From Bacteroidia bacterium (lineage in GTDB: Bacteria; Bacteroidota; Bacteroidia; Bacteroidales; Marinilabiliaceae): DNA of 49,564 bases. The notes under the pieces are model-generated. The model saw only the letters and a program-made list of their open reading frames with translations. It searched no databases and was not told where the DNA came from. Each line of letters starts with the position of its first letter. The stretch's first letter is position 1. The stretch spans positions 1-49,564 of the forward strand of contig JAUNDI010000017.1 in the NCBI GenBank assembly GCA_030526155.1, given 5' to 3'. Positions 1 to 49,564 of the stretch are shown here, one piece after another. A program made the translations under genes and the position numbers.

Positions 1-36
1 GGTTAGCGGGAGGTATGAGCGAGGTATGAGGGAGGT
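1..36 (+). repeat. Dispersed AGCGAGGTAT-type intergenic repeat, copy 1
   Basis: GA-rich tract with tandem units of the type GAGGTATGAGC, cut by the window edge. Closely similar tracts lie at 12390-12422 and 21231-21260, all in the same orientation and all between genes. Function unknown; no reading frame is apparent. Confidence 0.55.
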
Positions 37-145
37 TATTATAAGATTTTTTATTAATGGGGAGATGAGGATTTTGGGGCTGTTGGATTTTTTGTGTGGG
101 GAAGAAAAGAGGGATGGTTTAGGTATAAGATATTGGATAATTGAT

Positions 146-153
146 TAACTTTG
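146..153 (+). promoter_or_regulatory. Promoter -7 element upstream of pta
   Basis: TAACTTTG matches the Bacteroidota -7 consensus TAnnTTTG. No good TTTG -33 box lies at the usual distance. It would start transcription near base 160, giving a leader of about 100 nt before pta, much longer than the other leaders in this window. Confidence 0.5.
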
Positions 154-159
154 CGGTCG

Positions 160-189
160 GTTTGTGCGCAAACGTTTGTTGTGGTAAAC
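160..189 (+). promoter_or_regulatory. Paired inverted repeats at the predicted pta start site
   Basis: GTTTGTGCGCAAAC (160-173) is an inverted repeat with GTTTG/CAAAC arms. It is followed directly by a second GTTT...AAAC inverted repeat (174-189). The pair begins where transcription from the -7 element at 146-153 should start, so it could be a repressor operator or a leader hairpin. The binding protein is unknown. Confidence 0.35.
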
Positions 190-259
190 AATTGAGCGGT
201 TGAGGCGTATAGATGATTGTATTTGACTAGTAGAAATTAATACAAATAAACAACATAAG

Positions 260-1258
260 ATGGATTTTGTAGAGAATCTTAAGGCGCGCGCTAAGCAGAA
301 TAAGAAGCGCATTGTTCTTCCTGAGGGTTATGAGGAGCGTACGCTCCGTGCAGCGGATCAGATTTTGGCTGAGGGTTTTGCTGATATTATTTTGATGGAT
401 AATATTGACAATGTGAAGGCTAATGCTGAGAAGTGGGGTTTGAAGAACATTGATAAGGCTACCATTATTGATCCATTAAACAATCCAGAGAAGCAGAAGT
501 ATATTGATCTTCTTATGGAGTTGCGTAAGTCGAAGGGCATGACACCTGAGAAGGCTAATGTACTTGTGGAGAAGTCGCTCTTCCTTGCATGTTTGATGAT
601 TAAGGCAGGCGAGGCTGATGGTGAGGTTGCTGGAGCTGACAATGCTACAGGTGATGTATTGCGTCCTGCACTTCAGCTTATCAAGACAAAGCCAGGTATC
701 TCGACAGTATCCGGTGCGTTTTTGATGTTCACACCAAAGCCGGAGTATGGTGAGAATGGTGTATTTGTATTTGCTGATTGTGCGGTAACACCAGAGCCTA
801 CAGCACAGCAGTTGGCTGAGATAGCAGTAGCTACAGGAAATACAGCTAGAGTACTTGGTGGTTTTGAGCCAAGAGTAGCTATGTTGAGCTTCTCTACAAA
901 GGGCAGTGCACAGCACGATGTAGTAGACAAGGTAATAGAGGCTACAAAGCTTGCACAGGAGATGGCTCCAGAGATGGCTATTGATGGTGAGCTTCAGGCA
1001 GATGCTGCACTTGTACCATCGGTAGGTGAGAAGAAGGCTCCAGGTAGCAAGATAGCAGGACATGCTAACGTATTGGTATTCCCTACACTTGAGGTAGGTA
1101 ATATTGCTTACAAGCTTGTACAGCGTTTGGCAGGTGCTGAGGCACTCGGTCCAGTGCTTCAAGGTATTGCTGCTCCAGTAAATGACCTTAGTAGAGGTTG
1201 CTCTGTAAGCGACATTGTTAAGATGGTTGCTATTACAGCAAATCAGGCTATTGGCTAA
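260..1258 (+). CDS. pta: Phosphate acetyltransferase
   Basis: Interconverts acetyl-CoA plus phosphate and acetyl phosphate plus CoA in the cytoplasm; with the next gene, acetate kinase, it makes ATP during fermentation. The 332-residue length is the short Pta form without the N-terminal BioD/DRTGG regulatory region. The whole protein is the PTA_PTB domain, with characteristic segments such as RIVLPEGYEERTLRAA near the start, the AGADNATGDVLRPALQ segment near residue 130, and ANVLVFPTLEVGNIAYKLVQR near residue 275. The ATG at 260 fits the family start. It lies 31 bases upstream of ackA and is almost certainly co-transcribed with it. A promoter element and inverted repeats lie upstream. Confidence 0.96.
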   Translation: MDFVENLKARAKQNKKRIVLPEGYEERTLRAADQILAEGFADIILMDNIDNVKANAEKWGLKNIDKATIIDPLNNPEKQKYIDLLMELRKSKGMTPEKANVLVEKSLFLACLMIKAGEADGEVAGADNATGDVLRPALQLIKTKPGISTVSGAFLMFTPKPEYGENGVFVFADCAVTPEPTAQQLAEIAVATGNTARVLGGFEPRVAMLSFSTKGSAQHDVVDKVIEATKLAQEMAPEMAIDGELQADAALVPSVGEKKAPGSKIAGHANVLVFPTLEVGNIAYKLVQRLAGAEALGPVLQGIAAPVNDLSRGCSVSDIVKMVAITANQAIG

Positions 1259-1289
1259 TAGGAAAGAGAACAAATTAAAGAAGGTTGAT

Positions 1290-2486
1290 ATGAATGTATT
1301 GGTATTGAACTGCGGTTCATCATCTATCAAATATAAGCTTTTCGATATGCCTTCGCAGACCGTAAAGGCCTCGGGCGGTATTGAGAAGATAGGTATGCCA
1401 GGGGCGTTTATTAAGTTTTCGATGCCAGATGGCTCGAAGAAGATAGAGGAGATGCCTATTCCAGAGCATACTGCTGGTGTGCAGAAGATCTTTGATGTAT
1501 TGACAAATGCTGAGTATGGCGTTTTGAAGTCGTTGAACGAGCTTGATGCGGTAGGACACAGAATGCTCCATGCTGGTTCGAAGATTACAAAGTCGAGCAT
1601 CTTGACACAAGAGGTACTTGACATCTTTGAGTCGTGCAACGACCTCGGTCCGCTCCACAACCCAGCAAACTTGAAAGGTGTGAATGCAGTTAAGGCCTTG
1701 TTACCAAATATTCCACAAGTAGGTGTATTTGATACAGCCTTCCACCAGACAATGCCAGACTATGCGTATATGTATCCACTTCCATATGAGTTTTATGAGA
1801 AGTATGGTGTACGTAGATACGGCTTCCATGGTACTAGCCACAGATATGTATCGAAGAGAGTATGTGAGTATCTTGGTGTAGACCCACAGGGTAAGAAGAT
1901 AATTACTTGTCACGTTGGTAATGGCGGTTCGTACTCGGCAGTAGTAGACGGCAAGTGTGTAGATACCTCTATGGGTATGACACCACTTGAGGGCATTATG
2001 ATGGGTACACGTTGTGGTGAGATTGACCCAGCTATTATCCCATACATTATGAAGCATGCCAACCTCACAGCAGAGGAGATGGATACTATCATGAACAAGA
2101 AGTCGGGTCTTCTTGGTATCTCTGGCAAGACAAGCGACATGCGTGAGATTCAGGCATTGCGTGATGCGGGAGATGACAGGGCTAGACTAGCGCAGGAGAT
2201 GTACTTCTACAGACTTCGCAAAGAGATAGGTGCTTATGCAGCTGCTATGGGTGGAGTAGACATCATAGTATTTACTGGTGGTGTAGGAGAGAACAAGCAG
2301 AATGCGCGTGAGGCAGCTTGTAAGGGTCTTGAGTTTATGGGCGTAGAGCTTGACCTTGAGAAGAATAATCAGGTACAAGGCGAAGAGGCCATTATCTCGA
2401 CACCAAATTCGAAGGTTACTGTATGTGTGATTCCAACAGATGAGGAGTTGATGATTGCGCTCGACACACAGTCTCTTACGAAGTAA
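1290..2486 (+). CDS. ackA: Acetate kinase
   Basis: Transfers phosphate from acetyl phosphate to ADP, giving acetate and ATP; it completes the Pta-AckA pathway with the gene before it. The protein is 398 residues, the usual AckA length. The reading frame is open further upstream into pta, but the family N-terminus MNVLVLNCGSSSIKY fixes the start at the ATG at 1290. Signature segments of the ASKHA fold are visible: NCGSSSIKY, GFHGTSHRYV, HVGNGGSYSAV, the DTSMGMTPLEG stretch and FTGGVGEN. A strong hairpin terminator follows 24 bases after the stop. Confidence 0.97.
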   Translation: MNVLVLNCGSSSIKYKLFDMPSQTVKASGGIEKIGMPGAFIKFSMPDGSKKIEEMPIPEHTAGVQKIFDVLTNAEYGVLKSLNELDAVGHRMLHAGSKITKSSILTQEVLDIFESCNDLGPLHNPANLKGVNAVKALLPNIPQVGVFDTAFHQTMPDYAYMYPLPYEFYEKYGVRRYGFHGTSHRYVSKRVCEYLGVDPQGKKIITCHVGNGGSYSAVVDGKCVDTSMGMTPLEGIMMGTRCGEIDPAIIPYIMKHANLTAEEMDTIMNKKSGLLGISGKTSDMREIQALRDAGDDRARLAQEMYFYRLRKEIGAYAAAMGGVDIIVFTGGVGENKQNAREAACKGLEFMGVELDLEKNNQVQGEEAIISTPNSKVTVCVIPTDEELMIALDTQSLTK

Positions 2487-2510
2487 GGATTACTAGAAAT
2501 AAAGTAAAAT

Positions 2511-2550
2511 GGGGTAGGATTGCGATTAATTGTTATCCTACCCCTATTGT
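2511..2550 (+). terminator. Terminator after ackA
   Basis: A perfect 10-bp stem, GGGGTAGGAT (2511-2520) with its complement at 2535-2544 and a 14-nt loop, is followed by a T-rich TATTGTTTG tail. It ends the pta-ackA transcript. Confidence 0.8.
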
Positions 2551-2617
2551 TTGTATGTAACCTAAAAGATATTTTTACGTATCACACTGAACTATTAAGA
2601 TTGATTCACGTTTTTGA

Positions 2618-5600
2618 ATGGCAGAAAGTAGAATACACAGAATAGGACTTGACGTTGGTTCGACGACGGCCAAGATAGTGGTGTTGGCGGAAGATGGCCA
2701 ACTAGAGTATGCTCAGTATGAGAGACACCAAGCGAATCCCCAAGCAGTAGTAGCTCTTTTCCTAGATAAGTTGGCAGAGATATTGAAGGATGATGAATTC
2801 ACATTCTCTGTAACGGGTAGTGTAGGATTAGGAATGGCTGAGAGATGCGGCATACACTTTGTGCAAGAGGTGGTAGCTGCAACAGAATTTACCAAGAAGC
2901 TACATCCAGACGTAACTACGATAATAGATATAGGTGGTGAGGATGCCAAGATAGTATATTTGTCGGGTGGTCAGGTAACTGATTTGCGTATGAATGGCAA
3001 CTGTGCCGGTGGTACTGGAGCCTTCATAGATCAGATGGCATTGTGTCTAGGTGTAGAGGTATCTGAGATGGATAGTTTGGCGAAGAATGCCAAGATAATA
3101 TATCCTATTGCATCGCGATGCGGTGTATTTTCTAAGACAGATATACAGAACTTAATAGCTAGAAATGCTACTAAGGAGGATATTGCTGCTAGTATATTTA
3201 GAGCGGTAGCGGTACAGACAGCCAGTGCATTGAGTCATGGTTGCCAAGTAAGACCTACGGTAATGATGTGCGGCGGTCCGCTTACCTTTCTTCCATCGCT
3301 TAGGAAAGCCATAGCTGACTACTTCCAATTAGACATTGAGAAAGATATATTGAAGTTGGAGCATGCCAACTATGTGCCTGCATGGGGTACGGCGTTGACA
3401 TTTGACGACAGCAAGCGATATACTACAGAGAGTCTCAAGGCGCTGCTCAAAGAGACAGAGACAGAGCGAGACTCGAGAGGTGTAGAGAAGAAGAGATACA
3501 ACTACACTGTACAGATGCCACCTGTATTTAAGGATGCGAAAGATTATACGGCGTGGAGGCAGAAGAAATCAGACAGTGATATACAGTTTGGTACGCTAAA
3601 AGATTTGAATGGCAGACCAGCGTATTTGGGTATTGATTCAGGATCTACTACTACGAAGATAGTTTTGACTGACCCAGATGGTAAGATATTATTCCGTCAT
3701 TATGCTCATAATGGAGGAAATCCTGTAGAGGCAGTAACACTTGGTTTGAATAAGTTGAAAGCCCAAGCCGATGAGGAGGGTGTAGATGTGAAGATAGCTG
3801 CGGGGTGCTCGACCGGTTATGGTGAGGATTTGATAAAGGCAGCCTTCTCTCTCAACTTTGGCATGATAGAGACCATGGCTCACTATGTGGCCGCTCAGAA
3901 TATTTGTCCGAATGTATCATTTATCCTTGATATTGGCGGACAAGACATGAAAGCCATATATGTGGAGAACGGCATATTGACTAGGATGGAGATAAATGAG
4001 GCATGTTCGTCGGGATGTGGTTCATTTATTGAGACCTTTGCGCAGACGCTAGGCTGTGAGATAGGCGAGTTTGTGCAAGAGGCATGTAAGAGTCAGACTC
4101 CATGTGATCTAGGTACACGCTGTACAGTATTTATGAACTCTAAGGTAAAGCAGGTACTTAGAGAGGGTTACTCGTTGAGTGATATTTCAGCCGGCTTAGC
4201 CTATTCGGTAGTTAAGAACTGCCTCTTCAAGGTATTGAAGATAAAGAATTATGATGAGTTAGGCGGTAATATAGTTCTTCAGGGTGGTACTATGCGTAAT
4301 GATGCTATAGTAAAAGCCTTTGAGAATTTGACACAGAGGAGTGTGTATAGAAATAATATCCCTGAGTTGATGGGAGCTTATGGTTGCGCGTTGTATGCTG
4401 CGGAGCAGATAGGCAAGGCAGATACAGATGTGAGACCACTAGAGACTATAATGCAGGCTGCGAATTATGAGTTAGACTCATTGCAGTGCAAGGGTTGTGA
4501 GAATCAGTGTCAGATTACACGCTATAAGTTCCAGACGGGGCAGAAGTTCTACTCGGGCAACAAGTGTGAGAAGATATTTACCAATGGTGCCAATGCCCAG
4601 TATAAGGGTATTAATATGAGTGACTACAAGTACCAATCGCTCTTCAAGACAGAGATGGCTAAGATAGAGCATCCGAAGATGAAGATTGGTATACCTCAGG
4701 TATTGAATATGTTTGAGGAGTTCCCATTCTGGAAGTCGCTCTTTGAGTCGTGCGGCATAGAGGTAGTATTGAGTCCGACATCCACATATCATGACTATGA
4801 GAAGGGAGTACACTCGGTAATGTCTGATAATATCTGCTTCCCTGCGAAGTTGGTTCATAGTCATATCTATGAATTGGCGCAGATGAAGGTAGATAGGATA
4901 TTCTTCCCACGTGTGGTATATGAGAGAGTAGAGGATGAGAACTCATACAACTCATTTAACTGTCCGATTATCATTGGCTATCCAGATGTGGTAGACAGCG
5001 CTATAGAGGTAGATGTACCAGTAGATTCGCCTATTGTTGCCTTTAAGAACAATAAGTTGATGCTTAAGCAGATTGTGGCCTACATGAAGACCCTTGGGGT
5101 AAAGAAGAGTGTGGCACAAGAGGCTGTAATGAAAGCTGTGCGTGATTGGGATGCTTGGGGCGAAGGCTTAAGGGCGAAGAATACAGAGGTGTACAATAAT
5201 GCTGAGAAAGAGGGTAGGATGACCATCTTATTGGCAGGTAGACCATATCATACGGACCCATTGGTACAGCATAATATTGCTGATATGATAGCCAAGATGG
5301 GCGTTGACGTTATTACAGAAGAGATAGCTAGAGGTGGCGCTGTGAAGTTGAAATCAGAGTCGCCAGAGGCCTTCCATATACGTCAGTGGTCGTATGTAAA
5401 CAGAATACTCAATAGTGCGCAGTGGGTAGCAGAGCAGGGACCAAATATACACTATGTAGAGATGACCTCGTTTGGATGTGGACCAGACGCCTTCTTGACA
5501 GACGAGGTGAGATCTATACTAGGTAGACATGGTAAGAGTTTGACACTATTGAAGATAGACGACGTTAGTAATATTGGCTCACTCAAATTGAGGGTACGTT

Positions 5601-6886
5601 CGCTCATTGAGAGTTTGAAATATGATAACGACAAGCATACTGAGGTAGAGGTAAAGCCATTTGTGAAGCCACAGAGCTTTGAGGTAGGCGATAAAGAGAC
5701 CTATACAATATTGGCGCCATTCTTTACAGAGTATATGTCGCCACTCTTGCCATCAGCCTTTAAGGCCATTGGTTATAACCTTGTAGCTTTACCTATGGGC
5801 GATGCTGAGAGTAATGAGTTGGGATTGAAATATTCTAATAATGAGGTTTGCTACCCAGCGACCATTATCGTTGGAGACTTTATCAAAGCCTTGCAGAGTG
5901 GTAAGTATGACTTGAACAAGACAGCTGTTACCATTACCCAGTTGGGACAGTGTAGAGCAACCAACTATCCGGCATTGATAAAGAAAGCCTTCCAAGATGC
6001 TGGCTTGTCGCAAGTACCAGTAATATCTATGGCTGGACTAGACAAGACAGAGAACCCAGGCTTCCATTTGGACTTTAAGGTAGCGGGTCCGATAGTATTG
6101 AACTCATTGTTGTATGGTGACTGGATATCTATCATGTATCATGCTACTGCGGTAAGAGAGATACATAAGGGAGATGCCAAGAGGTTAAGAGAGAAGTATC
6201 TTGATTTGGCCAAGCCATTGATAGAGGCTCAGCACTCTAAGCAGTTGATAAAGCTTTTGGAGCAAGCGGCTGAAGAGTTTAATACTATAGAGGTAGATAA
6301 TAAGACCTATCCGAAAGCCGGTATTGCTGGTGAGATATTCTTGAAGTTTAACCCATTCTCGCACAAACATGTGTCGGATTGGCTTATGGAGCACGGCGTA
6401 GAGGTTTGTCCGCCTACCTTCCATAACTTCTTCCTTAAGTTCTTGGTGAATGTAGAGTTTAACAGGAAGAATAATATCACCAATCCGAAGTTGCCATCTT
6501 GGAGTATGGATTTGATATATAAACTTATTTATAAGAGAGTTCATAAGTTTGAGAAGGCGGCAAGTAAGTTTAGGTACTTTGAGCCAGAGCCAGATATTAA
6601 GACCATAGCCAAGTGGGCAGAAGAGGTGTTGTGTCTATCTGTTCAGAGTGGTGAGGGATGGCTTTTGCCAGCTGAGACGATACAGTATATAAAGCAAGGG
6701 TGCAATAATGTGGTAAGTTTGCAGCCATTTGGATGTATTGCGAACCATATTGCAGCTAGAGGTATAGAGAAGAAGATAAAGACCCTCTATCCACAGTTGA
6801 ATATGCTAGCCCTTGACTTTGATGGTGGAGTATCGGAAGCCAATATAGCCAACAGATTGTTGCTCTTTATTAGCAATATGAAGTAA
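2618..6886 (+). CDS. Giant acyl-CoA dehydratase activase-like fusion protein (paralogue 1)
   Basis: 1422 residues; function not established. Domains in order: a BadF/BadG/BcrA/BcrD ATPase (residues 5-260; GSTTAK, DIGGEDAK), a second such ATPase (336-600; SGSTTTK, DIGGQDMK), a cysteine cluster (C624, C627, C631, C650), a DUF2229-type region (about 690-1000; VMSDNICFPAK, GRPYHTDP, FGCGPD) and a dehydratase-like C-terminal part (NNEVCYPAT, GQCRATNYP, QPFGCIANH). C129/C168 and C463/C502 are each 39 apart, like the [4Fe-4S] ligands Cys127/Cys166 of HgdC, so the two ATPase domains may form an intramolecular pseudo-dimer. In known systems the activator uses ATP to drive an electron into a 2-hydroxyacyl-CoA dehydratase or a double-cubane reductase. 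No separate dehydratase subunits lie nearby. A close paralogue lies at 16513-20790. Confidence 0.85.
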   Translation: MAESRIHRIGLDVGSTTAKIVVLAEDGQLEYAQYERHQANPQAVVALFLDKLAEILKDDEFTFSVTGSVGLGMAERCGIHFVQEVVAATEFTKKLHPDVTTIIDIGGEDAKIVYLSGGQVTDLRMNGNCAGGTGAFIDQMALCLGVEVSEMDSLAKNAKIIYPIASRCGVFSKTDIQNLIARNATKEDIAASIFRAVAVQTASALSHGCQVRPTVMMCGGPLTFLPSLRKAIADYFQLDIEKDILKLEHANYVPAWGTALTFDDSKRYTTESLKALLKETETERDSRGVEKKRYNYTVQMPPVFKDAKDYTAWRQKKSDSDIQFGTLKDLNGRPAYLGIDSGSTTTKIVLTDPDGKILFRHYAHNGGNPVEAVTLGLNKLKAQADEEGVDVKIAAGCSTGYGEDLIKAAFSLNFGMIETMAHYVAAQNICPNVSFILDIGGQDMKAIYVENGILTRMEINEACSSGCGSFIETFAQTLGCEIGEFVQEACKSQTPCDLGTRCTVFMNSKVKQVLREGYSLSDISAGLAYSVVKNCLFKVLKIKNYDELGGNIVLQGGTMRNDAIVKAFENLTQRSVYRNNIPELMGAYGCALYAAEQIGKADTDVRPLETIMQAANYELDSLQCKGCENQCQITRYKFQTGQKFYSGNKCEKIFTNGANAQYKGINMSDYKYQSLFKTEMAKIEHPKMKIGIPQVLNMFEEFPFWKSLFESCGIEVVLSPTSTYHDYEKGVHSVMSDNICFPAKLVHSHIYELAQMKVDRIFFPRVVYERVEDENSYNSFNCPIIIGYPDVVDSAIEVDVPVDSPIVAFKNNKLMLKQIVAYMKTLGVKKSVAQEAVMKAVRDWDAWGEGLRAKNTEVYNNAEKEGRMTILLAGRPYHTDPLVQHNIADMIAKMGVDVITEEIARGGAVKLKSESPEAFHIRQWSYVNRILNSAQWVAEQGPNIHYVEMTSFGCGPDAFLTDEVRSILGRHGKSLTLLKIDDVSNIGSLKLRVRSLIESLKYDNDKHTEVEVKPFVKPQSFEVGDKETYTILAPFFTEYMSPLLPSAFKAIGYNLVALPMGDAESNELGLKYSNNEVCYPATIIVGDFIKALQSGKYDLNKTAVTITQLGQCRATNYPALIKKAFQDAGLSQVPVISMAGLDKTENPGFHLDFKVAGPIVLNSLLYGDWISIMYHATAVREIHKGDAKRLREKYLDLAKPLIEAQHSKQLIKLLEQAAEEFNTIEVDNKTYPKAGIAGEIFLKFNPFSHKHVSDWLMEHGVEVCPPTFHNFFLKFLVNVEFNRKNNITNPKLPSWSMDLIYKLIYKRVHKFEKAASKFRYFEPEPDIKTIAKWAEEVLCLSVQSGEGWLLPAETIQYIKQGCNNVVSLQPFGCIANHIAARGIEKKIKTLYPQLNMLALDFDGGVSEANIANRLLLFISNMK

Positions 6887-6906
6887 CCTTATTTAAGTTA
6901 ATTTCG

Positions 6907-6914
6907 TACACTTG
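6907..6914 (+). promoter_or_regulatory. Possible -7 element for the 146-residue secreted protein
   Basis: TACACTTG differs from TAnnTTTG at one base. It lies 20 bases before the ATG, the same distance seen at most other promoters in the window. No clear -33 box. Confidence 0.35.
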
Positions 6915-6933
6915 TGAAAATTTCCTATAAGTT

Positions 6934-7374
6934 ATGAAGGTTAAGGGTTTAGTAATTATATTGATGGTGTTGGCTGGTCTACTTATTCCAGGCATGGTGA
7001 ATGGACAAGCTGATGCTATTGAGGCCAATTGCAAGGGTTATTTTCAGAAGCCATTTCTTGCAACAAATAGACCATATAGAGCTTTAGTTACAGGTGACGA
7101 GGTGGCAGAGTTCAGAGCTACTTTGTTTTCTGGTACTACATATCGAGTTGCTGCTGGTAGCACTGACCCTGAGAAGCGTTATGTGATATTCTCTGTTTAT
7201 GATAGTGAGAGAAATTTGCTATTTACGAATAGTGAGTATGACAATGCTCCATATTGGGATTTTGCGGTAGATGGATATATGGATTGTATCATTGAGGCGA
7301 GATTGGACGAGAGTGTTACTAGTTCGGGTTTTGTTATCTTGATGACTGGTATAAAGCTCAACGATATGCAGTAA
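6934..7374 (+). CDS. Secreted protein of unknown function
   Basis: 146 residues; family not recognised. A typical signal peptide (K-V-K, then a hydrophobic run to about residue 22, cut near VNGQ) implies export to the periplasm. The mature part has two cysteines (about residues 33 and 117) that could form a disulfide. It is rich in beta-prone and aromatic residues, with segments such as YVIFSVYDSERNLLF and YWDFAVDGYMDC that suggest a small beta-sandwich. It stands alone between the activase fusion and a bidirectional terminator, with a possible promoter 20 bases upstream. Its role cannot be stated from the sequence. Confidence 0.75.
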   Translation: MKVKGLVIILMVLAGLLIPGMVNGQADAIEANCKGYFQKPFLATNRPYRALVTGDEVAEFRATLFSGTTYRVAAGSTDPEKRYVIFSVYDSERNLLFTNSEYDNAPYWDFAVDGYMDCIIEARLDESVTSSGFVILMTGIKLNDMQ

Positions 7375-7406
7375 TAGATAGAGGAAGATAATCATTCTAT
7401 AAAATG

Positions 7407-7438
7407 ATAATGGCTTACCCCGCAAGGTAAGCCATTAT
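7407..7438. terminator. Bidirectional terminator between convergent genes
   Basis: A perfect 13-bp stem (7407-7419 with 7426-7438; ATAATGGCTTACC and its complement) with a 6-nt loop lies between the plus-strand secreted-protein gene and the minus-strand cysK. It is placed to stop both transcripts. Confidence 0.8.
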
Positions 7439-7464
7439 TGTTGTGGTATATTGGGGTTGGGATA

Positions 7465-8394
7465 TTACGATTCAGAGAATATACCTGTTGATAGATATCT
7501 CTCGCCGGTGTCTGGGAGGAAAGCCACGATGAGTTTTCCCTTATTCTCTGGGCGGCTAGCTAGCTGGAGTGCGGCAGTCATGGCTGCGCCAGACGATATA
7601 CCAGCTAGGATACCCTCCTCGCGAGCTAGGCGGACGGTATTACGGATGGCATCCTCATTAGATACTGTTATTACCTCGTCGACATACTCGCTATGGTAGT
7701 TAGCAGGGACGAAGTTGGCGCCGATGCCCTGTATTTTATGAGGACCTGCTACGCCCTTAGTAATCATAGGAGAAGAGGCAGGCTCTACTGCTACGATTTT
7801 GATATTAGGGTTATGAGCCTTAAGGCCCTTGCCGGTTCCGCTTATAGTGCCTGCAGAGCCAACGCCAGCTACGAAGATGTCTACTTTACCATCGGTATCA
7901 TGCCATACCTCCTCGGCGGTAGTAGATACGTGGATTTGAGGATTAGCTGGGTTATCGAATTGGCTAGGTATGATAGCATTCTCGGTTTGGCTGAGGAGCT
8001 CTTGAGCCTTAGCTATGGCACCCTTCATGCCCTCGGCACCTGGAGTTAGCACTAGGGTAGCACCCAAAGCGGTGAGGAGGTTACGGCGTTCGAGAGACAT
8101 GGTATCAGGCATTGTGAGGATAAGCTTGTAGCCCTTAACGACAGATACCCATGCGAGACCCACACCAGTGTTGCCACTAGTAGGCTCTATGATGGTACCC
8201 CCAGGGCGAAGTTTACCAGCCTTCTCGGCAGCCTCTATCATGGCCAAGCCGATACGATCCTTGCTACTACCTCCAGGGTTGAATGCCTCTACCTTAGCTA
8301 CTATTTGAGCCTCAGTACCATTGGTGATTCTATTGATGCGAACTAGAGGAGTATTGCCTACTAGTTCGGTCATGTTATTGAATATCTTAGACAT
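7465..8394 (-). CDS. cysK: Cysteine synthase (O-acetylserine sulfhydrylase)
   Basis: PLP enzyme making L-cysteine from O-acetylserine and sulfide in the cytoplasm. 309 residues from the ATG at 8394, the usual CysK length; the frame runs 34 codons further upstream but the family start is [18 protein letters not shown]45 in GGSSKDR is the PLP lysine, EPTSGNTG is the substrate loop, and [11 protein letters not shown] closes the protein. The glycine-rich phosphate loop reads [10 protein letters not shown] where many homologues have GTGGT, a mild variation. The gene is divergent from dipeptidyl peptidase IV and convergent with the secreted protein. Confidence 0.95.
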
Positions 8395-8420
8395 AGTTTG
8401 ATGTTTGAGTTTTACGAATA

Positions 8421-8428
8421 CGAAGGTA
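8421..8428 (-). promoter_or_regulatory. Possible cysK -7 element
   Basis: Read on the minus strand the bases are TACCTTCG, one mismatch from TAnnTTTG, 27 bases before the cysK ATG. No clear -33 box. Confidence 0.35.
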
Positions 8429-8451
8429 GTGTATATTTTGCTTAATTTTTG

Positions 8452-8459
8452 TAATTTTG
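8452..8459 (+). promoter_or_regulatory. Promoter -7 element for dipeptidyl peptidase IV
   Basis: TAATTTTG matches TAnnTTTG exactly and ends 20 bases before the ATG at 8479. This supports that ATG over the in-frame ATG at 8491. Confidence 0.6.
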
Positions 8460-8478
8460 CAGACGTTATAACATTTAG

Positions 8479-10686
8479 ATGACAATTTATATGCAAAGGT
8501 TAACATTCCTTATTTTACAACTCTTTTGTACAGTTACACTTCTAGCGCAAAAGTCTATATCTCTTGATAATCTATATAAAGATAGATTGATGTGGTTGGG
8601 ATATGCCTATATAGATGCGTCGGTAGATATGCCATCAGATCCAGAGGCGTATATGGCCTTTGATGGTGAGAAGGTGGTAGCTATGAGTTATGCTACAGGT
8701 AAAGAGAAGTATACAGTATTCTCAATAAAAGATATTCCTGACTCTGAGACCCTATTAGGTAATATTACATCTATTCAGCCTACGTCTAATGCTGAGCAGT
8801 ATTTGATAGAGTGTAATACAGCTTCGATATATAGACACTCTACGGTAGCTGACCATTATATATACAATACACACTATAAGACATTGACCCCATTGTCAAA
8901 AGAGGGTAGGGAGAGATGTGTAGAGGTATCTGACAATGGTATATTTGCTGCTTTTGTAAGGGATGGTAATATATTCCTTAAGAAGTTGCGCTATAATAGT
9001 ACCTCAGCCATTACGGAAGATGGTGAGTTTAATAAGATAATCAACGGAGCGCCAGATTGGGTTTATGAGGAGGAGTTTTCTACGGAGAGGTCGTTGGCCT
9101 TTTCGCCAGATAATTCGGAGTTGGCCTATATAAGATATGATGAGTCGGCTGTTAAAGAGTTTGCTATGCCGATGTACGATTATGAGCCATCGAACACTAA
9201 ATCGCCAGAGTATCCAGGAGAGTATAGGTATAAATATCCTAAAGCAGGAGAGGCGAACTCTAAGGTGTCGGTACATGTTTATGATATATTGACACGCCAG
9301 ACAAAAGAGATGCAGGTAGCACTTGAGTCGGGTGATTACTATATACCAAGAATATATTGGACATCGATACCACATAAGTTGGCCGTTGTGCGTCTTAATA
9401 GACGACAGAATGTGATGGATATATTGCTAGTAGACACACAGTCGACCGTTGCTGAAGTAATATATACGGATAAAGACAAATGTTATATTGATGAGTCTGT
9501 ATATCAGAATTTGATGTTCTTGCCAAATGGGAAAGGCTTCTTAGTACTATCAGAGCAGAGTGGTTATATGCAGCTATACCATTATAATATGCAAGGCGTA
9601 TTGGTAAAGCAGGTGACCTCTGGTAACTATGATGTGATGGAGGTGAATGGTTATGATGAGCAGAGCAACTCTGTGATATATACTGTAGCTAAGCCATTAC
9701 CTACACAGCGTAGAATTTGCGTAACCTCGCTTGACGGTAAGCGCAATGTGAATATTGGGGATAAGGATGGCTATTATGATGTTAAGGTGGTAGCCGATTC
9801 CAAGATGCTTATGGTACGCTACTCGACAGCCAATACCCCAAATGTGATAAATCTTTATTCGCTTGATGGTAAGCTATTGCGAAATATAGAAGATGAGACA
9901 AAGTTGGTGGCATCGGTATCATCACGCTTTAATATATTGAAGAAAGAGTTTGTGACCTTCAAGGCAGATGATGGCAAGACCGACTTGAATGCTTGGGTAG
10001 TGAAGCCAAGAAATTTCTCGGCAGAGAAGAGATACCCAGTATTTATCACCCAATATTCTGGACCAAATTCGCAGCAGGTGAAAGATAAGTGGTCGATGGA
10101 TTGGGAGCAGGCGTTGGCATCAGAGGGGTATATTGTGGTATGTGTTGACCCACGAGGTACTGGTGCTAGAGGTGCTGACTTCAAGAAGTGTACATATTTG
10201 AAGTTAGGCAAATATGAGACAGAAGATATGGCGGCAGTGGCTAGACAGCTTGGACAGTTGCCATATGTAGATGCTAAGAGAATAGGTATTTGGGGTTGGA
10301 GCTTTGGTGGCTTTATGTCGTGCCTCTCATTGTGTAGATATGATCTCTTCAAGACAGGTATAGCTGTTGCGCCTGTGACATCGTGGAGGTTCTATGACAC
10401 TATATATACAGAGAGATTCATGCGTACACCTGAGGAGAACCCATCGGGCTATGATGATTATTCGCCTATTACTGTTGCGGGAAATTTGAAGGGAAAATTA
10501 TTTATCATTCATGGTACGGCCGATGATAATGTACATTATCAGAACCAGATGGAGTTTATTGAGGAGTTGATATCAGCTGAAAAAGAGTTTGATATGTTTA
10601 CATTCCCTAATCAGAACCATGGTTTGCCTAGGTCGAGATATTACGTATATAGCAAGATGTTGAAGTGGATTAAGGCAAATCTATAG
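8479..10686 (+). CDS. Dipeptidyl peptidase IV (S9B prolyl peptidase)
   Basis: Releases X-Pro and X-Ala dipeptides from peptide N-termini. The 735 residues comprise a signal peptide (cut near LLAQ, residues 1-24), an eight-bladed beta-propeller domain (about 40-490) and a C-terminal alpha/beta hydrolase. The catalytic triad is visible as S608 in GWSFGG, D682 in HGTADDN and H714 in NQNHG. The glutamates that bind the substrate amino group sit at 197-199 in the DWVYEEEF motif. The protein is expected in the periplasm or at the outer membrane, typical of peptide-using Bacteroidales. It has its own promoter and reads away from cysK. Confidence 0.94.
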
Positions 10687-10706
10687 CCTGTCTCTTTTTA
10701 CATATT

Positions 10707-10737
10707 TTTGCAATTAAGGATTATTCATATATCTTTG
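10707..10737 (+). promoter_or_regulatory. Full promoter for the SPOR lipoprotein gene
   Basis: TTTG at 10707-10710, a 19-bp spacer and TATCTTTG at 10730-10737 match both Bacteroidota promoter boxes. Transcription should start near 10744, downstream of the in-frame ATG at 10708, so the true start is the ATG at 10759. Confidence 0.8.
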
Positions 10738-10758
10738 CAGACCAAAATACGGAAGTCA

Positions 10759-11538
10759 ATGTTTTGTAAGACTAAATATACAGCGTTGTTAGCCCTTGTG
10801 GCGATGATGATGACAACAGGATGTATTGCGCATAGAGGTTCGTCCAGTTTGGAGAATGTGACGAAGAGTGCCACTACGACACCCAAGAAGGGTAGCGGTC
10901 CGACTGTTAGGGCAGACCAAAGTGTGAGTGCTACGGCATTGGCCAAGAAGAACGAGGCTCGCAAGGCGCAGCAAGAGGCAGTAGAGGAGTTGGAGGCGAA
11001 AGCCAAGGCTACAGATGCTGAGGTACAGCAGAAGATGGCTGAGGCTAAGAAGAGAGCCGAAGAGAATGCTGCCAAGGCTAGAGAGGCTGAAGAGCAAGCA
11101 AGACTACAGGCACAAGCTGAGGCTGAGAGACGTGCGGCAGAAGAGGCAGCAAAAGCCAAAGCAGAAGCAGAGGCAGCTGCTAAGAAGGCCCAAGAAGAGC
11201 TAGATAGACAGAAAGTTGAGGCAGAGCAGAAGGCTAAAGCAGCTGTGGCGAAAGTAACTATTAGAGAAGAGAAAGCCACATTGGTAGAGTCGAAAGCAGC
11301 TAATGCTGGTCAGTATCACGTTATAGTAGGCTCGTTCAAGTCGTTAGACAATGCAAGAAAAGCGTCAGATTCGGCTATTGCTCAGGGTTATTTACCAAGT
11401 GTGATGGAGAATGCTGATGGTATGTATAGAGTATCGCTCTTCACGGCAGACGATGAAGATGTGGCACGTACGAAACTTGTAGAGATATTGGAGAAACATC
11501 CAGAATATGTAGGTATTTGGTTATTGAAGATAAAGTAG
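10759..11538 (+). CDS. SPOR-domain lipoprotein with long coiled coil
   Basis: 259 residues from the ATG at 10759. An upstream in-frame ATG at 10708 lies inside the promoter and is excluded. The N-terminus is a lipoprotein signal ending MMMTTGC, so the mature protein is lipid-anchored. About residues 50-180 are Ala/Glu/Lys/Arg-rich and form a long coiled coil of the TolA kind. About 185-259 form a SPOR domain (QYHVIVGSFKSLDNARK ... YRVSLFT), a fold that binds denuded peptidoglycan glycans at septa. A role in cell-wall or division-site tethering is inferred. A TPR protein follows 76 bases later. Confidence 0.85.
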   Translation: MFCKTKYTALLALVAMMMTTGCIAHRGSSSLENVTKSATTTPKKGSGPTVRADQSVSATALAKKNEARKAQQEAVEELEAKAKATDAEVQQKMAEAKKRAEENAAKAREAEEQARLQAQAEAERRAAEEAAKAKAEAEAAAKKAQEELDRQKVEAEQKAKAAVAKVTIREEKATLVESKAANAGQYHVIVGSFKSLDNARKASDSAIAQGYLPSVMENADGMYRVSLFTADDEDVARTKLVEILEKHPEYVGIWLLKIK

Positions 11539-11614
11539 CTAGATATTTTGGCATGATATTTGAGTAGAAATTGGAAAACGTTATTACATAAAAATCAAAA
11601 ATCAGAAGACAGAT

Positions 11615-12265
11615 ATGAAAAAGTTATTTCTAACACTCGCGGTAGCTGCTGTATCAATGTTCTCTTTTGCACAGGAGTCTGCTGCAGATTTCAAGAACGC
11701 AGGTAATACAGAGCTCAAGGCAAAGAACCTAAAAGGTGCGTTAGAGAATTATGAGAAGGCTATTGCAGCATTCCAGGCAGAGGGTGACGAGGCGCTAGCT
11801 GCAGAGATGGCTACAGTATATAATGCAGCAGACTGTGCTCGTAAGCTCAACAAAGGCGAGCGTGCTATAGAGCTCTATACAATGTGTGAGAATGCTGGTT
11901 ACAAGGCAGACTTCAGCTCATACTACATTGCAAAGTCAATGGAGAAGATGGAGGGCAAGGCGGAGGCACGTAAGGCACAGCTTGAGGCAGCAATGGCTAA
12001 GTATACAGAGGGTAAGGTTGCTACATTTATCCGTAAGGACCTTGGTAAGATAGTATTTGACGAGGGTAAGTCGCATTACGACAAGGCATCTGAGATTCTC
12101 AAGGAGGTTGCTTCTGCAAAGCCAGAGCAGTATGCTGAGATTCAGAACAGAGCAAAAGAGGAGTTCAAGCTTGCATTGCCACTCATTGAGAAGGCTGGTG
12201 AGATTGACACTACAAACAAGAATGTTCCAGTATTCGTGAATGCTATCAAGGAGCAATTGAAGTAA
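11615..12265 (+). CDS. Exported TPR-type protein
   Basis: 216 residues. A signal peptide (MKKLFLTLAV, cut after SFAQ near residue 20) sends it to the periplasm. The mature part is all-helical and Ala/Lys/Glu-rich, with TPR-like repeats (DFKNAGNTELKAKNLKGALE, then the AIELYTMCENAGY and AEIQNRAKEEFKLALPLIEKA segments). Such proteins are scaffolds; no partner can be named. It follows the SPOR lipoprotein by 76 bases without a clear promoter of its own and is closed by a strong terminator, so the two may share a transcript. Confidence 0.8.
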   Translation: MKKLFLTLAVAAVSMFSFAQESAADFKNAGNTELKAKNLKGALENYEKAIAAFQAEGDEALAAEMATVYNAADCARKLNKGERAIELYTMCENAGYKADFSSYYIAKSMEKMEGKAEARKAQLEAAMAKYTEGKVATFIRKDLGKIVFDEGKSHYDKASEILKEVASAKPEQYAEIQNRAKEEFKLALPLIEKAGEIDTTNKNVPVFVNAIKEQLK

Positions 12266-12291
12266 TTTTAGCTATTAGCTTAAATAATCAT

Positions 12292-12326
12292 AAAAAGGGA
12301 TGTACCATAAGGTGTGTCCCTTTTTT
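12292..12326 (+). terminator. Terminator after the TPR gene
   Basis: The stem AAAAAGGGATGTACC pairs with GGTGTGTCCCTTTTT across an ATAA loop and continues into a T-run. Its core resembles the gltX terminator at 25566-25595 (GGGATGT ... GTGTCCC). Confidence 0.85.
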
Positions 12327-12389
12327 GTTGGCTGTGGGGAGATTTGGAGGTTATGAAAATGATAATGCCCCTGGGTATTGTCTGCATAG

Positions 12390-12422
12390 AGCCTGTATAG
12401 AGCGAGGTTAGAGCGAGGTATA
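12390..12422 (+). repeat. Dispersed AGCGAGGTAT-type intergenic repeat, copy 2
   Basis: Begins AGCCTGTATAG and contains two AGCGAGGTTA/AGCGAGGTAT units. It shares order and orientation with 21231-21260, which begins AGCCTGGGTATAG. It sits in the 281-base gap between the TPR gene and the chromate transporter pair; the rest of that gap holds the terminator and a promoter. Confidence 0.6.
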
Positions 12423-12517
12423 GGAGAAGTGAGAGGAAAGTTTTGATAGGATATTGATATTAATAGATATTAAGAGAACGACACGAGGCTAGAGGTAGCG
12501 AGTTGGTTCTTTTTTTG

Positions 12518-12525
12518 TATTTTTG
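12518..12525 (+). promoter_or_regulatory. Promoter -7 element for the chromate transporter pair
   Basis: TATTTTTG matches TAnnTTTG and ends 22 bases before the ATG at 12547. No clear -33 box. Confidence 0.5.
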
Positions 12526-12546
12526 CACCGCGAATAGACAAACGAT

Positions 12547-13083
12547 ATGATGTTACTTAATTTATTTTGGTCGTTCTTCAAGATAGGCTTTTTTACCTTT
12601 GGAGGAGGCCTTGCGATGATACCATTTATACAAGACGAGTTTATCAATAAGAAAAAGTGGCTTACGACCGACGAGATGAATGAGATGATAGCCCTCTCGC
12701 AGTCGTTCCCTGGTGTAATAGCCGTGAATATCTCCATTATAGCAGGGCATAAGTTGGCCGGCATTAAAGGCGGTATAGCTGCAGCTATAGGAACTGTTTT
12801 GCCAGCGCTACTTTCGATAGTACTTATACTTACCTTTCTTGAGGGCTTTCAAGATAATAAGTATGTGCAGTATACCTTTTTAGGCATTAAGGCAGCCTCT
12901 GCGGCATTGATATTAGACACCGTTATACGATTGACGAAGAAGAATATCAAGACCACCTTTGCGTGGGTAATAGCTACGATATCATTATTAGTGGTATTGT
13001 TTGACTTCTCGGCGGCGTGGTCGATTCTTATAGGAGCCATAGCAGGTGTGGTATCACAATGTTTAATCAGTACAAAAAAGTAG
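12547..13083 (+). CDS. Chromate transporter family protein, first half-size subunit
   Basis: 178 residues; a single CHR domain with five or six membrane helices. The diagnostic FKIGFFTFGGGLAMIP segment is at the N-terminus, followed by LSQSFPGVIAVN. Full-length ChrA proteins carry two CHR domains in one chain. Here the two halves are separate genes 8 bases apart, the short-chain CHR pair known in several bacteria. The pair is expected to work together in the inner membrane. Chromate efflux is the family's named activity, but the physiological substrate in gut-type anaerobes is uncertain. Confidence 0.9.
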   Translation: MMLLNLFWSFFKIGFFTFGGGLAMIPFIQDEFINKKKWLTTDEMNEMIALSQSFPGVIAVNISIIAGHKLAGIKGGIAAAIGTVLPALLSIVLILTFLEGFQDNKYVQYTFLGIKAASAALILDTVIRLTKKNIKTTFAWVIATISLLVVLFDFSAAWSILIGAIAGVVSQCLISTKK

Positions 13084-13091
13084 ACGTATAG

Positions 13092-13655
13092 ATGTTAGCA
13101 CTATTCATCATATTTTTCAAGGTAGGATTATTAGGCTTTGGTGGAGGTTATGCCATATTGCCTATGATATATCAAGATGTTCAGACCTTTGGCTTGATGA
13201 CAGCCGATGACTTCTCGAACTTGGTAGCGCTATCACAAGTGACCCCTGGTCCGATAGCCATCAACGCAGCCACCTATGTAGGATTTAGGACATACGGACT
13301 ATTAGGTGCTGTGGTAGCTACATTTGCTGTGTCACTGCCATCCTTCATGCTCATTATGATAGCCATGATGTTTTTGGAGAAGTTCAGAACAAACACGGTA
13401 GTACAAGCTATACTTTTTGGTGTGAAGCCAGCCACGGTGGGACTTATGGCCTCGGCATTTGCCTTTATGCTACAGACAGCCATAATGATAGACCCAGACC
13501 TCTCGTGGTTGTCATTGACAGACGGCAACTTAGATTTGTCGGCGCTATTTATAGCCATTGTAATATTTGCCCTTATAAGATTTACCAAGATAGGCGCTAT
13601 AAAACTTACGCTTCTTGGCGGAATACTAGGTGTAATATTGTCTTTAGTATTCTAG
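13092..13655 (+). CDS. Chromate transporter family protein, second half-size subunit
   Basis: 187 residues; second member of the short-chain CHR pair. The N-terminal FFKVGLLGFGGGYAILPM segment and LSQVTPGPIAINAATYVG repeat the family motifs of its partner, so the two are diverged halves of one transporter type. The ATG follows the TAG stop of the first gene by 8 bases, so they are co-transcribed and probably made in equal amounts. C-terminal half is hydrophobic throughout, giving about six membrane helices. Confidence 0.9.
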   Translation: MLALFIIFFKVGLLGFGGGYAILPMIYQDVQTFGLMTADDFSNLVALSQVTPGPIAINAATYVGFRTYGLLGAVVATFAVSLPSFMLIMIAMMFLEKFRTNTVVQAILFGVKPATVGLMASAFAFMLQTAIMIDPDLSWLSLTDGNLDLSALFIAIVIFALIRFTKIGAIKLTLLGGILGVILSLVF

Positions 13656-13671
13656 GTCATTAAAAAATCAT

Positions 13672-13679
13672 TACCTTTG
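13672..13679 (+). promoter_or_regulatory. Promoter -7 element for lptD
   Basis: TACCTTTG matches TAnnTTTG and ends 20 bases before the TTG at 13699, the usual distance in this window. No ATG lies between it and the TTG, which supports the TTG start. Confidence 0.65.
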
Positions 13680-13698
13680 CGTCACAAATAGGCAATTC

Positions 13699-16464
13699 TT
13701 GAATATTCTAAGATATATATATATAGCCACCGGCGTGCTAAGTTTGATGCTATTCTCCGTTATAGGGGTTAGTGCGCAGGTTAAGTTGCAAGAGAAATCA
13801 TCTGCTATAGCTGCTCAGGGTGAGGAGATAGCGGATGATATGCATGTTAGTACAGATAGTACATCGGCTGAGACATCGAGACATCAAGGAAGTACTCCAT
13901 TTTTGGATGCTGAGGTAAAGTATTCTTGTAAAGACTCCCTCTCATTTGACTTTGAGACAAAAAAGATGTACCTCTATGGAGAGGCACAGATAAACTATGG
14001 AGAGATATCCCTAACGGCACATGCCATAGAGCTTGATATGGACTCCACGATAGCCTATGCCTATGGCAAGCGCGACTCATTGGGCGTAGCTACAGGTGAA
14101 GGTAACCCAGTATTCAAAGATAAGAGTGGAGAGTATGAGATGCGCCAGATGAAGTATAACTTCGAGACTAAGAAGGCCATCATTACGCATATTGTAACTG
14201 AACAAGGCGAGGGTTTTGTGGTAGGACAGACCGCCAAGCGTGTAGATGAGAAGACCTATTTCATGCGCGATGCGAAGTATACCACTTGTGATAACCACTT
14301 CCACCCACACTTCTATTTGAACCTTACGAAGGCAAAAGTAACACCAGGAAAGCGAACCGTAACGGGTCCGGCTTACCTAGTATTGCTCGATGTTCCTACA
14401 CCTATAGCTATACCATTTGCTATTATACCTAATACCAAGTCGTACTCATCGGGTATTATTATTCCGACATATGGTGATGAGTCGAGCCGAGGCTTCTACC
14501 TACGTAATGGTGGTTACTATTTAGCAGCCAATGAGTTTTTTGATGTTAAGTTATTAGCAGATATATATACCAAAGGCTCTTGGGGTGCGCATATTGCGTC
14601 GACATATAAGAAGAGATATAAGTTTTCGGGTTCGCTATCGGCCGACTTTATTGTAAATGTCATGTCGGAGAAAGATATGCCTGACTATTCAGAGACGAAA
14701 GACTTCTCTATACGTTGGACCCACTCACAAGATTCGAAAGCTAATCCAGACCAGACATTCTCTGCTTCGGTTAACTTCTCGACATCATCTTATAACAAGA
14801 ATAATGTAAACAACCTAGTAGACCCAAAGGTATTGGCTACAAACCAGAAGTCTTCTAGTATATCATATTCGCGCAAGTGGCAGAATTTCCCATTTAGGTT
14901 ACAAGTAACGCTACGCCACTCGCAGAATAGTAGGGATACCACTATTGCCTTGACGATGCCAGATATTAACTTGGCAAGTACACGTCGTTTCTACCCATTT
15001 AAGCCAAAAGGCATGGTAGGTAAAGGTAATCCGCTTACCGACATCAATATTAACTATACCTTGTCGGCCAAGAACTCCATCTCTTGTAAAGAGAAAGATT
15101 TGAAATATTCATTTGAGAATTATGCGTCGACATGGAAGTCGGGAGCACAACATACAATACCAGTAACCACCAATATTAAGTTGGGTAGATATTTCTCGTT
15201 ATCGCCAAACTTCTCATATACGGAGCGCTGGTATACCTCGAAGACAAGACAATATTGGGATAGGGAGGCGCAGAAGATAGTTAAGAGAGAGCCAGAGCAA
15301 GGCTTCAATAGATCTTATAACTACTCCTTCTCAACAGGATTGTCTACCAAGATGTATGCTTTCTATCGTCCGATACGTGCACTATTTGGAGATAAGATAA
15401 ATGCGATACGTCAAGTAATTACACCTAGCGTGTCATTCTCTTATACGCCAGACTTCTCAGATCCTAAGTATGGCTCATACGACTATTTTGAGTATTACAA
15501 CCCAAAGAGCGATGAGGTGGTGAAGCATAAGTATTCCTATTTTGAGGGATATCAATTTGGTGCACCAGGCTCCTCTGAGTCGGCATCCTTAAGTTTCTCA
15601 TTGGCCAACCAGATAGAGATGAAGGTGAAGTCGGACTCTGATACCACAGGCTTCAAGAAGATACCATTGTTGGAGAATCTTTCGTTCTCGACGAGCTATA
15701 ATCTTTTGGCAGATAAATTCAAATGGTCGACCATCAGTGCCCAGGCCAGAACAAAAGTCTTTGGCACCTCGGTATCTATGTCGGCAACACTCGACCCATA
15801 CGGTGTAGATGTTGATGCCAATGGTAGACCAGTGAGGGTAGACAAAGGTGCTATACATGTAAATGACCGCTTGGTACTCTTGCAGTCGGCCTCATTGAGC
15901 TTCGGTTATCAGCTATCTCCTGAGACATTTAAGAAGAAAGACAAGAAAGACGATAGCGGTGTAGACGATGAGGAGGATGAAGATGAAGATTGGGCTATGC
16001 ATGCGGCTGAATCTGATGAGATGGAGCCAGGAGCGCAGATGAAGAAGAATAAGCAGGGCGACGATACTCGATTGTCTGAGGGTGATGATGGTTATGCTGC
16101 ATTTGATATGCCATGGTCGCTATCTATGAACTATTCATTGCGAGTTAGTCGTGGTAAGTTTAACCCACAGACCAAGCTATATGCCCATAAGATATCGCAG
16201 TCTGTCAACCTCTCAGGAAATCTATCGCTTACCCCTAATTGGCAGATAAGTATATCTTCTGGTTACTCGTTTGACGAGAAGAAACTATCGCAGACATCTA
16301 TAGGTATTACAAGAGATTTGCATTGCTGGTCGATGAATTTCAACCTTGTGCCTGTGGGTGCATATAAGTCGTATTCGTTTAATATTTCAGCAAGTTCATC
16401 TATCTTGCGAGACCTTAAATATAACCAATCAAGCAGTCCAAGAGACAACGGTAGACGAAAATAA
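13699..16464 (+). CDS. lptD: LPS-assembly outer-membrane protein LptD (Bacteroidota type)
   Basis: 921 residues. With LptE, LptD inserts lipopolysaccharide into the outer leaflet of the outer membrane. A signal peptide (cut after VSAQ, residue 27) precedes an OstA/LptA-like beta-taco (about 75-230; DSLSFDFETKKMYLYGEAQI), the conserved VPTPIAIPFAIIPN segment near 235, and a large beta-barrel with repeated aromatic strands to the C-terminus. The start codon is TTG: no ATG lies between the promoter and it, and the next in-frame ATG (13747) would lose the charged start of the signal peptide. An unusual, highly acidic stretch of about 40 residues near 755-800 probably forms an exposed loop. Two-cysteine pattern of proteobacterial LptD is not evident. 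Confidence 0.85.
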   Translation: MNILRYIYIATGVLSLMLFSVIGVSAQVKLQEKSSAIAAQGEEIADDMHVSTDSTSAETSRHQGSTPFLDAEVKYSCKDSLSFDFETKKMYLYGEAQINYGEISLTAHAIELDMDSTIAYAYGKRDSLGVATGEGNPVFKDKSGEYEMRQMKYNFETKKAIITHIVTEQGEGFVVGQTAKRVDEKTYFMRDAKYTTCDNHFHPHFYLNLTKAKVTPGKRTVTGPAYLVLLDVPTPIAIPFAIIPNTKSYSSGIIIPTYGDESSRGFYLRNGGYYLAANEFFDVKLLADIYTKGSWGAHIASTYKKRYKFSGSLSADFIVNVMSEKDMPDYSETKDFSIRWTHSQDSKANPDQTFSASVNFSTSSYNKNNVNNLVDPKVLATNQKSSSISYSRKWQNFPFRLQVTLRHSQNSRDTTIALTMPDINLASTRRFYPFKPKGMVGKGNPLTDININYTLSAKNSISCKEKDLKYSFENYASTWKSGAQHTIPVTTNIKLGRYFSLSPNFSYTERWYTSKTRQYWDREAQKIVKREPEQGFNRSYNYSFSTGLSTKMYAFYRPIRALFGDKINAIRQVITPSVSFSYTPDFSDPKYGSYDYFEYYNPKSDEVVKHKYSYFEGYQFGAPGSSESASLSFSLANQIEMKVKSDSDTTGFKKIPLLENLSFSTSYNLLADKFKWSTISAQARTKVFGTSVSMSATLDPYGVDVDANGRPVRVDKGAIHVNDRLVLLQSASLSFGYQLSPETFKKKDKKDDSGVDDEEDEDEDWAMHAAESDEMEPGAQMKKNKQGDDTRLSEGDDGYAAFDMPWSLSMNYSLRVSRGKFNPQTKLYAHKISQSVNLSGNLSLTPNWQISISSGYSFDEKKLSQTSIGITRDLHCWSMNFNLVPVGAYKSYSFNISASSSILRDLKYNQSSSPRDNGRRK

Positions 16465-16512
16465 TAGGCGATACCCACATGATGGGTTAGTCAAACTTAT
16501 TGATTCAAAGAG

Positions 16513-19500
16513 ATGTCAAAACTATTCAAAATTGGTATTGATGCAGGTAGTACTACCTGTAAGTTTGTTGCTATTGATACTACAACACACGATGTTGTTT
16601 TTTCTAGCTATCGTCGACATTATGCCGATATACGCTCTTGCTTAGAGGTGCAACTAAATGAGATGGAGCAAGCCCTAGGTAAAGATGCACGCTATAGTAT
16701 ATGCCTCACCGGTTCGGCGGGAATAGGATTGAGTGAGCGTAGTGGACTCTCATTTGTACAAGAGGTATTAGCCGTATCGGAGGCTATGAAGGAGACAGGG
16801 CGTACCGACTTCACCCTTATTGACCTAGGAGGCGAGGATGCTAAGATGGTATTCTTCCGTAAGGGGGTGAGCCCTGATATTCGTATGAACGGCTCGTGCG
16901 CAGGTGGTACGGGAGCCTTCATAGACCAGATGGCTACATTATTGTCTATCGAACCCAAAGAGATGTCAGATGCCGCTTTGCAGTATAAGACACTTTACCC
17001 AATAGCTTCGCGTTGTGGAGTATTTGCCAAGACAGATGTTCAGAATCTCATCTCACGTCGTCTGCCATTGTCAGATATATCAGCAAGTATCTTTAATGCT
17101 GTGGCTATGCAGACCATGACTACCCTTGCTAGAGGTGCTAGTCTGATAAAGCCGGTACTATGTACGGGCGGACCGCTTACCTTCCTTACTGCCCTCAGGC
17201 AAGCTTTTGTGCGAGTGCTTAAGATAAAGGAGGAGGACCTTATACTATTCCCTAATGCAGAGATTACTACGGCAAGAGGTGCGGCGCTATATGCCGATGA
17301 GTCGGTAGTAATGACATTAGATGAGATACGCACTGCGTTACAAAAAGAGACTACGGCAGGGTCGGAGCAATTCTTATCTCCTCTATTCACTGGTGAGCAG
17401 GAGTATGACACTTGGAAGCAAAACCTCAAGGTAAAGCACTTAGATATTAAGACTATTGCCGATGGGGTTCATTATGATGCTTTTCTAGGTATAGATTCAG
17501 GTTCTACTACCACTAAATTTATAGTTACTGATATTAATGGTAGTATCATATTCCATAGTTATGCCAATAATGATGGTAACCCACTGCGCAAGGTACAGGA
17601 GGCGCTCACAGTATTCTTCTCAGAGATAGATAGGCATAATGCTACCGTAATATTCCGTGGAGCAAGTGTAACTGGCTATGGAGAGGACCTTATAAAGGCG
17701 GCCCTAAATACCGATTATGGTATAGTGGAGACTATGGCCCACTTTAAGGCTGCTCAATTTGTAGCTAAGGATGTCTCTTTCATACTTGATATTGGTGGAC
17801 AAGATATAAAGTCGATATTCATCAGAAATGGTGCGGTATCTAATATAGAACTTAATGAATCGTGTTCGGCAGGCTGTGGCTCATTCCTACAGTCGTTCGC
17901 TGGTATGATGAATATTCCGCTATCGGAATTTGCCGAGAAGGCCTGTGTGGCTAGTCGTCCGTGCGACCTAGGTACCCGTTGTACAGTATTTATGAACTCC
18001 AAGGTGAAGGAGGCGTTACGTCAGAATACTGACCCTGGGGATATTGCGGCCGGACTAGCTATATCTGTGGTGAAGAACTGCCTATATAAGGTATTGAAGC
18101 TACAGAACCTAAATAAGCTAGGTGATACTATAGTGGTACAAGGTGGTACCTTCAAGAATAAGGCAGTACTACGTGCACTAGAGATACTTAGTGGAAAACA
18201 GGTACACACTACTGATGCGCCAGAACTTATGGGTGCATATGGTGCAGCTCTCTATGCTATAGATCAATACCATATAGAGTGCGAGAAGAACAATGGAGTC
18301 TATAGGTCTACATTCCTTGGTAGGGAGACATTAGAGACGTTAGGGCAGATAGTGACAGATAATGTGCAGTGTAAAGGTTGTACAAATAATTGCCAAGTAA
18401 TACGCTTTAAGTTCCCTAATGGCAACTTGTCGTTCGCAGGTAATAAGTGTGAACGTATATTCCACTCTAAGTCTAAGGCAGAGAAGCCAGGGTTGAATCA
18501 GATAGAGGAGAAGTATAAGTATGTATTCTCGCAAGCTAAGACAGATGCTGATTCTAGAGGGAAGATACGCATTGGTATTCCTCGAGTACTTAATATGTTT
18601 GAGAACTACCCATTTTGGGAGGAGTTGTTCCGTTCGGCAGGGTTGGAGCCAGTATTGTCTGACGAGTCGAATAACAACCTTTACAAAGGCGGTATCTTCT
18701 CTATAATGAGTGATAATATATGCTTCCCAGCGAAGCTGACCAATGGTCATATTATGAATCTAGTCTCGAAGAGCATAGATCGTATATTCTACCCATTGGT
18801 ATTTAAGGAGAGCAAGGAGCATGAGCATGACTCCAATTGCTTTAACTGCCCGGTAGTCTCGGGTTATCCTGATGTTATTCGTTCGGCGGTCGACCCAGAG
18901 GGACGCTATAAGGTGAAGTTTGATACTCCTGTAGTCTCATTTGTCGATGAGAAGGCGCTATATGCATCTTGTACCAACTACTTGGCATCATTGGGTGTTA
19001 AGCCTCGTACTATTAAGCAAGCTATTCGCAAGGCTATAGAGCGTAAGCTAGAGGTGAAGAGGCATCTTATTGAGAGTGAGCGTGCGATATTAGATAAGGC
19101 GCTAGCTGAAGGAAGGATGATATTTGTGATGACTGGTCGCCCTTATCATATCGACCCCCTTATCAATCAGCGTGTGGCGCAGATTGTTACCGATTTGGGT
19201 GCTGATATTATCTCAGACGATGTCTTTAGGGAGGATGCCGAGGCTTGTCTAGAGATGAACTATATATCGCAGTGGACATATCCAAATCGTGTGGCCCATG
19301 CGGCACATGGTGTTGCTAGATTACCACAGAATGTGCAGTTGATACAGATTAACTCATTTGGCTGTGGTCCTGACTCCTTCTTAATGGATGAGTGTGCTAA
19401 TGTGCTAAATGCTGCAGGTAAGAATCATACAGTAATACGTGTTGATGAGATTAGCTCTCCGGGGTCTGTCAGACTTCGTCTGCGTTCGCTCATTGAGAGC

Positions 19501-20790
19501 CTAAAGCAGAGTAATGCCCTTGGTAGAGGTGCTAATGCCTCGGATTATAAGGCGCTTCATACTCGATTTACTGAGGAAGAGAAGAGTAATAGGACTATAG
19601 TAATACCTTGGCTATCGGATAGTCTCTCGCCAGTATTCCCTGTATTCTTCAAGAGATTAGGATTTAGGGTGCAGAATCTACCTAAGTCGGACGAGGAGTC
19701 AATACAGCTAGGATTGAAATATGGTCATAATGAGGTATGCTATCCAGCTACATTGGTATTAGGAGATATGATGAAGTTTATTCTTTCGCATAAGGATGAA
19801 CTTGATAAATATGTGATAGGTATGACACAGACAGGCGGTCAGTGTCGTGCCACCAATTACCTTACGCTTATAAAGAATGCGCTTGTTACTGCGGGATATG
19901 CTGATGTGCCACTATTGTCTATCAATACAGGTACGGCATATGGCAACGACCAGCCGGCCTTTAAGGCAGATGTTAAGTTGGCTCTCTCGTTGGTAGTAAA
20001 ACTAGTTACCTATACCGAGGCATTGGCAGCTATGCAGCGCTCGATGATTGTTAGGCAAAAAGAGTCGGGTGTTGCCGAGGCTATATTCCAAAAATATATC
20101 GATATCGCCATAAAGCTAACCGACGAGAAGCAGGAGGATAGACTTGTAGATGCCCTCTCGGATGCTGTGGATGAGTTTAATGCCATTCCAGTGAAGGATA
20201 TTGAGCCTATGGTGGTGGGTTTGATAGGTGAGATATATATTAAATATAACCAGCAGGGTCAGCTTCAGCTTACCAAATGGATGCAAGACCAAGGTATAGA
20301 GGTGGTAGTGCCTTCGCTTATGGCCTTCTTGGTACAGGGATTTGTCAATAATAAGGTCAACCATAAGGGCCATATAGAGCGCACCACATTTGTGGAGAGG
20401 TTGGTAACGAAGTTTATCAGTCAGTATGTCTCTCGTAACGAGAGTAGGATGGAGAAGGTGAAGCGTAAATTCAGATACTACCGCCCTGAGGGGTCGATAT
20501 TCGAGATGGCCGATGATGCCTCTAAGGTATTGAACCTTGCCAATCAGTTTGGTGAGGGGTGGCTTATCGCTGGAGAGGTTATGGAACTTGCACGCCAAGG
20601 AGTTAAGAAGGTGGTATGTTTGCAGCCATTCGGTTGTATTGCCAACCATATTGTGGCTAGAGGCATAGAGAATAGGCTTAAGAAGGTTTGTCCGGATGTC
20701 GGACTCCTCTTCCTTGATATCGACTCTAGTGTAGCTAGGGTGAATCTAGAGAATAGACTCCATTTCCTTATCGACCAGGCAGATAATTGA
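16513..20790 (+). CDS. Giant acyl-CoA dehydratase activase-like fusion protein (paralogue 2)
   Basis: 1425 residues, with the same architecture as the protein at 2618-6886 along its whole length: ATPase domain 1 (GSTTCK, DLGGEDAK), ATPase domain 2 (SGSTTTK, DIGGQDIK), a cysteine cluster (C620, C623, C627, C646), a DUF2229-type region (IMSDNICFPAK, GRPYHIDP, FGCGPDS) and a C-terminal dehydratase-like region (GHNEVCYPAT, GQCRATNY, QPFGCIANH). The predicted [4Fe-4S] cysteines are C129/C168 and C451/C490, again 39 apart. It lies 48 bases after lptD and 8 bases before an alkyltransferase gene. Codon use differs visibly from paralogue 1 (more CGT/CTA), so this is not a recent duplication. Substrate unknown. 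Confidence 0.85.
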   Translation: MSKLFKIGIDAGSTTCKFVAIDTTTHDVVFSSYRRHYADIRSCLEVQLNEMEQALGKDARYSICLTGSAGIGLSERSGLSFVQEVLAVSEAMKETGRTDFTLIDLGGEDAKMVFFRKGVSPDIRMNGSCAGGTGAFIDQMATLLSIEPKEMSDAALQYKTLYPIASRCGVFAKTDVQNLISRRLPLSDISASIFNAVAMQTMTTLARGASLIKPVLCTGGPLTFLTALRQAFVRVLKIKEEDLILFPNAEITTARGAALYADESVVMTLDEIRTALQKETTAGSEQFLSPLFTGEQEYDTWKQNLKVKHLDIKTIADGVHYDAFLGIDSGSTTTKFIVTDINGSIIFHSYANNDGNPLRKVQEALTVFFSEIDRHNATVIFRGASVTGYGEDLIKAALNTDYGIVETMAHFKAAQFVAKDVSFILDIGGQDIKSIFIRNGAVSNIELNESCSAGCGSFLQSFAGMMNIPLSEFAEKACVASRPCDLGTRCTVFMNSKVKEALRQNTDPGDIAAGLAISVVKNCLYKVLKLQNLNKLGDTIVVQGGTFKNKAVLRALEILSGKQVHTTDAPELMGAYGAALYAIDQYHIECEKNNGVYRSTFLGRETLETLGQIVTDNVQCKGCTNNCQVIRFKFPNGNLSFAGNKCERIFHSKSKAEKPGLNQIEEKYKYVFSQAKTDADSRGKIRIGIPRVLNMFENYPFWEELFRSAGLEPVLSDESNNNLYKGGIFSIMSDNICFPAKLTNGHIMNLVSKSIDRIFYPLVFKESKEHEHDSNCFNCPVVSGYPDVIRSAVDPEGRYKVKFDTPVVSFVDEKALYASCTNYLASLGVKPRTIKQAIRKAIERKLEVKRHLIESERAILDKALAEGRMIFVMTGRPYHIDPLINQRVAQIVTDLGADIISDDVFREDAEACLEMNYISQWTYPNRVAHAAHGVARLPQNVQLIQINSFGCGPDSFLMDECANVLNAAGKNHTVIRVDEISSPGSVRLRLRSLIESLKQSNALGRGANASDYKALHTRFTEEEKSNRTIVIPWLSDSLSPVFPVFFKRLGFRVQNLPKSDEESIQLGLKYGHNEVCYPATLVLGDMMKFILSHKDELDKYVIGMTQTGGQCRATNYLTLIKNALVTAGYADVPLLSINTGTAYGNDQPAFKADVKLALSLVVKLVTYTEALAAMQRSMIVRQKESGVAEAIFQKYIDIAIKLTDEKQEDRLVDALSDAVDEFNAIPVKDIEPMVVGLIGEIYIKYNQQGQLQLTKWMQDQGIEVVVPSLMAFLVQGFVNNKVNHKGHIERTTFVERLVTKFISQYVSRNESRMEKVKRKFRYYRPEGSIFEMADDASKVLNLANQFGEGWLIAGEVMELARQGVKKVVCLQPFGCIANHIVARGIENRLKKVCPDVGLLFLDIDSSVARVNLENRLHFLIDQADN

Positions 20791-20798
20791 TATACCTA

Positions 20799-21149
20799 AT
20801 GCCAAAGAGAGATGCCAATATGGATACCGATACAACAATAGAGGGTATTCGCAAGAGGGTAGCGGAGTCTACGGAGATTACCCCCTTTCAGCGTAGGGTA
20901 TATATGGCGCTCTTGGATGTTCCTGCGGGGCAGACAATCACGTATGGAGAGCTGGCTCGTAGGATAGGCTGTAAGAGTGCTCTTGCTGTAGGGCAAGCCT
21001 TGAAACGCAACCCTTTTGCTCCATTAGTCCCTTGCCATAGGGTGGTGGCGGCAGATGGTAGCTTAGGCGGCTATTTTGGTAAGCGCTCAGGAGAGGAGAT
21101 AGAGAAGAAGAGGGCACTTTTGGAGGCTGAGAAGATGGGTAGGCTTTAG
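20799..21149 (+). CDS. Methylated-DNA-cysteine methyltransferase, catalytic domain only
   Basis: 116 residues from the ATG at 20799 (an ATG at 20820 is also possible). It is the C-terminal DNA-binding and active-site domain of the O6-alkylguanine-DNA alkyltransferase family, without the N-terminal ribonuclease-like domain. The acceptor cysteine C79 is in VPCHRV, the nucleotide-stacking Tyr in QTITY, and GGYFG follows. The position of the arginine finger (Arg128 in human MGMT, in an ARAVG context) reads ALAVG here, so Leu replaces Arg. The protein could be a true repair enzyme or an alkyltransferase-like protein. It follows the activase fusion by 8 bases and is probably co-transcribed. Confidence 0.88.
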   Translation: MPKRDANMDTDTTIEGIRKRVAESTEITPFQRRVYMALLDVPAGQTITYGELARRIGCKSALAVGQALKRNPFAPLVPCHRVVAADGSLGGYFGKRSGEEIEKKRALLEAEKMGRL

Positions 21150-21230
21150 CCATTTTGGGATGATAATTGCATTATATCAAACATTATTATTTTGGGCTCA
21201 TAAGGTGCTCTTTTGGTGCTCTTTGGGTAT

Positions 21231-21260
21231 AGCCTGGGTATAGCGAGGTATGAGCGAGGG
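21231..21260 (+). repeat. Dispersed AGCGAGGTAT-type intergenic repeat, copy 3
   Basis: Begins AGCCTGGGTATAG, then AGCGAGGTATGAGCGAGG. It is preceded by two GGTGCTCTTT units (21204-21223). It sits mid-gap between the alkyltransferase and trmD; the remaining gap holds only the trmD promoter. Confidence 0.6.
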
Positions 21261-21360
21261 TATTTGAAATTATTATTTTACAGCTTTTTATTTGTATGGG
21301 TAGGTGCCTTAATGCGCCCCTTCGTATTCGGGTAAAAAGATGGCAATAAAAAATTATCCC

Positions 21361-21368
21361 TATATTTG
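21361..21368 (+). promoter_or_regulatory. Promoter -7 element for trmD
   Basis: TATATTTG matches TAnnTTTG exactly, 21 bases before the trmD ATG. No clear -33 box. Confidence 0.6.
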
Positions 21369-21388
21369 CAAAAAAACAAGACGTAACA

Positions 21389-22063
21389 ATGCGCATAGAT
21401 ATATTGACTCTTTTCCCAGATCTCTTTACCGGACCATTCTCTGAGTCTATGATTCGTAGAGCACAAGAGGCTGGTCATGCTGAGATACACCTTCATGATA
21501 TACGCGACTTCTCCAAGGATAAGCATAAGAGAGTAGATGACTACCCATTCGGCGGAGGCGCTGGTATGGTAATGGCGATTCAGCCTATTGCTGATGCTAT
21601 TGAGAGTTTGAAGGCAGAGAGGAATTATGACCATATTATATATATGTCGCCTGACGGTCAGACCCTCAAGCAGAGTATATGTAATACGCTCTCCTTGGCA
21701 GAGAATATCATTATACTTTGTGGACACTATAAGGGAATAGACCAACGCATTAGAGATCATTATATTACCATGGAGATATCCATAGGTGATTATGTGCTGA
21801 CAGGCGGTGAGCTTGCTGCTTGTGTAGTGGTGGATAGTATAGTGCGCCTAGTGCCAGGTGTGCTATCAGACGAGGAGTCGGCCCTTACCGATACCTTCCA
21901 AGACAACCTACTTGCTCCACCTATCTATACACGTCCGTCGGACTACAACGGGTGGAAGGTGCCAGATATTCTCCTTAGCGGTCATGAGGCCAATATAGAG
22001 AAATGGAGGATGGAGCAGGCAATAGAGCGCACACAGAGGTTGCGTCCCGACCTATTGGAGTAA
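21389..22063 (+). CDS. trmD: tRNA (guanine-N1)-methyltransferase
   Basis: Methylates N1 of G37 next to the anticodon of tRNAs reading CNN and some other codons, preventing +1 frameshifts; S-adenosylmethionine dependent. The 224 residues match the family. The SPOUT-fold knot motifs are visible: [13 protein letters not shown] near residue 50, [12 protein letters not shown] near 111 and [15 protein letters not shown] near 128. Notably, one of its substrates, a tRNA-Leu with anticodon GAG and G at position 37, is encoded 1.6 kb downstream. It has its own promoter; the aminopeptidase gene follows after 52 bases. Confidence 0.97.
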
Positions 22064-22115
22064 TGCCATAATAAAGATTAGAACATTCATATAGCAGAAC
22101 TATAATATTATTGTC

Positions 22116-23432
22116 ATGGACTTACAGGTAGCTAATACTTTACTAGATTTCATACATGAGTCTCCATCGCCATTCCACGCAGTGGAGCATGTCAAAGAGA
22201 CACTTATTGAGAAGGGCTTTGAGGAGCTTTGCCTCAAGAGAGAGTGGTCACTAAAGCCAGGTGGTAAATATTTTACTACACGCAATGGCTCGGCACTTGT
22301 TGCATTTACCCTCTCGGCTGAACCCCAGACAGATTTAGCTACTAAGGGCTTCCGTATAGTGGCAGCCCACTCAGATGCTCCTACCTTCCGCGTAAAGTCG
22401 AACTCTCAGATAGTACGAGACGGCATGGTATCGCTCAATGTGGAGACATACGGCGGCGCTATACTACATACATGGATGGATAGACCATTGTCATTAGCTG
22501 GTAGAGCTATAGTATTTGACCCTGAGACAAAGAAATTATCGAAGAGGTTGGTCGACTTTGGTTTCCCTGTTGGCGTGATACCTAGTGTTGCCATACATAT
22601 GAATAGGGGAATAAACGAGCAGATGTCGCTCAATAAGCAGGTAGATATGCCATTCCTATTCTCAACACTATATGGCGATGAGACTGCAGATGGTCTTATG
22701 TCGATGACCGAGCTTATAGCAGCTAAGCTAGATATACCATCAGGTAGGGTAGTGGATTATGACCTCTATGCCTATGTGACAGATAGGGGCTCTATAGTAG
22801 GTTGTGATAAGTCTATGATATTATCCCCTAAGCTTGACGACCTCTCTATGGTATTTTGTGCTACAGAGGCATTCTGCGGAGCTATAGATGTGGTGAACCA
22901 TGCAAGAAATAATATCCTCTGCATCTTCGATAATGAGGAGGTAGGTAGCAATACTAAGCAAGGTGCACAGTCGCCACTATTGCGCAACGTAATAGAGCGT
23001 ATAGCAGAGCAGATGGGACTAACTCGTCAGCAGACACAGATGGCTACATATAACTCATTTATGGTATCTGCCGATATGGCACATGCTGTACATCCTAACC
23101 ATCCGGAGTATTGTGACCCTACTAATAGGCCACGACTCAATGGCGGACCAGTCATTAAGATTAACGCCAACCAGAAGTATATGACCGATGCCGATAGCTC
23201 GGCACAATTCAAGATGCTATGCCAGATAGCCGATGTACCATTCCAGATGTTTGTAAATAGAAGCGATATAGCTGGAGGTTCGACATTGGGAAATATCTTG
23301 ACAAGTCAGATTGATATCCATGGTGTAGATGTGGGAAATCCTATGCTTGGCATGCATTCTGCAGTAGAAACAGCTGGTGTTTTGGATATAGATTATATGA
23401 TTGACGTACTAGAGCGCCATTATGTAAGCTAA
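22116..23432 (+). CDS. M18 family aminopeptidase (aspartyl aminopeptidase type)
   Basis: Cytoplasmic zinc aminopeptidase of 438 residues, usual length for M18. The binuclear zinc and catalytic residues are visible: H85 in AAHSDAPTF, the aspartate in KLDDLSMV, E274/E275 in DNEEVGS, the aspartate in NRSDIAGGSTLG near 380, and the histidine in GMHSAVETAG near 415. The family removes acidic or neutral N-terminal residues from peptides; which is preferred here cannot be told. It may be co-transcribed with trmD (52-base gap). Confidence 0.93.
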   Translation: MDLQVANTLLDFIHESPSPFHAVEHVKETLIEKGFEELCLKREWSLKPGGKYFTTRNGSALVAFTLSAEPQTDLATKGFRIVAAHSDAPTFRVKSNSQIVRDGMVSLNVETYGGAILHTWMDRPLSLAGRAIVFDPETKKLSKRLVDFGFPVGVIPSVAIHMNRGINEQMSLNKQVDMPFLFSTLYGDETADGLMSMTELIAAKLDIPSGRVVDYDLYAYVTDRGSIVGCDKSMILSPKLDDLSMVFCATEAFCGAIDVVNHARNNILCIFDNEEVGSNTKQGAQSPLLRNVIERIAEQMGLTRQQTQMATYNSFMVSADMAHAVHPNHPEYCDPTNRPRLNGGPVIKINANQKYMTDADSSAQFKMLCQIADVPFQMFVNRSDIAGGSTLGNILTSQIDIHGVDVGNPMLGMHSAVETAGVLDIDYMIDVLERHYVS

Positions 23433-23490
23433 AAACGGGTACTGATAATCAGTGCTTTGAAAAATATTTCAAAAAAAGTTACCCAAATTG

Positions 23491-23521
23491 CTTGTAGATT
23501 CAAAAAATACATCTACCTTTG
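23491..23521 (+). promoter_or_regulatory. Promoter of the tRNA cluster
   Basis: CTTG at 23491-23494, a 19-bp spacer and TACCTTTG at 23514-23521 match both Bacteroidota promoter boxes, placed 58 bases before the first tRNA. Confidence 0.7.
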
Positions 23522-23579
23522 CACTCGCAATCGGGAAGGAAACAGAACGATAGCGAAGAACTTTGAAATACAAGCAAAC

Positions 23580-23652
23580 GCGGAAATAGCTCAGTTGGTA
23601 GAGCACAACCTTGCCAAGGTTGGGGTCGCGAGTTCGAGTCTCGTTTTCCGCT
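23580..23652 (+). tRNA. tRNA-Gly (GCC), copy 1
   Basis: Acceptor stem GCGGAAA/TTTCCGC, anticodon stem CAACC/GGTTG around loop TTGCCAA (anticodon GCC), T-arm with GTTCGAGTC. The 3' CCA is not encoded. First gene of a four-tRNA transcript. Confidence 0.95.
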
Positions 23653-23669
23653 CTTTTTTTATTTTCCTC

Positions 23670-23753
23670 GCGCAGGTGGTGAAATTGGTATACACGCTAC
23701 TTTGAGGGGGTAGTGGTCGCAAGATCGTGTGAGTTCGAGTCTCATTCTGCGCA
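23670..23753 (+). tRNA. tRNA-Leu (GAG), copy 1
   Basis: Class II tRNA with acceptor stem GCGCAGG/TCTGCGC, a long variable arm with a GGTC/GATC stem, and an anticodon stem CTACT/GGTAG around loop TTGAGGG (anticodon GAG, G at position 37, a TrmD target). The CCA is not encoded. Confidence 0.92.
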
Positions 23754-23759
23754 CAATAT

Positions 23760-23832
23760 GCGGAAATAGCTCAGTTGGTAGAGCACAACCTTGCCAAGGT
23801 TGGGGTCGCGAGTTCGAGTCTCGTTTTCCGCT
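23760..23832 (+). tRNA. tRNA-Gly (GCC), copy 2
   Basis: Identical to the copy at 23580-23652; anticodon GCC. Part of the 180-base tandem duplication. Confidence 0.95.
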
Positions 23833-23849
23833 CTTTTTTTATTTTCCTC

Positions 23850-23933
23850 GCGCAGGTGGTGAAATTGGTATACACGCTACTTTGAGGGGGTAGTGGTCGC
23901 AAGATCGTGTGAGTTCGAGTCTCATTCTGCGCA
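23850..23933 (+). tRNA. tRNA-Leu (GAG), copy 2
   Basis: Identical to the copy at 23670-23753; anticodon GAG with a long variable arm. Last tRNA before the terminator at 23946. Confidence 0.92.
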
Positions 23934-23945
23934 CAAAAGTACAAG

Positions 23946-23982
23946 CTTGCAAGAGAGTAATACTTTCTTGCGAGTTTTTTTC
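23946..23982 (+). terminator. Terminator of the tRNA cluster
   Basis: A 13-bp stem (23946-23958 with 23962-23974, two G-U pairs) with a 3-nt loop is followed by a run of seven T. It separates the tRNAs from gltX. Confidence 0.88.
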
Positions 23983-24015
23983 TCATGTATATACAATAGA
24001 TAAAAGCATAACAAT

Positions 24016-25539
24016 ATGAGTCGTCGAGTTAGAGTTCGTTTCGCTCCAAGTCCTACAGGTGCACTCCATATCGGTGGTGTTCGTACAGCGTTGTACAATT
24101 ATCTTTTTGCGCGTCATCATGGCGGCGATTTTATTCTTCGTATTGAGGATACAGACTCTCAGCGTTTCGTACCAGGAGCTGAGGAGTACATCATGGAGTC
24201 TCTCAAGTGGTGTGGTATAACTATTGACGAGGGTATCCAAGAGGGTGGTCCTCATGCTCCATACCGTCAGAGCGAGCGTAAGGAGATATATCTCAAGTAT
24301 GCCAAAGATCTCGTAGCTAGTGGTAACGCATATTATGCTTTTGATACTGCAGAGCAACTTGATGCCCTTCGTAAGGAGTATGAGCAGCGTGGTGAGACCT
24401 TTGCGTACAACTATGCAGTAAGAACTCAATTGGAGACCTCCCTCAAACTCTCTGAGGAGGAGGTTAATGCTCGTATAGAGCGAGGCGATGTTTGGGTTAT
24501 TCGTTTCAAGATGCCAGAGAATCGTAATGTGGAGATGGATGATATAATCCGTGGTCACATTACCATTAATACATCGACACTCGATGATAAGGTATTGTAC
24601 AAGTCGGCTGATGCCCTCCCAACATACCACCTTGCAAATATTGTAGATGACCACTTGATGGAGATATCTCACGTAATACGTGGTGAGGAGTGGCTACCAT
24701 CTCTTCCATTGCACTTCCTCCTCTATGAGGCATTCGGGTGGAAGGATACACAGCCTGAGTTTGCCCACTTGCCACTATTGCTCAAGCCACAGGGACAAGG
24801 TAAGCTCTCTAAGCGTGATGGCGATAAGTTTGGCTTCCCTGTATTCCCACTTCTTTGGAACTCACCATCGGGCGAGACAGCAATGGGATATCGTGAGGAG
24901 GGTTACTTCCCAGGAGCCTTCATTAATATGCTCGCTCTCCTTGGTTGGAATCCAGGTACAGAGCAAGAGATATTCTCTATGCAAGAGCTTATTGATACAT
25001 TCTCATTGGATAAGGTATCTAAGTCGGGAGCTCGCTTCAGCCATGATAAGGCTAAGTGGTTTAATGCTCAGTATCTCAAGGCTACCTCTTCCGAGGAGTT
25101 GGCAGCTATCGTTCTCCCAATGCTAAAGGAGAAGTTAGGTGTAGATACTACTATAGAGCGTGCCACAGCAGCTATCTCCCTCATCAAGGAGCGTGCTACA
25201 TTCCCTAAGGATTTGGTAGAGCTAGTTCGCTATATGTTCATAGCCCCTGCAGAGTATGACGAGAAGTCGGTATCAAAATTCTGGAAAGAGGAGAATAAGG
25301 CTCGTCTTAAGGAGTTGCGCGATCTCTTGAATGCACAACCAGAGATTAAGGCAGAGACAGAGACCATGGTACACGATTGGGTAGTATCTCATGAGTATAG
25401 CATGGGCCAGATTATGAATACACTCCGCTTAGCAGTATTAGGTGTAAGCCAAGGTCCAAGCATCTTCGGTATCGGTGAGTTCATCGGTAAGGATGAGATG
25501 ATAAGACGTATAGATACAGCCTTCGAGAAGATCGGATAA
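24016..25539 (+). CDS. gltX: Glutamate--tRNA ligase
   Basis: Class I aminoacyl-tRNA synthetase charging tRNA-Glu; 507 residues, normal for GluRS. The HIGH motif is in SPTGALHIGGVRTALYNY near residue 13 and the KMSKS-type motif is KLSKRDGDKFG near 262. The C-terminal all-helical anticodon-binding part is complete. It starts 34 bases after the tRNA terminator. No clear TAnnTTTG element is seen in that gap, so its promoter is unresolved; read-through from the tRNA transcript is possible. Confidence 0.97.
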   Translation: MSRRVRVRFAPSPTGALHIGGVRTALYNYLFARHHGGDFILRIEDTDSQRFVPGAEEYIMESLKWCGITIDEGIQEGGPHAPYRQSERKEIYLKYAKDLVASGNAYYAFDTAEQLDALRKEYEQRGETFAYNYAVRTQLETSLKLSEEEVNARIERGDVWVIRFKMPENRNVEMDDIIRGHITINTSTLDDKVLYKSADALPTYHLANIVDDHLMEISHVIRGEEWLPSLPLHFLLYEAFGWKDTQPEFAHLPLLLKPQGQGKLSKRDGDKFGFPVFPLLWNSPSGETAMGYREEGYFPGAFINMLALLGWNPGTEQEIFSMQELIDTFSLDKVSKSGARFSHDKAKWFNAQYLKATSSEELAAIVLPMLKEKLGVDTTIERATAAISLIKERATFPKDLVELVRYMFIAPAEYDEKSVSKFWKEENKARLKELRDLLNAQPEIKAETETMVHDWVVSHEYSMGQIMNTLRLAVLGVSQGPSIFGIGEFIGKDEMIRRIDTAFEKIG

Positions 25540-25565
25540 TATAGGTTATACAATAATATTATGCG

Positions 25566-25595
25566 AGGGATGTCCAGTTTTGGGTGTCCCTTTTT
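25566..25595 (+). terminator. Terminator after gltX
   Basis: The 11-bp stem AGGGATGTCCA/TGGGTGTCCCT with a GTTT loop is followed by TTTTT. Its core resembles the terminator at 12292-12326. Confidence 0.88.
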
Positions 25596-25679
25596 CGTTG
25601 GTATATGTATTTATTATCAACTACATGAGAAAATAATTGCGTTTCTCTAGGGTTGTGATAGAAGCTGACTTTGATTATA

Positions 25680-25711
25680 TTTGTGAGAGAGTTGTACATA
25701 TTGTATATTTG
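25680..25711 (+). promoter_or_regulatory. Promoter of the AbiE-type operon
   Basis: TTTG at 25680-25683, a 20-bp spacer and TATATTTG at 25704-25711 match both Bacteroidota boxes, ending 15 bases before the antitoxin ATG. Confidence 0.75.
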
Positions 25712-25725
25712 CAAAAAAGAGAGTT

Positions 25726-26058
25726 ATGACACGTTCGATTGGGGCATCCATATTATCAAATGAGCTTAAAAAAGCGAATAGTATGTGGTCGTACGATGAA
25801 AAGTCTATAGACCAAATACCTGATGATGTCTTGATTGAAAAAACTCTCATACATTTGGATATGCCTGAGATAAAGATATTATTTGATATTTTCCCTAAAC
25901 GTAAGATAAAAAGAGTTTGGAGGGAACAGTTGATACCTCGTGGTGATTATCTTAGGACGTTAAATAGATTTTTTGCTTGGTATTTGTTTGATATCAAGAG
26001 ACCTGATGCATATCTCAAGAGTATGGAAACCCGACGTCTCAATTCCATTTTGAAATGA
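25726..26058 (+). CDS. Putative antitoxin partner (DUF6922-like)
   Basis: 110 residues. It resembles the short proteins (DUF6922 type, from memory) that precede AbiEii-like nucleotidyltransferases in Bacteroidota; the recognisable parts are IDQIPDDVLIEKTLIHLD and KRKIKRVWREQLIP. It is basic and helical, consistent with DNA binding, but no classical helix-turn-helix is evident. Its last four bases (ATGA) overlap the start of the next gene, so translation is coupled. By analogy with AbiEi it may neutralise and repress the pair; this is inference. Confidence 0.65.
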   Translation: MTRSIGASILSNELKKANSMWSYDEKSIDQIPDDVLIEKTLIHLDMPEIKILFDIFPKRKIKRVWREQLIPRGDYLRTLNRFFAWYLFDIKRPDAYLKSMETRRLNSILK

Positions 26059-26696
26059 TAGGATTAGCACCACATACGGAGAGAATATTTGAACTTGTCA
26101 CAAAACTAGAGTGTATAAAACCTTACGTTCTCGTTGGTGGTACTGCTTTATCCTTGCAAATAGGAACTAGGATGAGAGAAGATTTGGATTTTATTTCATG
26201 GATTGAGAAAAAAGGAGACAAATGCGAGGTGTCTTGGAGACAAATAGAAAAGGAATTATCCTCTATAGGTCATATACAATCAATGGACATACTCGATATT
26301 GACCATGTTGAGTATGTTGTAGAAGGTGTCAAACTATCATTTTATGCATGCAATAAAAAGAGTCCTATTCAAGAGAAATTTCTCTTAAAAAATAACCTTG
26401 TTTTGGCTGATAAGCTTTCGATTGGAGCCATGAAAATGGAGGTGATGTTGCGCCGATCTAATTTTAGAGATTATTACGATATATATTCTCTTTTGCAAGA
26501 AGGAGTTCCTCTTCAAGATATGATAAGCTTAGCATTGTCATATTCTGGTCATTTGCTTAAGAGTAAAAACCTACTTGCCATGCTTACCAATGGGGCTAGA
26601 TTTAATAGAGATTCTCACTTTGAACTATTACAACCAAAATATAAGATTTCGCCTATTGAAATTGAAGAATACATTAAACAATTATTGAAAGAGTAA
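26055..26696 (+). CDS. AbiEii/AbiGii-type nucleotidyltransferase toxin
   Basis: 213 residues. The nucleotidyltransferase signature is clear: GG at 28-29 followed by D43 and D45 in REDLDF, and a C-terminal KMEVMLRRSNFRDYYDIY segment typical of the AbiEii/DUF1814 family. Characterised members add nucleotides to tRNA acceptor stems and act in type IV toxin-antitoxin or phage-abortive systems. Start codon overlaps the stop of the partner gene. The module has its own promoter and sits between housekeeping genes gltX and xseA, which suggests insertion as a unit. Target unknown. Confidence 0.85.
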   Translation: MIGLAPHTERIFELVTKLECIKPYVLVGGTALSLQIGTRMREDLDFISWIEKKGDKCEVSWRQIEKELSSIGHIQSMDILDIDHVEYVVEGVKLSFYACNKKSPIQEKFLLKNNLVLADKLSIGAMKMEVMLRRSNFRDYYDIYSLLQEGVPLQDMISLALSYSGHLLKSKNLLAMLTNGARFNRDSHFELLQPKYKISPIEIEEYIKQLLKE

Positions 26697-26800
26697 CACT
26701 ACCAAAGTAAGTTACTTCGATTTTGTTGTTTAGTATGCTATATACATAGGTTTGTGTCAAGCTGTTATTTCCCTTTTATCTCTATATTATTGTAATTTAT

Positions 26801-26808
26801 TACCTTTG
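26801..26808 (+). promoter_or_regulatory. Promoter -7 element for xseA
   Basis: TACCTTTG matches TAnnTTTG and ends only 8 bases before the xseA ATG, so the message would be leaderless or nearly so. Confidence 0.6.
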
Positions 26809-26815
26809 CACTACT

Positions 26816-28072
26816 ATGCAGAGCAATACTCCACATATTGGTATTAGTTTGTATGATTTTACCACTGGTATTCGTGATATTATTTCGGATGCTAATCTCT
26901 CTGCATGGGTATTTGGAGAGGTGAAGAACTATAAGTACTCACGTCATGCCTATTTCTCCCTCATACAATCTCAAGAGGGTACCAATACACCTATTGCCTC
27001 TCTGCAATGTGCTGTATGGGGGTATTGTTTCGATAGTGTGATAGGTAGGTTTCAAGACGAGGCAGGTGTGGAGATGAAAGACGGCCTTAAGGTGCTGGTA
27101 CATCTCACTGTTAGCTTTCATCAGGCTTATGGCATGACCGCTACAGTAGATGCTATAGATGCCTCATATACCCTTGGCGAATACGAGCTGAAGCGTAAGC
27201 AGACTATAGCTCAGTTGTTATCAGAGGGGTATATGGACCTCCAACAACAGCTAGAGCTACCTCGTGTAGTGCGTAGTATTGCTATTATATCAGCTAATAC
27301 CGCAGCTGGTTATGGTGATTTTATGGATCAGCTGAAAGCCAACTCTATAACCGCTAATTGCAATTGCCAACTCTATCCAGCTATCATGCAAGGTGTCTCA
27401 GCACCCGAATCTATCGTTAAGGCACTAAATAGTATTTTGTCTGACCTTGAGGAGATGGTTGCTGAATATGATGCCGTAATAATAATTCGCGGTGGCGGCT
27501 CAAAGCAAGATTTGGCATGTTTTGATGATTATACATTGGCAACATATATAGCTACCTTTCCTTTACCAATAATTACAGGTATTGGTCATGAGCAGGATAC
27601 CTCTGTAGCCGATATGGTAGCCTATAAGCGTGTAAAGACACCTACTGCTGCTGCCGAGTTTATTATAGAGCATAATTCGGCATTATATTTGTTGATAGAT
27701 GATTTGAAACGCCGACTAGAGTCGCAGGTGACATCTATTATGTATAATTTCAATAGTAGAATATCCAAGCAACGCCAAGCGTTAGCCTATATAGCTAGTG
27801 GGGCTGTTGAGCGCCAAAAAACAAATGTCAATACTTTAAGACGCAATTTGCATAGTCTATCGGATGTCGCTATACAGATGGAACGACAGCGCCTAAATGC
27901 ACGTAGACAGCAGCTAGAGGCGCTAGACCCGCAACGTATAGTGAATAGAGGCTATACCATGACGCTCTCTTCTAGTGGTTCGCTCATATCATCTATAGAT
28001 GATGTGAAGGATGGCGAGACGATAACGACACTGGTGCGTGATGGTAGACTAACATCAATAGTAAAGAAATAA
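26816..28072 (+). CDS. xseA: Exodeoxyribonuclease VII large subunit
   Basis: Single-strand-specific exonuclease subunit involved in repair; works with the small subunit XseB, which is not next to it here. 418 residues: an N-terminal OB-fold (about 10-110; VFGEVKNYKYSRHAYFSL), the catalytic domain (about 125-320; ISANTAAGYGDF, IIIRGGGSKQDLACFDD, ITGIGHEQDTSVAD) and a C-terminal coiled coil ending in the family's RGYTMTLSSSG strand. The promoter lies directly before the ATG. First of six plus-strand genes with gaps of 5-36 bases. Confidence 0.95.
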   Translation: MQSNTPHIGISLYDFTTGIRDIISDANLSAWVFGEVKNYKYSRHAYFSLIQSQEGTNTPIASLQCAVWGYCFDSVIGRFQDEAGVEMKDGLKVLVHLTVSFHQAYGMTATVDAIDASYTLGEYELKRKQTIAQLLSEGYMDLQQQLELPRVVRSIAIISANTAAGYGDFMDQLKANSITANCNCQLYPAIMQGVSAPESIVKALNSILSDLEEMVAEYDAVIIIRGGGSKQDLACFDDYTLATYIATFPLPIITGIGHEQDTSVADMVAYKRVKTPTAAAEFIIEHNSALYLLIDDLKRRLESQVTSIMYNFNSRISKQRQALAYIASGAVERQKTNVNTLRRNLHSLSDVAIQMERQRLNARRQQLEALDPQRIVNRGYTMTLSSSGSLISSIDDVKDGETITTLVRDGRLTSIVKK

Positions 28073-28085
28073 TCAACACTAAAAT

Positions 28086-28949
28086 ATGAAAAGACTTTTA
28101 GCTTTAGCATCAATAATAATCATTGGTCACTCTGCGTGGGCTCAGTTTGACGTCTTTGGGAATAGAGTACCTAAGAGTGGTAGACATGTAGAGAAGAGTG
28201 TTAACCTCCCTGATAAGCCCAATGAGGTCGACGAGAATGGCGTGCGTCAAGGAGAGTGGGCTAGAAAGTATGCTAATGGGCATTATGCATACACAGCTAC
28301 CTTCAAGGATGGTAAGCCTATTGGTGAGATGGTGCGTTATGATGAGAAGGGCAATAAGACGGCTGTGCTGAATTACATTAATGAGTCGGACACTTGTACA
28401 GCAGTCCTCTATGGAGCAAATGAGAAGATAGAGGCTAAGGGCTCGTATGTAGGTAAGACTCGCCATGGTAAGTGGTCGTTCTTCGGTACAGATGGTAAGC
28501 TAATAAGTGAGGAGGTATACACTGATGGTATGCTTAATGGTAATCAGTGTTATTATCATAATAATGGTCAGCTAAGTCAGGTTATTACCTATAATATGGG
28601 TTATGCTCAAGGAAAGAGCTATGAATATTTCTCTTCGGGCAGAGTACAGACGGAGTGCAATTACGAGCGCGGTCGCCTCAATGGTCATTATAAGGTTATT
28701 GATGAGCTATCGGGAGAGGTGGCTGCCGAGGGCGAATACGAGAAGGGAGTTCGCAAAGGTAAATGGAGAATGTACGACTCTTTCGCAAAGGAGTATTATA
28801 CAGTAGAGTATGATGCTGTAGGTAATGCCAAGAATCAAGACGAGATTGATAGACGCAAGGAGCGAAAGATGCAATATTTCGAGAAGAATAAGAGTCGCCT
28901 TCAAGACCCAGAGCTCTTTAAGGAGGATCCAATGGACTATCGCCCTTAA
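28086..28949 (+). CDS. Exported MORN/YwqK-type repeat protein
   Basis: 287 residues with a signal peptide (cut after AWAQ, residue 20). The mature protein is made of repeated beta-hairpins of the MORN/YwqK kind, each about 22-24 residues, e.g. GVRQGEWARKYANGHYAY, GKTRHGKWSFFGTDGKLI, GMLNGNQCYYHNNGQL, GVRKGKWRMYDSF. A Lys/Arg-rich tail follows. Such repeats are binding scaffolds; the YwqK family is often called an antitoxin in annotation but no toxin is adjacent. It lies 13 bases after xseA in the same transcript. Role unknown. Confidence 0.8.
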   Translation: MKRLLALASIIIIGHSAWAQFDVFGNRVPKSGRHVEKSVNLPDKPNEVDENGVRQGEWARKYANGHYAYTATFKDGKPIGEMVRYDEKGNKTAVLNYINESDTCTAVLYGANEKIEAKGSYVGKTRHGKWSFFGTDGKLISEEVYTDGMLNGNQCYYHNNGQLSQVITYNMGYAQGKSYEYFSSGRVQTECNYERGRLNGHYKVIDELSGEVAAEGEYEKGVRKGKWRMYDSFAKEYYTVEYDAVGNAKNQDEIDRRKERKMQYFEKNKSRLQDPELFKEDPMDYRP

Positions 28950-28984
28950 TATTGTTATAAATAGTATTTCATAGAGATATCACT

Positions 28985-29743
28985 ATGCTACAACTTACAA
29001 GACCTTTGATATTTTTCGATATTGAGTCGACAGGACTTAATGTCATCAATGATAGAATAGTAGAGATAGCTATCGTAAAGCTATTCCCTAATGGGACAAA
29101 GGAGAACTACAATTTCCGTGTAAATCCTGAGATGCATATCCCAGAGGAGGTGGTGGAACTTCATCATATCTCTGATGCCGATGTGGCTTTGTGCCCTACC
29201 TTCAAAGCTATTGCGCCTCGTTTGGTTGAGATAATGAAGGGGTGCGATATAGCAGGTTATAATAGTGGACATTTTGATATCCCTATGTTAGCCGAGGAGT
29301 TTTCTCGTACAGATGTAGATTTTGACCTTCATAAGATGAATCATATCGACGTACAAGGAATCTTCCATAAGATGGAGCAGCGGACACTCTCTGCCGCATA
29401 TAAATTCTATTGTGGCAAGGAACTAGAGGGTGCTCATGGTGCTTTGGCAGATACTGAGGCTACTTGTGATGTGCTTATGGCTCAACTTGAGAAGTATGAA
29501 ACTCTCGAGGGTAACGTGAAATGGTTGGCAGAATTTTCTGCTCCTAAGAAGAATGCCGATTTCGCTGGTCGCATAGTGTATGATGATAAGGGGCGTGAGG
29601 TATTCAACTTTGGCCAGTATAAGGGCCAGCTAGTAGAGAAGACCCTCAAGGAGAATCCTGGCTACTACGCGTGGATGATGGAGAAGGAGTTTCCTGCCGA
29701 TACTAAGCGTGTGTTGACACAGATAAAATTGCGAATGAGATAA
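28985..29743 (+). CDS. DnaQ-like 3'-5' exonuclease
   Basis: 252 residues. DEDDh exonuclease with all acidic residues visible: D12 and E14 in FFDIEST, D98 in NSGHFDIPML, H151 and D156 in HGALADTEAT. It is related to the proofreading epsilon subunit of DNA polymerase III. After the exonuclease core (to about 175) comes a short C-terminal module with FNFGQYKGQLVEKTLKENPG and YYAWMMEKEF, seen in stand-alone DnaQ-like nucleases and related to the C-terminal part of ExoX-like proteins. Whether it proofreads or acts in repair is not decidable. Third gene of the xseA run. Confidence 0.87.
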   Translation: MLQLTRPLIFFDIESTGLNVINDRIVEIAIVKLFPNGTKENYNFRVNPEMHIPEEVVELHHISDADVALCPTFKAIAPRLVEIMKGCDIAGYNSGHFDIPMLAEEFSRTDVDFDLHKMNHIDVQGIFHKMEQRTLSAAYKFYCGKELEGAHGALADTEATCDVLMAQLEKYETLEGNVKWLAEFSAPKKNADFAGRIVYDDKGREVFNFGQYKGQLVEKTLKENPGYYAWMMEKEFPADTKRVLTQIKLRMR

Positions 29744-29763
29744 TATATTAATAGGATACCAAC

Positions 29764-30378
29764 GTGAAAATTATCTGCATAGGACTTAATTATCGTGATC
29801 ATGCTAAGGAGATGAATTGCCCTATACCTAGTGAGCCTATCGTCTTCATGAAGCCTGACTCTGCTATACTCCGTGGCGGTAACCCATTTTTTCCGCCTGA
29901 TTGGGCTAATGAGTGGGAGTATGAAACCGAATTGGTGGTGAAGATTTCTCGTCTAGGTAGGTATATTGATAAGAAATTTGCTCATCGTTATTATGAGGAG
30001 GTAGGACTTGGTATTGATTTTACTGCTCGCGATCTCCAGCGTCGTTTTATGGCTGAGGGTAAGCCTTGGGAGTGCTGTAAGTCGTTCGACCAATCTGCGG
30101 CTATCTGTACCGAGTGGATTCCTAAGTCGCAGTTCAAAGATGTTCAGAATCTTCAGTTTGAGCTCCAAATAGATGGCGAAACTCGTCAGGTAGGTCATAC
30201 CAATGATATGATATGGACCATAGACGAGATAATAGAGTATGTCTCAAAATATTTCACTCTTAAGACTGGCGACCTTATCTTTACTGGTACTCCTGCCGGT
30301 GTAGGTAGGGTAGAGATAGGAAATAATCTTAAGGCGTCGCTTGAGGGGCATGAGATACTTAATGTGAAAATCAGATAG
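29764..30378 (+). CDS. Fumarylacetoacetate hydrolase family protein (YcgM-like)
   Basis: 204 residues beginning with GTG at 29764, which gives the family N-terminus MKIICIGLNYRDHAKEM. The small FAH fold binds a divalent metal through E54 and E56 in EYETEL and a later aspartate. GIDFTARDLQ, KSFDQSAA and GDLIFTGTPAGVG are family signatures. Small members are acylpyruvases or oxaloacetate tautomerases/decarboxylases; the substrate here is not known. Lies 21 bases after the exonuclease and 5 bases before tatC. Confidence 0.9.
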   Translation: MKIICIGLNYRDHAKEMNCPIPSEPIVFMKPDSAILRGGNPFFPPDWANEWEYETELVVKISRLGRYIDKKFAHRYYEEVGLGIDFTARDLQRRFMAEGKPWECCKSFDQSAAICTEWIPKSQFKDVQNLQFELQIDGETRQVGHTNDMIWTIDEIIEYVSKYFTLKTGDLIFTGTPAGVGRVEIGNNLKASLEGHEILNVKIR

Positions 30379-30383
30379 TAGGT

Positions 30384-31139
30384 ATGACTTTCTGGGACCA
30401 TATTGACGAACTTCGTACTACCATCGTGAGGGTAATCCTAGTATTGTTGGGGTTATCTGTGGTCCTATTTTGTTTTAAAGATACTCTCTTCGCTGTAGCA
30501 TTATATCCTACACAGTCGGATTTTATCCTCTATAGGGTATTCAACCATTTGGCATCTGTCACAGGTATAGATGATATGAGGGTGGAGGAGTGGCACCTAT
30601 CGCTGATAAATACTAGGCTTACGGGTCAGCTCATGATGCATCTCCAGTGTGCTTTTTATGGGGCGCTCATTATAGGTCTGCCCATTATCCTTTGGCTAAT
30701 ATTTGGATATATATCGCCTGCCTTATATGCCAAAGAGAAGAGGATAGCGCGCATCATGCTCTCTGCTGGTGAATTGCTATTTCTAATGGGTGTGGCTATC
30801 AGCTACTTTCTCATATTCCCATTGGCATTGCGCTTCTTAGATACTTATACGGTAAGTGATAATGTCAGCAATATGATAGATATGAGTTCTTATTTTGATC
30901 TCTTCTTGGTATTGTCTATCCTAATGGGTGTCTTATTTCAGATGCCAATATTGGCATTTATTCTATCCAAGATAGGTCTAATAAATGCCAACTTGATGTC
31001 GGCTTATCGTAAGCATGCTATCATAGCTATCGTAACATTAAATGCCGTCATAACACCTACTACAGATATCTTCACGCTAGCTTTAGTGAGCTTGCCAGTA
31101 TTTGTTCTCTACGAAGTGAGTCGTCTCATAATAAAATAA
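30384..31139 (+). CDS. tatC: Sec-independent protein translocase TatC
   Basis: Inner-membrane receptor for twin-arginine signal peptides. 251 residues, six membrane helices. The N-terminal FWDHIDELR corresponds to the conserved cytoplasmic signal-binding region, and SPALYAKEKR follows the second helix. It begins 5 bases after the FAH gene, so it is co-transcribed. TatA/TatB genes are not adjacent and must be elsewhere if the system is complete. Confidence 0.93.
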   Translation: MTFWDHIDELRTTIVRVILVLLGLSVVLFCFKDTLFAVALYPTQSDFILYRVFNHLASVTGIDDMRVEEWHLSLINTRLTGQLMMHLQCAFYGALIIGLPIILWLIFGYISPALYAKEKRIARIMLSAGELLFLMGVAISYFLIFPLALRFLDTYTVSDNVSNMIDMSSYFDLFLVLSILMGVLFQMPILAFILSKIGLINANLMSAYRKHAIIAIVTLNAVITPTTDIFTLALVSLPVFVLYEVSRLIIK

Positions 31140-31146
31140 TCCAATC

Positions 31147-32550
31147 ATGATTCTGCAAGATACCATATGCGCTATATCTACGGCTCCAGGTATGGGAGCC
31201 ATTGCCATTGTTAGAATGTCAGGTGCTGACTCTACCACGATAGGCGATAGAATATTTCGTCCGGCTAAAGAGGGTAGAACACTTTCTTCACTTAACGGTG
31301 GACGTACTGTATATGGTCAGATTATTGATGAGAACAATTCTCCTGTTGATGAGGTTGTCATTACGGTATTCCGTAATCCTCACTCCTTTACAGGTGAAGA
31401 TATAGTAGAGATAGCATGCCATGGTAGCGTATATATACAACGTACTATACTTCGTCTTCTCATAGATAATGGTGCTCGCTTGGCGCGTCCAGGAGAGTTC
31501 TCCAAGAGAGCTTTCATTAATGGAAAGATGGACCTTAGTCAGACCGAGGCCGTAGCAGATATCATCTCTTCACGCTCCGAGGCTGCACGTCGTGTGGCAT
31601 TCTCGCAGATGAAGGGCTCATTCTCTCAAAAGCTAAAGAACCTACGCGAGCAGTTGGTTCATTTCTGCTCTTTGTTGGAACTCGAACTCGATTTCTCCGA
31701 TCAAGAGGTGGAGTTTGCCGACCGCACTCAGCTTATCTCCCTAGTTACTGATGTAGATAATTATGTGGTCAAGTTGGCTAACTCATTTCAATATGGCGAT
31801 GCTATCAAGAATGGTGTACCTGTTGCTATAGTTGGTCCCCCTAATGCAGGTAAGAGTACACTCCTAAATATCCTTCTTGGAGAGGAGCGCGCAATAGTGA
31901 GTGACATACCTGGTACAACGCGCGACGTGATAGAGGATACTATACATATGGGTGATGTTGAACTTCGTCTGATAGATACTGCAGGTATACGTGAGACGGA
32001 TGACAAGATAGAGTCTATGGGTATCGAGCGTACACTCCAGCGCGTAGAGAAGGCTATTATAGTTGTTGTCGTTATAGAAATTACGATGAACAAGGAGGCA
32101 TTGGCTGATTTCGCAGCTCACCTGAAGAACTCTCTTACTACCGATAAAAAGTTACTATTGGTAGTAAATAAGATTGATAAGCAAGAGGAAGCAACGATAG
32201 ACTATAACGAAATATTCCAAGGTATCGATATTGATAGTGTAGTCTCCATATCTGCAGCAGAGAATAGGGGCATTGAGCAACTAGAGACAGCTCTTATCCA
32301 ATTATCCTCACTTAAAGAGACGCAAGCAGAAGATATCATTGTAACTAACGCCCGCCATTACGAAGCACTCACCCGAGCCCACGAAAGCCTCCAAAGAGTA
32401 CTCCAAGGCCTAAAAGACAACATAAGCGGCGAATTTGTAGCCCAAGACCTCAGACAAACAAACGATATACTCGGAGAGATTACAGGTACTGCTATTTCCA
32501 GTCAAGAGGTTTTGAGTAATATATTTAGGAATTTTTGCATTGGGAAGTAA
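31147..32550 (+). CDS. mnmE: tRNA modification GTPase MnmE
   Basis: With MnmG it installs the carboxymethylaminomethyl group on U34 of certain tRNAs. 467 residues: an N-terminal tetrahydrofolate-binding domain (TICAISTAPGMGAIAIVRMSG), a helical domain, and an inserted G domain with P-loop GPPNAGKST at 230-238, DIPGTTRD, DTAGIRETDD and NKID. The essential C-terminal CIGK is present (464-467), so the gene is intact. Begins 7 bases after tatC. A large codon-usage change starts shortly after its stop. Confidence 0.97.
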   Translation: MILQDTICAISTAPGMGAIAIVRMSGADSTTIGDRIFRPAKEGRTLSSLNGGRTVYGQIIDENNSPVDEVVITVFRNPHSFTGEDIVEIACHGSVYIQRTILRLLIDNGARLARPGEFSKRAFINGKMDLSQTEAVADIISSRSEAARRVAFSQMKGSFSQKLKNLREQLVHFCSLLELELDFSDQEVEFADRTQLISLVTDVDNYVVKLANSFQYGDAIKNGVPVAIVGPPNAGKSTLLNILLGEERAIVSDIPGTTRDVIEDTIHMGDVELRLIDTAGIRETDDKIESMGIERTLQRVEKAIIVVVVIEITMNKEALADFAAHLKNSLTTDKKLLLVVNKIDKQEEATIDYNEIFQGIDIDSVVSISAAENRGIEQLETALIQLSSLKETQAEDIIVTNARHYEALTRAHESLQRVLQGLKDNISGEFVAQDLRQTNDILGEITGTAISSQEVLSNIFRNFCIGK

Positions 32551-32561
32551 ATAATTTATAT

Positions 32562-32604
32562 ATCCAGCCCACAACCCTATCATTGCGAGGCTGGATTTGT
32601 TGTT
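32562..32604 (+). terminator. Probable terminator after mnmE
   Basis: An 8-bp stem ATCCAGCC/GGCTGGAT (32562-32569 with 32589-32596) with a 19-nt loop is followed by TTGTTGTTATT. The loop is long and the tail imperfect, so strength is uncertain. Confidence 0.55.
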
Positions 32605-32704
32605 ATTTACCACACAATTAATGTGGCATAAAGTTTCTCTTTATTTCGAAAGAAATGCATGTAATTGCCATAAAAAGTAGTAGCAAACTACACATTTACA
32701 ATAA

Positions 32705-32896
32705 TATGAACTTCCCAAACGTATATTCGGCAATGGGGCTGATGGAGCTGATCCATGAGATTTCGTCTATCCACGCGACAAACACAACCAGAAATACGGC
32801 TGGGGGTGGTCGTTGCTCAACATGCCTGAAGCAAGTGCTGCCCGAGGCTACGGACAAACAAATTTTGAAATTGATTGGATAAAAAGTCTAAGATGA
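32705..32896 (+). pseudogene. Fragment of an unrecognised gene
   Basis: The frame ending with TGA at 32894-32896 reads a coherent 45-residue C-terminus (with QKYGWGWSLLN, ARGYGQTNFEIDWIKSLR), but the same frame is stopped by TGA at 32756 and TAA at 32702. Its TGA overlaps the ATG of the next gene by four bases (ATGA), as in coupled genes, so it looks like the tail of a real gene that lost its front. A different-frame 75-codon reading from the ATG at 32655 is less convincing. Family not recognised. Confidence 0.5.
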
Positions 32897-33741
32897 AAAT
32901 ATCAATGGCGCAGATGGCTATCGGCAAGGATATTGCCGAGAACCTTAGCAAATCGATACAATACATAGAGGAGGCAGCAGGAAAGGCAGATTTCATCTTC
33001 TTTCCCGAACTGCAGCTGACTTCGTTCTATCCACTTCATCCACTGAAGCATTGGGGTGTGGAGAGGAAGGATTTGGCTTTAACATTCCATTCGGAGGAGG
33101 TCAAGGCGCTACGTAATGCAGCAAGAAAAGCCGGCATTTGGGTTTCGCCTAACCTCTACATGGATGACTCGTTTACAAATCCGCTGTCGGGCGTGACCTA
33201 TCCCTACTATCGCGACATGAACCTAGTGTTCAATCCCGAGGGCGAACTGATGGAGACGGCCAGCATGGTGCATGTGCTAGGTGTGGAAGACTTCTGGGAG
33301 ACGGATTATTATGACCCGTCGGACGATGGATTCAAGGTGGTGGAAACTCCCTTGGGCAAGATTGGTATCGTGATCTGCTACGACCGCCATCTGCCTGAGA
33401 GCATCCGCACATGTGCCCTTAAGGGTGCCGAACTCATCATCATCCCTACCGTCAACATGAAGAACGAGCCGATGGAGATGTTCATGCAGGAGTTGCGCGT
33501 TCAGGCCTTCCAGAACAACGTGTTCATAGCCATGTGTAACCGAGTGGGTCGTCAAGAGTATGCCGAGTTTGCGGGCGAATCGCTCATCGTCAATCCCGAG
33601 GGTGAGGTTATCTTCAAGGCCGATGACAGGGAGCAACTTATCATTCAGGAGATAGACCTTAGCGAGGCGCGTCGGATAAGAGACAAGCGTCCGTACATCC
33701 GCACGAGACGTAGTGATGATTATTATAGTAGAGAATTATAA
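32893..33741 (+). CDS. Carbon-nitrogen hydrolase (nitrilase superfamily) lacking the usual Lys
   Basis: 282 residues from the ATG at 32893; a TTG 18 bases upstream is also in frame but the ATG gives the family start (KISMAQMAIGK). The nitrilase-superfamily triad is Glu-Lys-Cys. E39 in FFPELQ and C162 in VICYDRHLPE are present, but no lysine occurs between about residues 103 and 147; the expected position reads S124/M125 before VH. It may be inactive, use another residue or act on an unusual substrate. The family hydrolyses amides and nitriles such as N-carbamoylputrescine. The stop overlaps the azlC start by one base, so it is coupled to amino-acid export genes. Codon use is foreign-looking. 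Confidence 0.85.
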   Translation: MKISMAQMAIGKDIAENLSKSIQYIEEAAGKADFIFFPELQLTSFYPLHPLKHWGVERKDLALTFHSEEVKALRNAARKAGIWVSPNLYMDDSFTNPLSGVTYPYYRDMNLVFNPEGELMETASMVHVLGVEDFWETDYYDPSDDGFKVVETPLGKIGIVICYDRHLPESIRTCALKGAELIIIPTVNMKNEPMEMFMQELRVQAFQNNVFIAMCNRVGRQEYAEFAGESLIVNPEGEVIFKADDREQLIIQEIDLSEARRIRDKRPYIRTRRSDDYYSREL

Positions 33742-34415
33742 TGCAAAACTTTAAGACTGCTTTTCGGTTGTCTCTGCCGGTGTTGGGAGCCTACTGGTTC
33801 CTGGGCATCACCTACGGACTGTTGGCATCGAGCATGGGCTACGACCTGTGGGTGCCGATGGTGATGGCTACGCTCATCTACAGCGGGTCGGTGGAGTTCC
33901 TGGCCTTGAGTATTCTGACTTCGGCCTTCGATCCCACTGCCGCAATGGTGATGGCTCTGATGGTGGGTGCCAGGCATTTGTTCTATGGAATTGCCATGCT
34001 CGACCGTTATCGGGGTGCCGGATGGAAGAAGCCGCTGCTGATATACTGGTTGAGCGACGAGACCTTTGCCGTGAACTATGCTTCGAACGGCTCGTACACG
34101 CAAAGCCTCTGGGTGTCGGTGCTCGACTACCTCTATTGGCTGAGCGGTGGCGTGATGGGCTACGTGCTTGGCGCAACCATGGGCGAGAGCTTGATGCACC
34201 ACCTCGAAGGGCTGGACTTTGTCGTTACGGCCATGTTCGTAGCCATCTTCATGGACGACTACTTGCGAAACCGACAGGCACACATGAGTGCGTGGCTAGG
34301 CATTGGCGCAGCAACCCTCTGTCTGATGATGTTCGGACCGTCGCAGTTCATCATACCCACGATGCTCTGCATCCTTGGGGCATTGTACATTAAATATAGG
34401 AGGACCGAACGATGA
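33741..34415 (+). CDS. azlC: AzlC-type branched-chain amino-acid exporter, large subunit
   Basis: 224 residues with about five to six membrane helices; AzlC signatures YGLLASSMGYDLWVPM and VGARHLFYGIAML are present. AzlC and AzlD (BrnFE type) together export leucine, isoleucine, valine and methionine or their analogues. It overlaps the nitrilase-family gene by one base and azlD by four, so all three are made from one coupled message. Rich in CTG and GCC codons, unlike the flanking chromosome. Confidence 0.92.
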   Translation: MQNFKTAFRLSLPVLGAYWFLGITYGLLASSMGYDLWVPMVMATLIYSGSVEFLALSILTSAFDPTAAMVMALMVGARHLFYGIAMLDRYRGAGWKKPLLIYWLSDETFAVNYASNGSYTQSLWVSVLDYLYWLSGGVMGYVLGATMGESLMHHLEGLDFVVTAMFVAIFMDDYLRNRQAHMSAWLGIGAATLCLMMFGPSQFIIPTMLCILGALYIKYRRTER

Positions 34416-34738
34416 CAACGACATTGCAGATAATCACGATTCTGCTGATGGGTGCGTGCGTAGTGGCTACACGCGCCCTACCCTTCATGCTGTTCCCGTC
34501 GAAAGAGAAGACACCGCGGTTTGTCCGTTTCCTGGGCAAATACCTGGCAAGTGCGGTATTCGGTATGTTGCTGGTCTATTGCCTGAAGGATGTTCAGTTC
34601 TCGTCGGGTAATCATGGAGCACCACAGCTCATTGGAATCCTCGCTTGCATTCTCCTGCACCTTTGGCGCCGCAACATGCTGCTGACCATAGCCGGAGGCA
34701 CGCTTTGCTACATGGTGCTGGTACAGACGATATTTTGA
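34412..34738 (+). CDS. azlD: AzlD-type branched-chain amino-acid exporter, small subunit
   Basis: 108 residues, three to four membrane helices, with the family's ATRALPFMLFPSKEKTP near the N-terminus and YLASAVFGMLLVYCL. Partner of AzlC. The ATGA overlap with azlC shows translational coupling. A 16-base gap separates it from the nucleotidyltransferase gene. Confidence 0.9.
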   Translation: MTTTLQIITILLMGACVVATRALPFMLFPSKEKTPRFVRFLGKYLASAVFGMLLVYCLKDVQFSSGNHGAPQLIGILACILLHLWRRNMLLTIAGGTLCYMVLVQTIF

Positions 34739-34754
34739 ATAATGATTTAAAGAT

Positions 34755-35282
34755 ATGGTAAGAAAGAACGACGCTATTGAAATAATAAACTACGCTGAAG
34801 ATAACGGAATCGACGTATGGATTGATGGCGGCTGGGGTGTTGATGCATTATTAGAAGTAGAAACAAGACCTCACAACGACATTGATTTGTTTGTTGAGGA
34901 AGTAAATGACAGGCGTTTTGCTGAGATCCTGAAAAGAAATGGATTTGTCGAAGTGACAGAGTCCTATACCTCTGCGTGCCACTCTGTATGGAAAGACTCA
35001 AATGACAGAATAATTGATCTTCACACCTTTAGAATTAAGACCTCTTATGTCATCATTTACGAAGGAGAGGATTATCCATTCTCTGTATTTAGCGGCACAG
35101 GCAAAATTGGCAATAAAACTGTAAAATGTATTGATGCCGAAAATCAGGTTCTATTCCATCTTGGCTACGAATTTGATGAAGATGACATACATGATGTAAA
35201 ACTGCTGTGTCAGAAATTCAACATTCCTGTTCCCGACGAATACGCGTCCAAAGTACAATCAAATTCCGAAATAAGTAAATAA
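34755..35282 (+). CDS. Lincosamide/aminoglycoside-type nucleotidyltransferase
   Basis: 175 residues. The N-terminal WIDGGWGVDALLE and TRPHNDIDLF match the nucleotidyltransferase core of the Lnu/LinA and 2''-aminoglycoside adenylyltransferase family: GG at 25-26 with D30, D42 and D44. The later VLFHLGYEFDEDDIHDV segment is also shared. Members inactivate antibiotics by adding a nucleotide, but many chromosomal relatives have no known resistance role, so activity is not implied. It is the most AT-rich gene of this block and differs in codon use from its CTG-rich neighbours. The DUF4491 gene begins one base after its stop. Confidence 0.82.
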   Translation: MVRKNDAIEIINYAEDNGIDVWIDGGWGVDALLEVETRPHNDIDLFVEEVNDRRFAEILKRNGFVEVTESYTSACHSVWKDSNDRIIDLHTFRIKTSYVIIYEGEDYPFSVFSGTGKIGNKTVKCIDAENQVLFHLGYEFDEDDIHDVKLLCQKFNIPVPDEYASKVQSNSEISK

Positions 35283-35283
35283 T

Positions 35284-35598
35284 ATGAATTACTCTGGTTT
35301 GATCATCGCCGTTATCACATTCCTGCTAATCGGCCTCTTCCACCCTATCGTCATTAAGGGTGAGTATTACTTTGGCACGAAATGCTGGTGTTTTTTTGCA
35401 CTCGCTGGTGTGGCCTTTATCGTGGCAAGCCTCTTGGTGGAGGACATCATGGTGAGCCCTATCCTTGGTGTAGTAGGCTGTTCGTGCCTATGGAGCATCC
35501 TAGAGATCTTCGAGCAGAAAGAGAGGGTCGAGAAAGGATGGTTCCCGATGAATCCTAAAAGAAAGGATGAATATAAGAAGAAAGAAGATAAGCAATGA
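35284..35598 (+). CDS. DUF4491 small membrane protein
   Basis: 104 residues, three membrane helices, then a charged tail. The N-terminus (GLIIAVITFLLIGLFHP), the IKGEYYFGTKCW loop and the C-terminal KGWFPMNPKRKDEYK are typical of DUF4491, a family largely confined to Bacteroidota. Function unknown. Its stop (TGA) overlaps an ATG at 35595 that starts the remains of an esterase gene. Confidence 0.88.
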   Translation: MNYSGLIIAVITFLLIGLFHPIVIKGEYYFGTKCWCFFALAGVAFIVASLLVEDIMVSPILGVVGCSCLWSILEIFEQKERVEKGWFPMNPKRKDEYKKKEDKQ

Positions 35599-35884
35599 AA
35601 ACGATGGACGAGTGCGTGTGCTGACGCCCAAATTGCCATTGCACCCCAAAGAGGCTTTGGAGAAGATTCGACTGATCTGCTAAAAGGAGCAGGTGGATCT
35701 GTTAGTGGGCAACAGTTACGGCAGTTTCTATGCTCAGCAGTTGGCGTCTATCATCGGTATTCCTGCGTTGCTTGGCAATCCACATTTCCGGATGACGGAG
35801 TTCCTGAAGGAGCGCATCGGGGAACATCAATACAAGAGCCCGCGTGCTGATGGTAAGCAGAATTTCGTAATACAGTCAGCATAA
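35595..35884 (+). pseudogene. Remnant of a YqiA-like esterase gene
   Basis: The original start survives (ATG at 35595 overlapping the DUF4491 stop, reading MKTM), but the lid and oxyanion region that should follow is missing and the frame changes. From 35600 another frame reads RVRVLTPKLPLHPKEALEKI, meets a TAA stop at 35681, then continues in the same frame with VDLLVGNSYGSFYAQQLAS (nucleophile Ser in GNSYGS) to a TAA at 35882. The family's C-terminal part with the catalytic His is gone; sequence of a different gene begins at about 35870. So: internal deletion, nonsense codon and lost tail. Confidence 0.8.
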
Positions 35885-36359
35885 ACTTGAAGCCGAACAG
35901 CGAGCGATGAGGAACTATCCTGATGCCGTGGGCCTGAGACTGACGTGGATGTACGACCTACCCAGCTTTCCTTTGAAGTTGAATGGAAACATTCTAGTCA
36001 ATCTACAAAAGGCATCGGACGAAGGCACGAGCATTCAAGCAGCCATCTACGAGTACCGAGGTGTGACCAACGTATGGGAGGTGGTTTTGAACATGGAGAA
36101 AGTTTTTGAATTACCAGGAGGTATCTACAATTTACGAAGCGCTGGTTCGTTAAATAGTTATGAGCTCTTCATGAAAGCTGCCAGTCTAATGGGCTTGAAA
36201 GAATACGAGACTATGATTCTGCCTGAAGAGGAAAGATTCTACGAACAGCCAAGAAACCTCACGACGGATGGCTCCCTCGCAGAGGGGTTCGGCATTCACC
36301 TTAGCGAAAGTGTGGAAGGCATCGAGAAGGCATTGAATAGTCCAATCATTAGATTTTGA
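35871..36359 (+). pseudogene. C-terminal half of a dTDP-4-dehydrorhamnose reductase-like gene
   Basis: The frame from 35871 reads YSQHKLEAEQRAM, the YxxxK catalytic motif of extended short-chain reductases of the RmlD kind, and continues 163 residues (GLRLTWMYDLP, YEYRGVTNVWEVV, GIYNLRS) to a normal stop. The N-terminal NAD(P)-binding half (GxxGxxG) is absent; the frame is closed by TAA at 35868. The first ATG is at 35907, so a 150-residue piece could still be translated, but without a cofactor site. It abuts the esterase remnant, as expected from one deletion joining two genes. Confidence 0.8.
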
Positions 36360-36365
36360 AAAACT

Positions 36366-36704
36366 ATGGCACAGGATATTACTATCAAAGAGGCGCAGCA
36401 GATGGTGGATGAATGGATTCACACCTATGGCGTGCGTTACTTCAGCGAATTGACCAACATGGCCGTGCTGACCGAAGAGGTGGGCGAACTGGCTCGTGTG
36501 ATGTCTCGCAAATACGGTGACCAGTCGTTTAAGGCAGGCGAGAACCAAGACCCTGCAGATGAGATGGCTGATGTGCTTTGGGTATTGCTTTGCTTGGCTA
36601 ACCAGACAGGTGTGGACTTGACGGAAGCGCTCCGAAAGAACATACAGAAAAAGACCAACAGAGACAAGGAACGACATAAGAATAATCCCAAACTGAATCA
36701 GTGA
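36366..36704 (+). CDS. MazG-like nucleotide pyrophosphohydrolase
   Basis: 112 residues, single MazG-type all-helical domain. The metal-binding motif is visible: TEEVGELARVM (EExxE) near residue 37 and ADEMADVLWVLLCLANQTG (ExxxD) near 63. The family hydrolyses noncanonical or excess nucleoside triphosphates to monophosphates. Starts 6 bases after the reductase remnant and ends 4 bases before the ZIP transporter. Confidence 0.9.
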   Translation: MAQDITIKEAQQMVDEWIHTYGVRYFSELTNMAVLTEEVGELARVMSRKYGDQSFKAGENQDPADEMADVLWVLLCLANQTGVDLTEALRKNIQKKTNRDKERHKNNPKLNQ

Positions 36705-36708
36705 GACA

Positions 36709-37455
36709 ATGAACGCAGTATGGATAAGTGCCGCAGGTCTTTGCGGAGCAACGATAATAGGCAGTCTCCTTGGTTTCGTCATCAAAGAGTTGCCGCATAA
36801 ATGGAACGACACGATACTGGGGTATTGTGCCGGTATCATGTTAGCTGCCTCGACGTTAGGACTGATTGTGCCTGCCTTCGAGGGTTCTACTCATTGGTGG
36901 TGGGTGGCCATTGGCGTAATGGTGGGTGCGCTCTTCCTGAATGTGCTCGACTTTATCACTCCTCACCTGCACCACATTACGGGGCTCGACGAAGAGGAGC
37001 ACCGTAATAACGCATCTTTGAACCATGTCCTGCTCTTTGTCATGGCCATTGCCTTGCACAAACTGCCCGAGGGTATGGCTGCGGGTGTAAGCATGAGCGA
37101 TCTGGAGTCGAGCAGCTGGGCAGTCAGTCTGGGTATTGCCTTGCAGAACGTACCTGAAGGTATGGTAATCATCGCCCCTCTCCTACTGACTGGCGTGAAG
37201 CCTATGCGCACATTTGTTATCTCCATTACCATTGGCCTTCTCGAAGTCCTGGGCGTATGGATTGGCTTTGGTTTGGGCAACGTCTCTGCCACACTCCTAC
37301 CTATCATGCTTGGCTTTGCGGGTGGTGCGATGCTCTATGTAACGAGCGACGAAATGATTCCCGAGACACACGCCCATGGCTATCAAAAACAGGCTACCTA
37401 TGCTTTGCTGCTGGGATTCATAACCTTGCTGTTGATTGAAAAATTCTTTGAATAA
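36709..37455 (+). CDS. ZIP-family divalent metal transporter
   Basis: 248 residues, eight predicted membrane helices. The two ZIP metal-site helices are visible: ALHKLPEGMAAG near residue 115 and ALQNVPEGMVI near 140. In the second motif Gln replaces the usual His of HNxPEG. A His-rich loop (TPHLHHITGLDEEEH) sits between helices 3 and 4. Likely imports zinc, iron or manganese. Its TAA stop overlaps the next ATG by one base. Confidence 0.92.
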   Translation: MNAVWISAAGLCGATIIGSLLGFVIKELPHKWNDTILGYCAGIMLAASTLGLIVPAFEGSTHWWWVAIGVMVGALFLNVLDFITPHLHHITGLDEEEHRNNASLNHVLLFVMAIALHKLPEGMAAGVSMSDLESSSWAVSLGIALQNVPEGMVIIAPLLLTGVKPMRTFVISITIGLLEVLGVWIGFGLGNVSATLLPIMLGFAGGAMLYVTSDEMIPETHAHGYQKQATYALLLGFITLLLIEKFFE

Positions 37456-37544
37456 TGAGCAAGCATCTTTCTATATTAAGCGCCGGTCCTATCATCGTAG
37501 GATTCATGGTTGTCCTCACTTTGCAAAAAATTAAAAACGTATGA
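37455..37544 (+). CDS. Tiny 29-residue membrane ORF, coupled on both sides
   Basis: The ATG at 37455 shares one base with the ZIP stop and its TGA overlaps the HD-protein ATG by four bases (ATGA). The peptide has a hydrophobic core (AGPIIVGFMVVLTLQ) flanked by Lys, so it could be a single-span membrane peptide. Alternatively it is the leftover of a larger gene shortened in frame, as several neighbours have been, or it serves only to carry ribosomes to the HD gene. Family not recognised. Confidence 0.5.
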   Translation: MSKHLSILSAGPIIVGFMVVLTLQKIKNV

Positions 37545-38050
37545 CAAATAAGGAAAAGACTCTTGCCTCGCTCATGCAGGCAATGATAAAATACGATGGT
37601 GGCGATGTTCGTCGCATACAACACTTTGTAAAGGTACATGACTTTGCACGTATGATTGCGATTTCAGAGGACATGAATGATGAAGAACTCTTTGTACTCG
37701 AAGCTGCTGCTATTCTGCACGATGTGGGTATTCATGTATCGGAAGAACAGTATGGCAACTGCAACGGCAAGCACCAGGAGGAACTGGGCCCTGCAGAAGC
37801 AATGAAGGTCTTAGCCAAAGTAGAGGGCTTCAACGAAGAACAAAAGGAACGCATCTGCTGGCTGATTGCTCATCATCATACCTACACCGATGTGACCTCT
37901 CAAGATCATCGTATTCTATTGGAGGCCGATTTCTTGGTGAACTCTTTTGAAGATGAGGTTTCGACCGAGGGTATTGCTTCCTTCCGAGAGAATGTCTTCC
38001 GCTCGCCATCGGCCATCAAGATGTTGAATGAGATGTGGAATGTTGAATAA
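37541..38050 (+). CDS. HD-domain phosphohydrolase
   Basis: 169 residues. The HD metal-site signature is complete: H in FVKVHDFARMIA near residue 33, HD in AAILHDVGI near 58, HHH in IAHHHTYTD near 113 and the aspartate in LEADFLVN near 130. Such small cytoplasmic proteins act on phosphomonoesters or nucleotides; the substrate is not known. It is joined to the TauE-like gene by a one-base overlap. Confidence 0.88.
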   Translation: MTNKEKTLASLMQAMIKYDGGDVRRIQHFVKVHDFARMIAISEDMNDEELFVLEAAAILHDVGIHVSEEQYGNCNGKHQEELGPAEAMKVLAKVEGFNEEQKERICWLIAHHHTYTDVTSQDHRILLEADFLVNSFEDEVSTEGIASFRENVFRSPSAIKMLNEMWNVE

Positions 38051-38796
38051 TGGTAGAGGCATTATCTTTCTTCCAATGGTCGATACTCGCGCTCTCGGCA
38101 CTCTGTATTGGAATGTCGAAGACGGGTGTGCAAGGCATGATGTTGCTCATTGTGCCCTACATGGCCATGGCATTCGGAGCAAAAGATTCGACGGGCGTAA
38201 TCCTGCCTATGCTCTGCATGGCCGATGTGATTGCTGTGGCTTATTACAAACGTATTGCCGACTGGCGTGTCGTGGCCAAACTGCTGCCTACGGCCATCCT
38301 CGGTTTCTTTGTAGCCCTCTTTGTCGATAACCTCATACCTACACACGAGTTTCATCAGCTGATGGGCTGGACTTTGGCGCTGGCTTTGGCCGTGATGATC
38401 TGGAGCGAAGTGTTCGGCAAAGAAAACAAGTGGATGAAGAAGTGGTGGTACTCAGCAACTTTCGGCTTGCTGGGAGGTTTCACCACGATGATTGGTAATG
38501 CAGCAGGTCCTGTGATGTCGGTTTATCTGCTCTCGATGCGCAAGGGGAAGATGGAGTATATAGGCATCAACGCCTGGTTCTTCCTTGTGGTCAATCTTCT
38601 GAAGATTCCGTTGCAGGTATTTGCTTGGGACAATATCACTTGGGACACCTTCTCTTTGAACCTTATGATGCTGCCAATTATCGGAATTGGCGCCCTTGTG
38701 GGCATCCGCATCGTGAAGATATTCCCAGAAAAGTCCTTCCGCCGTTTCATTCAGATTATCACGATACTCTCAGTAGCTTTAATGCTTATACAATAA
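38050..38796 (+). CDS. TauE/SafE-family membrane transporter
   Basis: 248 residues, eight membrane helices. N-terminal GMSKTGVQGMMLL and the mid-protein GGFTTMIGNAAGPVMSVYLL are the paired TauE/SafE signatures, one in each half of the internal repeat. The family exports sulfite, sulfoacetate and other organosulfonates; the substrate is unknown here. Last intact gene of the foreign-looking block; 11 bases before the AlkD-like remnant. Confidence 0.9.
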   Translation: MVEALSFFQWSILALSALCIGMSKTGVQGMMLLIVPYMAMAFGAKDSTGVILPMLCMADVIAVAYYKRIADWRVVAKLLPTAILGFFVALFVDNLIPTHEFHQLMGWTLALALAVMIWSEVFGKENKWMKKWWYSATFGLLGGFTTMIGNAAGPVMSVYLLSMRKGKMEYIGINAWFFLVVNLLKIPLQVFAWDNITWDTFSLNLMMLPIIGIGALVGIRIVKIFPEKSFRRFIQIITILSVALMLIQ

Positions 38797-38807
38797 AATG
38801 TTGAAGT

Positions 38808-39095
38808 ATGAAAAGTAAAATACAAGAACGTCTGTTCGCTATGCGCGACGAGAAATATGCAGACTTTTAGGCCAAGTTGACCCTAGGGGTACCCGTGGAG
38901 TATTATGTGAGAATGATGGTGGCATGGTTCTTCGCCACGGCTTTAGCTAAGCAATGGGATGTCACAATCGCATACATTGAGCAGAAGAAGCTAGAGCCTT
39001 GGACGCACAACAAAACCATCCAAAAGGCTATAGAGAGTTATAGAATCACCGATGAGTAGAAAGCTTATCTGCGAACATTGAAAATCGACATATAG
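38808..39095 (+). pseudogene. Remnant of an AlkD-like DNA alkylation repair gene
   Basis: One frame from the ATG at 38808 to TAG at 39093 reads the N-terminus of a HEAT-repeat alkylation-repair protein (MKSKIQERLFAMRDEKYADF ... AKLTLGVPVEYYV), then jumps to the C-terminal part (MVAWFFATALAKQWD, LEPWTHNKTIQKAIES, KAYLRTLKIDI). Over 100 central residues, including the DNA-lesion pocket, are missing. Two in-frame TAG codons (38868, 39057) stand where Gln is expected, each one C-to-T change from CAG. The gene is dead. Confidence 0.78.
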
Positions 39096-39212
39096 GTCTA
39101 TTTTTGAGCGCTAACTTTTCCTATCCATTCTGTTGCTAGACAAAATTGCATAGTATAGTCAGATCTGGGACATAAAAACAAGATTTTTTTAATTTTCTAT
39201 TCCAAAAATTAC

Positions 39213-39220
39213 TATCCTTG
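39213..39220 (+). promoter_or_regulatory. Possible -7 element for the SusR-like regulator
   Basis: TATCCTTG is one mismatch from TAnnTTTG. It lies 77 bases before the ATG at 39297. A T-rich stretch lies at the -33 position. The rest of the 201-base gap shows nothing else recognisable. Confidence 0.4.
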
Positions 39221-39296
39221 CGCGATATAATCCATTTACAAAATATTGGTAACATTAACCATTAAAAAATATTATACCCCCCCACCTCCCCCACAT

Positions 39297-41570
39297 ATGT
39301 TAGGCATCAGATTAATACTTCTTTTTCTTGCAGGGTTACTCGCTACGACACGCATCAATGCTTATGTGTCACAGTTGCTATTCTCGCGTATAACGGCTGA
39401 AGACGGCTTGTGCGATAACCAGGTGTTGCACATCATGCAGTTGCCTGATGAACGTATGCTTATTACCACCCAAGGTAATATCAATATCTATGACGGCATA
39501 AATTTCAGTCATATACATCGTACCCACATCGAACCATACCATTTAGAGGGTTATCATGGGTACTATCACGTATATGTGGATATTCAGCAGATGGTGTGGA
39601 TTAAAAACACGCAATCGCTCATGTGTTTCGACCTAAAGCAGAATTGTTACGAGGAAAATATCCCACAACTGATACAGAAGATGTGGCCGGAAAAGAGCAA
39701 GGTCAGCGATGTCTTTGTCGACACAGATTACCATTTGTGGTTATTGTCTGGTAGAGAACTATGGAATGATTATACAGGCAAAACCATAACTCTAAATCCC
39801 GCGTTTGGAGAGCTGCAGGATGTGGATGTGTGTGGTACGTTTGGTTATCTGTTTTTTAGTACTGGTATTGTTGTGTGTCTTGATATCATGACCTCTAATA
39901 TATCCTATACCGAGGTAGCATATACTGAGTATGAGGCTGCAAAATATAGCCATACATCTATGGTTGTGCGTTCCTCTGATGGTAAGTTTTACCAGATACG
40001 TAATGGTAGCGAATCCATATTTCTCTGTTTTGATACTAATAATAGAACGTGGCAAAGTCTGTTTGCTGCCGACTTCACCATGCATACTCTTGCTGTTAAG
40101 GATGTAGGAAATATCTACTTCACCAGTGCTCAGGGCTTGTGGCGATATAATGTGAAGAGTAATACAAGGTCTAAACTCGAGAAATATTCGCTTTACGAGG
40201 GAGCCCCTATGAGTGCCTCGGCTAATACTATAAGTTTTGATCGACAGGGCGGCGTGTGGGTAGGTACCTATCACGACGGACTACTCTATGCCCACCCCGA
40301 CAGATTCCCATTTCACACACAGCCAAAGGCTTCTGCCACGTTCCCTATGCAAAGTCATCGTGTGGTAGATAGTCGCGGATATATTTGGGAAGCTACAACT
40401 GATGGATTGGCTCTTACCATGAATGGAGTGAAGAGGATGATCTATTCAGAAGATGGCTTATCGAATGATTGCGTATGTGCCATTGTGGAAGATATGCAAA
40501 ACCGCATGTGGGTATCTACTGTCAATGGAATATCTTGCATAGAGGTAATGCATGGCGAAGTGCTGAAGATAAACTCATATCATGCTTCGGATGGAGTATT
40601 AAGAGGTAGCTATAATAGTGGTATGGCACAGTTGTTGGCAAATGGCACAATCGAAATGGAGGGCAGAAATGGTACGACCATTTTTGATCCTGAAGAAGTA
40701 ATGCACATGCGTAGTATACAACTGAATCCTATCTTGAAGCGAATCACTATGAGCGAAAACAATGTCACTCTTGATTTCTCTGCACTTAACTATGCATTTC
40801 CTCAACATACACATTATAAATATACACTTGTCCAAGGAGGAGACTCATTAGTTACTATATTGAAACCTGGTATTAATTCAAGCTATATAGATGCTAAAGG
40901 TGCTTTGCATCTGGACCTACTTAAACTAACTCCTGGTGAATATAGACTCAAAGTCGAGGCAGCGTTGGATGCTGATAGTTGGACAGGTAGAGCTCAAGAG
41001 GTCTGTTTTGAGATTCTACCTCCGTGGTGGCAATCTACTTGTGCCTATGCCGCCTATGCCATTCTGACTATCATTGTAGTGGTGAGTGGTGTGTCGCTCC
41101 ATTCGCACAATCAACGAAAGCGTATGCTTCGGCAGTTGAAGGAGGAGAGATTGATGGCTCGCATTGAGGGTTTGATGGAACAATGCGCCCGCTACGAGGA
41201 TGAACGCCAAGTACAACACATAGCTGAGGAGAAGCAAGAGAACGAGATGGAGGCGCAAGATGCCGCATTTCTTAAAAAAGCCATCGCCCTCGTGGAGATG
41301 AATCTAGGCAAACAATATTCCGTAGAGCATTTGAGTAGCGATCTATGTATGGAGCGTACGGGGCTATACAAGCGCCTTTCGGCAATAGTAGATAAGTCGC
41401 CAAGCCTCTTCATGCGAAGCATTCGATTGAGCCATGCAGCCCGACTAATACGAGAGGGCAACCACTCTCTAGCCGAGATAGCAACACTTACAGGCTTTTC
41501 GTCGGCTAGCTACTTGAGCCGTTGTTTTCAAGAGGAGTATGGATGTAAGCCGTCAGAATATGCACGATAA
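39297..41570 (+). CDS. SusR-like membrane sensor with cytoplasmic AraC-type DNA-binding domain
   Basis: 757 residues from the ATG at 39297; an in-frame TTG upstream would add a proline run before the signal sequence and is rejected. Order: signal/membrane segment (MLGIRLILLFLAGLL), a periplasmic two-component-regulator propeller (GVWVGTYHDGLLY, GYIWEATTDGLAL, RMWVSTVNGISCI), a Y_Y_Y-type beta-sandwich (about 485-575), one membrane helix (about 582-602), a coiled coil, and an AraC HTH pair (about 660-757; LAEIATLTGFSSASYLSRCF, YGCKPSEYA). There is no histidine kinase or receiver domain, so this is the SusR layout, not a hybrid two-component system. It probably senses a sugar and controls the adjacent GH31 gene. 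Confidence 0.85.
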   Translation: MLGIRLILLFLAGLLATTRINAYVSQLLFSRITAEDGLCDNQVLHIMQLPDERMLITTQGNINIYDGINFSHIHRTHIEPYHLEGYHGYYHVYVDIQQMVWIKNTQSLMCFDLKQNCYEENIPQLIQKMWPEKSKVSDVFVDTDYHLWLLSGRELWNDYTGKTITLNPAFGELQDVDVCGTFGYLFFSTGIVVCLDIMTSNISYTEVAYTEYEAAKYSHTSMVVRSSDGKFYQIRNGSESIFLCFDTNNRTWQSLFAADFTMHTLAVKDVGNIYFTSAQGLWRYNVKSNTRSKLEKYSLYEGAPMSASANTISFDRQGGVWVGTYHDGLLYAHPDRFPFHTQPKASATFPMQSHRVVDSRGYIWEATTDGLALTMNGVKRMIYSEDGLSNDCVCAIVEDMQNRMWVSTVNGISCIEVMHGEVLKINSYHASDGVLRGSYNSGMAQLLANGTIEMEGRNGTTIFDPEEVMHMRSIQLNPILKRITMSENNVTLDFSALNYAFPQHTHYKYTLVQGGDSLVTILKPGINSSYIDAKGALHLDLLKLTPGEYRLKVEAALDADSWTGRAQEVCFEILPPWWQSTCAYAAYAILTIIVVVSGVSLHSHNQRKRMLRQLKEERLMARIEGLMEQCARYEDERQVQHIAEEKQENEMEAQDAAFLKKAIALVEMNLGKQYSVEHLSSDLCMERTGLYKRLSAIVDKSPSLFMRSIRLSHAARLIREGNHSLAEIATLTGFSSASYLSRCFQEEYGCKPSEYAR

Positions 41571-41577
41571 TAGGCAG

Positions 41578-41669
41578 TTTTCAACATAGTTACCAATCGT
41601 TTCAACATAATTGTTGCAATATTCTTAAGCAAAAGATGTAACTTGCCACTCGAAAATTAATGTTGAAAA
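41578..41669 (+). promoter_or_regulatory. Repeated TTTCAACAT motifs, candidate operators
   Basis: TTTTCAACATAGTT (41578-41591) and GTTTCAACATAATT (41599-41612) are direct repeats 21 bases apart, two turns of DNA. A third copy, TTTTCAACAT, lies on the opposite strand at 41660-41669. A weak -7-like TAACTTG is at 41639. The spacing suits a dimeric AraC-family activator. The regulator gene ends just upstream and GH31 begins just downstream. Confidence 0.55.
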
Positions 41670-41682
41670 ACACTTTTTATCT

Positions 41683-44115
41683 ATGAAAAATACTCTCACA
41701 GTAATCATGGCTTTTGTGGCAATACTCGCTGCCAATGGCCAGACGAAGAATCAGGTGAAGGTGAATGCAGACGGCAACCAAATCGAGGTGTCGTTCTATT
41801 CTCCTACTATCGTACGTGTACAAAAATGTCCAGAAGGTAAAACAATGCCTATCACCCAAAGCGAGGTGGTGACCATGCAGCCTAGGGAGGACTTTAAGGT
41901 GACTGTCAAGGAGAGTGGCGCGTCGGTACGTATGAACTCTGCAGAGCTGACCGTCACCATCGATAAGCGTACTGGTCTCGTGCAGTTCGCTGCTCTAGGT
42001 AAGAGCTTGCTCAAAGAGAAAAGCATAACTTTTGAGGAGCGACAGAATGGCTCTGATAAGGGTCGTTATGTGGTAAGCCACACCTATCAACTCGATAAGG
42101 ATGAGGCTATATATGGTCTAGGTACTGTGCAAGATGGTAAACTTAACCGCCGAGGTCTCAGTAAGTTGGTTGAGCAGAATAATCTTGAGGACTTCCAGAA
42201 TGTCATCCAATCTATCAAGGGTTGGGGCATATTTTGGGACAACTACTCACGCTCGCATTTCGAGGATAATGCTCAGGGTATGACCTTCCGTGCAGAGGTG
42301 GGCGATTGTGCCGATTACTATTTTATGTATGGCAAGAATGCTGATGGTGTTAATGCTTGCATGCGTCAGCTCTCTGGCGATGTGCCTATGTTTCCTCTTT
42401 GGACCTTCGGTTATTGGCAGTGCCGCGAGCGATATAAGTCGTCGCAAGAGTTACTCGAGGTGGTAGATACCTATCGTAAACTAGGCGTACCGCTTGATGG
42501 TATCATTCAAGATTGGCAGTATTGGGGTTCTAACTACCTCTGGAATGCCATGGATTTCATAGGTGAGACATTTGTTGACGGCCCTCAGATGATTCGCCGT
42601 GTGCACGAGCAGAATGCCCACATCATGATATCTATTTGGGCTAGCTTCGGTCCTCAGACACAGCAGTTCCGTAAATTACAAGAGAAGGGCTTACTATTCG
42701 ATTTCGAGACATGGCCTCAGTCGGGTCTCTCGCATATCTGGCCTCCTCGTATGGATTACCCTTCGGGTGTGAAGGTGTATGATGCCTTTAGCCCTGTAGC
42801 ACGACAAATATACTGGGACCACCTAAAGACCCTGTTCGACTACGATATGGATGCTTGGTGGATGGATTCGACAGACCCTGACTTCTTCAACCCTTGCGAC
42901 GAGACATACGACCAAAAGGGTAGTATGGGTTCATGGCGTAGTGTGCGCAATCTCTTCCCATTGGCTACTGTAAAGGGTATCTATGGCAATCAGCGTAAGG
43001 TATCTGAACAGAAGCGCGTATTCATCATGACTCGCTCGGCTTTTGCCGGACAGCAGCACTATGGTTCTGGTTTGTGGAGTGGTGACGTAGCTTCTACTTG
43101 GGATATGCTTCGTAAGCAAGTGCCAGCCGGACTTAACTATACCATGACAGGTTGCCCTAACTTTAATACCGATATAGGTGGTTTCTTCTGTAGCGCATAT
43201 AACACCAAGGGTAGCGGTTCTGCTCCTAAGAACCTACAGTATCAAGAGCTCTATGTGCGTTGGATGCAGTATGGTCTATTCTGCCCAGTATTCCGTAGCC
43301 ATGGCGCAGATGCTCCTCGCGAGATATATCAGTTCGGTAAGAAGGGTGAGCCAATATACGATGCTATCGAGCAGACTATCCAATTACGCTACCGTCTCTT
43401 ACCATACATATATAGTACTGCTTGGCAGGTGACTTCGAATAATGAATCTTACCTTCGAGCCTTGCACTACGACTTTGCAAGCGACCGCCGCACTTGGGAT
43501 TGTGCCGATGAGTTCATGTTCGGCCGTAGCATACTCGCTACCCCTGTGCTAGACCCTCAATATACCGAGGAGAAGATCCTAAAAGAGGATGCATACAGCG
43601 GTTGGGATAAGAAGAATATAGAGCAAGAGAATGGCAAGAATACTATCGACTGGACTATAGAGAAAAAGGCTACCAAGTACCTACCTAAGGGTGCCTCATG
43701 GTACGATTTCTGGAGCGAACAACGTTATGCTGGCGGTAAGGAGGTTACTATCCCTACTCGTATCGACCATGCAGCTATGTTCGTTAAGGCAGGTTCTATC
43801 CTTCCTCTCGCCCCTGTGATGCAATATGCCGAGGAGAAGAAGTGGGATAACCTCGATATTATTGTCTATCCTGGCGCAAATGGTACCTTCACCCTTTATG
43901 AAGATGAGGGCGACAACTATAACTACGAGAAGGGCGCCTATGCCACAATAGAAATGACATGGAATGATCGTACACGCACGATTACTATAGGTGAGGTTAA
44001 GGGACAATTCCCAGGAATGCTCAAGAGACGTAAGTTCAATGTTCGTGTGGCTGGTACCCAATTGGTAAAGACTATCGATTATAATGGTCAGCAGATTGCG
44101 TTATCGTTTAAATAG
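41683..44115 (+). CDS. GH31 glycoside hydrolase (alpha-glucosidase or alpha-xylosidase)
   Basis: 810 residues with a signal peptide (cut near ANGQ, residue 20). Order: N-terminal beta-sandwich, (beta/alpha)8 barrel, C-terminal beta domains including a DUF5110-type module (NGTFTLYEDEGDNYNYEKG). Catalytic residues: nucleophile D395 in WWMDSTDPD and acid/base D468 in WSGDVAST. Other GH31 marks are YGLGTVQDGKLNRRG and FTLGYWQCR-like FPLWTFGYWQCRERYKS. The WWMDSTDPD variant is more common in alpha-xylosidase-like branches, but specificity cannot be settled. Expected in the periplasm. It stands without SusC/SusD genes, directly after a SusR-like regulator and repeated operator motifs. Confidence 0.92.
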   Translation: MKNTLTVIMAFVAILAANGQTKNQVKVNADGNQIEVSFYSPTIVRVQKCPEGKTMPITQSEVVTMQPREDFKVTVKESGASVRMNSAELTVTIDKRTGLVQFAALGKSLLKEKSITFEERQNGSDKGRYVVSHTYQLDKDEAIYGLGTVQDGKLNRRGLSKLVEQNNLEDFQNVIQSIKGWGIFWDNYSRSHFEDNAQGMTFRAEVGDCADYYFMYGKNADGVNACMRQLSGDVPMFPLWTFGYWQCRERYKSSQELLEVVDTYRKLGVPLDGIIQDWQYWGSNYLWNAMDFIGETFVDGPQMIRRVHEQNAHIMISIWASFGPQTQQFRKLQEKGLLFDFETWPQSGLSHIWPPRMDYPSGVKVYDAFSPVARQIYWDHLKTLFDYDMDAWWMDSTDPDFFNPCDETYDQKGSMGSWRSVRNLFPLATVKGIYGNQRKVSEQKRVFIMTRSAFAGQQHYGSGLWSGDVASTWDMLRKQVPAGLNYTMTGCPNFNTDIGGFFCSAYNTKGSGSAPKNLQYQELYVRWMQYGLFCPVFRSHGADAPREIYQFGKKGEPIYDAIEQTIQLRYRLLPYIYSTAWQVTSNNESYLRALHYDFASDRRTWDCADEFMFGRSILATPVLDPQYTEEKILKEDAYSGWDKKNIEQENGKNTIDWTIEKKATKYLPKGASWYDFWSEQRYAGGKEVTIPTRIDHAAMFVKAGSILPLAPVMQYAEEKKWDNLDIIVYPGANGTFTLYEDEGDNYNYEKGAYATIEMTWNDRTRTITIGEVKGQFPGMLKRRKFNVRVAGTQLVKTIDYNGQQIALSFK

Positions 44116-44144
44116 GTTCATGATATTTTGATATTGCCTAATGG

Positions 44145-44167
44145 TAAGTAAAGAGGTGACTTACTTA
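44145..44167 (+). terminator. Weak hairpin after GH31
   Basis: The 7-bp stem TAAGTAA/TTACTTA with a 9-nt loop has no T-run after it. It might slow or end transcription, but evidence is thin. Confidence 0.3.
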
Positions 44168-44308
44168 ATGAGTTTGATAGACACTCTTTCTAATCTATTG
44201 GTACGCTCGAATTCAATAAACCTATAAAATATTCCAGCTATTTTGCCGATATTTGCACGCATAGTAATTTAATTGCGCATTTCTGCATTGGAAAATAGAA
44301 TATCAACA

Positions 44309-45166
44309 ATGGAGTTAGGGATGCAGCGTCGTACTGAGCTGCTTCTCGGTAAGGATAATTTGGAAAAGTTGCAAGCGGCACGTGTGCTCATCTTCGGTCT
44401 TGGAGGTGTGGGTTCTTGGGCCGCCGAGGCTCTCGTGCGTAGCGGAGTAAGAAATCTTACTATAGTCGATAGCGACCGCGTTTGCGTGACTAACTGTAAT
44501 CGCCAGCTTATGGCTACAAGTAAGACTATCGGACAGGTCAAGGTGGAGGCTCTGCGTGAACGTCTCTTGGAGATTAACCCTGATGCGAATATCGTAGCTT
44601 ATCAGAAGATATATGAGGCTGAAACGGCCGACGAGTTCCATATGGAGGAGTACGACTATATCATCGATGCTATCGATTCGCTTAAGGATAAGGCCGACTT
44701 GATTCTTCGTGCTACATCTCTGCCAGAGCATATCTCTTTCGTCTCTTCTATGGGGGCTGCTCTTAGACGCGACCCTTTTATGATAAGAAGGGCTGAGTTT
44801 TGGAATGTTAAGGGCGATCCTCTTGCTCGTGCTTTGCGTAAAAAGTTTAAGCACAATAAGACTAGCCCTAAGCGAAAGTTCCAATGTGTCTATAGCGAGG
44901 AACAGCCTATGGAGAACATGGGTGTAAATAAGGCCTGTGGTACTGGCGGCTGTCTCTGTCCTAAAGCAAAATTGCTAAGCGGAGAGAGAGGTACAGATAC
45001 TGCCGTGTACGATGCACCAGGCGATCAGCGCCTCGTGGAGCATGAGTGGTGTTCGGTAAAGGCTCAAATTAATGGCTCACTTTGTCATATCACTGCTTCT
45101 TTCGGTATGGCTATAGCGGGTATCATTATTAATGATATCGTTGATAATCAACCTAAGAGACGATAA
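44309..45166 (+). CDS. tcdA: tRNA threonylcarbamoyladenosine dehydratase
   Basis: ATP-dependent enzyme that cyclises t6A37 in tRNAs to ct6A. 285 residues from the ATG at 44309 (an ATG at 44321 is also possible; an upstream TTG is unlikely). It is an E1-like ThiF/MoeB fold: nucleotide loop GLGGVGSWAAEALVRSG near residue 28, DSDRVCVTNCNRQLMA, DAIDSLKDK and the C-terminal HITASFGMAIAGIIIND. The MNKACGTGGCLC-type segment (VNKACGTGGCLCPK) with three cysteines near 215 is more Cys-rich than I expect for the family. It has its own terminator. Confidence 0.92.
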   Translation: MELGMQRRTELLLGKDNLEKLQAARVLIFGLGGVGSWAAEALVRSGVRNLTIVDSDRVCVTNCNRQLMATSKTIGQVKVEALRERLLEINPDANIVAYQKIYEAETADEFHMEEYDYIIDAIDSLKDKADLILRATSLPEHISFVSSMGAALRRDPFMIRRAEFWNVKGDPLARALRKKFKHNKTSPKRKFQCVYSEEQPMENMGVNKACGTGGCLCPKAKLLSGERGTDTAVYDAPGDQRLVEHEWCSVKAQINGSLCHITASFGMAIAGIIINDIVDNQPKRR

Positions 45167-45193
45167 AATATTAGTCATCATAACCTATTTAAG

Positions 45194-45237
45194 TAATATC
45201 TCGGGGCTGTTTCCAACCTCGAGATATTATATTTTTA
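45194..45237 (+). terminator. Terminator after tcdA
   Basis: The stem AATATCTCGGGG pairs with CCTCGAGATATT (one G-U pair) and leads into TATTTTTAT. Confidence 0.8.
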
Positions 45238-45289
45238 TGACATAATGACGTTTTTTTTCTCTAAGTTTCCATTTTTCCATAAACTGATA

Positions 45290-45297
45290 TATTTTTG
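45290..45297 (+). promoter_or_regulatory. Promoter -7 element for nhaA
   Basis: TATTTTTG matches TAnnTTTG. Start near 45304 leaves a leader of about 75 bases, longer than most here, containing a small TTAGG/CCTAA hairpin (45314-45330). Confidence 0.5.
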
Positions 45298-45379
45298 CAT
45301 CGTTTTACTACTCATTAGGTTATATTCCTAACTATAATAGACAAAACAGAATATTTAGAATCAAATTGTATCAACTTAA

Positions 45380-46810
45380 ATGGAAAAGTCTACTACACAC
45401 AAAAAACGTCGTCATGTCTTCCTAGAGAAGGCTTTCGAGAAACCATTTAGAACCTTTGAGCGAATTTCTTCAAATGGTGGTTTGACATTGTTATTCGTCG
45501 GTACTATCGCTCTTATTTGGGCCAATAGTCCGCTTCAAGAACTTTACACTTATCTAGTCGAGGAGTTTCATGTATCTATCGATCTACATTCTGATATAGG
45601 TGGCTTCGGAGTAGGTATGCACTCTATACATTGGATTAATGATGGTCTTATGACCCTCTTCTTCCTCATGGCCGGACTTGAGATTAAGCGAGAGATGCTT
45701 GCCGGTGAGCTCTCGGATTTTAAGCAGGCTATCCTCCCTATCTTCGCCGCTGCTGGCGGTATGTTAGTGCCTATTCTCATCTACAAGTGTTTCTCTATAG
45801 GTATGGATGATGCTGTAGTGCATGGTTGGGGTATCCCTATGGCTACAGATATCGCCTTCTCTATTGGTATCCTCAGCTTGCTAGGTAATAGAGTGCCACT
45901 ATCTCTTAAGGTATTCCTTACAGCGCTTGCTATCGTGGACGACCTTGGTGGCGTGCTCGTCATAGCGCTATTCTATACATCGCAGATCAATTTTACATAC
46001 CTCTTCATAGCATTGGCACTCTTTGGCGTAATATCAGTGCTCAACCTCGTATTTAATGTCGAGAAGCTTTCGCCATATCTTATCATAGGTTGCTTCATTT
46101 GGTACTTCATGCTTCAGAGTGGTATTCACTCTACCATCGCTGGCGTTCTCGTAGCTATCGCTACACCTCTACGTCCTCGTGTTACATCTACAGTGTTTAT
46201 TGATGGTATCAAGGAGGTACTCCCTACTCTTACCGAACTTAAGGTGGGTAATAAAGAGGGCCGATACACTACAGTAGTACTTAGCCAAGAGCAGATGGCT
46301 GGTGTACACGCTATCCACGAACTTGTAAAGAATATCCAGTCGCCTCTACAATACCTAGAGCAACGTCTTCATGAGGTTGTAAACTACGTGGTACTTCCTC
46401 TTTTCGCTCTCGCAAATAGTGGTGTTATAGTGTACAACTATGCCTCTGATGTTCAGCCAGAGCTATTCTCTATAGTTACCGTAGCTATTGCAGCCAGCCT
46501 CTTTGTGGGTAAGACAATAGGTATTACTCTATTCTCTTGGTTTGCTGTAAAACTCGGACTAGCAGAGAAGCCTAAGGGAAGTTCATGGCATACCATGATG
46601 GGCATCGCTATGATAGGTGGTATCGGTTTCACCATGTCTCTCTTCATAGCTTCGTTGGCTTTCTCAGATCCTAATGTATTGACACAAGCTAAGCTTGGTA
46701 TCTTTATTGGTTCTACATTAGCTGGTGTTTGTGGTTACTTCTACCTCAGATACTCTCTCGCTAGAGACGAGAAGAACTATGCTCATATCAAGAGTGAAGA
46801 GCAAGAGTAA
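45380..46810 (+). CDS. nhaA: Na+/H+ antiporter NhaA
   Basis: Electrogenic exchange of internal Na+ for external H+ at the inner membrane. 476 residues with twelve helices. The ion-site aspartates D187 and D188 are in ALAIVDDLGGV; WINDGLMTLFFLMAGLEIKRE and MATDIAFSIGIL are family signatures. Compared with the 388-residue E. coli protein it has a longer cytoplasmic loop (about residues 270-330, with VGNKEGRYTTVVLSQEQM), as usual in Bacteroidota. The charged N-terminus (HKKRRHVFLEKAF) is also extended. Own promoter upstream. Confidence 0.95.
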   Translation: MEKSTTHKKRRHVFLEKAFEKPFRTFERISSNGGLTLLFVGTIALIWANSPLQELYTYLVEEFHVSIDLHSDIGGFGVGMHSIHWINDGLMTLFFLMAGLEIKREMLAGELSDFKQAILPIFAAAGGMLVPILIYKCFSIGMDDAVVHGWGIPMATDIAFSIGILSLLGNRVPLSLKVFLTALAIVDDLGGVLVIALFYTSQINFTYLFIALALFGVISVLNLVFNVEKLSPYLIIGCFIWYFMLQSGIHSTIAGVLVAIATPLRPRVTSTVFIDGIKEVLPTLTELKVGNKEGRYTTVVLSQEQMAGVHAIHELVKNIQSPLQYLEQRLHEVVNYVVLPLFALANSGVIVYNYASDVQPELFSIVTVAIAASLFVGKTIGITLFSWFAVKLGLAEKPKGSSWHTMMGIAMIGGIGFTMSLFIASLAFSDPNVLTQAKLGIFIGSTLAGVCGYFYLRYSLARDEKNYAHIKSEEQE

Positions 46811-47209
46811 TAGTCACAATATATCGAAATAAGATAGAGCTCAATAGTGCGAAGTGTATATAGGTTGAAATCTCATGTCCTAACCCCAAATGGCCCGCAC
46901 GCAACGACCTAGAATACCAACACTCCCTCGAATTGGGCTCCCGAAGAATAAGAAAGCAGCACTAAGTTTTCTCAGTGCTGCCTTTTTTTATCAATAAGGC
47001 CCTTCCCTTTAAGGGAGGGTTTAAAACTTTCGTCCACTCAAATCAAACTTCTTGATCTATAGGTCAATATTTCATATCGTAATCACATTAGCCGGAAATT
47101 TAATCTATCCATATTTTAATACGACAAAGTAAATATTCTCACCTATTCCTCAACTCAATCATAGCCTTATGTGCCTTCTCATTCGTTCAACCAATGTCTT
47201 CTTATAGTC
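46811..47209. other. 399-base intergenic region
   Basis: Between nhaA and the convergent symporter gene. It contains a terminator at 46956-46989 and a GC-rich palindromic stretch with CCCTTTAAGGG near 47007-47017. No coherent reading frame, tRNA or recognisable RNA was seen in the rest. Confidence 0.6.
46956..46989 (+). terminator. Terminator downstream of nhaA
   Basis: GCAGCACT (46956-46963) pairs with AGTGCTGC (46974-46981), with two further inner pairs, followed by CTTTTTTT. It is 145 bases past the nhaA stop. Confidence 0.8.
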
Positions 47210-48133
47210 CTATTTTAACCTTCTAAATATCTGTGCAGCAATACTCCCCGAGACATTATGCCAAACCGAAAATATCGCTCCTGGAACAGCCGACATTGGA
47301 AACAGTGCAAAATGTGTCGTCGCCAATGATGTAGCCAATCCTGAGTTCTGCATACCAACCTCAATAGCTATAGCAGTCCGCTTTGTATGTTCTATGCCAA
47401 GCAATGATGCCAACCCATACCCCAAGCCAAGTCCCAATACATTGTGCAATATAACCACAACTCCCACCAAGAGGCTGCACGATAAGATATTCTCAGCATT
47501 ATGCGATACCACAACGCCAATAATCACAGCAATAGCCAGTGTAGAACCCAACGGTAAATATGGCATAACGCGATCTGTCAGCGAACGAAAATAGTGTCTA
47601 ACGATAAATCCCAATACAATAGGCAATATTACCACTTGCACTATACTCATCAGCATCCCCAATGCATCAACATCCACCTCATGCCCGGCAAGTAGCAACA
47701 CAAGAGCTGGCGTAACTATTGGAGCCAACAGAGTAGAAACACCAGTCATCGCTACACTAAGAGCAATGTCGCCACCAGCCAAGTAACACATCACATTACT
47801 AGCCGTTCCCCCAGGGCAACAACCCACCAACATAACGCCAATGGCCAACTCAGTAGGCAACGAGAGCGCCACACATAGTCCCCACGCAAGCATAGGCATC
47901 ACTAGGAATTGTGCCAACTCACCAACTATAATATCGCGCGGATGCTGAATGACAGGCAAGAAATCAGATGGACGTATAGTTAGCCCCATGCCAAACATCA
48001 CAATGCCCAGCAATGGCGTAATAGTCGATGTCCTAATCCAAATAAACGACTCAGGCACAAACAGACTCACCAAAGCCACTGCAGCCACAATCAGTGTAAT
48101 GTGACTAGCAATCCAATTAGCCATCTTAATCAT
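47210..48133 (-). CDS. Bile acid:sodium symporter family (BASS) transporter
   Basis: 307 residues (a second ATG at 48124 is possible), nine to ten membrane helices. The two BASS sodium-site signatures are clear: GCCPGGTASNVMCYLAGGD near residue 105 and EVGMQNSGLATSLA near 265. Despite the family name, bacterial members carry bile acids, pyruvate, pantoate or other organic anions with Na+; the substrate is unknown. It follows the serine dehydratase gene on the same strand after 72 bases with no promoter seen between, so co-transcription is likely, and a link to pyruvate or serine handling is plausible. Confidence 0.9.
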   Translation of the reverse strand: MIKMANWIASHITLIVAAVALVSLFVPESFIWIRTSTITPLLGIVMFGMGLTIRPSDFLPVIQHPRDIIVGELAQFLVMPMLAWGLCVALSLPTELAIGVMLVGCCPGGTASNVMCYLAGGDIALSVAMTGVSTLLAPIVTPALVLLLAGHEVDVDALGMLMSIVQVVILPIVLGFIVRHYFRSLTDRVMPYLPLGSTLAIAVIIGVVVSHNAENILSCSLLVGVVVILHNVLGLGLGYGLASLLGIEHTKRTAIAIEVGMQNSGLATSLATTHFALFPMSAVPGAIFSVWHNVSGSIAAQIFRRLK

Positions 48134-48205
48134 TCTACTACCTGTAAATCTTTATTAGATGTTAGCTTACTAATGTCCCAGCTATGTAAAGCACCTTTTA
48201 GAATA

Positions 48206-49408
48206 TCAAATATTAAACTCCTTTGCCAAGCCACCTTCACTTGTCTCCTTGTATAGCGAAGGGATATCATGACCGGTCTGTTTCATTACAGCTACAACCT
48301 TATCATACGATACGCGGTGCTGTCCGTCAGAGAATGTCGAGAAAATATTAGCGTCAAGCGCGCGTACCGCAGCCATGGCATTTCTCTCTATACATGGTAC
48401 CTGTACCAATCCGCATATCGGGTCGCATGTTAGCCCAAGATGGTGCTCTAGTCCCATCTCCGCCGCATACTCTACTTGCGTTATACTTCCGCCAAAGAGC
48501 TGGTTCGCTGCAGCCGCAGCCATTGCACATGCAACACCTACTTCGCCTTGGCAACCTACCTCAGCTCCCGAAATAGATGCATTCTGCTTAGCTACATTAC
48601 CAAAGAGACCGGCCGTCGCAATAGCTCTTTTAATGCGCATATCAGAGAAATCCTTGCTCTTTTGCAAATGGTACAATACCGAAGGCAATACACCGCAAGA
48701 GCCACATGTAGGAGCTGTAACAATCATACCACCCGAGGCATTCTGCTCGCTAACCGCCAATGCGTAGGCAAATACCAATCCTCTATTACGTAAGTTATCT
48801 TGGTACCCTTTGGCCTTGATATAATATGTAGCCGCCTTGCGACGCAGATGTAGTTGCCCTGGTAGTACACCCTCAGCATCTAGACCTGCCTCTACGGCTC
48901 TCTTCATCGTGGTCCATACTTCATCAAGGTAGTCCCAAATATCAGCCCCTTCGCACCTCTCTACATACTCCCAAAATGAGTGCCCAGTATCTGTGCACCA
49001 CTGCATTATATCCTTTATTGTATTGAGGTCATAGACATCTGGAGTCTCACAGGTATTACCATTATCCTCGGCTAATGCACCACCACCAATGCTATATACA
49101 GTCCACTCATCTATAATATTACCTTGCGAATCAAGACCACAAAATGTCATACCATTTGTATGGAAGGGCTTTACAATATCTGGTCGCCATACAATTTCCA
49201 CTTTAGCCTTTGGCTCGAGAACATCAAGTATCGTCTTGTCTGTAAGGTGCCCCCTACCCGTTGCTGCAAGTGAGCCATAGAGTGTTACCCTATACTCTGA
49301 TGCATCAGGGCAACGTTCAAGGAATATCTCCGCCGCCTTACGTGGACCCATAGTGTGACTTGATGATGGACCAATGCCAATGCGGAATAGTTCTTTAAGA
49401 GACTTCAT
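48206..49408 (-). CDS. sdaA: L-serine dehydratase, single-chain iron-sulfur type
   Basis: Converts L-serine to pyruvate and ammonia with a [4Fe-4S] cluster. 400 residues with the beta and alpha domains in one chain: N-terminal GIGPSSSHTMGP, then the catalytic part with APTCGSCGVLPS and CDPICGLVQVPCIERN. C286, C328 and C339 match in spacing (42 and 11) the three protein cluster ligands Cys343, Cys385 and Cys396 of the Legionella enzyme. The chain ends in KEFNI with no C-terminal Cys tail, unlike the Legionella enzyme. Serine breakdown to pyruvate can feed the acetate pathway at the other end of the window. Confidence 0.94.
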   Translation of the reverse strand: MKSLKELFRIGIGPSSSHTMGPRKAAEIFLERCPDASEYRVTLYGSLAATGRGHLTDKTILDVLEPKAKVEIVWRPDIVKPFHTNGMTFCGLDSQGNIIDEWTVYSIGGGALAEDNGNTCETPDVYDLNTIKDIMQWCTDTGHSFWEYVERCEGADIWDYLDEVWTTMKRAVEAGLDAEGVLPGQLHLRRKAATYYIKAKGYQDNLRNRGLVFAYALAVSEQNASGGMIVTAPTCGSCGVLPSVLYHLQKSKDFSDMRIKRAIATAGLFGNVAKQNASISGAEVGCQGEVGVACAMAAAAANQLFGGSITQVEYAAEMGLEHHLGLTCDPICGLVQVPCIERNAMAAVRALDANIFSTFSDGQHRVSYDKVVAVMKQTGHDIPSLYKETSEGGLAKEFNI

Positions 49409-49433
49409 TTAGGTTGTTGTTTTATTGTTATGG

Positions 49434-49441
49434 CAAATGTA
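49434..49441 (-). promoter_or_regulatory. Promoter -7 element for sdaA
   Basis: Read on the minus strand the bases are TACATTTG, an exact TAnnTTTG match, 26 bases before the ATG at 49408. No clear -33 box. Confidence 0.5.
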
Positions 49442-49468
49442 CTATTTATTGGTGAACAACAGCACGAA

Positions 49469-49496
49469 CGCCTCCCTTACTTTACCAAAGGAGGCG
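49469..49496. other. Hairpin upstream of sdaA
   Basis: CGCCTCC(C)TT pairs with AAAGGAGGCG around an 8-nt loop, with one bulged C. There is no T-run on either side, so it is either a weak terminator for a gene beyond the window or a protein or RNA structural site. Confidence 0.35.
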
Positions 49497-49564
49497 AAAT
49501 ATTTTAGTCCTCAATCAGCATGCAATATTACTACACGAAATACCCCTTGTCAATACTTGGGGAT

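Follow-up and report, generated by a model that had tools for sequence, protein, structure and literature searches.

Proteins A and B of a Bacteroidia bacterium (contig JAUNDI010000017.1) are probably single-chain, ATP-driven, low-potential iron-sulfur reductases of the benzoyl-CoA reductase/2-hydroxyacyl-CoA dehydratase superfamily, as judged from sequence comparison. One chain appears to combine functions that are divided among several subunits in related systems, with an additional CX2CX3CX18C site. Both genes lie on the + strand of the 49,564-nucleotide stretch that was analysed (the window). Protein A (2618..6886; 1422 aa, ATG start and no internal stops in the ORF reading) includes, in chain order, two activase ATPase domains (D1 and D2), a four-Cys linker and a tandem acceptor that resembles HGD-D (PF06050). 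The first-pass annotation had described a 1422-residue protein with two ATPase domains and two Cys pairs, and the ORF, the domain matches and residues Cys129, Cys168, Cys463 and Cys502 were all verified. Protein B (16513..20790; 1425 aa) has the same architecture, is 41% identical to A and carries its Cys pairs at 129/168 and 451/490; all 16 Cys that are invariant across 36 full-length rows of the family alignment are also kept in B. This second gene was absent from the first-pass annotation.

The N-terminal 600 residues of protein A match PF01869 (BadF/BadG/BcrA/BcrD) in two stretches (2.6e-69, 234 bits vs a cut-off of 31.5), with each ATPase domain singly above the cut-off, and TIGR00241 likewise matches in two stretches (236.5 bits vs 125.4). 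D1 (2633..3421, + strand; residues ~6-268) has the motifs DVGSTT and DIGGED and includes Cys129 (codon 3002..3004, +; NGNCAGGTGAF) and Cys168 (codon 3119..3121, +; ASRCGVF), both in activase motifs. D1 was compared via the double-cubane cluster protein (DCCP) reductase 7yyl_E and MbdP (9gai_C), with whose equivalent motif cysteines this pair aligns. D2 (3620..4417, +; residues ~335-600) has the motifs DSGSTT and DIGGQD and includes Cys463 (codon 4004..4006, +; NEACSSGCGSF) and Cys502 (codon 4121..4123, +; GTRCTVF), which align with Cys127 and Cys166 of HgdC (1hux) in the D2 profile-match alignment, the HgdC positions being counted along that alignment. The four cysteines are all kept in 36/36 full-length rows, as are Cys467 and Cys535 of D2, and the motif pairs occur at 39/39 spacing in all 44 rows of an extended set (the 36, seven rows of other phyla and a split-gene row). 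The exact 39-residue spacing noted in the first-pass annotation is thus confirmed, while the spacing by itself is not significant: two such pairs arise in 605 of 5000 composition shuffles of protein A, and a third pair, C496/C535, shares the distance. Spacing was set aside as stand-alone evidence, and the Cys-pair claim is instead based on homology and conservation (activase motifs, 44/44 rows).

Between the ATPases and the acceptor is a CX2CX3CX18C site (C624, C627, C631 and C650; 4487..4567, +), a candidate for an extra cluster. The acceptor that follows is composed of half 1 (4673..5680, +; residues 686-1021; Cys740, 782 and 954), in which DUF2229 (PF09989; residues 689-902, 248 bits vs a cut-off of 29.4) precedes an HGD-D-like C-terminal part, and half 2 (5693..6883, +; residues 1026-1422; Cys1078, 1112 and 1373), which shares homology with both half 1 and HGD-D. 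In hhalign comparisons, half 1 matches half 2 at 98.5% (score 117; maximum over shuffles 22.8), half 1 matches HGD-D at 92.4% (score 58; 20.2) and half 2 matches HGD-D at 78.6% (score 49; 20.2); controls were 30 column shuffles per pair, a reversed alignment and the ATPase profiles, and the runs were single comparisons, so the E-values hold for one template. These values come from deeper profiles, to which relatives from other phyla were added; a first run with shallow profiles (Neff ~2.3) gave 6.9%, 7.5% and 0.4%. The Cys triads are kept in 18/18 rows of half 1, 17/18 of half 2 and 20/20 of HGD-D; for the HGD-D triad, an earlier 16-row alignment gave 14, 16 and 16. In the hhalign alignments all three cysteines of half 2 line up with those of HGD-D, as do the first and third, not the second, of half 1.

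Relatives with separate genes add to this link. The free-standing half 1 of Monoglobus matches HGD-D above the Pfam cut-off (2.7e-9) and weakly matches DCCP (7yyl_C, 7.4e-4; 6eno) and HadB (3o3m_B, 1.9e-3), its third Cys falling on the third Cys of both 7yyl_C and 3o3m_B, and the free-standing half 2 just reaches the Pfam cut-off (28.4 bits). Direct matches are missing: PF06050 is found in 0/27 members of the acceptor alignment (A2), all Bacteroidales; a search of solved chains with the A2 profile gives no hit below E=0.1; and the free-standing half 2 has no significant match among solved chains (best HGD-type chain E=0.52). The HGD-D connection is therefore made through relatives and the deeper profile comparison. 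Taken together, these sequence comparisons show a tandem pair of HGD-D-like modules with three invariant Cys apiece and, upstream of them, a distinct four-Cys site. The proposal of the first-pass annotation that the remainder of the protein is a dehydratase-like electron acceptor holds with respect to HGD-D homology and is refined to two modules and a separate four-Cys site. A Paraclostridium relative has neither the second triad nor the linker site; thus, these are not essential in every member.

The architecture itself is already catalogued, annotated and spread over several phyla, with 34-39% identity in Listeria, Fusobacterium (split), Collinsella and Haliovirga. The DUF2229 proteins of these genera belong to the same family, of which A and B are Bacteroidales members with no difference in kind; the Listeria gene of locus L064 is presumably lmo0788, going by gene order. 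DUF2229 is also matched in the Lactococcus lactis genome that served as a control. In several relatives the chain is cut at module borders. The border of ATPases and acceptor is divided into two genes with an ATGA overlap at L034, L035 and L089, that of half 1 and half 2 is cut in Fusobacterium, and in Monoglobus the locus comprises three genes, of which one encodes an ATPase. Six short DUF2229 frames were inspected (L089-L094): besides L089, L091 is cut at the ATPases/acceptor border and again inside the acceptor, the kind of break is ambiguous in L090 and L093, and L092 and L094 end at contig ends. Splits at module borders, some with ATGA overlaps, support the reading of proteins A and B as modules joined in one chain.

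In the proposed mechanism, D1 and D2 would form a pair resembling the subunit pairs of HgdC and MbdP/MbdQ, with C129, C168, C463 and C502 jointly binding a single [4Fe-4S] cluster. Electrons may reach this cluster from ferredoxin or a similar donor, perhaps via the C624/627/631/650 site, and ATP hydrolysis in both domains would lower its potential, so that electrons could be passed one at a time to [4Fe-4S]-type clusters in both halves of the acceptor. There, one half is predicted to store and relay electrons, and substrate reduction would take place at an open-site cluster in the other. The pseudo-dimeric activator with its own dehydratase-like partner that the first-pass annotation had proposed is retained in the form of two HgdC-like ATPase domains in tandem, continuous with a dehydratase-like acceptor that is redefined as above. 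More tentatively, the two ATPases, two catalytic modules and added relay cluster in one polypeptide may act on a substrate other than a CoA ester and form a widespread, unrecognised minimal 'nitrogenase-like' electron pump, present in two copies in a Bacteroidales genus.

Each part has a counterpart in known systems. HgdC and HadI (1hux, 4eht) share with protein A the PF01869 family, the 39-apart Cys pair and the nucleotide motifs; in the available descriptions they have one domain per chain, are homodimeric and are separate from the dehydratase, whereas protein A has two diverged domains and the acceptor in one chain. Class I benzoyl-CoA reductase (MbdP/MbdQ in 9gai; BzdNO with BzdPQ) is composed of two different ATPase and two different catalytic subunits, according to PMC11971306; D1 and D2 match MbdP and MbdQ, which are separate subunits there and fused here. 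Protein A is far below the cut-offs of the class I equivalogs (TIGR02259, 124 vs 578 bits; TIGR02261, 94 vs 313; TIGR03192, 86 vs 380). HadBC and HgdAB (PF06050) have two homologous modules with three conserved Cys each, as do the acceptor halves, and PMC11971306 (section 8) describes cluster coordination by three Cys in HadB/BzdO; by contrast, the acceptor modules are fused in tandem and to the activase, and the 27 Bacteroidales rows are without a Pfam match to that family. DCCP and its reductase (7yyl; YjiM/YjiL) also join an activase to an HGD-D-type acceptor, but in two genes and with six cluster Cys per double cubane, compared to one gene and three Cys per half in protein A; the physiological relevance of this cluster protein is termed unclear in PMC11971306 (section 12). 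The ATPase part of methanogenesis marker 15 (TIGR03286, 404 model positions) matches both D1 and D2, and a weak match (8.4e-4) links model positions 62-134 to the C-terminal part of the free-standing half 1, with the cut-off reached by neither protein A nor that half.

The intrachain pairing of D1 with D2 has a competitor in which two chains pair D1 with D1' and D2 with D2', and the resulting homodimer would contain two clusters, each bridging the chains, in place of the one inside the chain. Each domain alone has the complete Cys pair of the activases together with the nucleotide motifs, like homodimeric HgdC, and the activase of Monoglobus presumably pairs with itself as only one ATPase gene is at that locus; moreover, in the profile search HadI, a homodimer, matches best on D1 and HgdC does so on D2, so the solved matches are not neatly sorted into a heterodimer. 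This arrangement is nonetheless improbable, as the heteromeric solved pair does sort (MbdP to D1, MbdQ to D2), the domains form separate lineages in the tree (subject to a long-branch caveat), and they differ in fixed ways: GGED in D1 vs GGQD in D2 in 42/44 rows (the exceptions, Haliovirga and Paraclostridium, carry Q in D1), and Thr133 in D1 at the position of Cys467 in D2. MbdP and MbdQ group together, apart from D1 and D2 (support 92/69, long branches), which weakly suggests that the duplication giving D1 and D2 was independent of theirs. In another reading, the acceptor might carry DCCP-type [8Fe-9S] double cubanes, making the protein a fused double-cubane cluster reductase. The weak DCCP matches of the Monoglobus half 1 point this way, as does its match to NF040772 (double_cubane; 2.7e-5, 23.4 bits vs a cut-off of 350). 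An [8Fe-9S] cluster takes six Cys, as stated in PMC11971306 (section 8), whereas in each half the Cys columns kept in 50% or more of the rows number three, as in HadB/BzdO; on this count of three per half the double-cubane reading is disfavoured and very improbable, and NF040772 has no match on protein A at E<=0.001.

As to the electron target, a genome-wide search at E<=0.001 places PF01869 in A and B only, and one for PF06050, relaxed to E<=10, gives no match; with a genome that is 91% complete, these absences are not final. The self-contained system envisaged in the first-pass annotation is upheld by these searches, all PF01869 places lying in A and B, and, as no other activase or HGD-D protein is matched, the C-terminal half of the same chain is the most likely recipient of the electrons. 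A service role is a less likely alternative, with a low though real probability: the protein would re-reduce another enzyme or cofactor (e.g., a corrinoid or radical enzyme) and turn over no small substrate. The lack of fixed neighbours in the loci seen, the very different bacterial hosts and the presence of DUF2229 in 14/15 genomes of the genus fit such an activator; by contrast, with its two modules and their Cys triads the acceptor is built like an enzyme core and unlike a donor protein. Very improbable, too, is a 2-hydroxyacyl-CoA dehydratase, although relatives are named 'acyl-CoA dehydratase activase' or '2-hydroxyacyl-CoA dehydratase' in databases and the acceptor has HGD-D homology. 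PF06050 is not matched by the A2 members, CoA_transf_3 (PF02515) is not found in the 91% complete genome (an indirect indication on 2-hydroxyacyl-CoA use), and the genes that adjoin A are pta and ackA.

Among 41 loci, many with short flanks, pta and/or ackA are beside the A-type gene only in L002 (both), L001 and L019 (ackA). By eye, in the flanks of 12 of 42 loci, neighbours are common only to the close pairs L004/L028 and L014/L022, and no neighbour gene that names a substrate is seen in this partial view; the surroundings of gene A give no pointer to 2-hydroxyacyl-CoA. The genome has three matches to POR_N (pyruvate:ferredoxin oxidoreductase type).

Few biological systems use ATP to drive reductions at potentials that ferredoxin cannot reach; nitrogenase-type enzymes and the archerases (HAD, BCR and DCCP) do so. 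In a single-chain form, pump and target have a fixed ratio and geometry; such a protein might be more easily expressed than a set of four subunits, and it would offer a test of whether the clusters of ATPase and acceptor must dissociate during the cycle. The relatives in several anaerobes are named dehydratases, and the tests in this analysis give those names no support; thus, identifying the substrate could correct many genome annotations.

The family is apparently uncharacterised in function, and no functional study of the two-ATPase/DUF2229 architecture was found in the open-access literature searched. Four reports concern genes known by name, whose architecture may differ: an 'activator-related' gene of S. 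mutans is up 2.2-fold without Mn (PMC6952196), an 'activase' of S. gallolyticus is induced with THP-1 cells (PMC5495212), an activase of L. oligofermentans is located behind a Rex-like motif (PMC4972977), and activase and dehydratase genes of Slackia are linked to selenium genes by STRING (PMC5322559). The RNA families of the window are four tRNAs only. The named relatives of the Bacteroidales genus are largely from herbivore guts.

The open reading frame at 2618-6886 (+) is uninterrupted and encodes a protein of 1422 residues (protein A), for which Pfam identifies two BcrAD_BadFG domains and DUF2229; thus, the intact frame with two ATPase domains described in the first-pass annotation is confirmed. 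The source genome (2.6 Mb, 91% complete, with the window as its contig C51) also encodes protein B (16513-20790 (+), 1425 residues), which has the same domain make-up, is 41% identical to protein A across nearly its entire length and is absent from the first-pass finding. At E<=0.001, PF01869 matches the genome in four places, all within these two genes. The neighbours of the protein B gene are LptD-like on one side and MGMT-like on the other, the MGMT-like gene sharing 4 bases with it. The closest named relatives are Bacteroidales MAGs of horse faeces (L001, L002, L019 and L033, 90-97% identity in the best segment) and a MAG filed under Marinilabiliaceae (L003, 87%); the source genome therefore most probably belongs to Bacteroidales.

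The two ATPase domains, D1 (about residues 6-268) and D2 (about residues 335-600), include the cysteine pairs C129/C168 and C463/C502, which lie in the two activase motifs. In alignments, with positions counted along the printed rows, C463 and C502 fall on Cys127 and Cys166 of the activator HgdC, and C129 and C168 on the equivalent motif cysteines of the double-cubane cluster protein (DCCP) reductase and MbdP. The 39-residue spacing, first taken as the signature of these pairs, is by itself weak evidence, as two or more such pairs occur in 605 of 5000 shuffles of the Cys-rich protein A and a third pair (C496/C535) is present in the protein; the claim rests instead on homology and conservation. 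Of 42 loci fetched, 34 have a full-length frame (many being near-copies of each other) and form 36 rows with proteins A and B, the eight excluded loci being six partial matches and two split genes. Sixteen cysteines are present in 36/36 rows (129, 168, 463, 467, 502, 535, 624, 627, 631, 650, 740, 782, 954, 1078, 1112 and 1373). Conservation of the ATPase pairs is strong, with both at 39/39 in 44/44 rows once Listeria, Collinsella, Haliovirga, Fusobacterium, Paraclostridium, Acetoanaerobium, Subdoligranulum and L034 are added.

The conserved cysteines suggest four sites: (i) 129/168/463/502, read as one cluster bridging the ATPase domains, (ii) 624/627/631/650 (CX2CX3CX18C), a separate putative cluster site, and (iii, iv) 740/782/954 and 1078/1112/1373, predicted to form one cluster-binding triad for each acceptor half. 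Cys467 and Cys535 remain outside these sites, and position 467 is Thr in Paraclostridium, Monoglobus and HgdC. The CX2CX3CX18C site is found in 42/44 rows, the exceptions being L034, where the motif is encoded by the second gene, and Paraclostridium. The Paraclostridium relative, a plasmid-encoded protein of 1282 residues (L063, 4001-7849), retains both ATPase Cys pairs and the first triad and is missing the linker four-Cys site and the second triad, and thus provides a natural test of which putative clusters are essential.

The DUF2229-like region and Cys-rich C-terminus, earlier proposed as the electron acceptor, comprise two tandem modules (half 1, residues 686-1021; half 2, residues 1026-1422) related to the dehydratase family HGD-D (PF06050), although a direct PF06050 match is noted in 0/27 Bacteroidales acceptor rows. 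In single profile-profile comparisons with 18 rows per half, half 1 matches half 2 at 98.5% (E 3e-15, score 117, vs 22.8 for the best of 30 column-shuffled controls), while half 1 and half 2 match HGD-D at 92.4% (score 58) and 78.6% (score 49), respectively, the best of 30 shuffled controls being 20.2 in each case; reversed and ATPase-profile controls are <1%. Shallow profiles do not recover these matches, and a profile of the 606-1422 region finds no solved chain at E<0.1. Three Cys columns are conserved per module (half 1, 18/18 rows; half 2, 17/18, the missing row being Paraclostridium; HGD-D, 20/20). All three cysteines of half 2 align with those of HGD-D, whereas only the first and third of half 1 do so.

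The acceptor modules are easier to recognize in split relatives than in the fused chain. In Monoglobus (L062), three adjoining genes encode a DUF2229 protein (329 residues), a '2-hydroxyacyl-CoA dehydratase' (407 residues) and a single activase (330 residues) with a four-Cys site in its tail. The 329-residue protein matches DUF2229 and HGD-D (2.7e-9, above the Pfam cut-off) and, by phmmer against solved chains, DCCP 7yyl_C (7.4e-4), HadB 3o3m_B (1.9e-3) and DCCP 6eno (3.1e-3), with its third Cys aligned to that of all three. The 407-residue protein matches HGD-D (1.6e-6, 28.4 bits, at the cut-off) and the N-terminal part of DUF2229, with nothing convincing among solved chains (7yyl_C, E=0.52). 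Pfam finds no HGD-D match in the Fusobacterium half 2.

In known activases, as outlined in reviews (including passages of PMC11971306), the [4Fe-4S] cluster is held by two cysteines from each monomer, and an ATP-driven conformational change delivers an electron to the dehydratase. The same passages of PMC11971306 describe, in HadB and BzdO, a cluster bound by three cysteines and a water or hydroxide, a partner-subunit cluster that stores and relays electrons, and an [8Fe-9S] cluster that uses six cysteines. The count of three cysteines per half speaks against [8Fe-9S] and favours a single centre, [4Fe-4S] or [4Fe-5S]. By contrast to HAD/BCR-type systems, protein A holds each part (two ATPases and two triad modules) once in one chain. 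D1 and D2 would pair within the chain with a cluster between them, the ATPase, linker and triad sites would all carry clusters, and electrons would pass from the ATPase part to the acceptor triads; ferredoxin is a possible donor, given three POR_N matches in the genome. The self-contained ATP-driven reductase of the first-pass annotation is thus retained as to its parts, all found in one chain by homology, with the activity predicted.

In a tree of 37 ATPase domains, the D1 domains form one group (91/81; 100/99 once Paraclostridium is removed), as do the D2 domains without Paraclostridium (100/100), while the complete D2 set requires two changes and is recovered as a single group in only 15% of bootstrap trees. 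The Monoglobus activase is outside both well-supported groups, and MbdP and MbdQ, the benzoyl-CoA reductase ATPase pair, cluster with other single activases. From these groupings, the D1-D2 tandem appears ancient and distinct from the MbdP/MbdQ pair. Long branches are seen for MbdP, the DCCP reductase and the two domains of Paraclostridium, and their joins may be false.

The chain is divided in certain relatives. In L034 and L035, which appear closely related, the stop codon of the double ATPase overlaps the start of the next gene (ATGA), which begins just upstream of the four-Cys site; the overlap recurs in a different genome (L089, G238). L091 is cut at the ATPase/acceptor border and again within the acceptor, Fusobacterium (975 + 404 residues) is divided between the acceptor halves, Subdoligranulum (longest frame 979 residues) fits a cut at the same place, the L090 and L093 frames are ambiguous, and the L092 and L094 frames run off contig ends. 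Frameshifts or assembly errors may account for some of these cuts; for those with an ATGA overlap, a true gene border is the most plausible reading.

DUF2229 is found in 59/198 Bacteroidales genomes, 5/198 genomes of a phylum-wide draw (each including the source genome) and 14/15 genomes of the genus, ten of which have two places spanning nearly the full model. The long chain is the rule among Bacteroidales DUF2229 proteins, as frames of at least 1380 residues hold 52/63 DUF2229 places outside the source genome by our own count (made on DUF2229 places alone, leaving out one 77-residue fragment and the echo matches that the second half gives). The control genomes of Thermotoga maritima, Lactococcus lactis, Thermus composti and Deinobacterium chartae also have matches to the DUF2229 domain. 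Certain plasmid-collection records (NZ_CP030101.1, NZ_CP154629.1 and NZ_CP141089.1) are 'plasmids' of 2.6-4.9 Mb that resemble whole chromosomes; thus, matches in them are uninformative on mobility.

Pfam domains and product names in databases already cover the architecture, with examples in Listeria, Fusobacteria, Clostridia and Coriobacteriia, and protein A is a variant of an established type. The name 2-hydroxyacyl-CoA dehydratase is unsupported by context, as CoA_transf_3 and HGD-D matches are absent from the source genome and gene neighbours change between loci of relatives. The Listeria member (L064, 5007-9434) is probably lmo0788, judging by gene order. PMC2679221 describes lmo0788 as PrfA-regulated and strongly induced in vivo, with its role undetermined. 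Searches of open-access literature yielded no functional study of the architecture. Positions 62-134 of TIGR03286 (methanogenesis marker 15) weakly match (8.4e-4) the C-terminal part of the free-standing half 1 at L062:4001-4990, suggesting that the marker may likewise join an activase to an HGD-D-like segment.

Elsewhere in the window, four consecutive tRNA genes (23580-23933) have alternating scores of 70.5/45.2/70.5/45.2 bits, a pattern suggestive of a tRNA pair duplicated in tandem. At 25726-26696, a small ORF precedes a gene for an AbiEii-like nucleotidyltransferase, with which it possibly forms a type IV toxin-antitoxin pair, and two adjoining short chromate transporter genes (12547-13655) possibly form a two-gene transporter.
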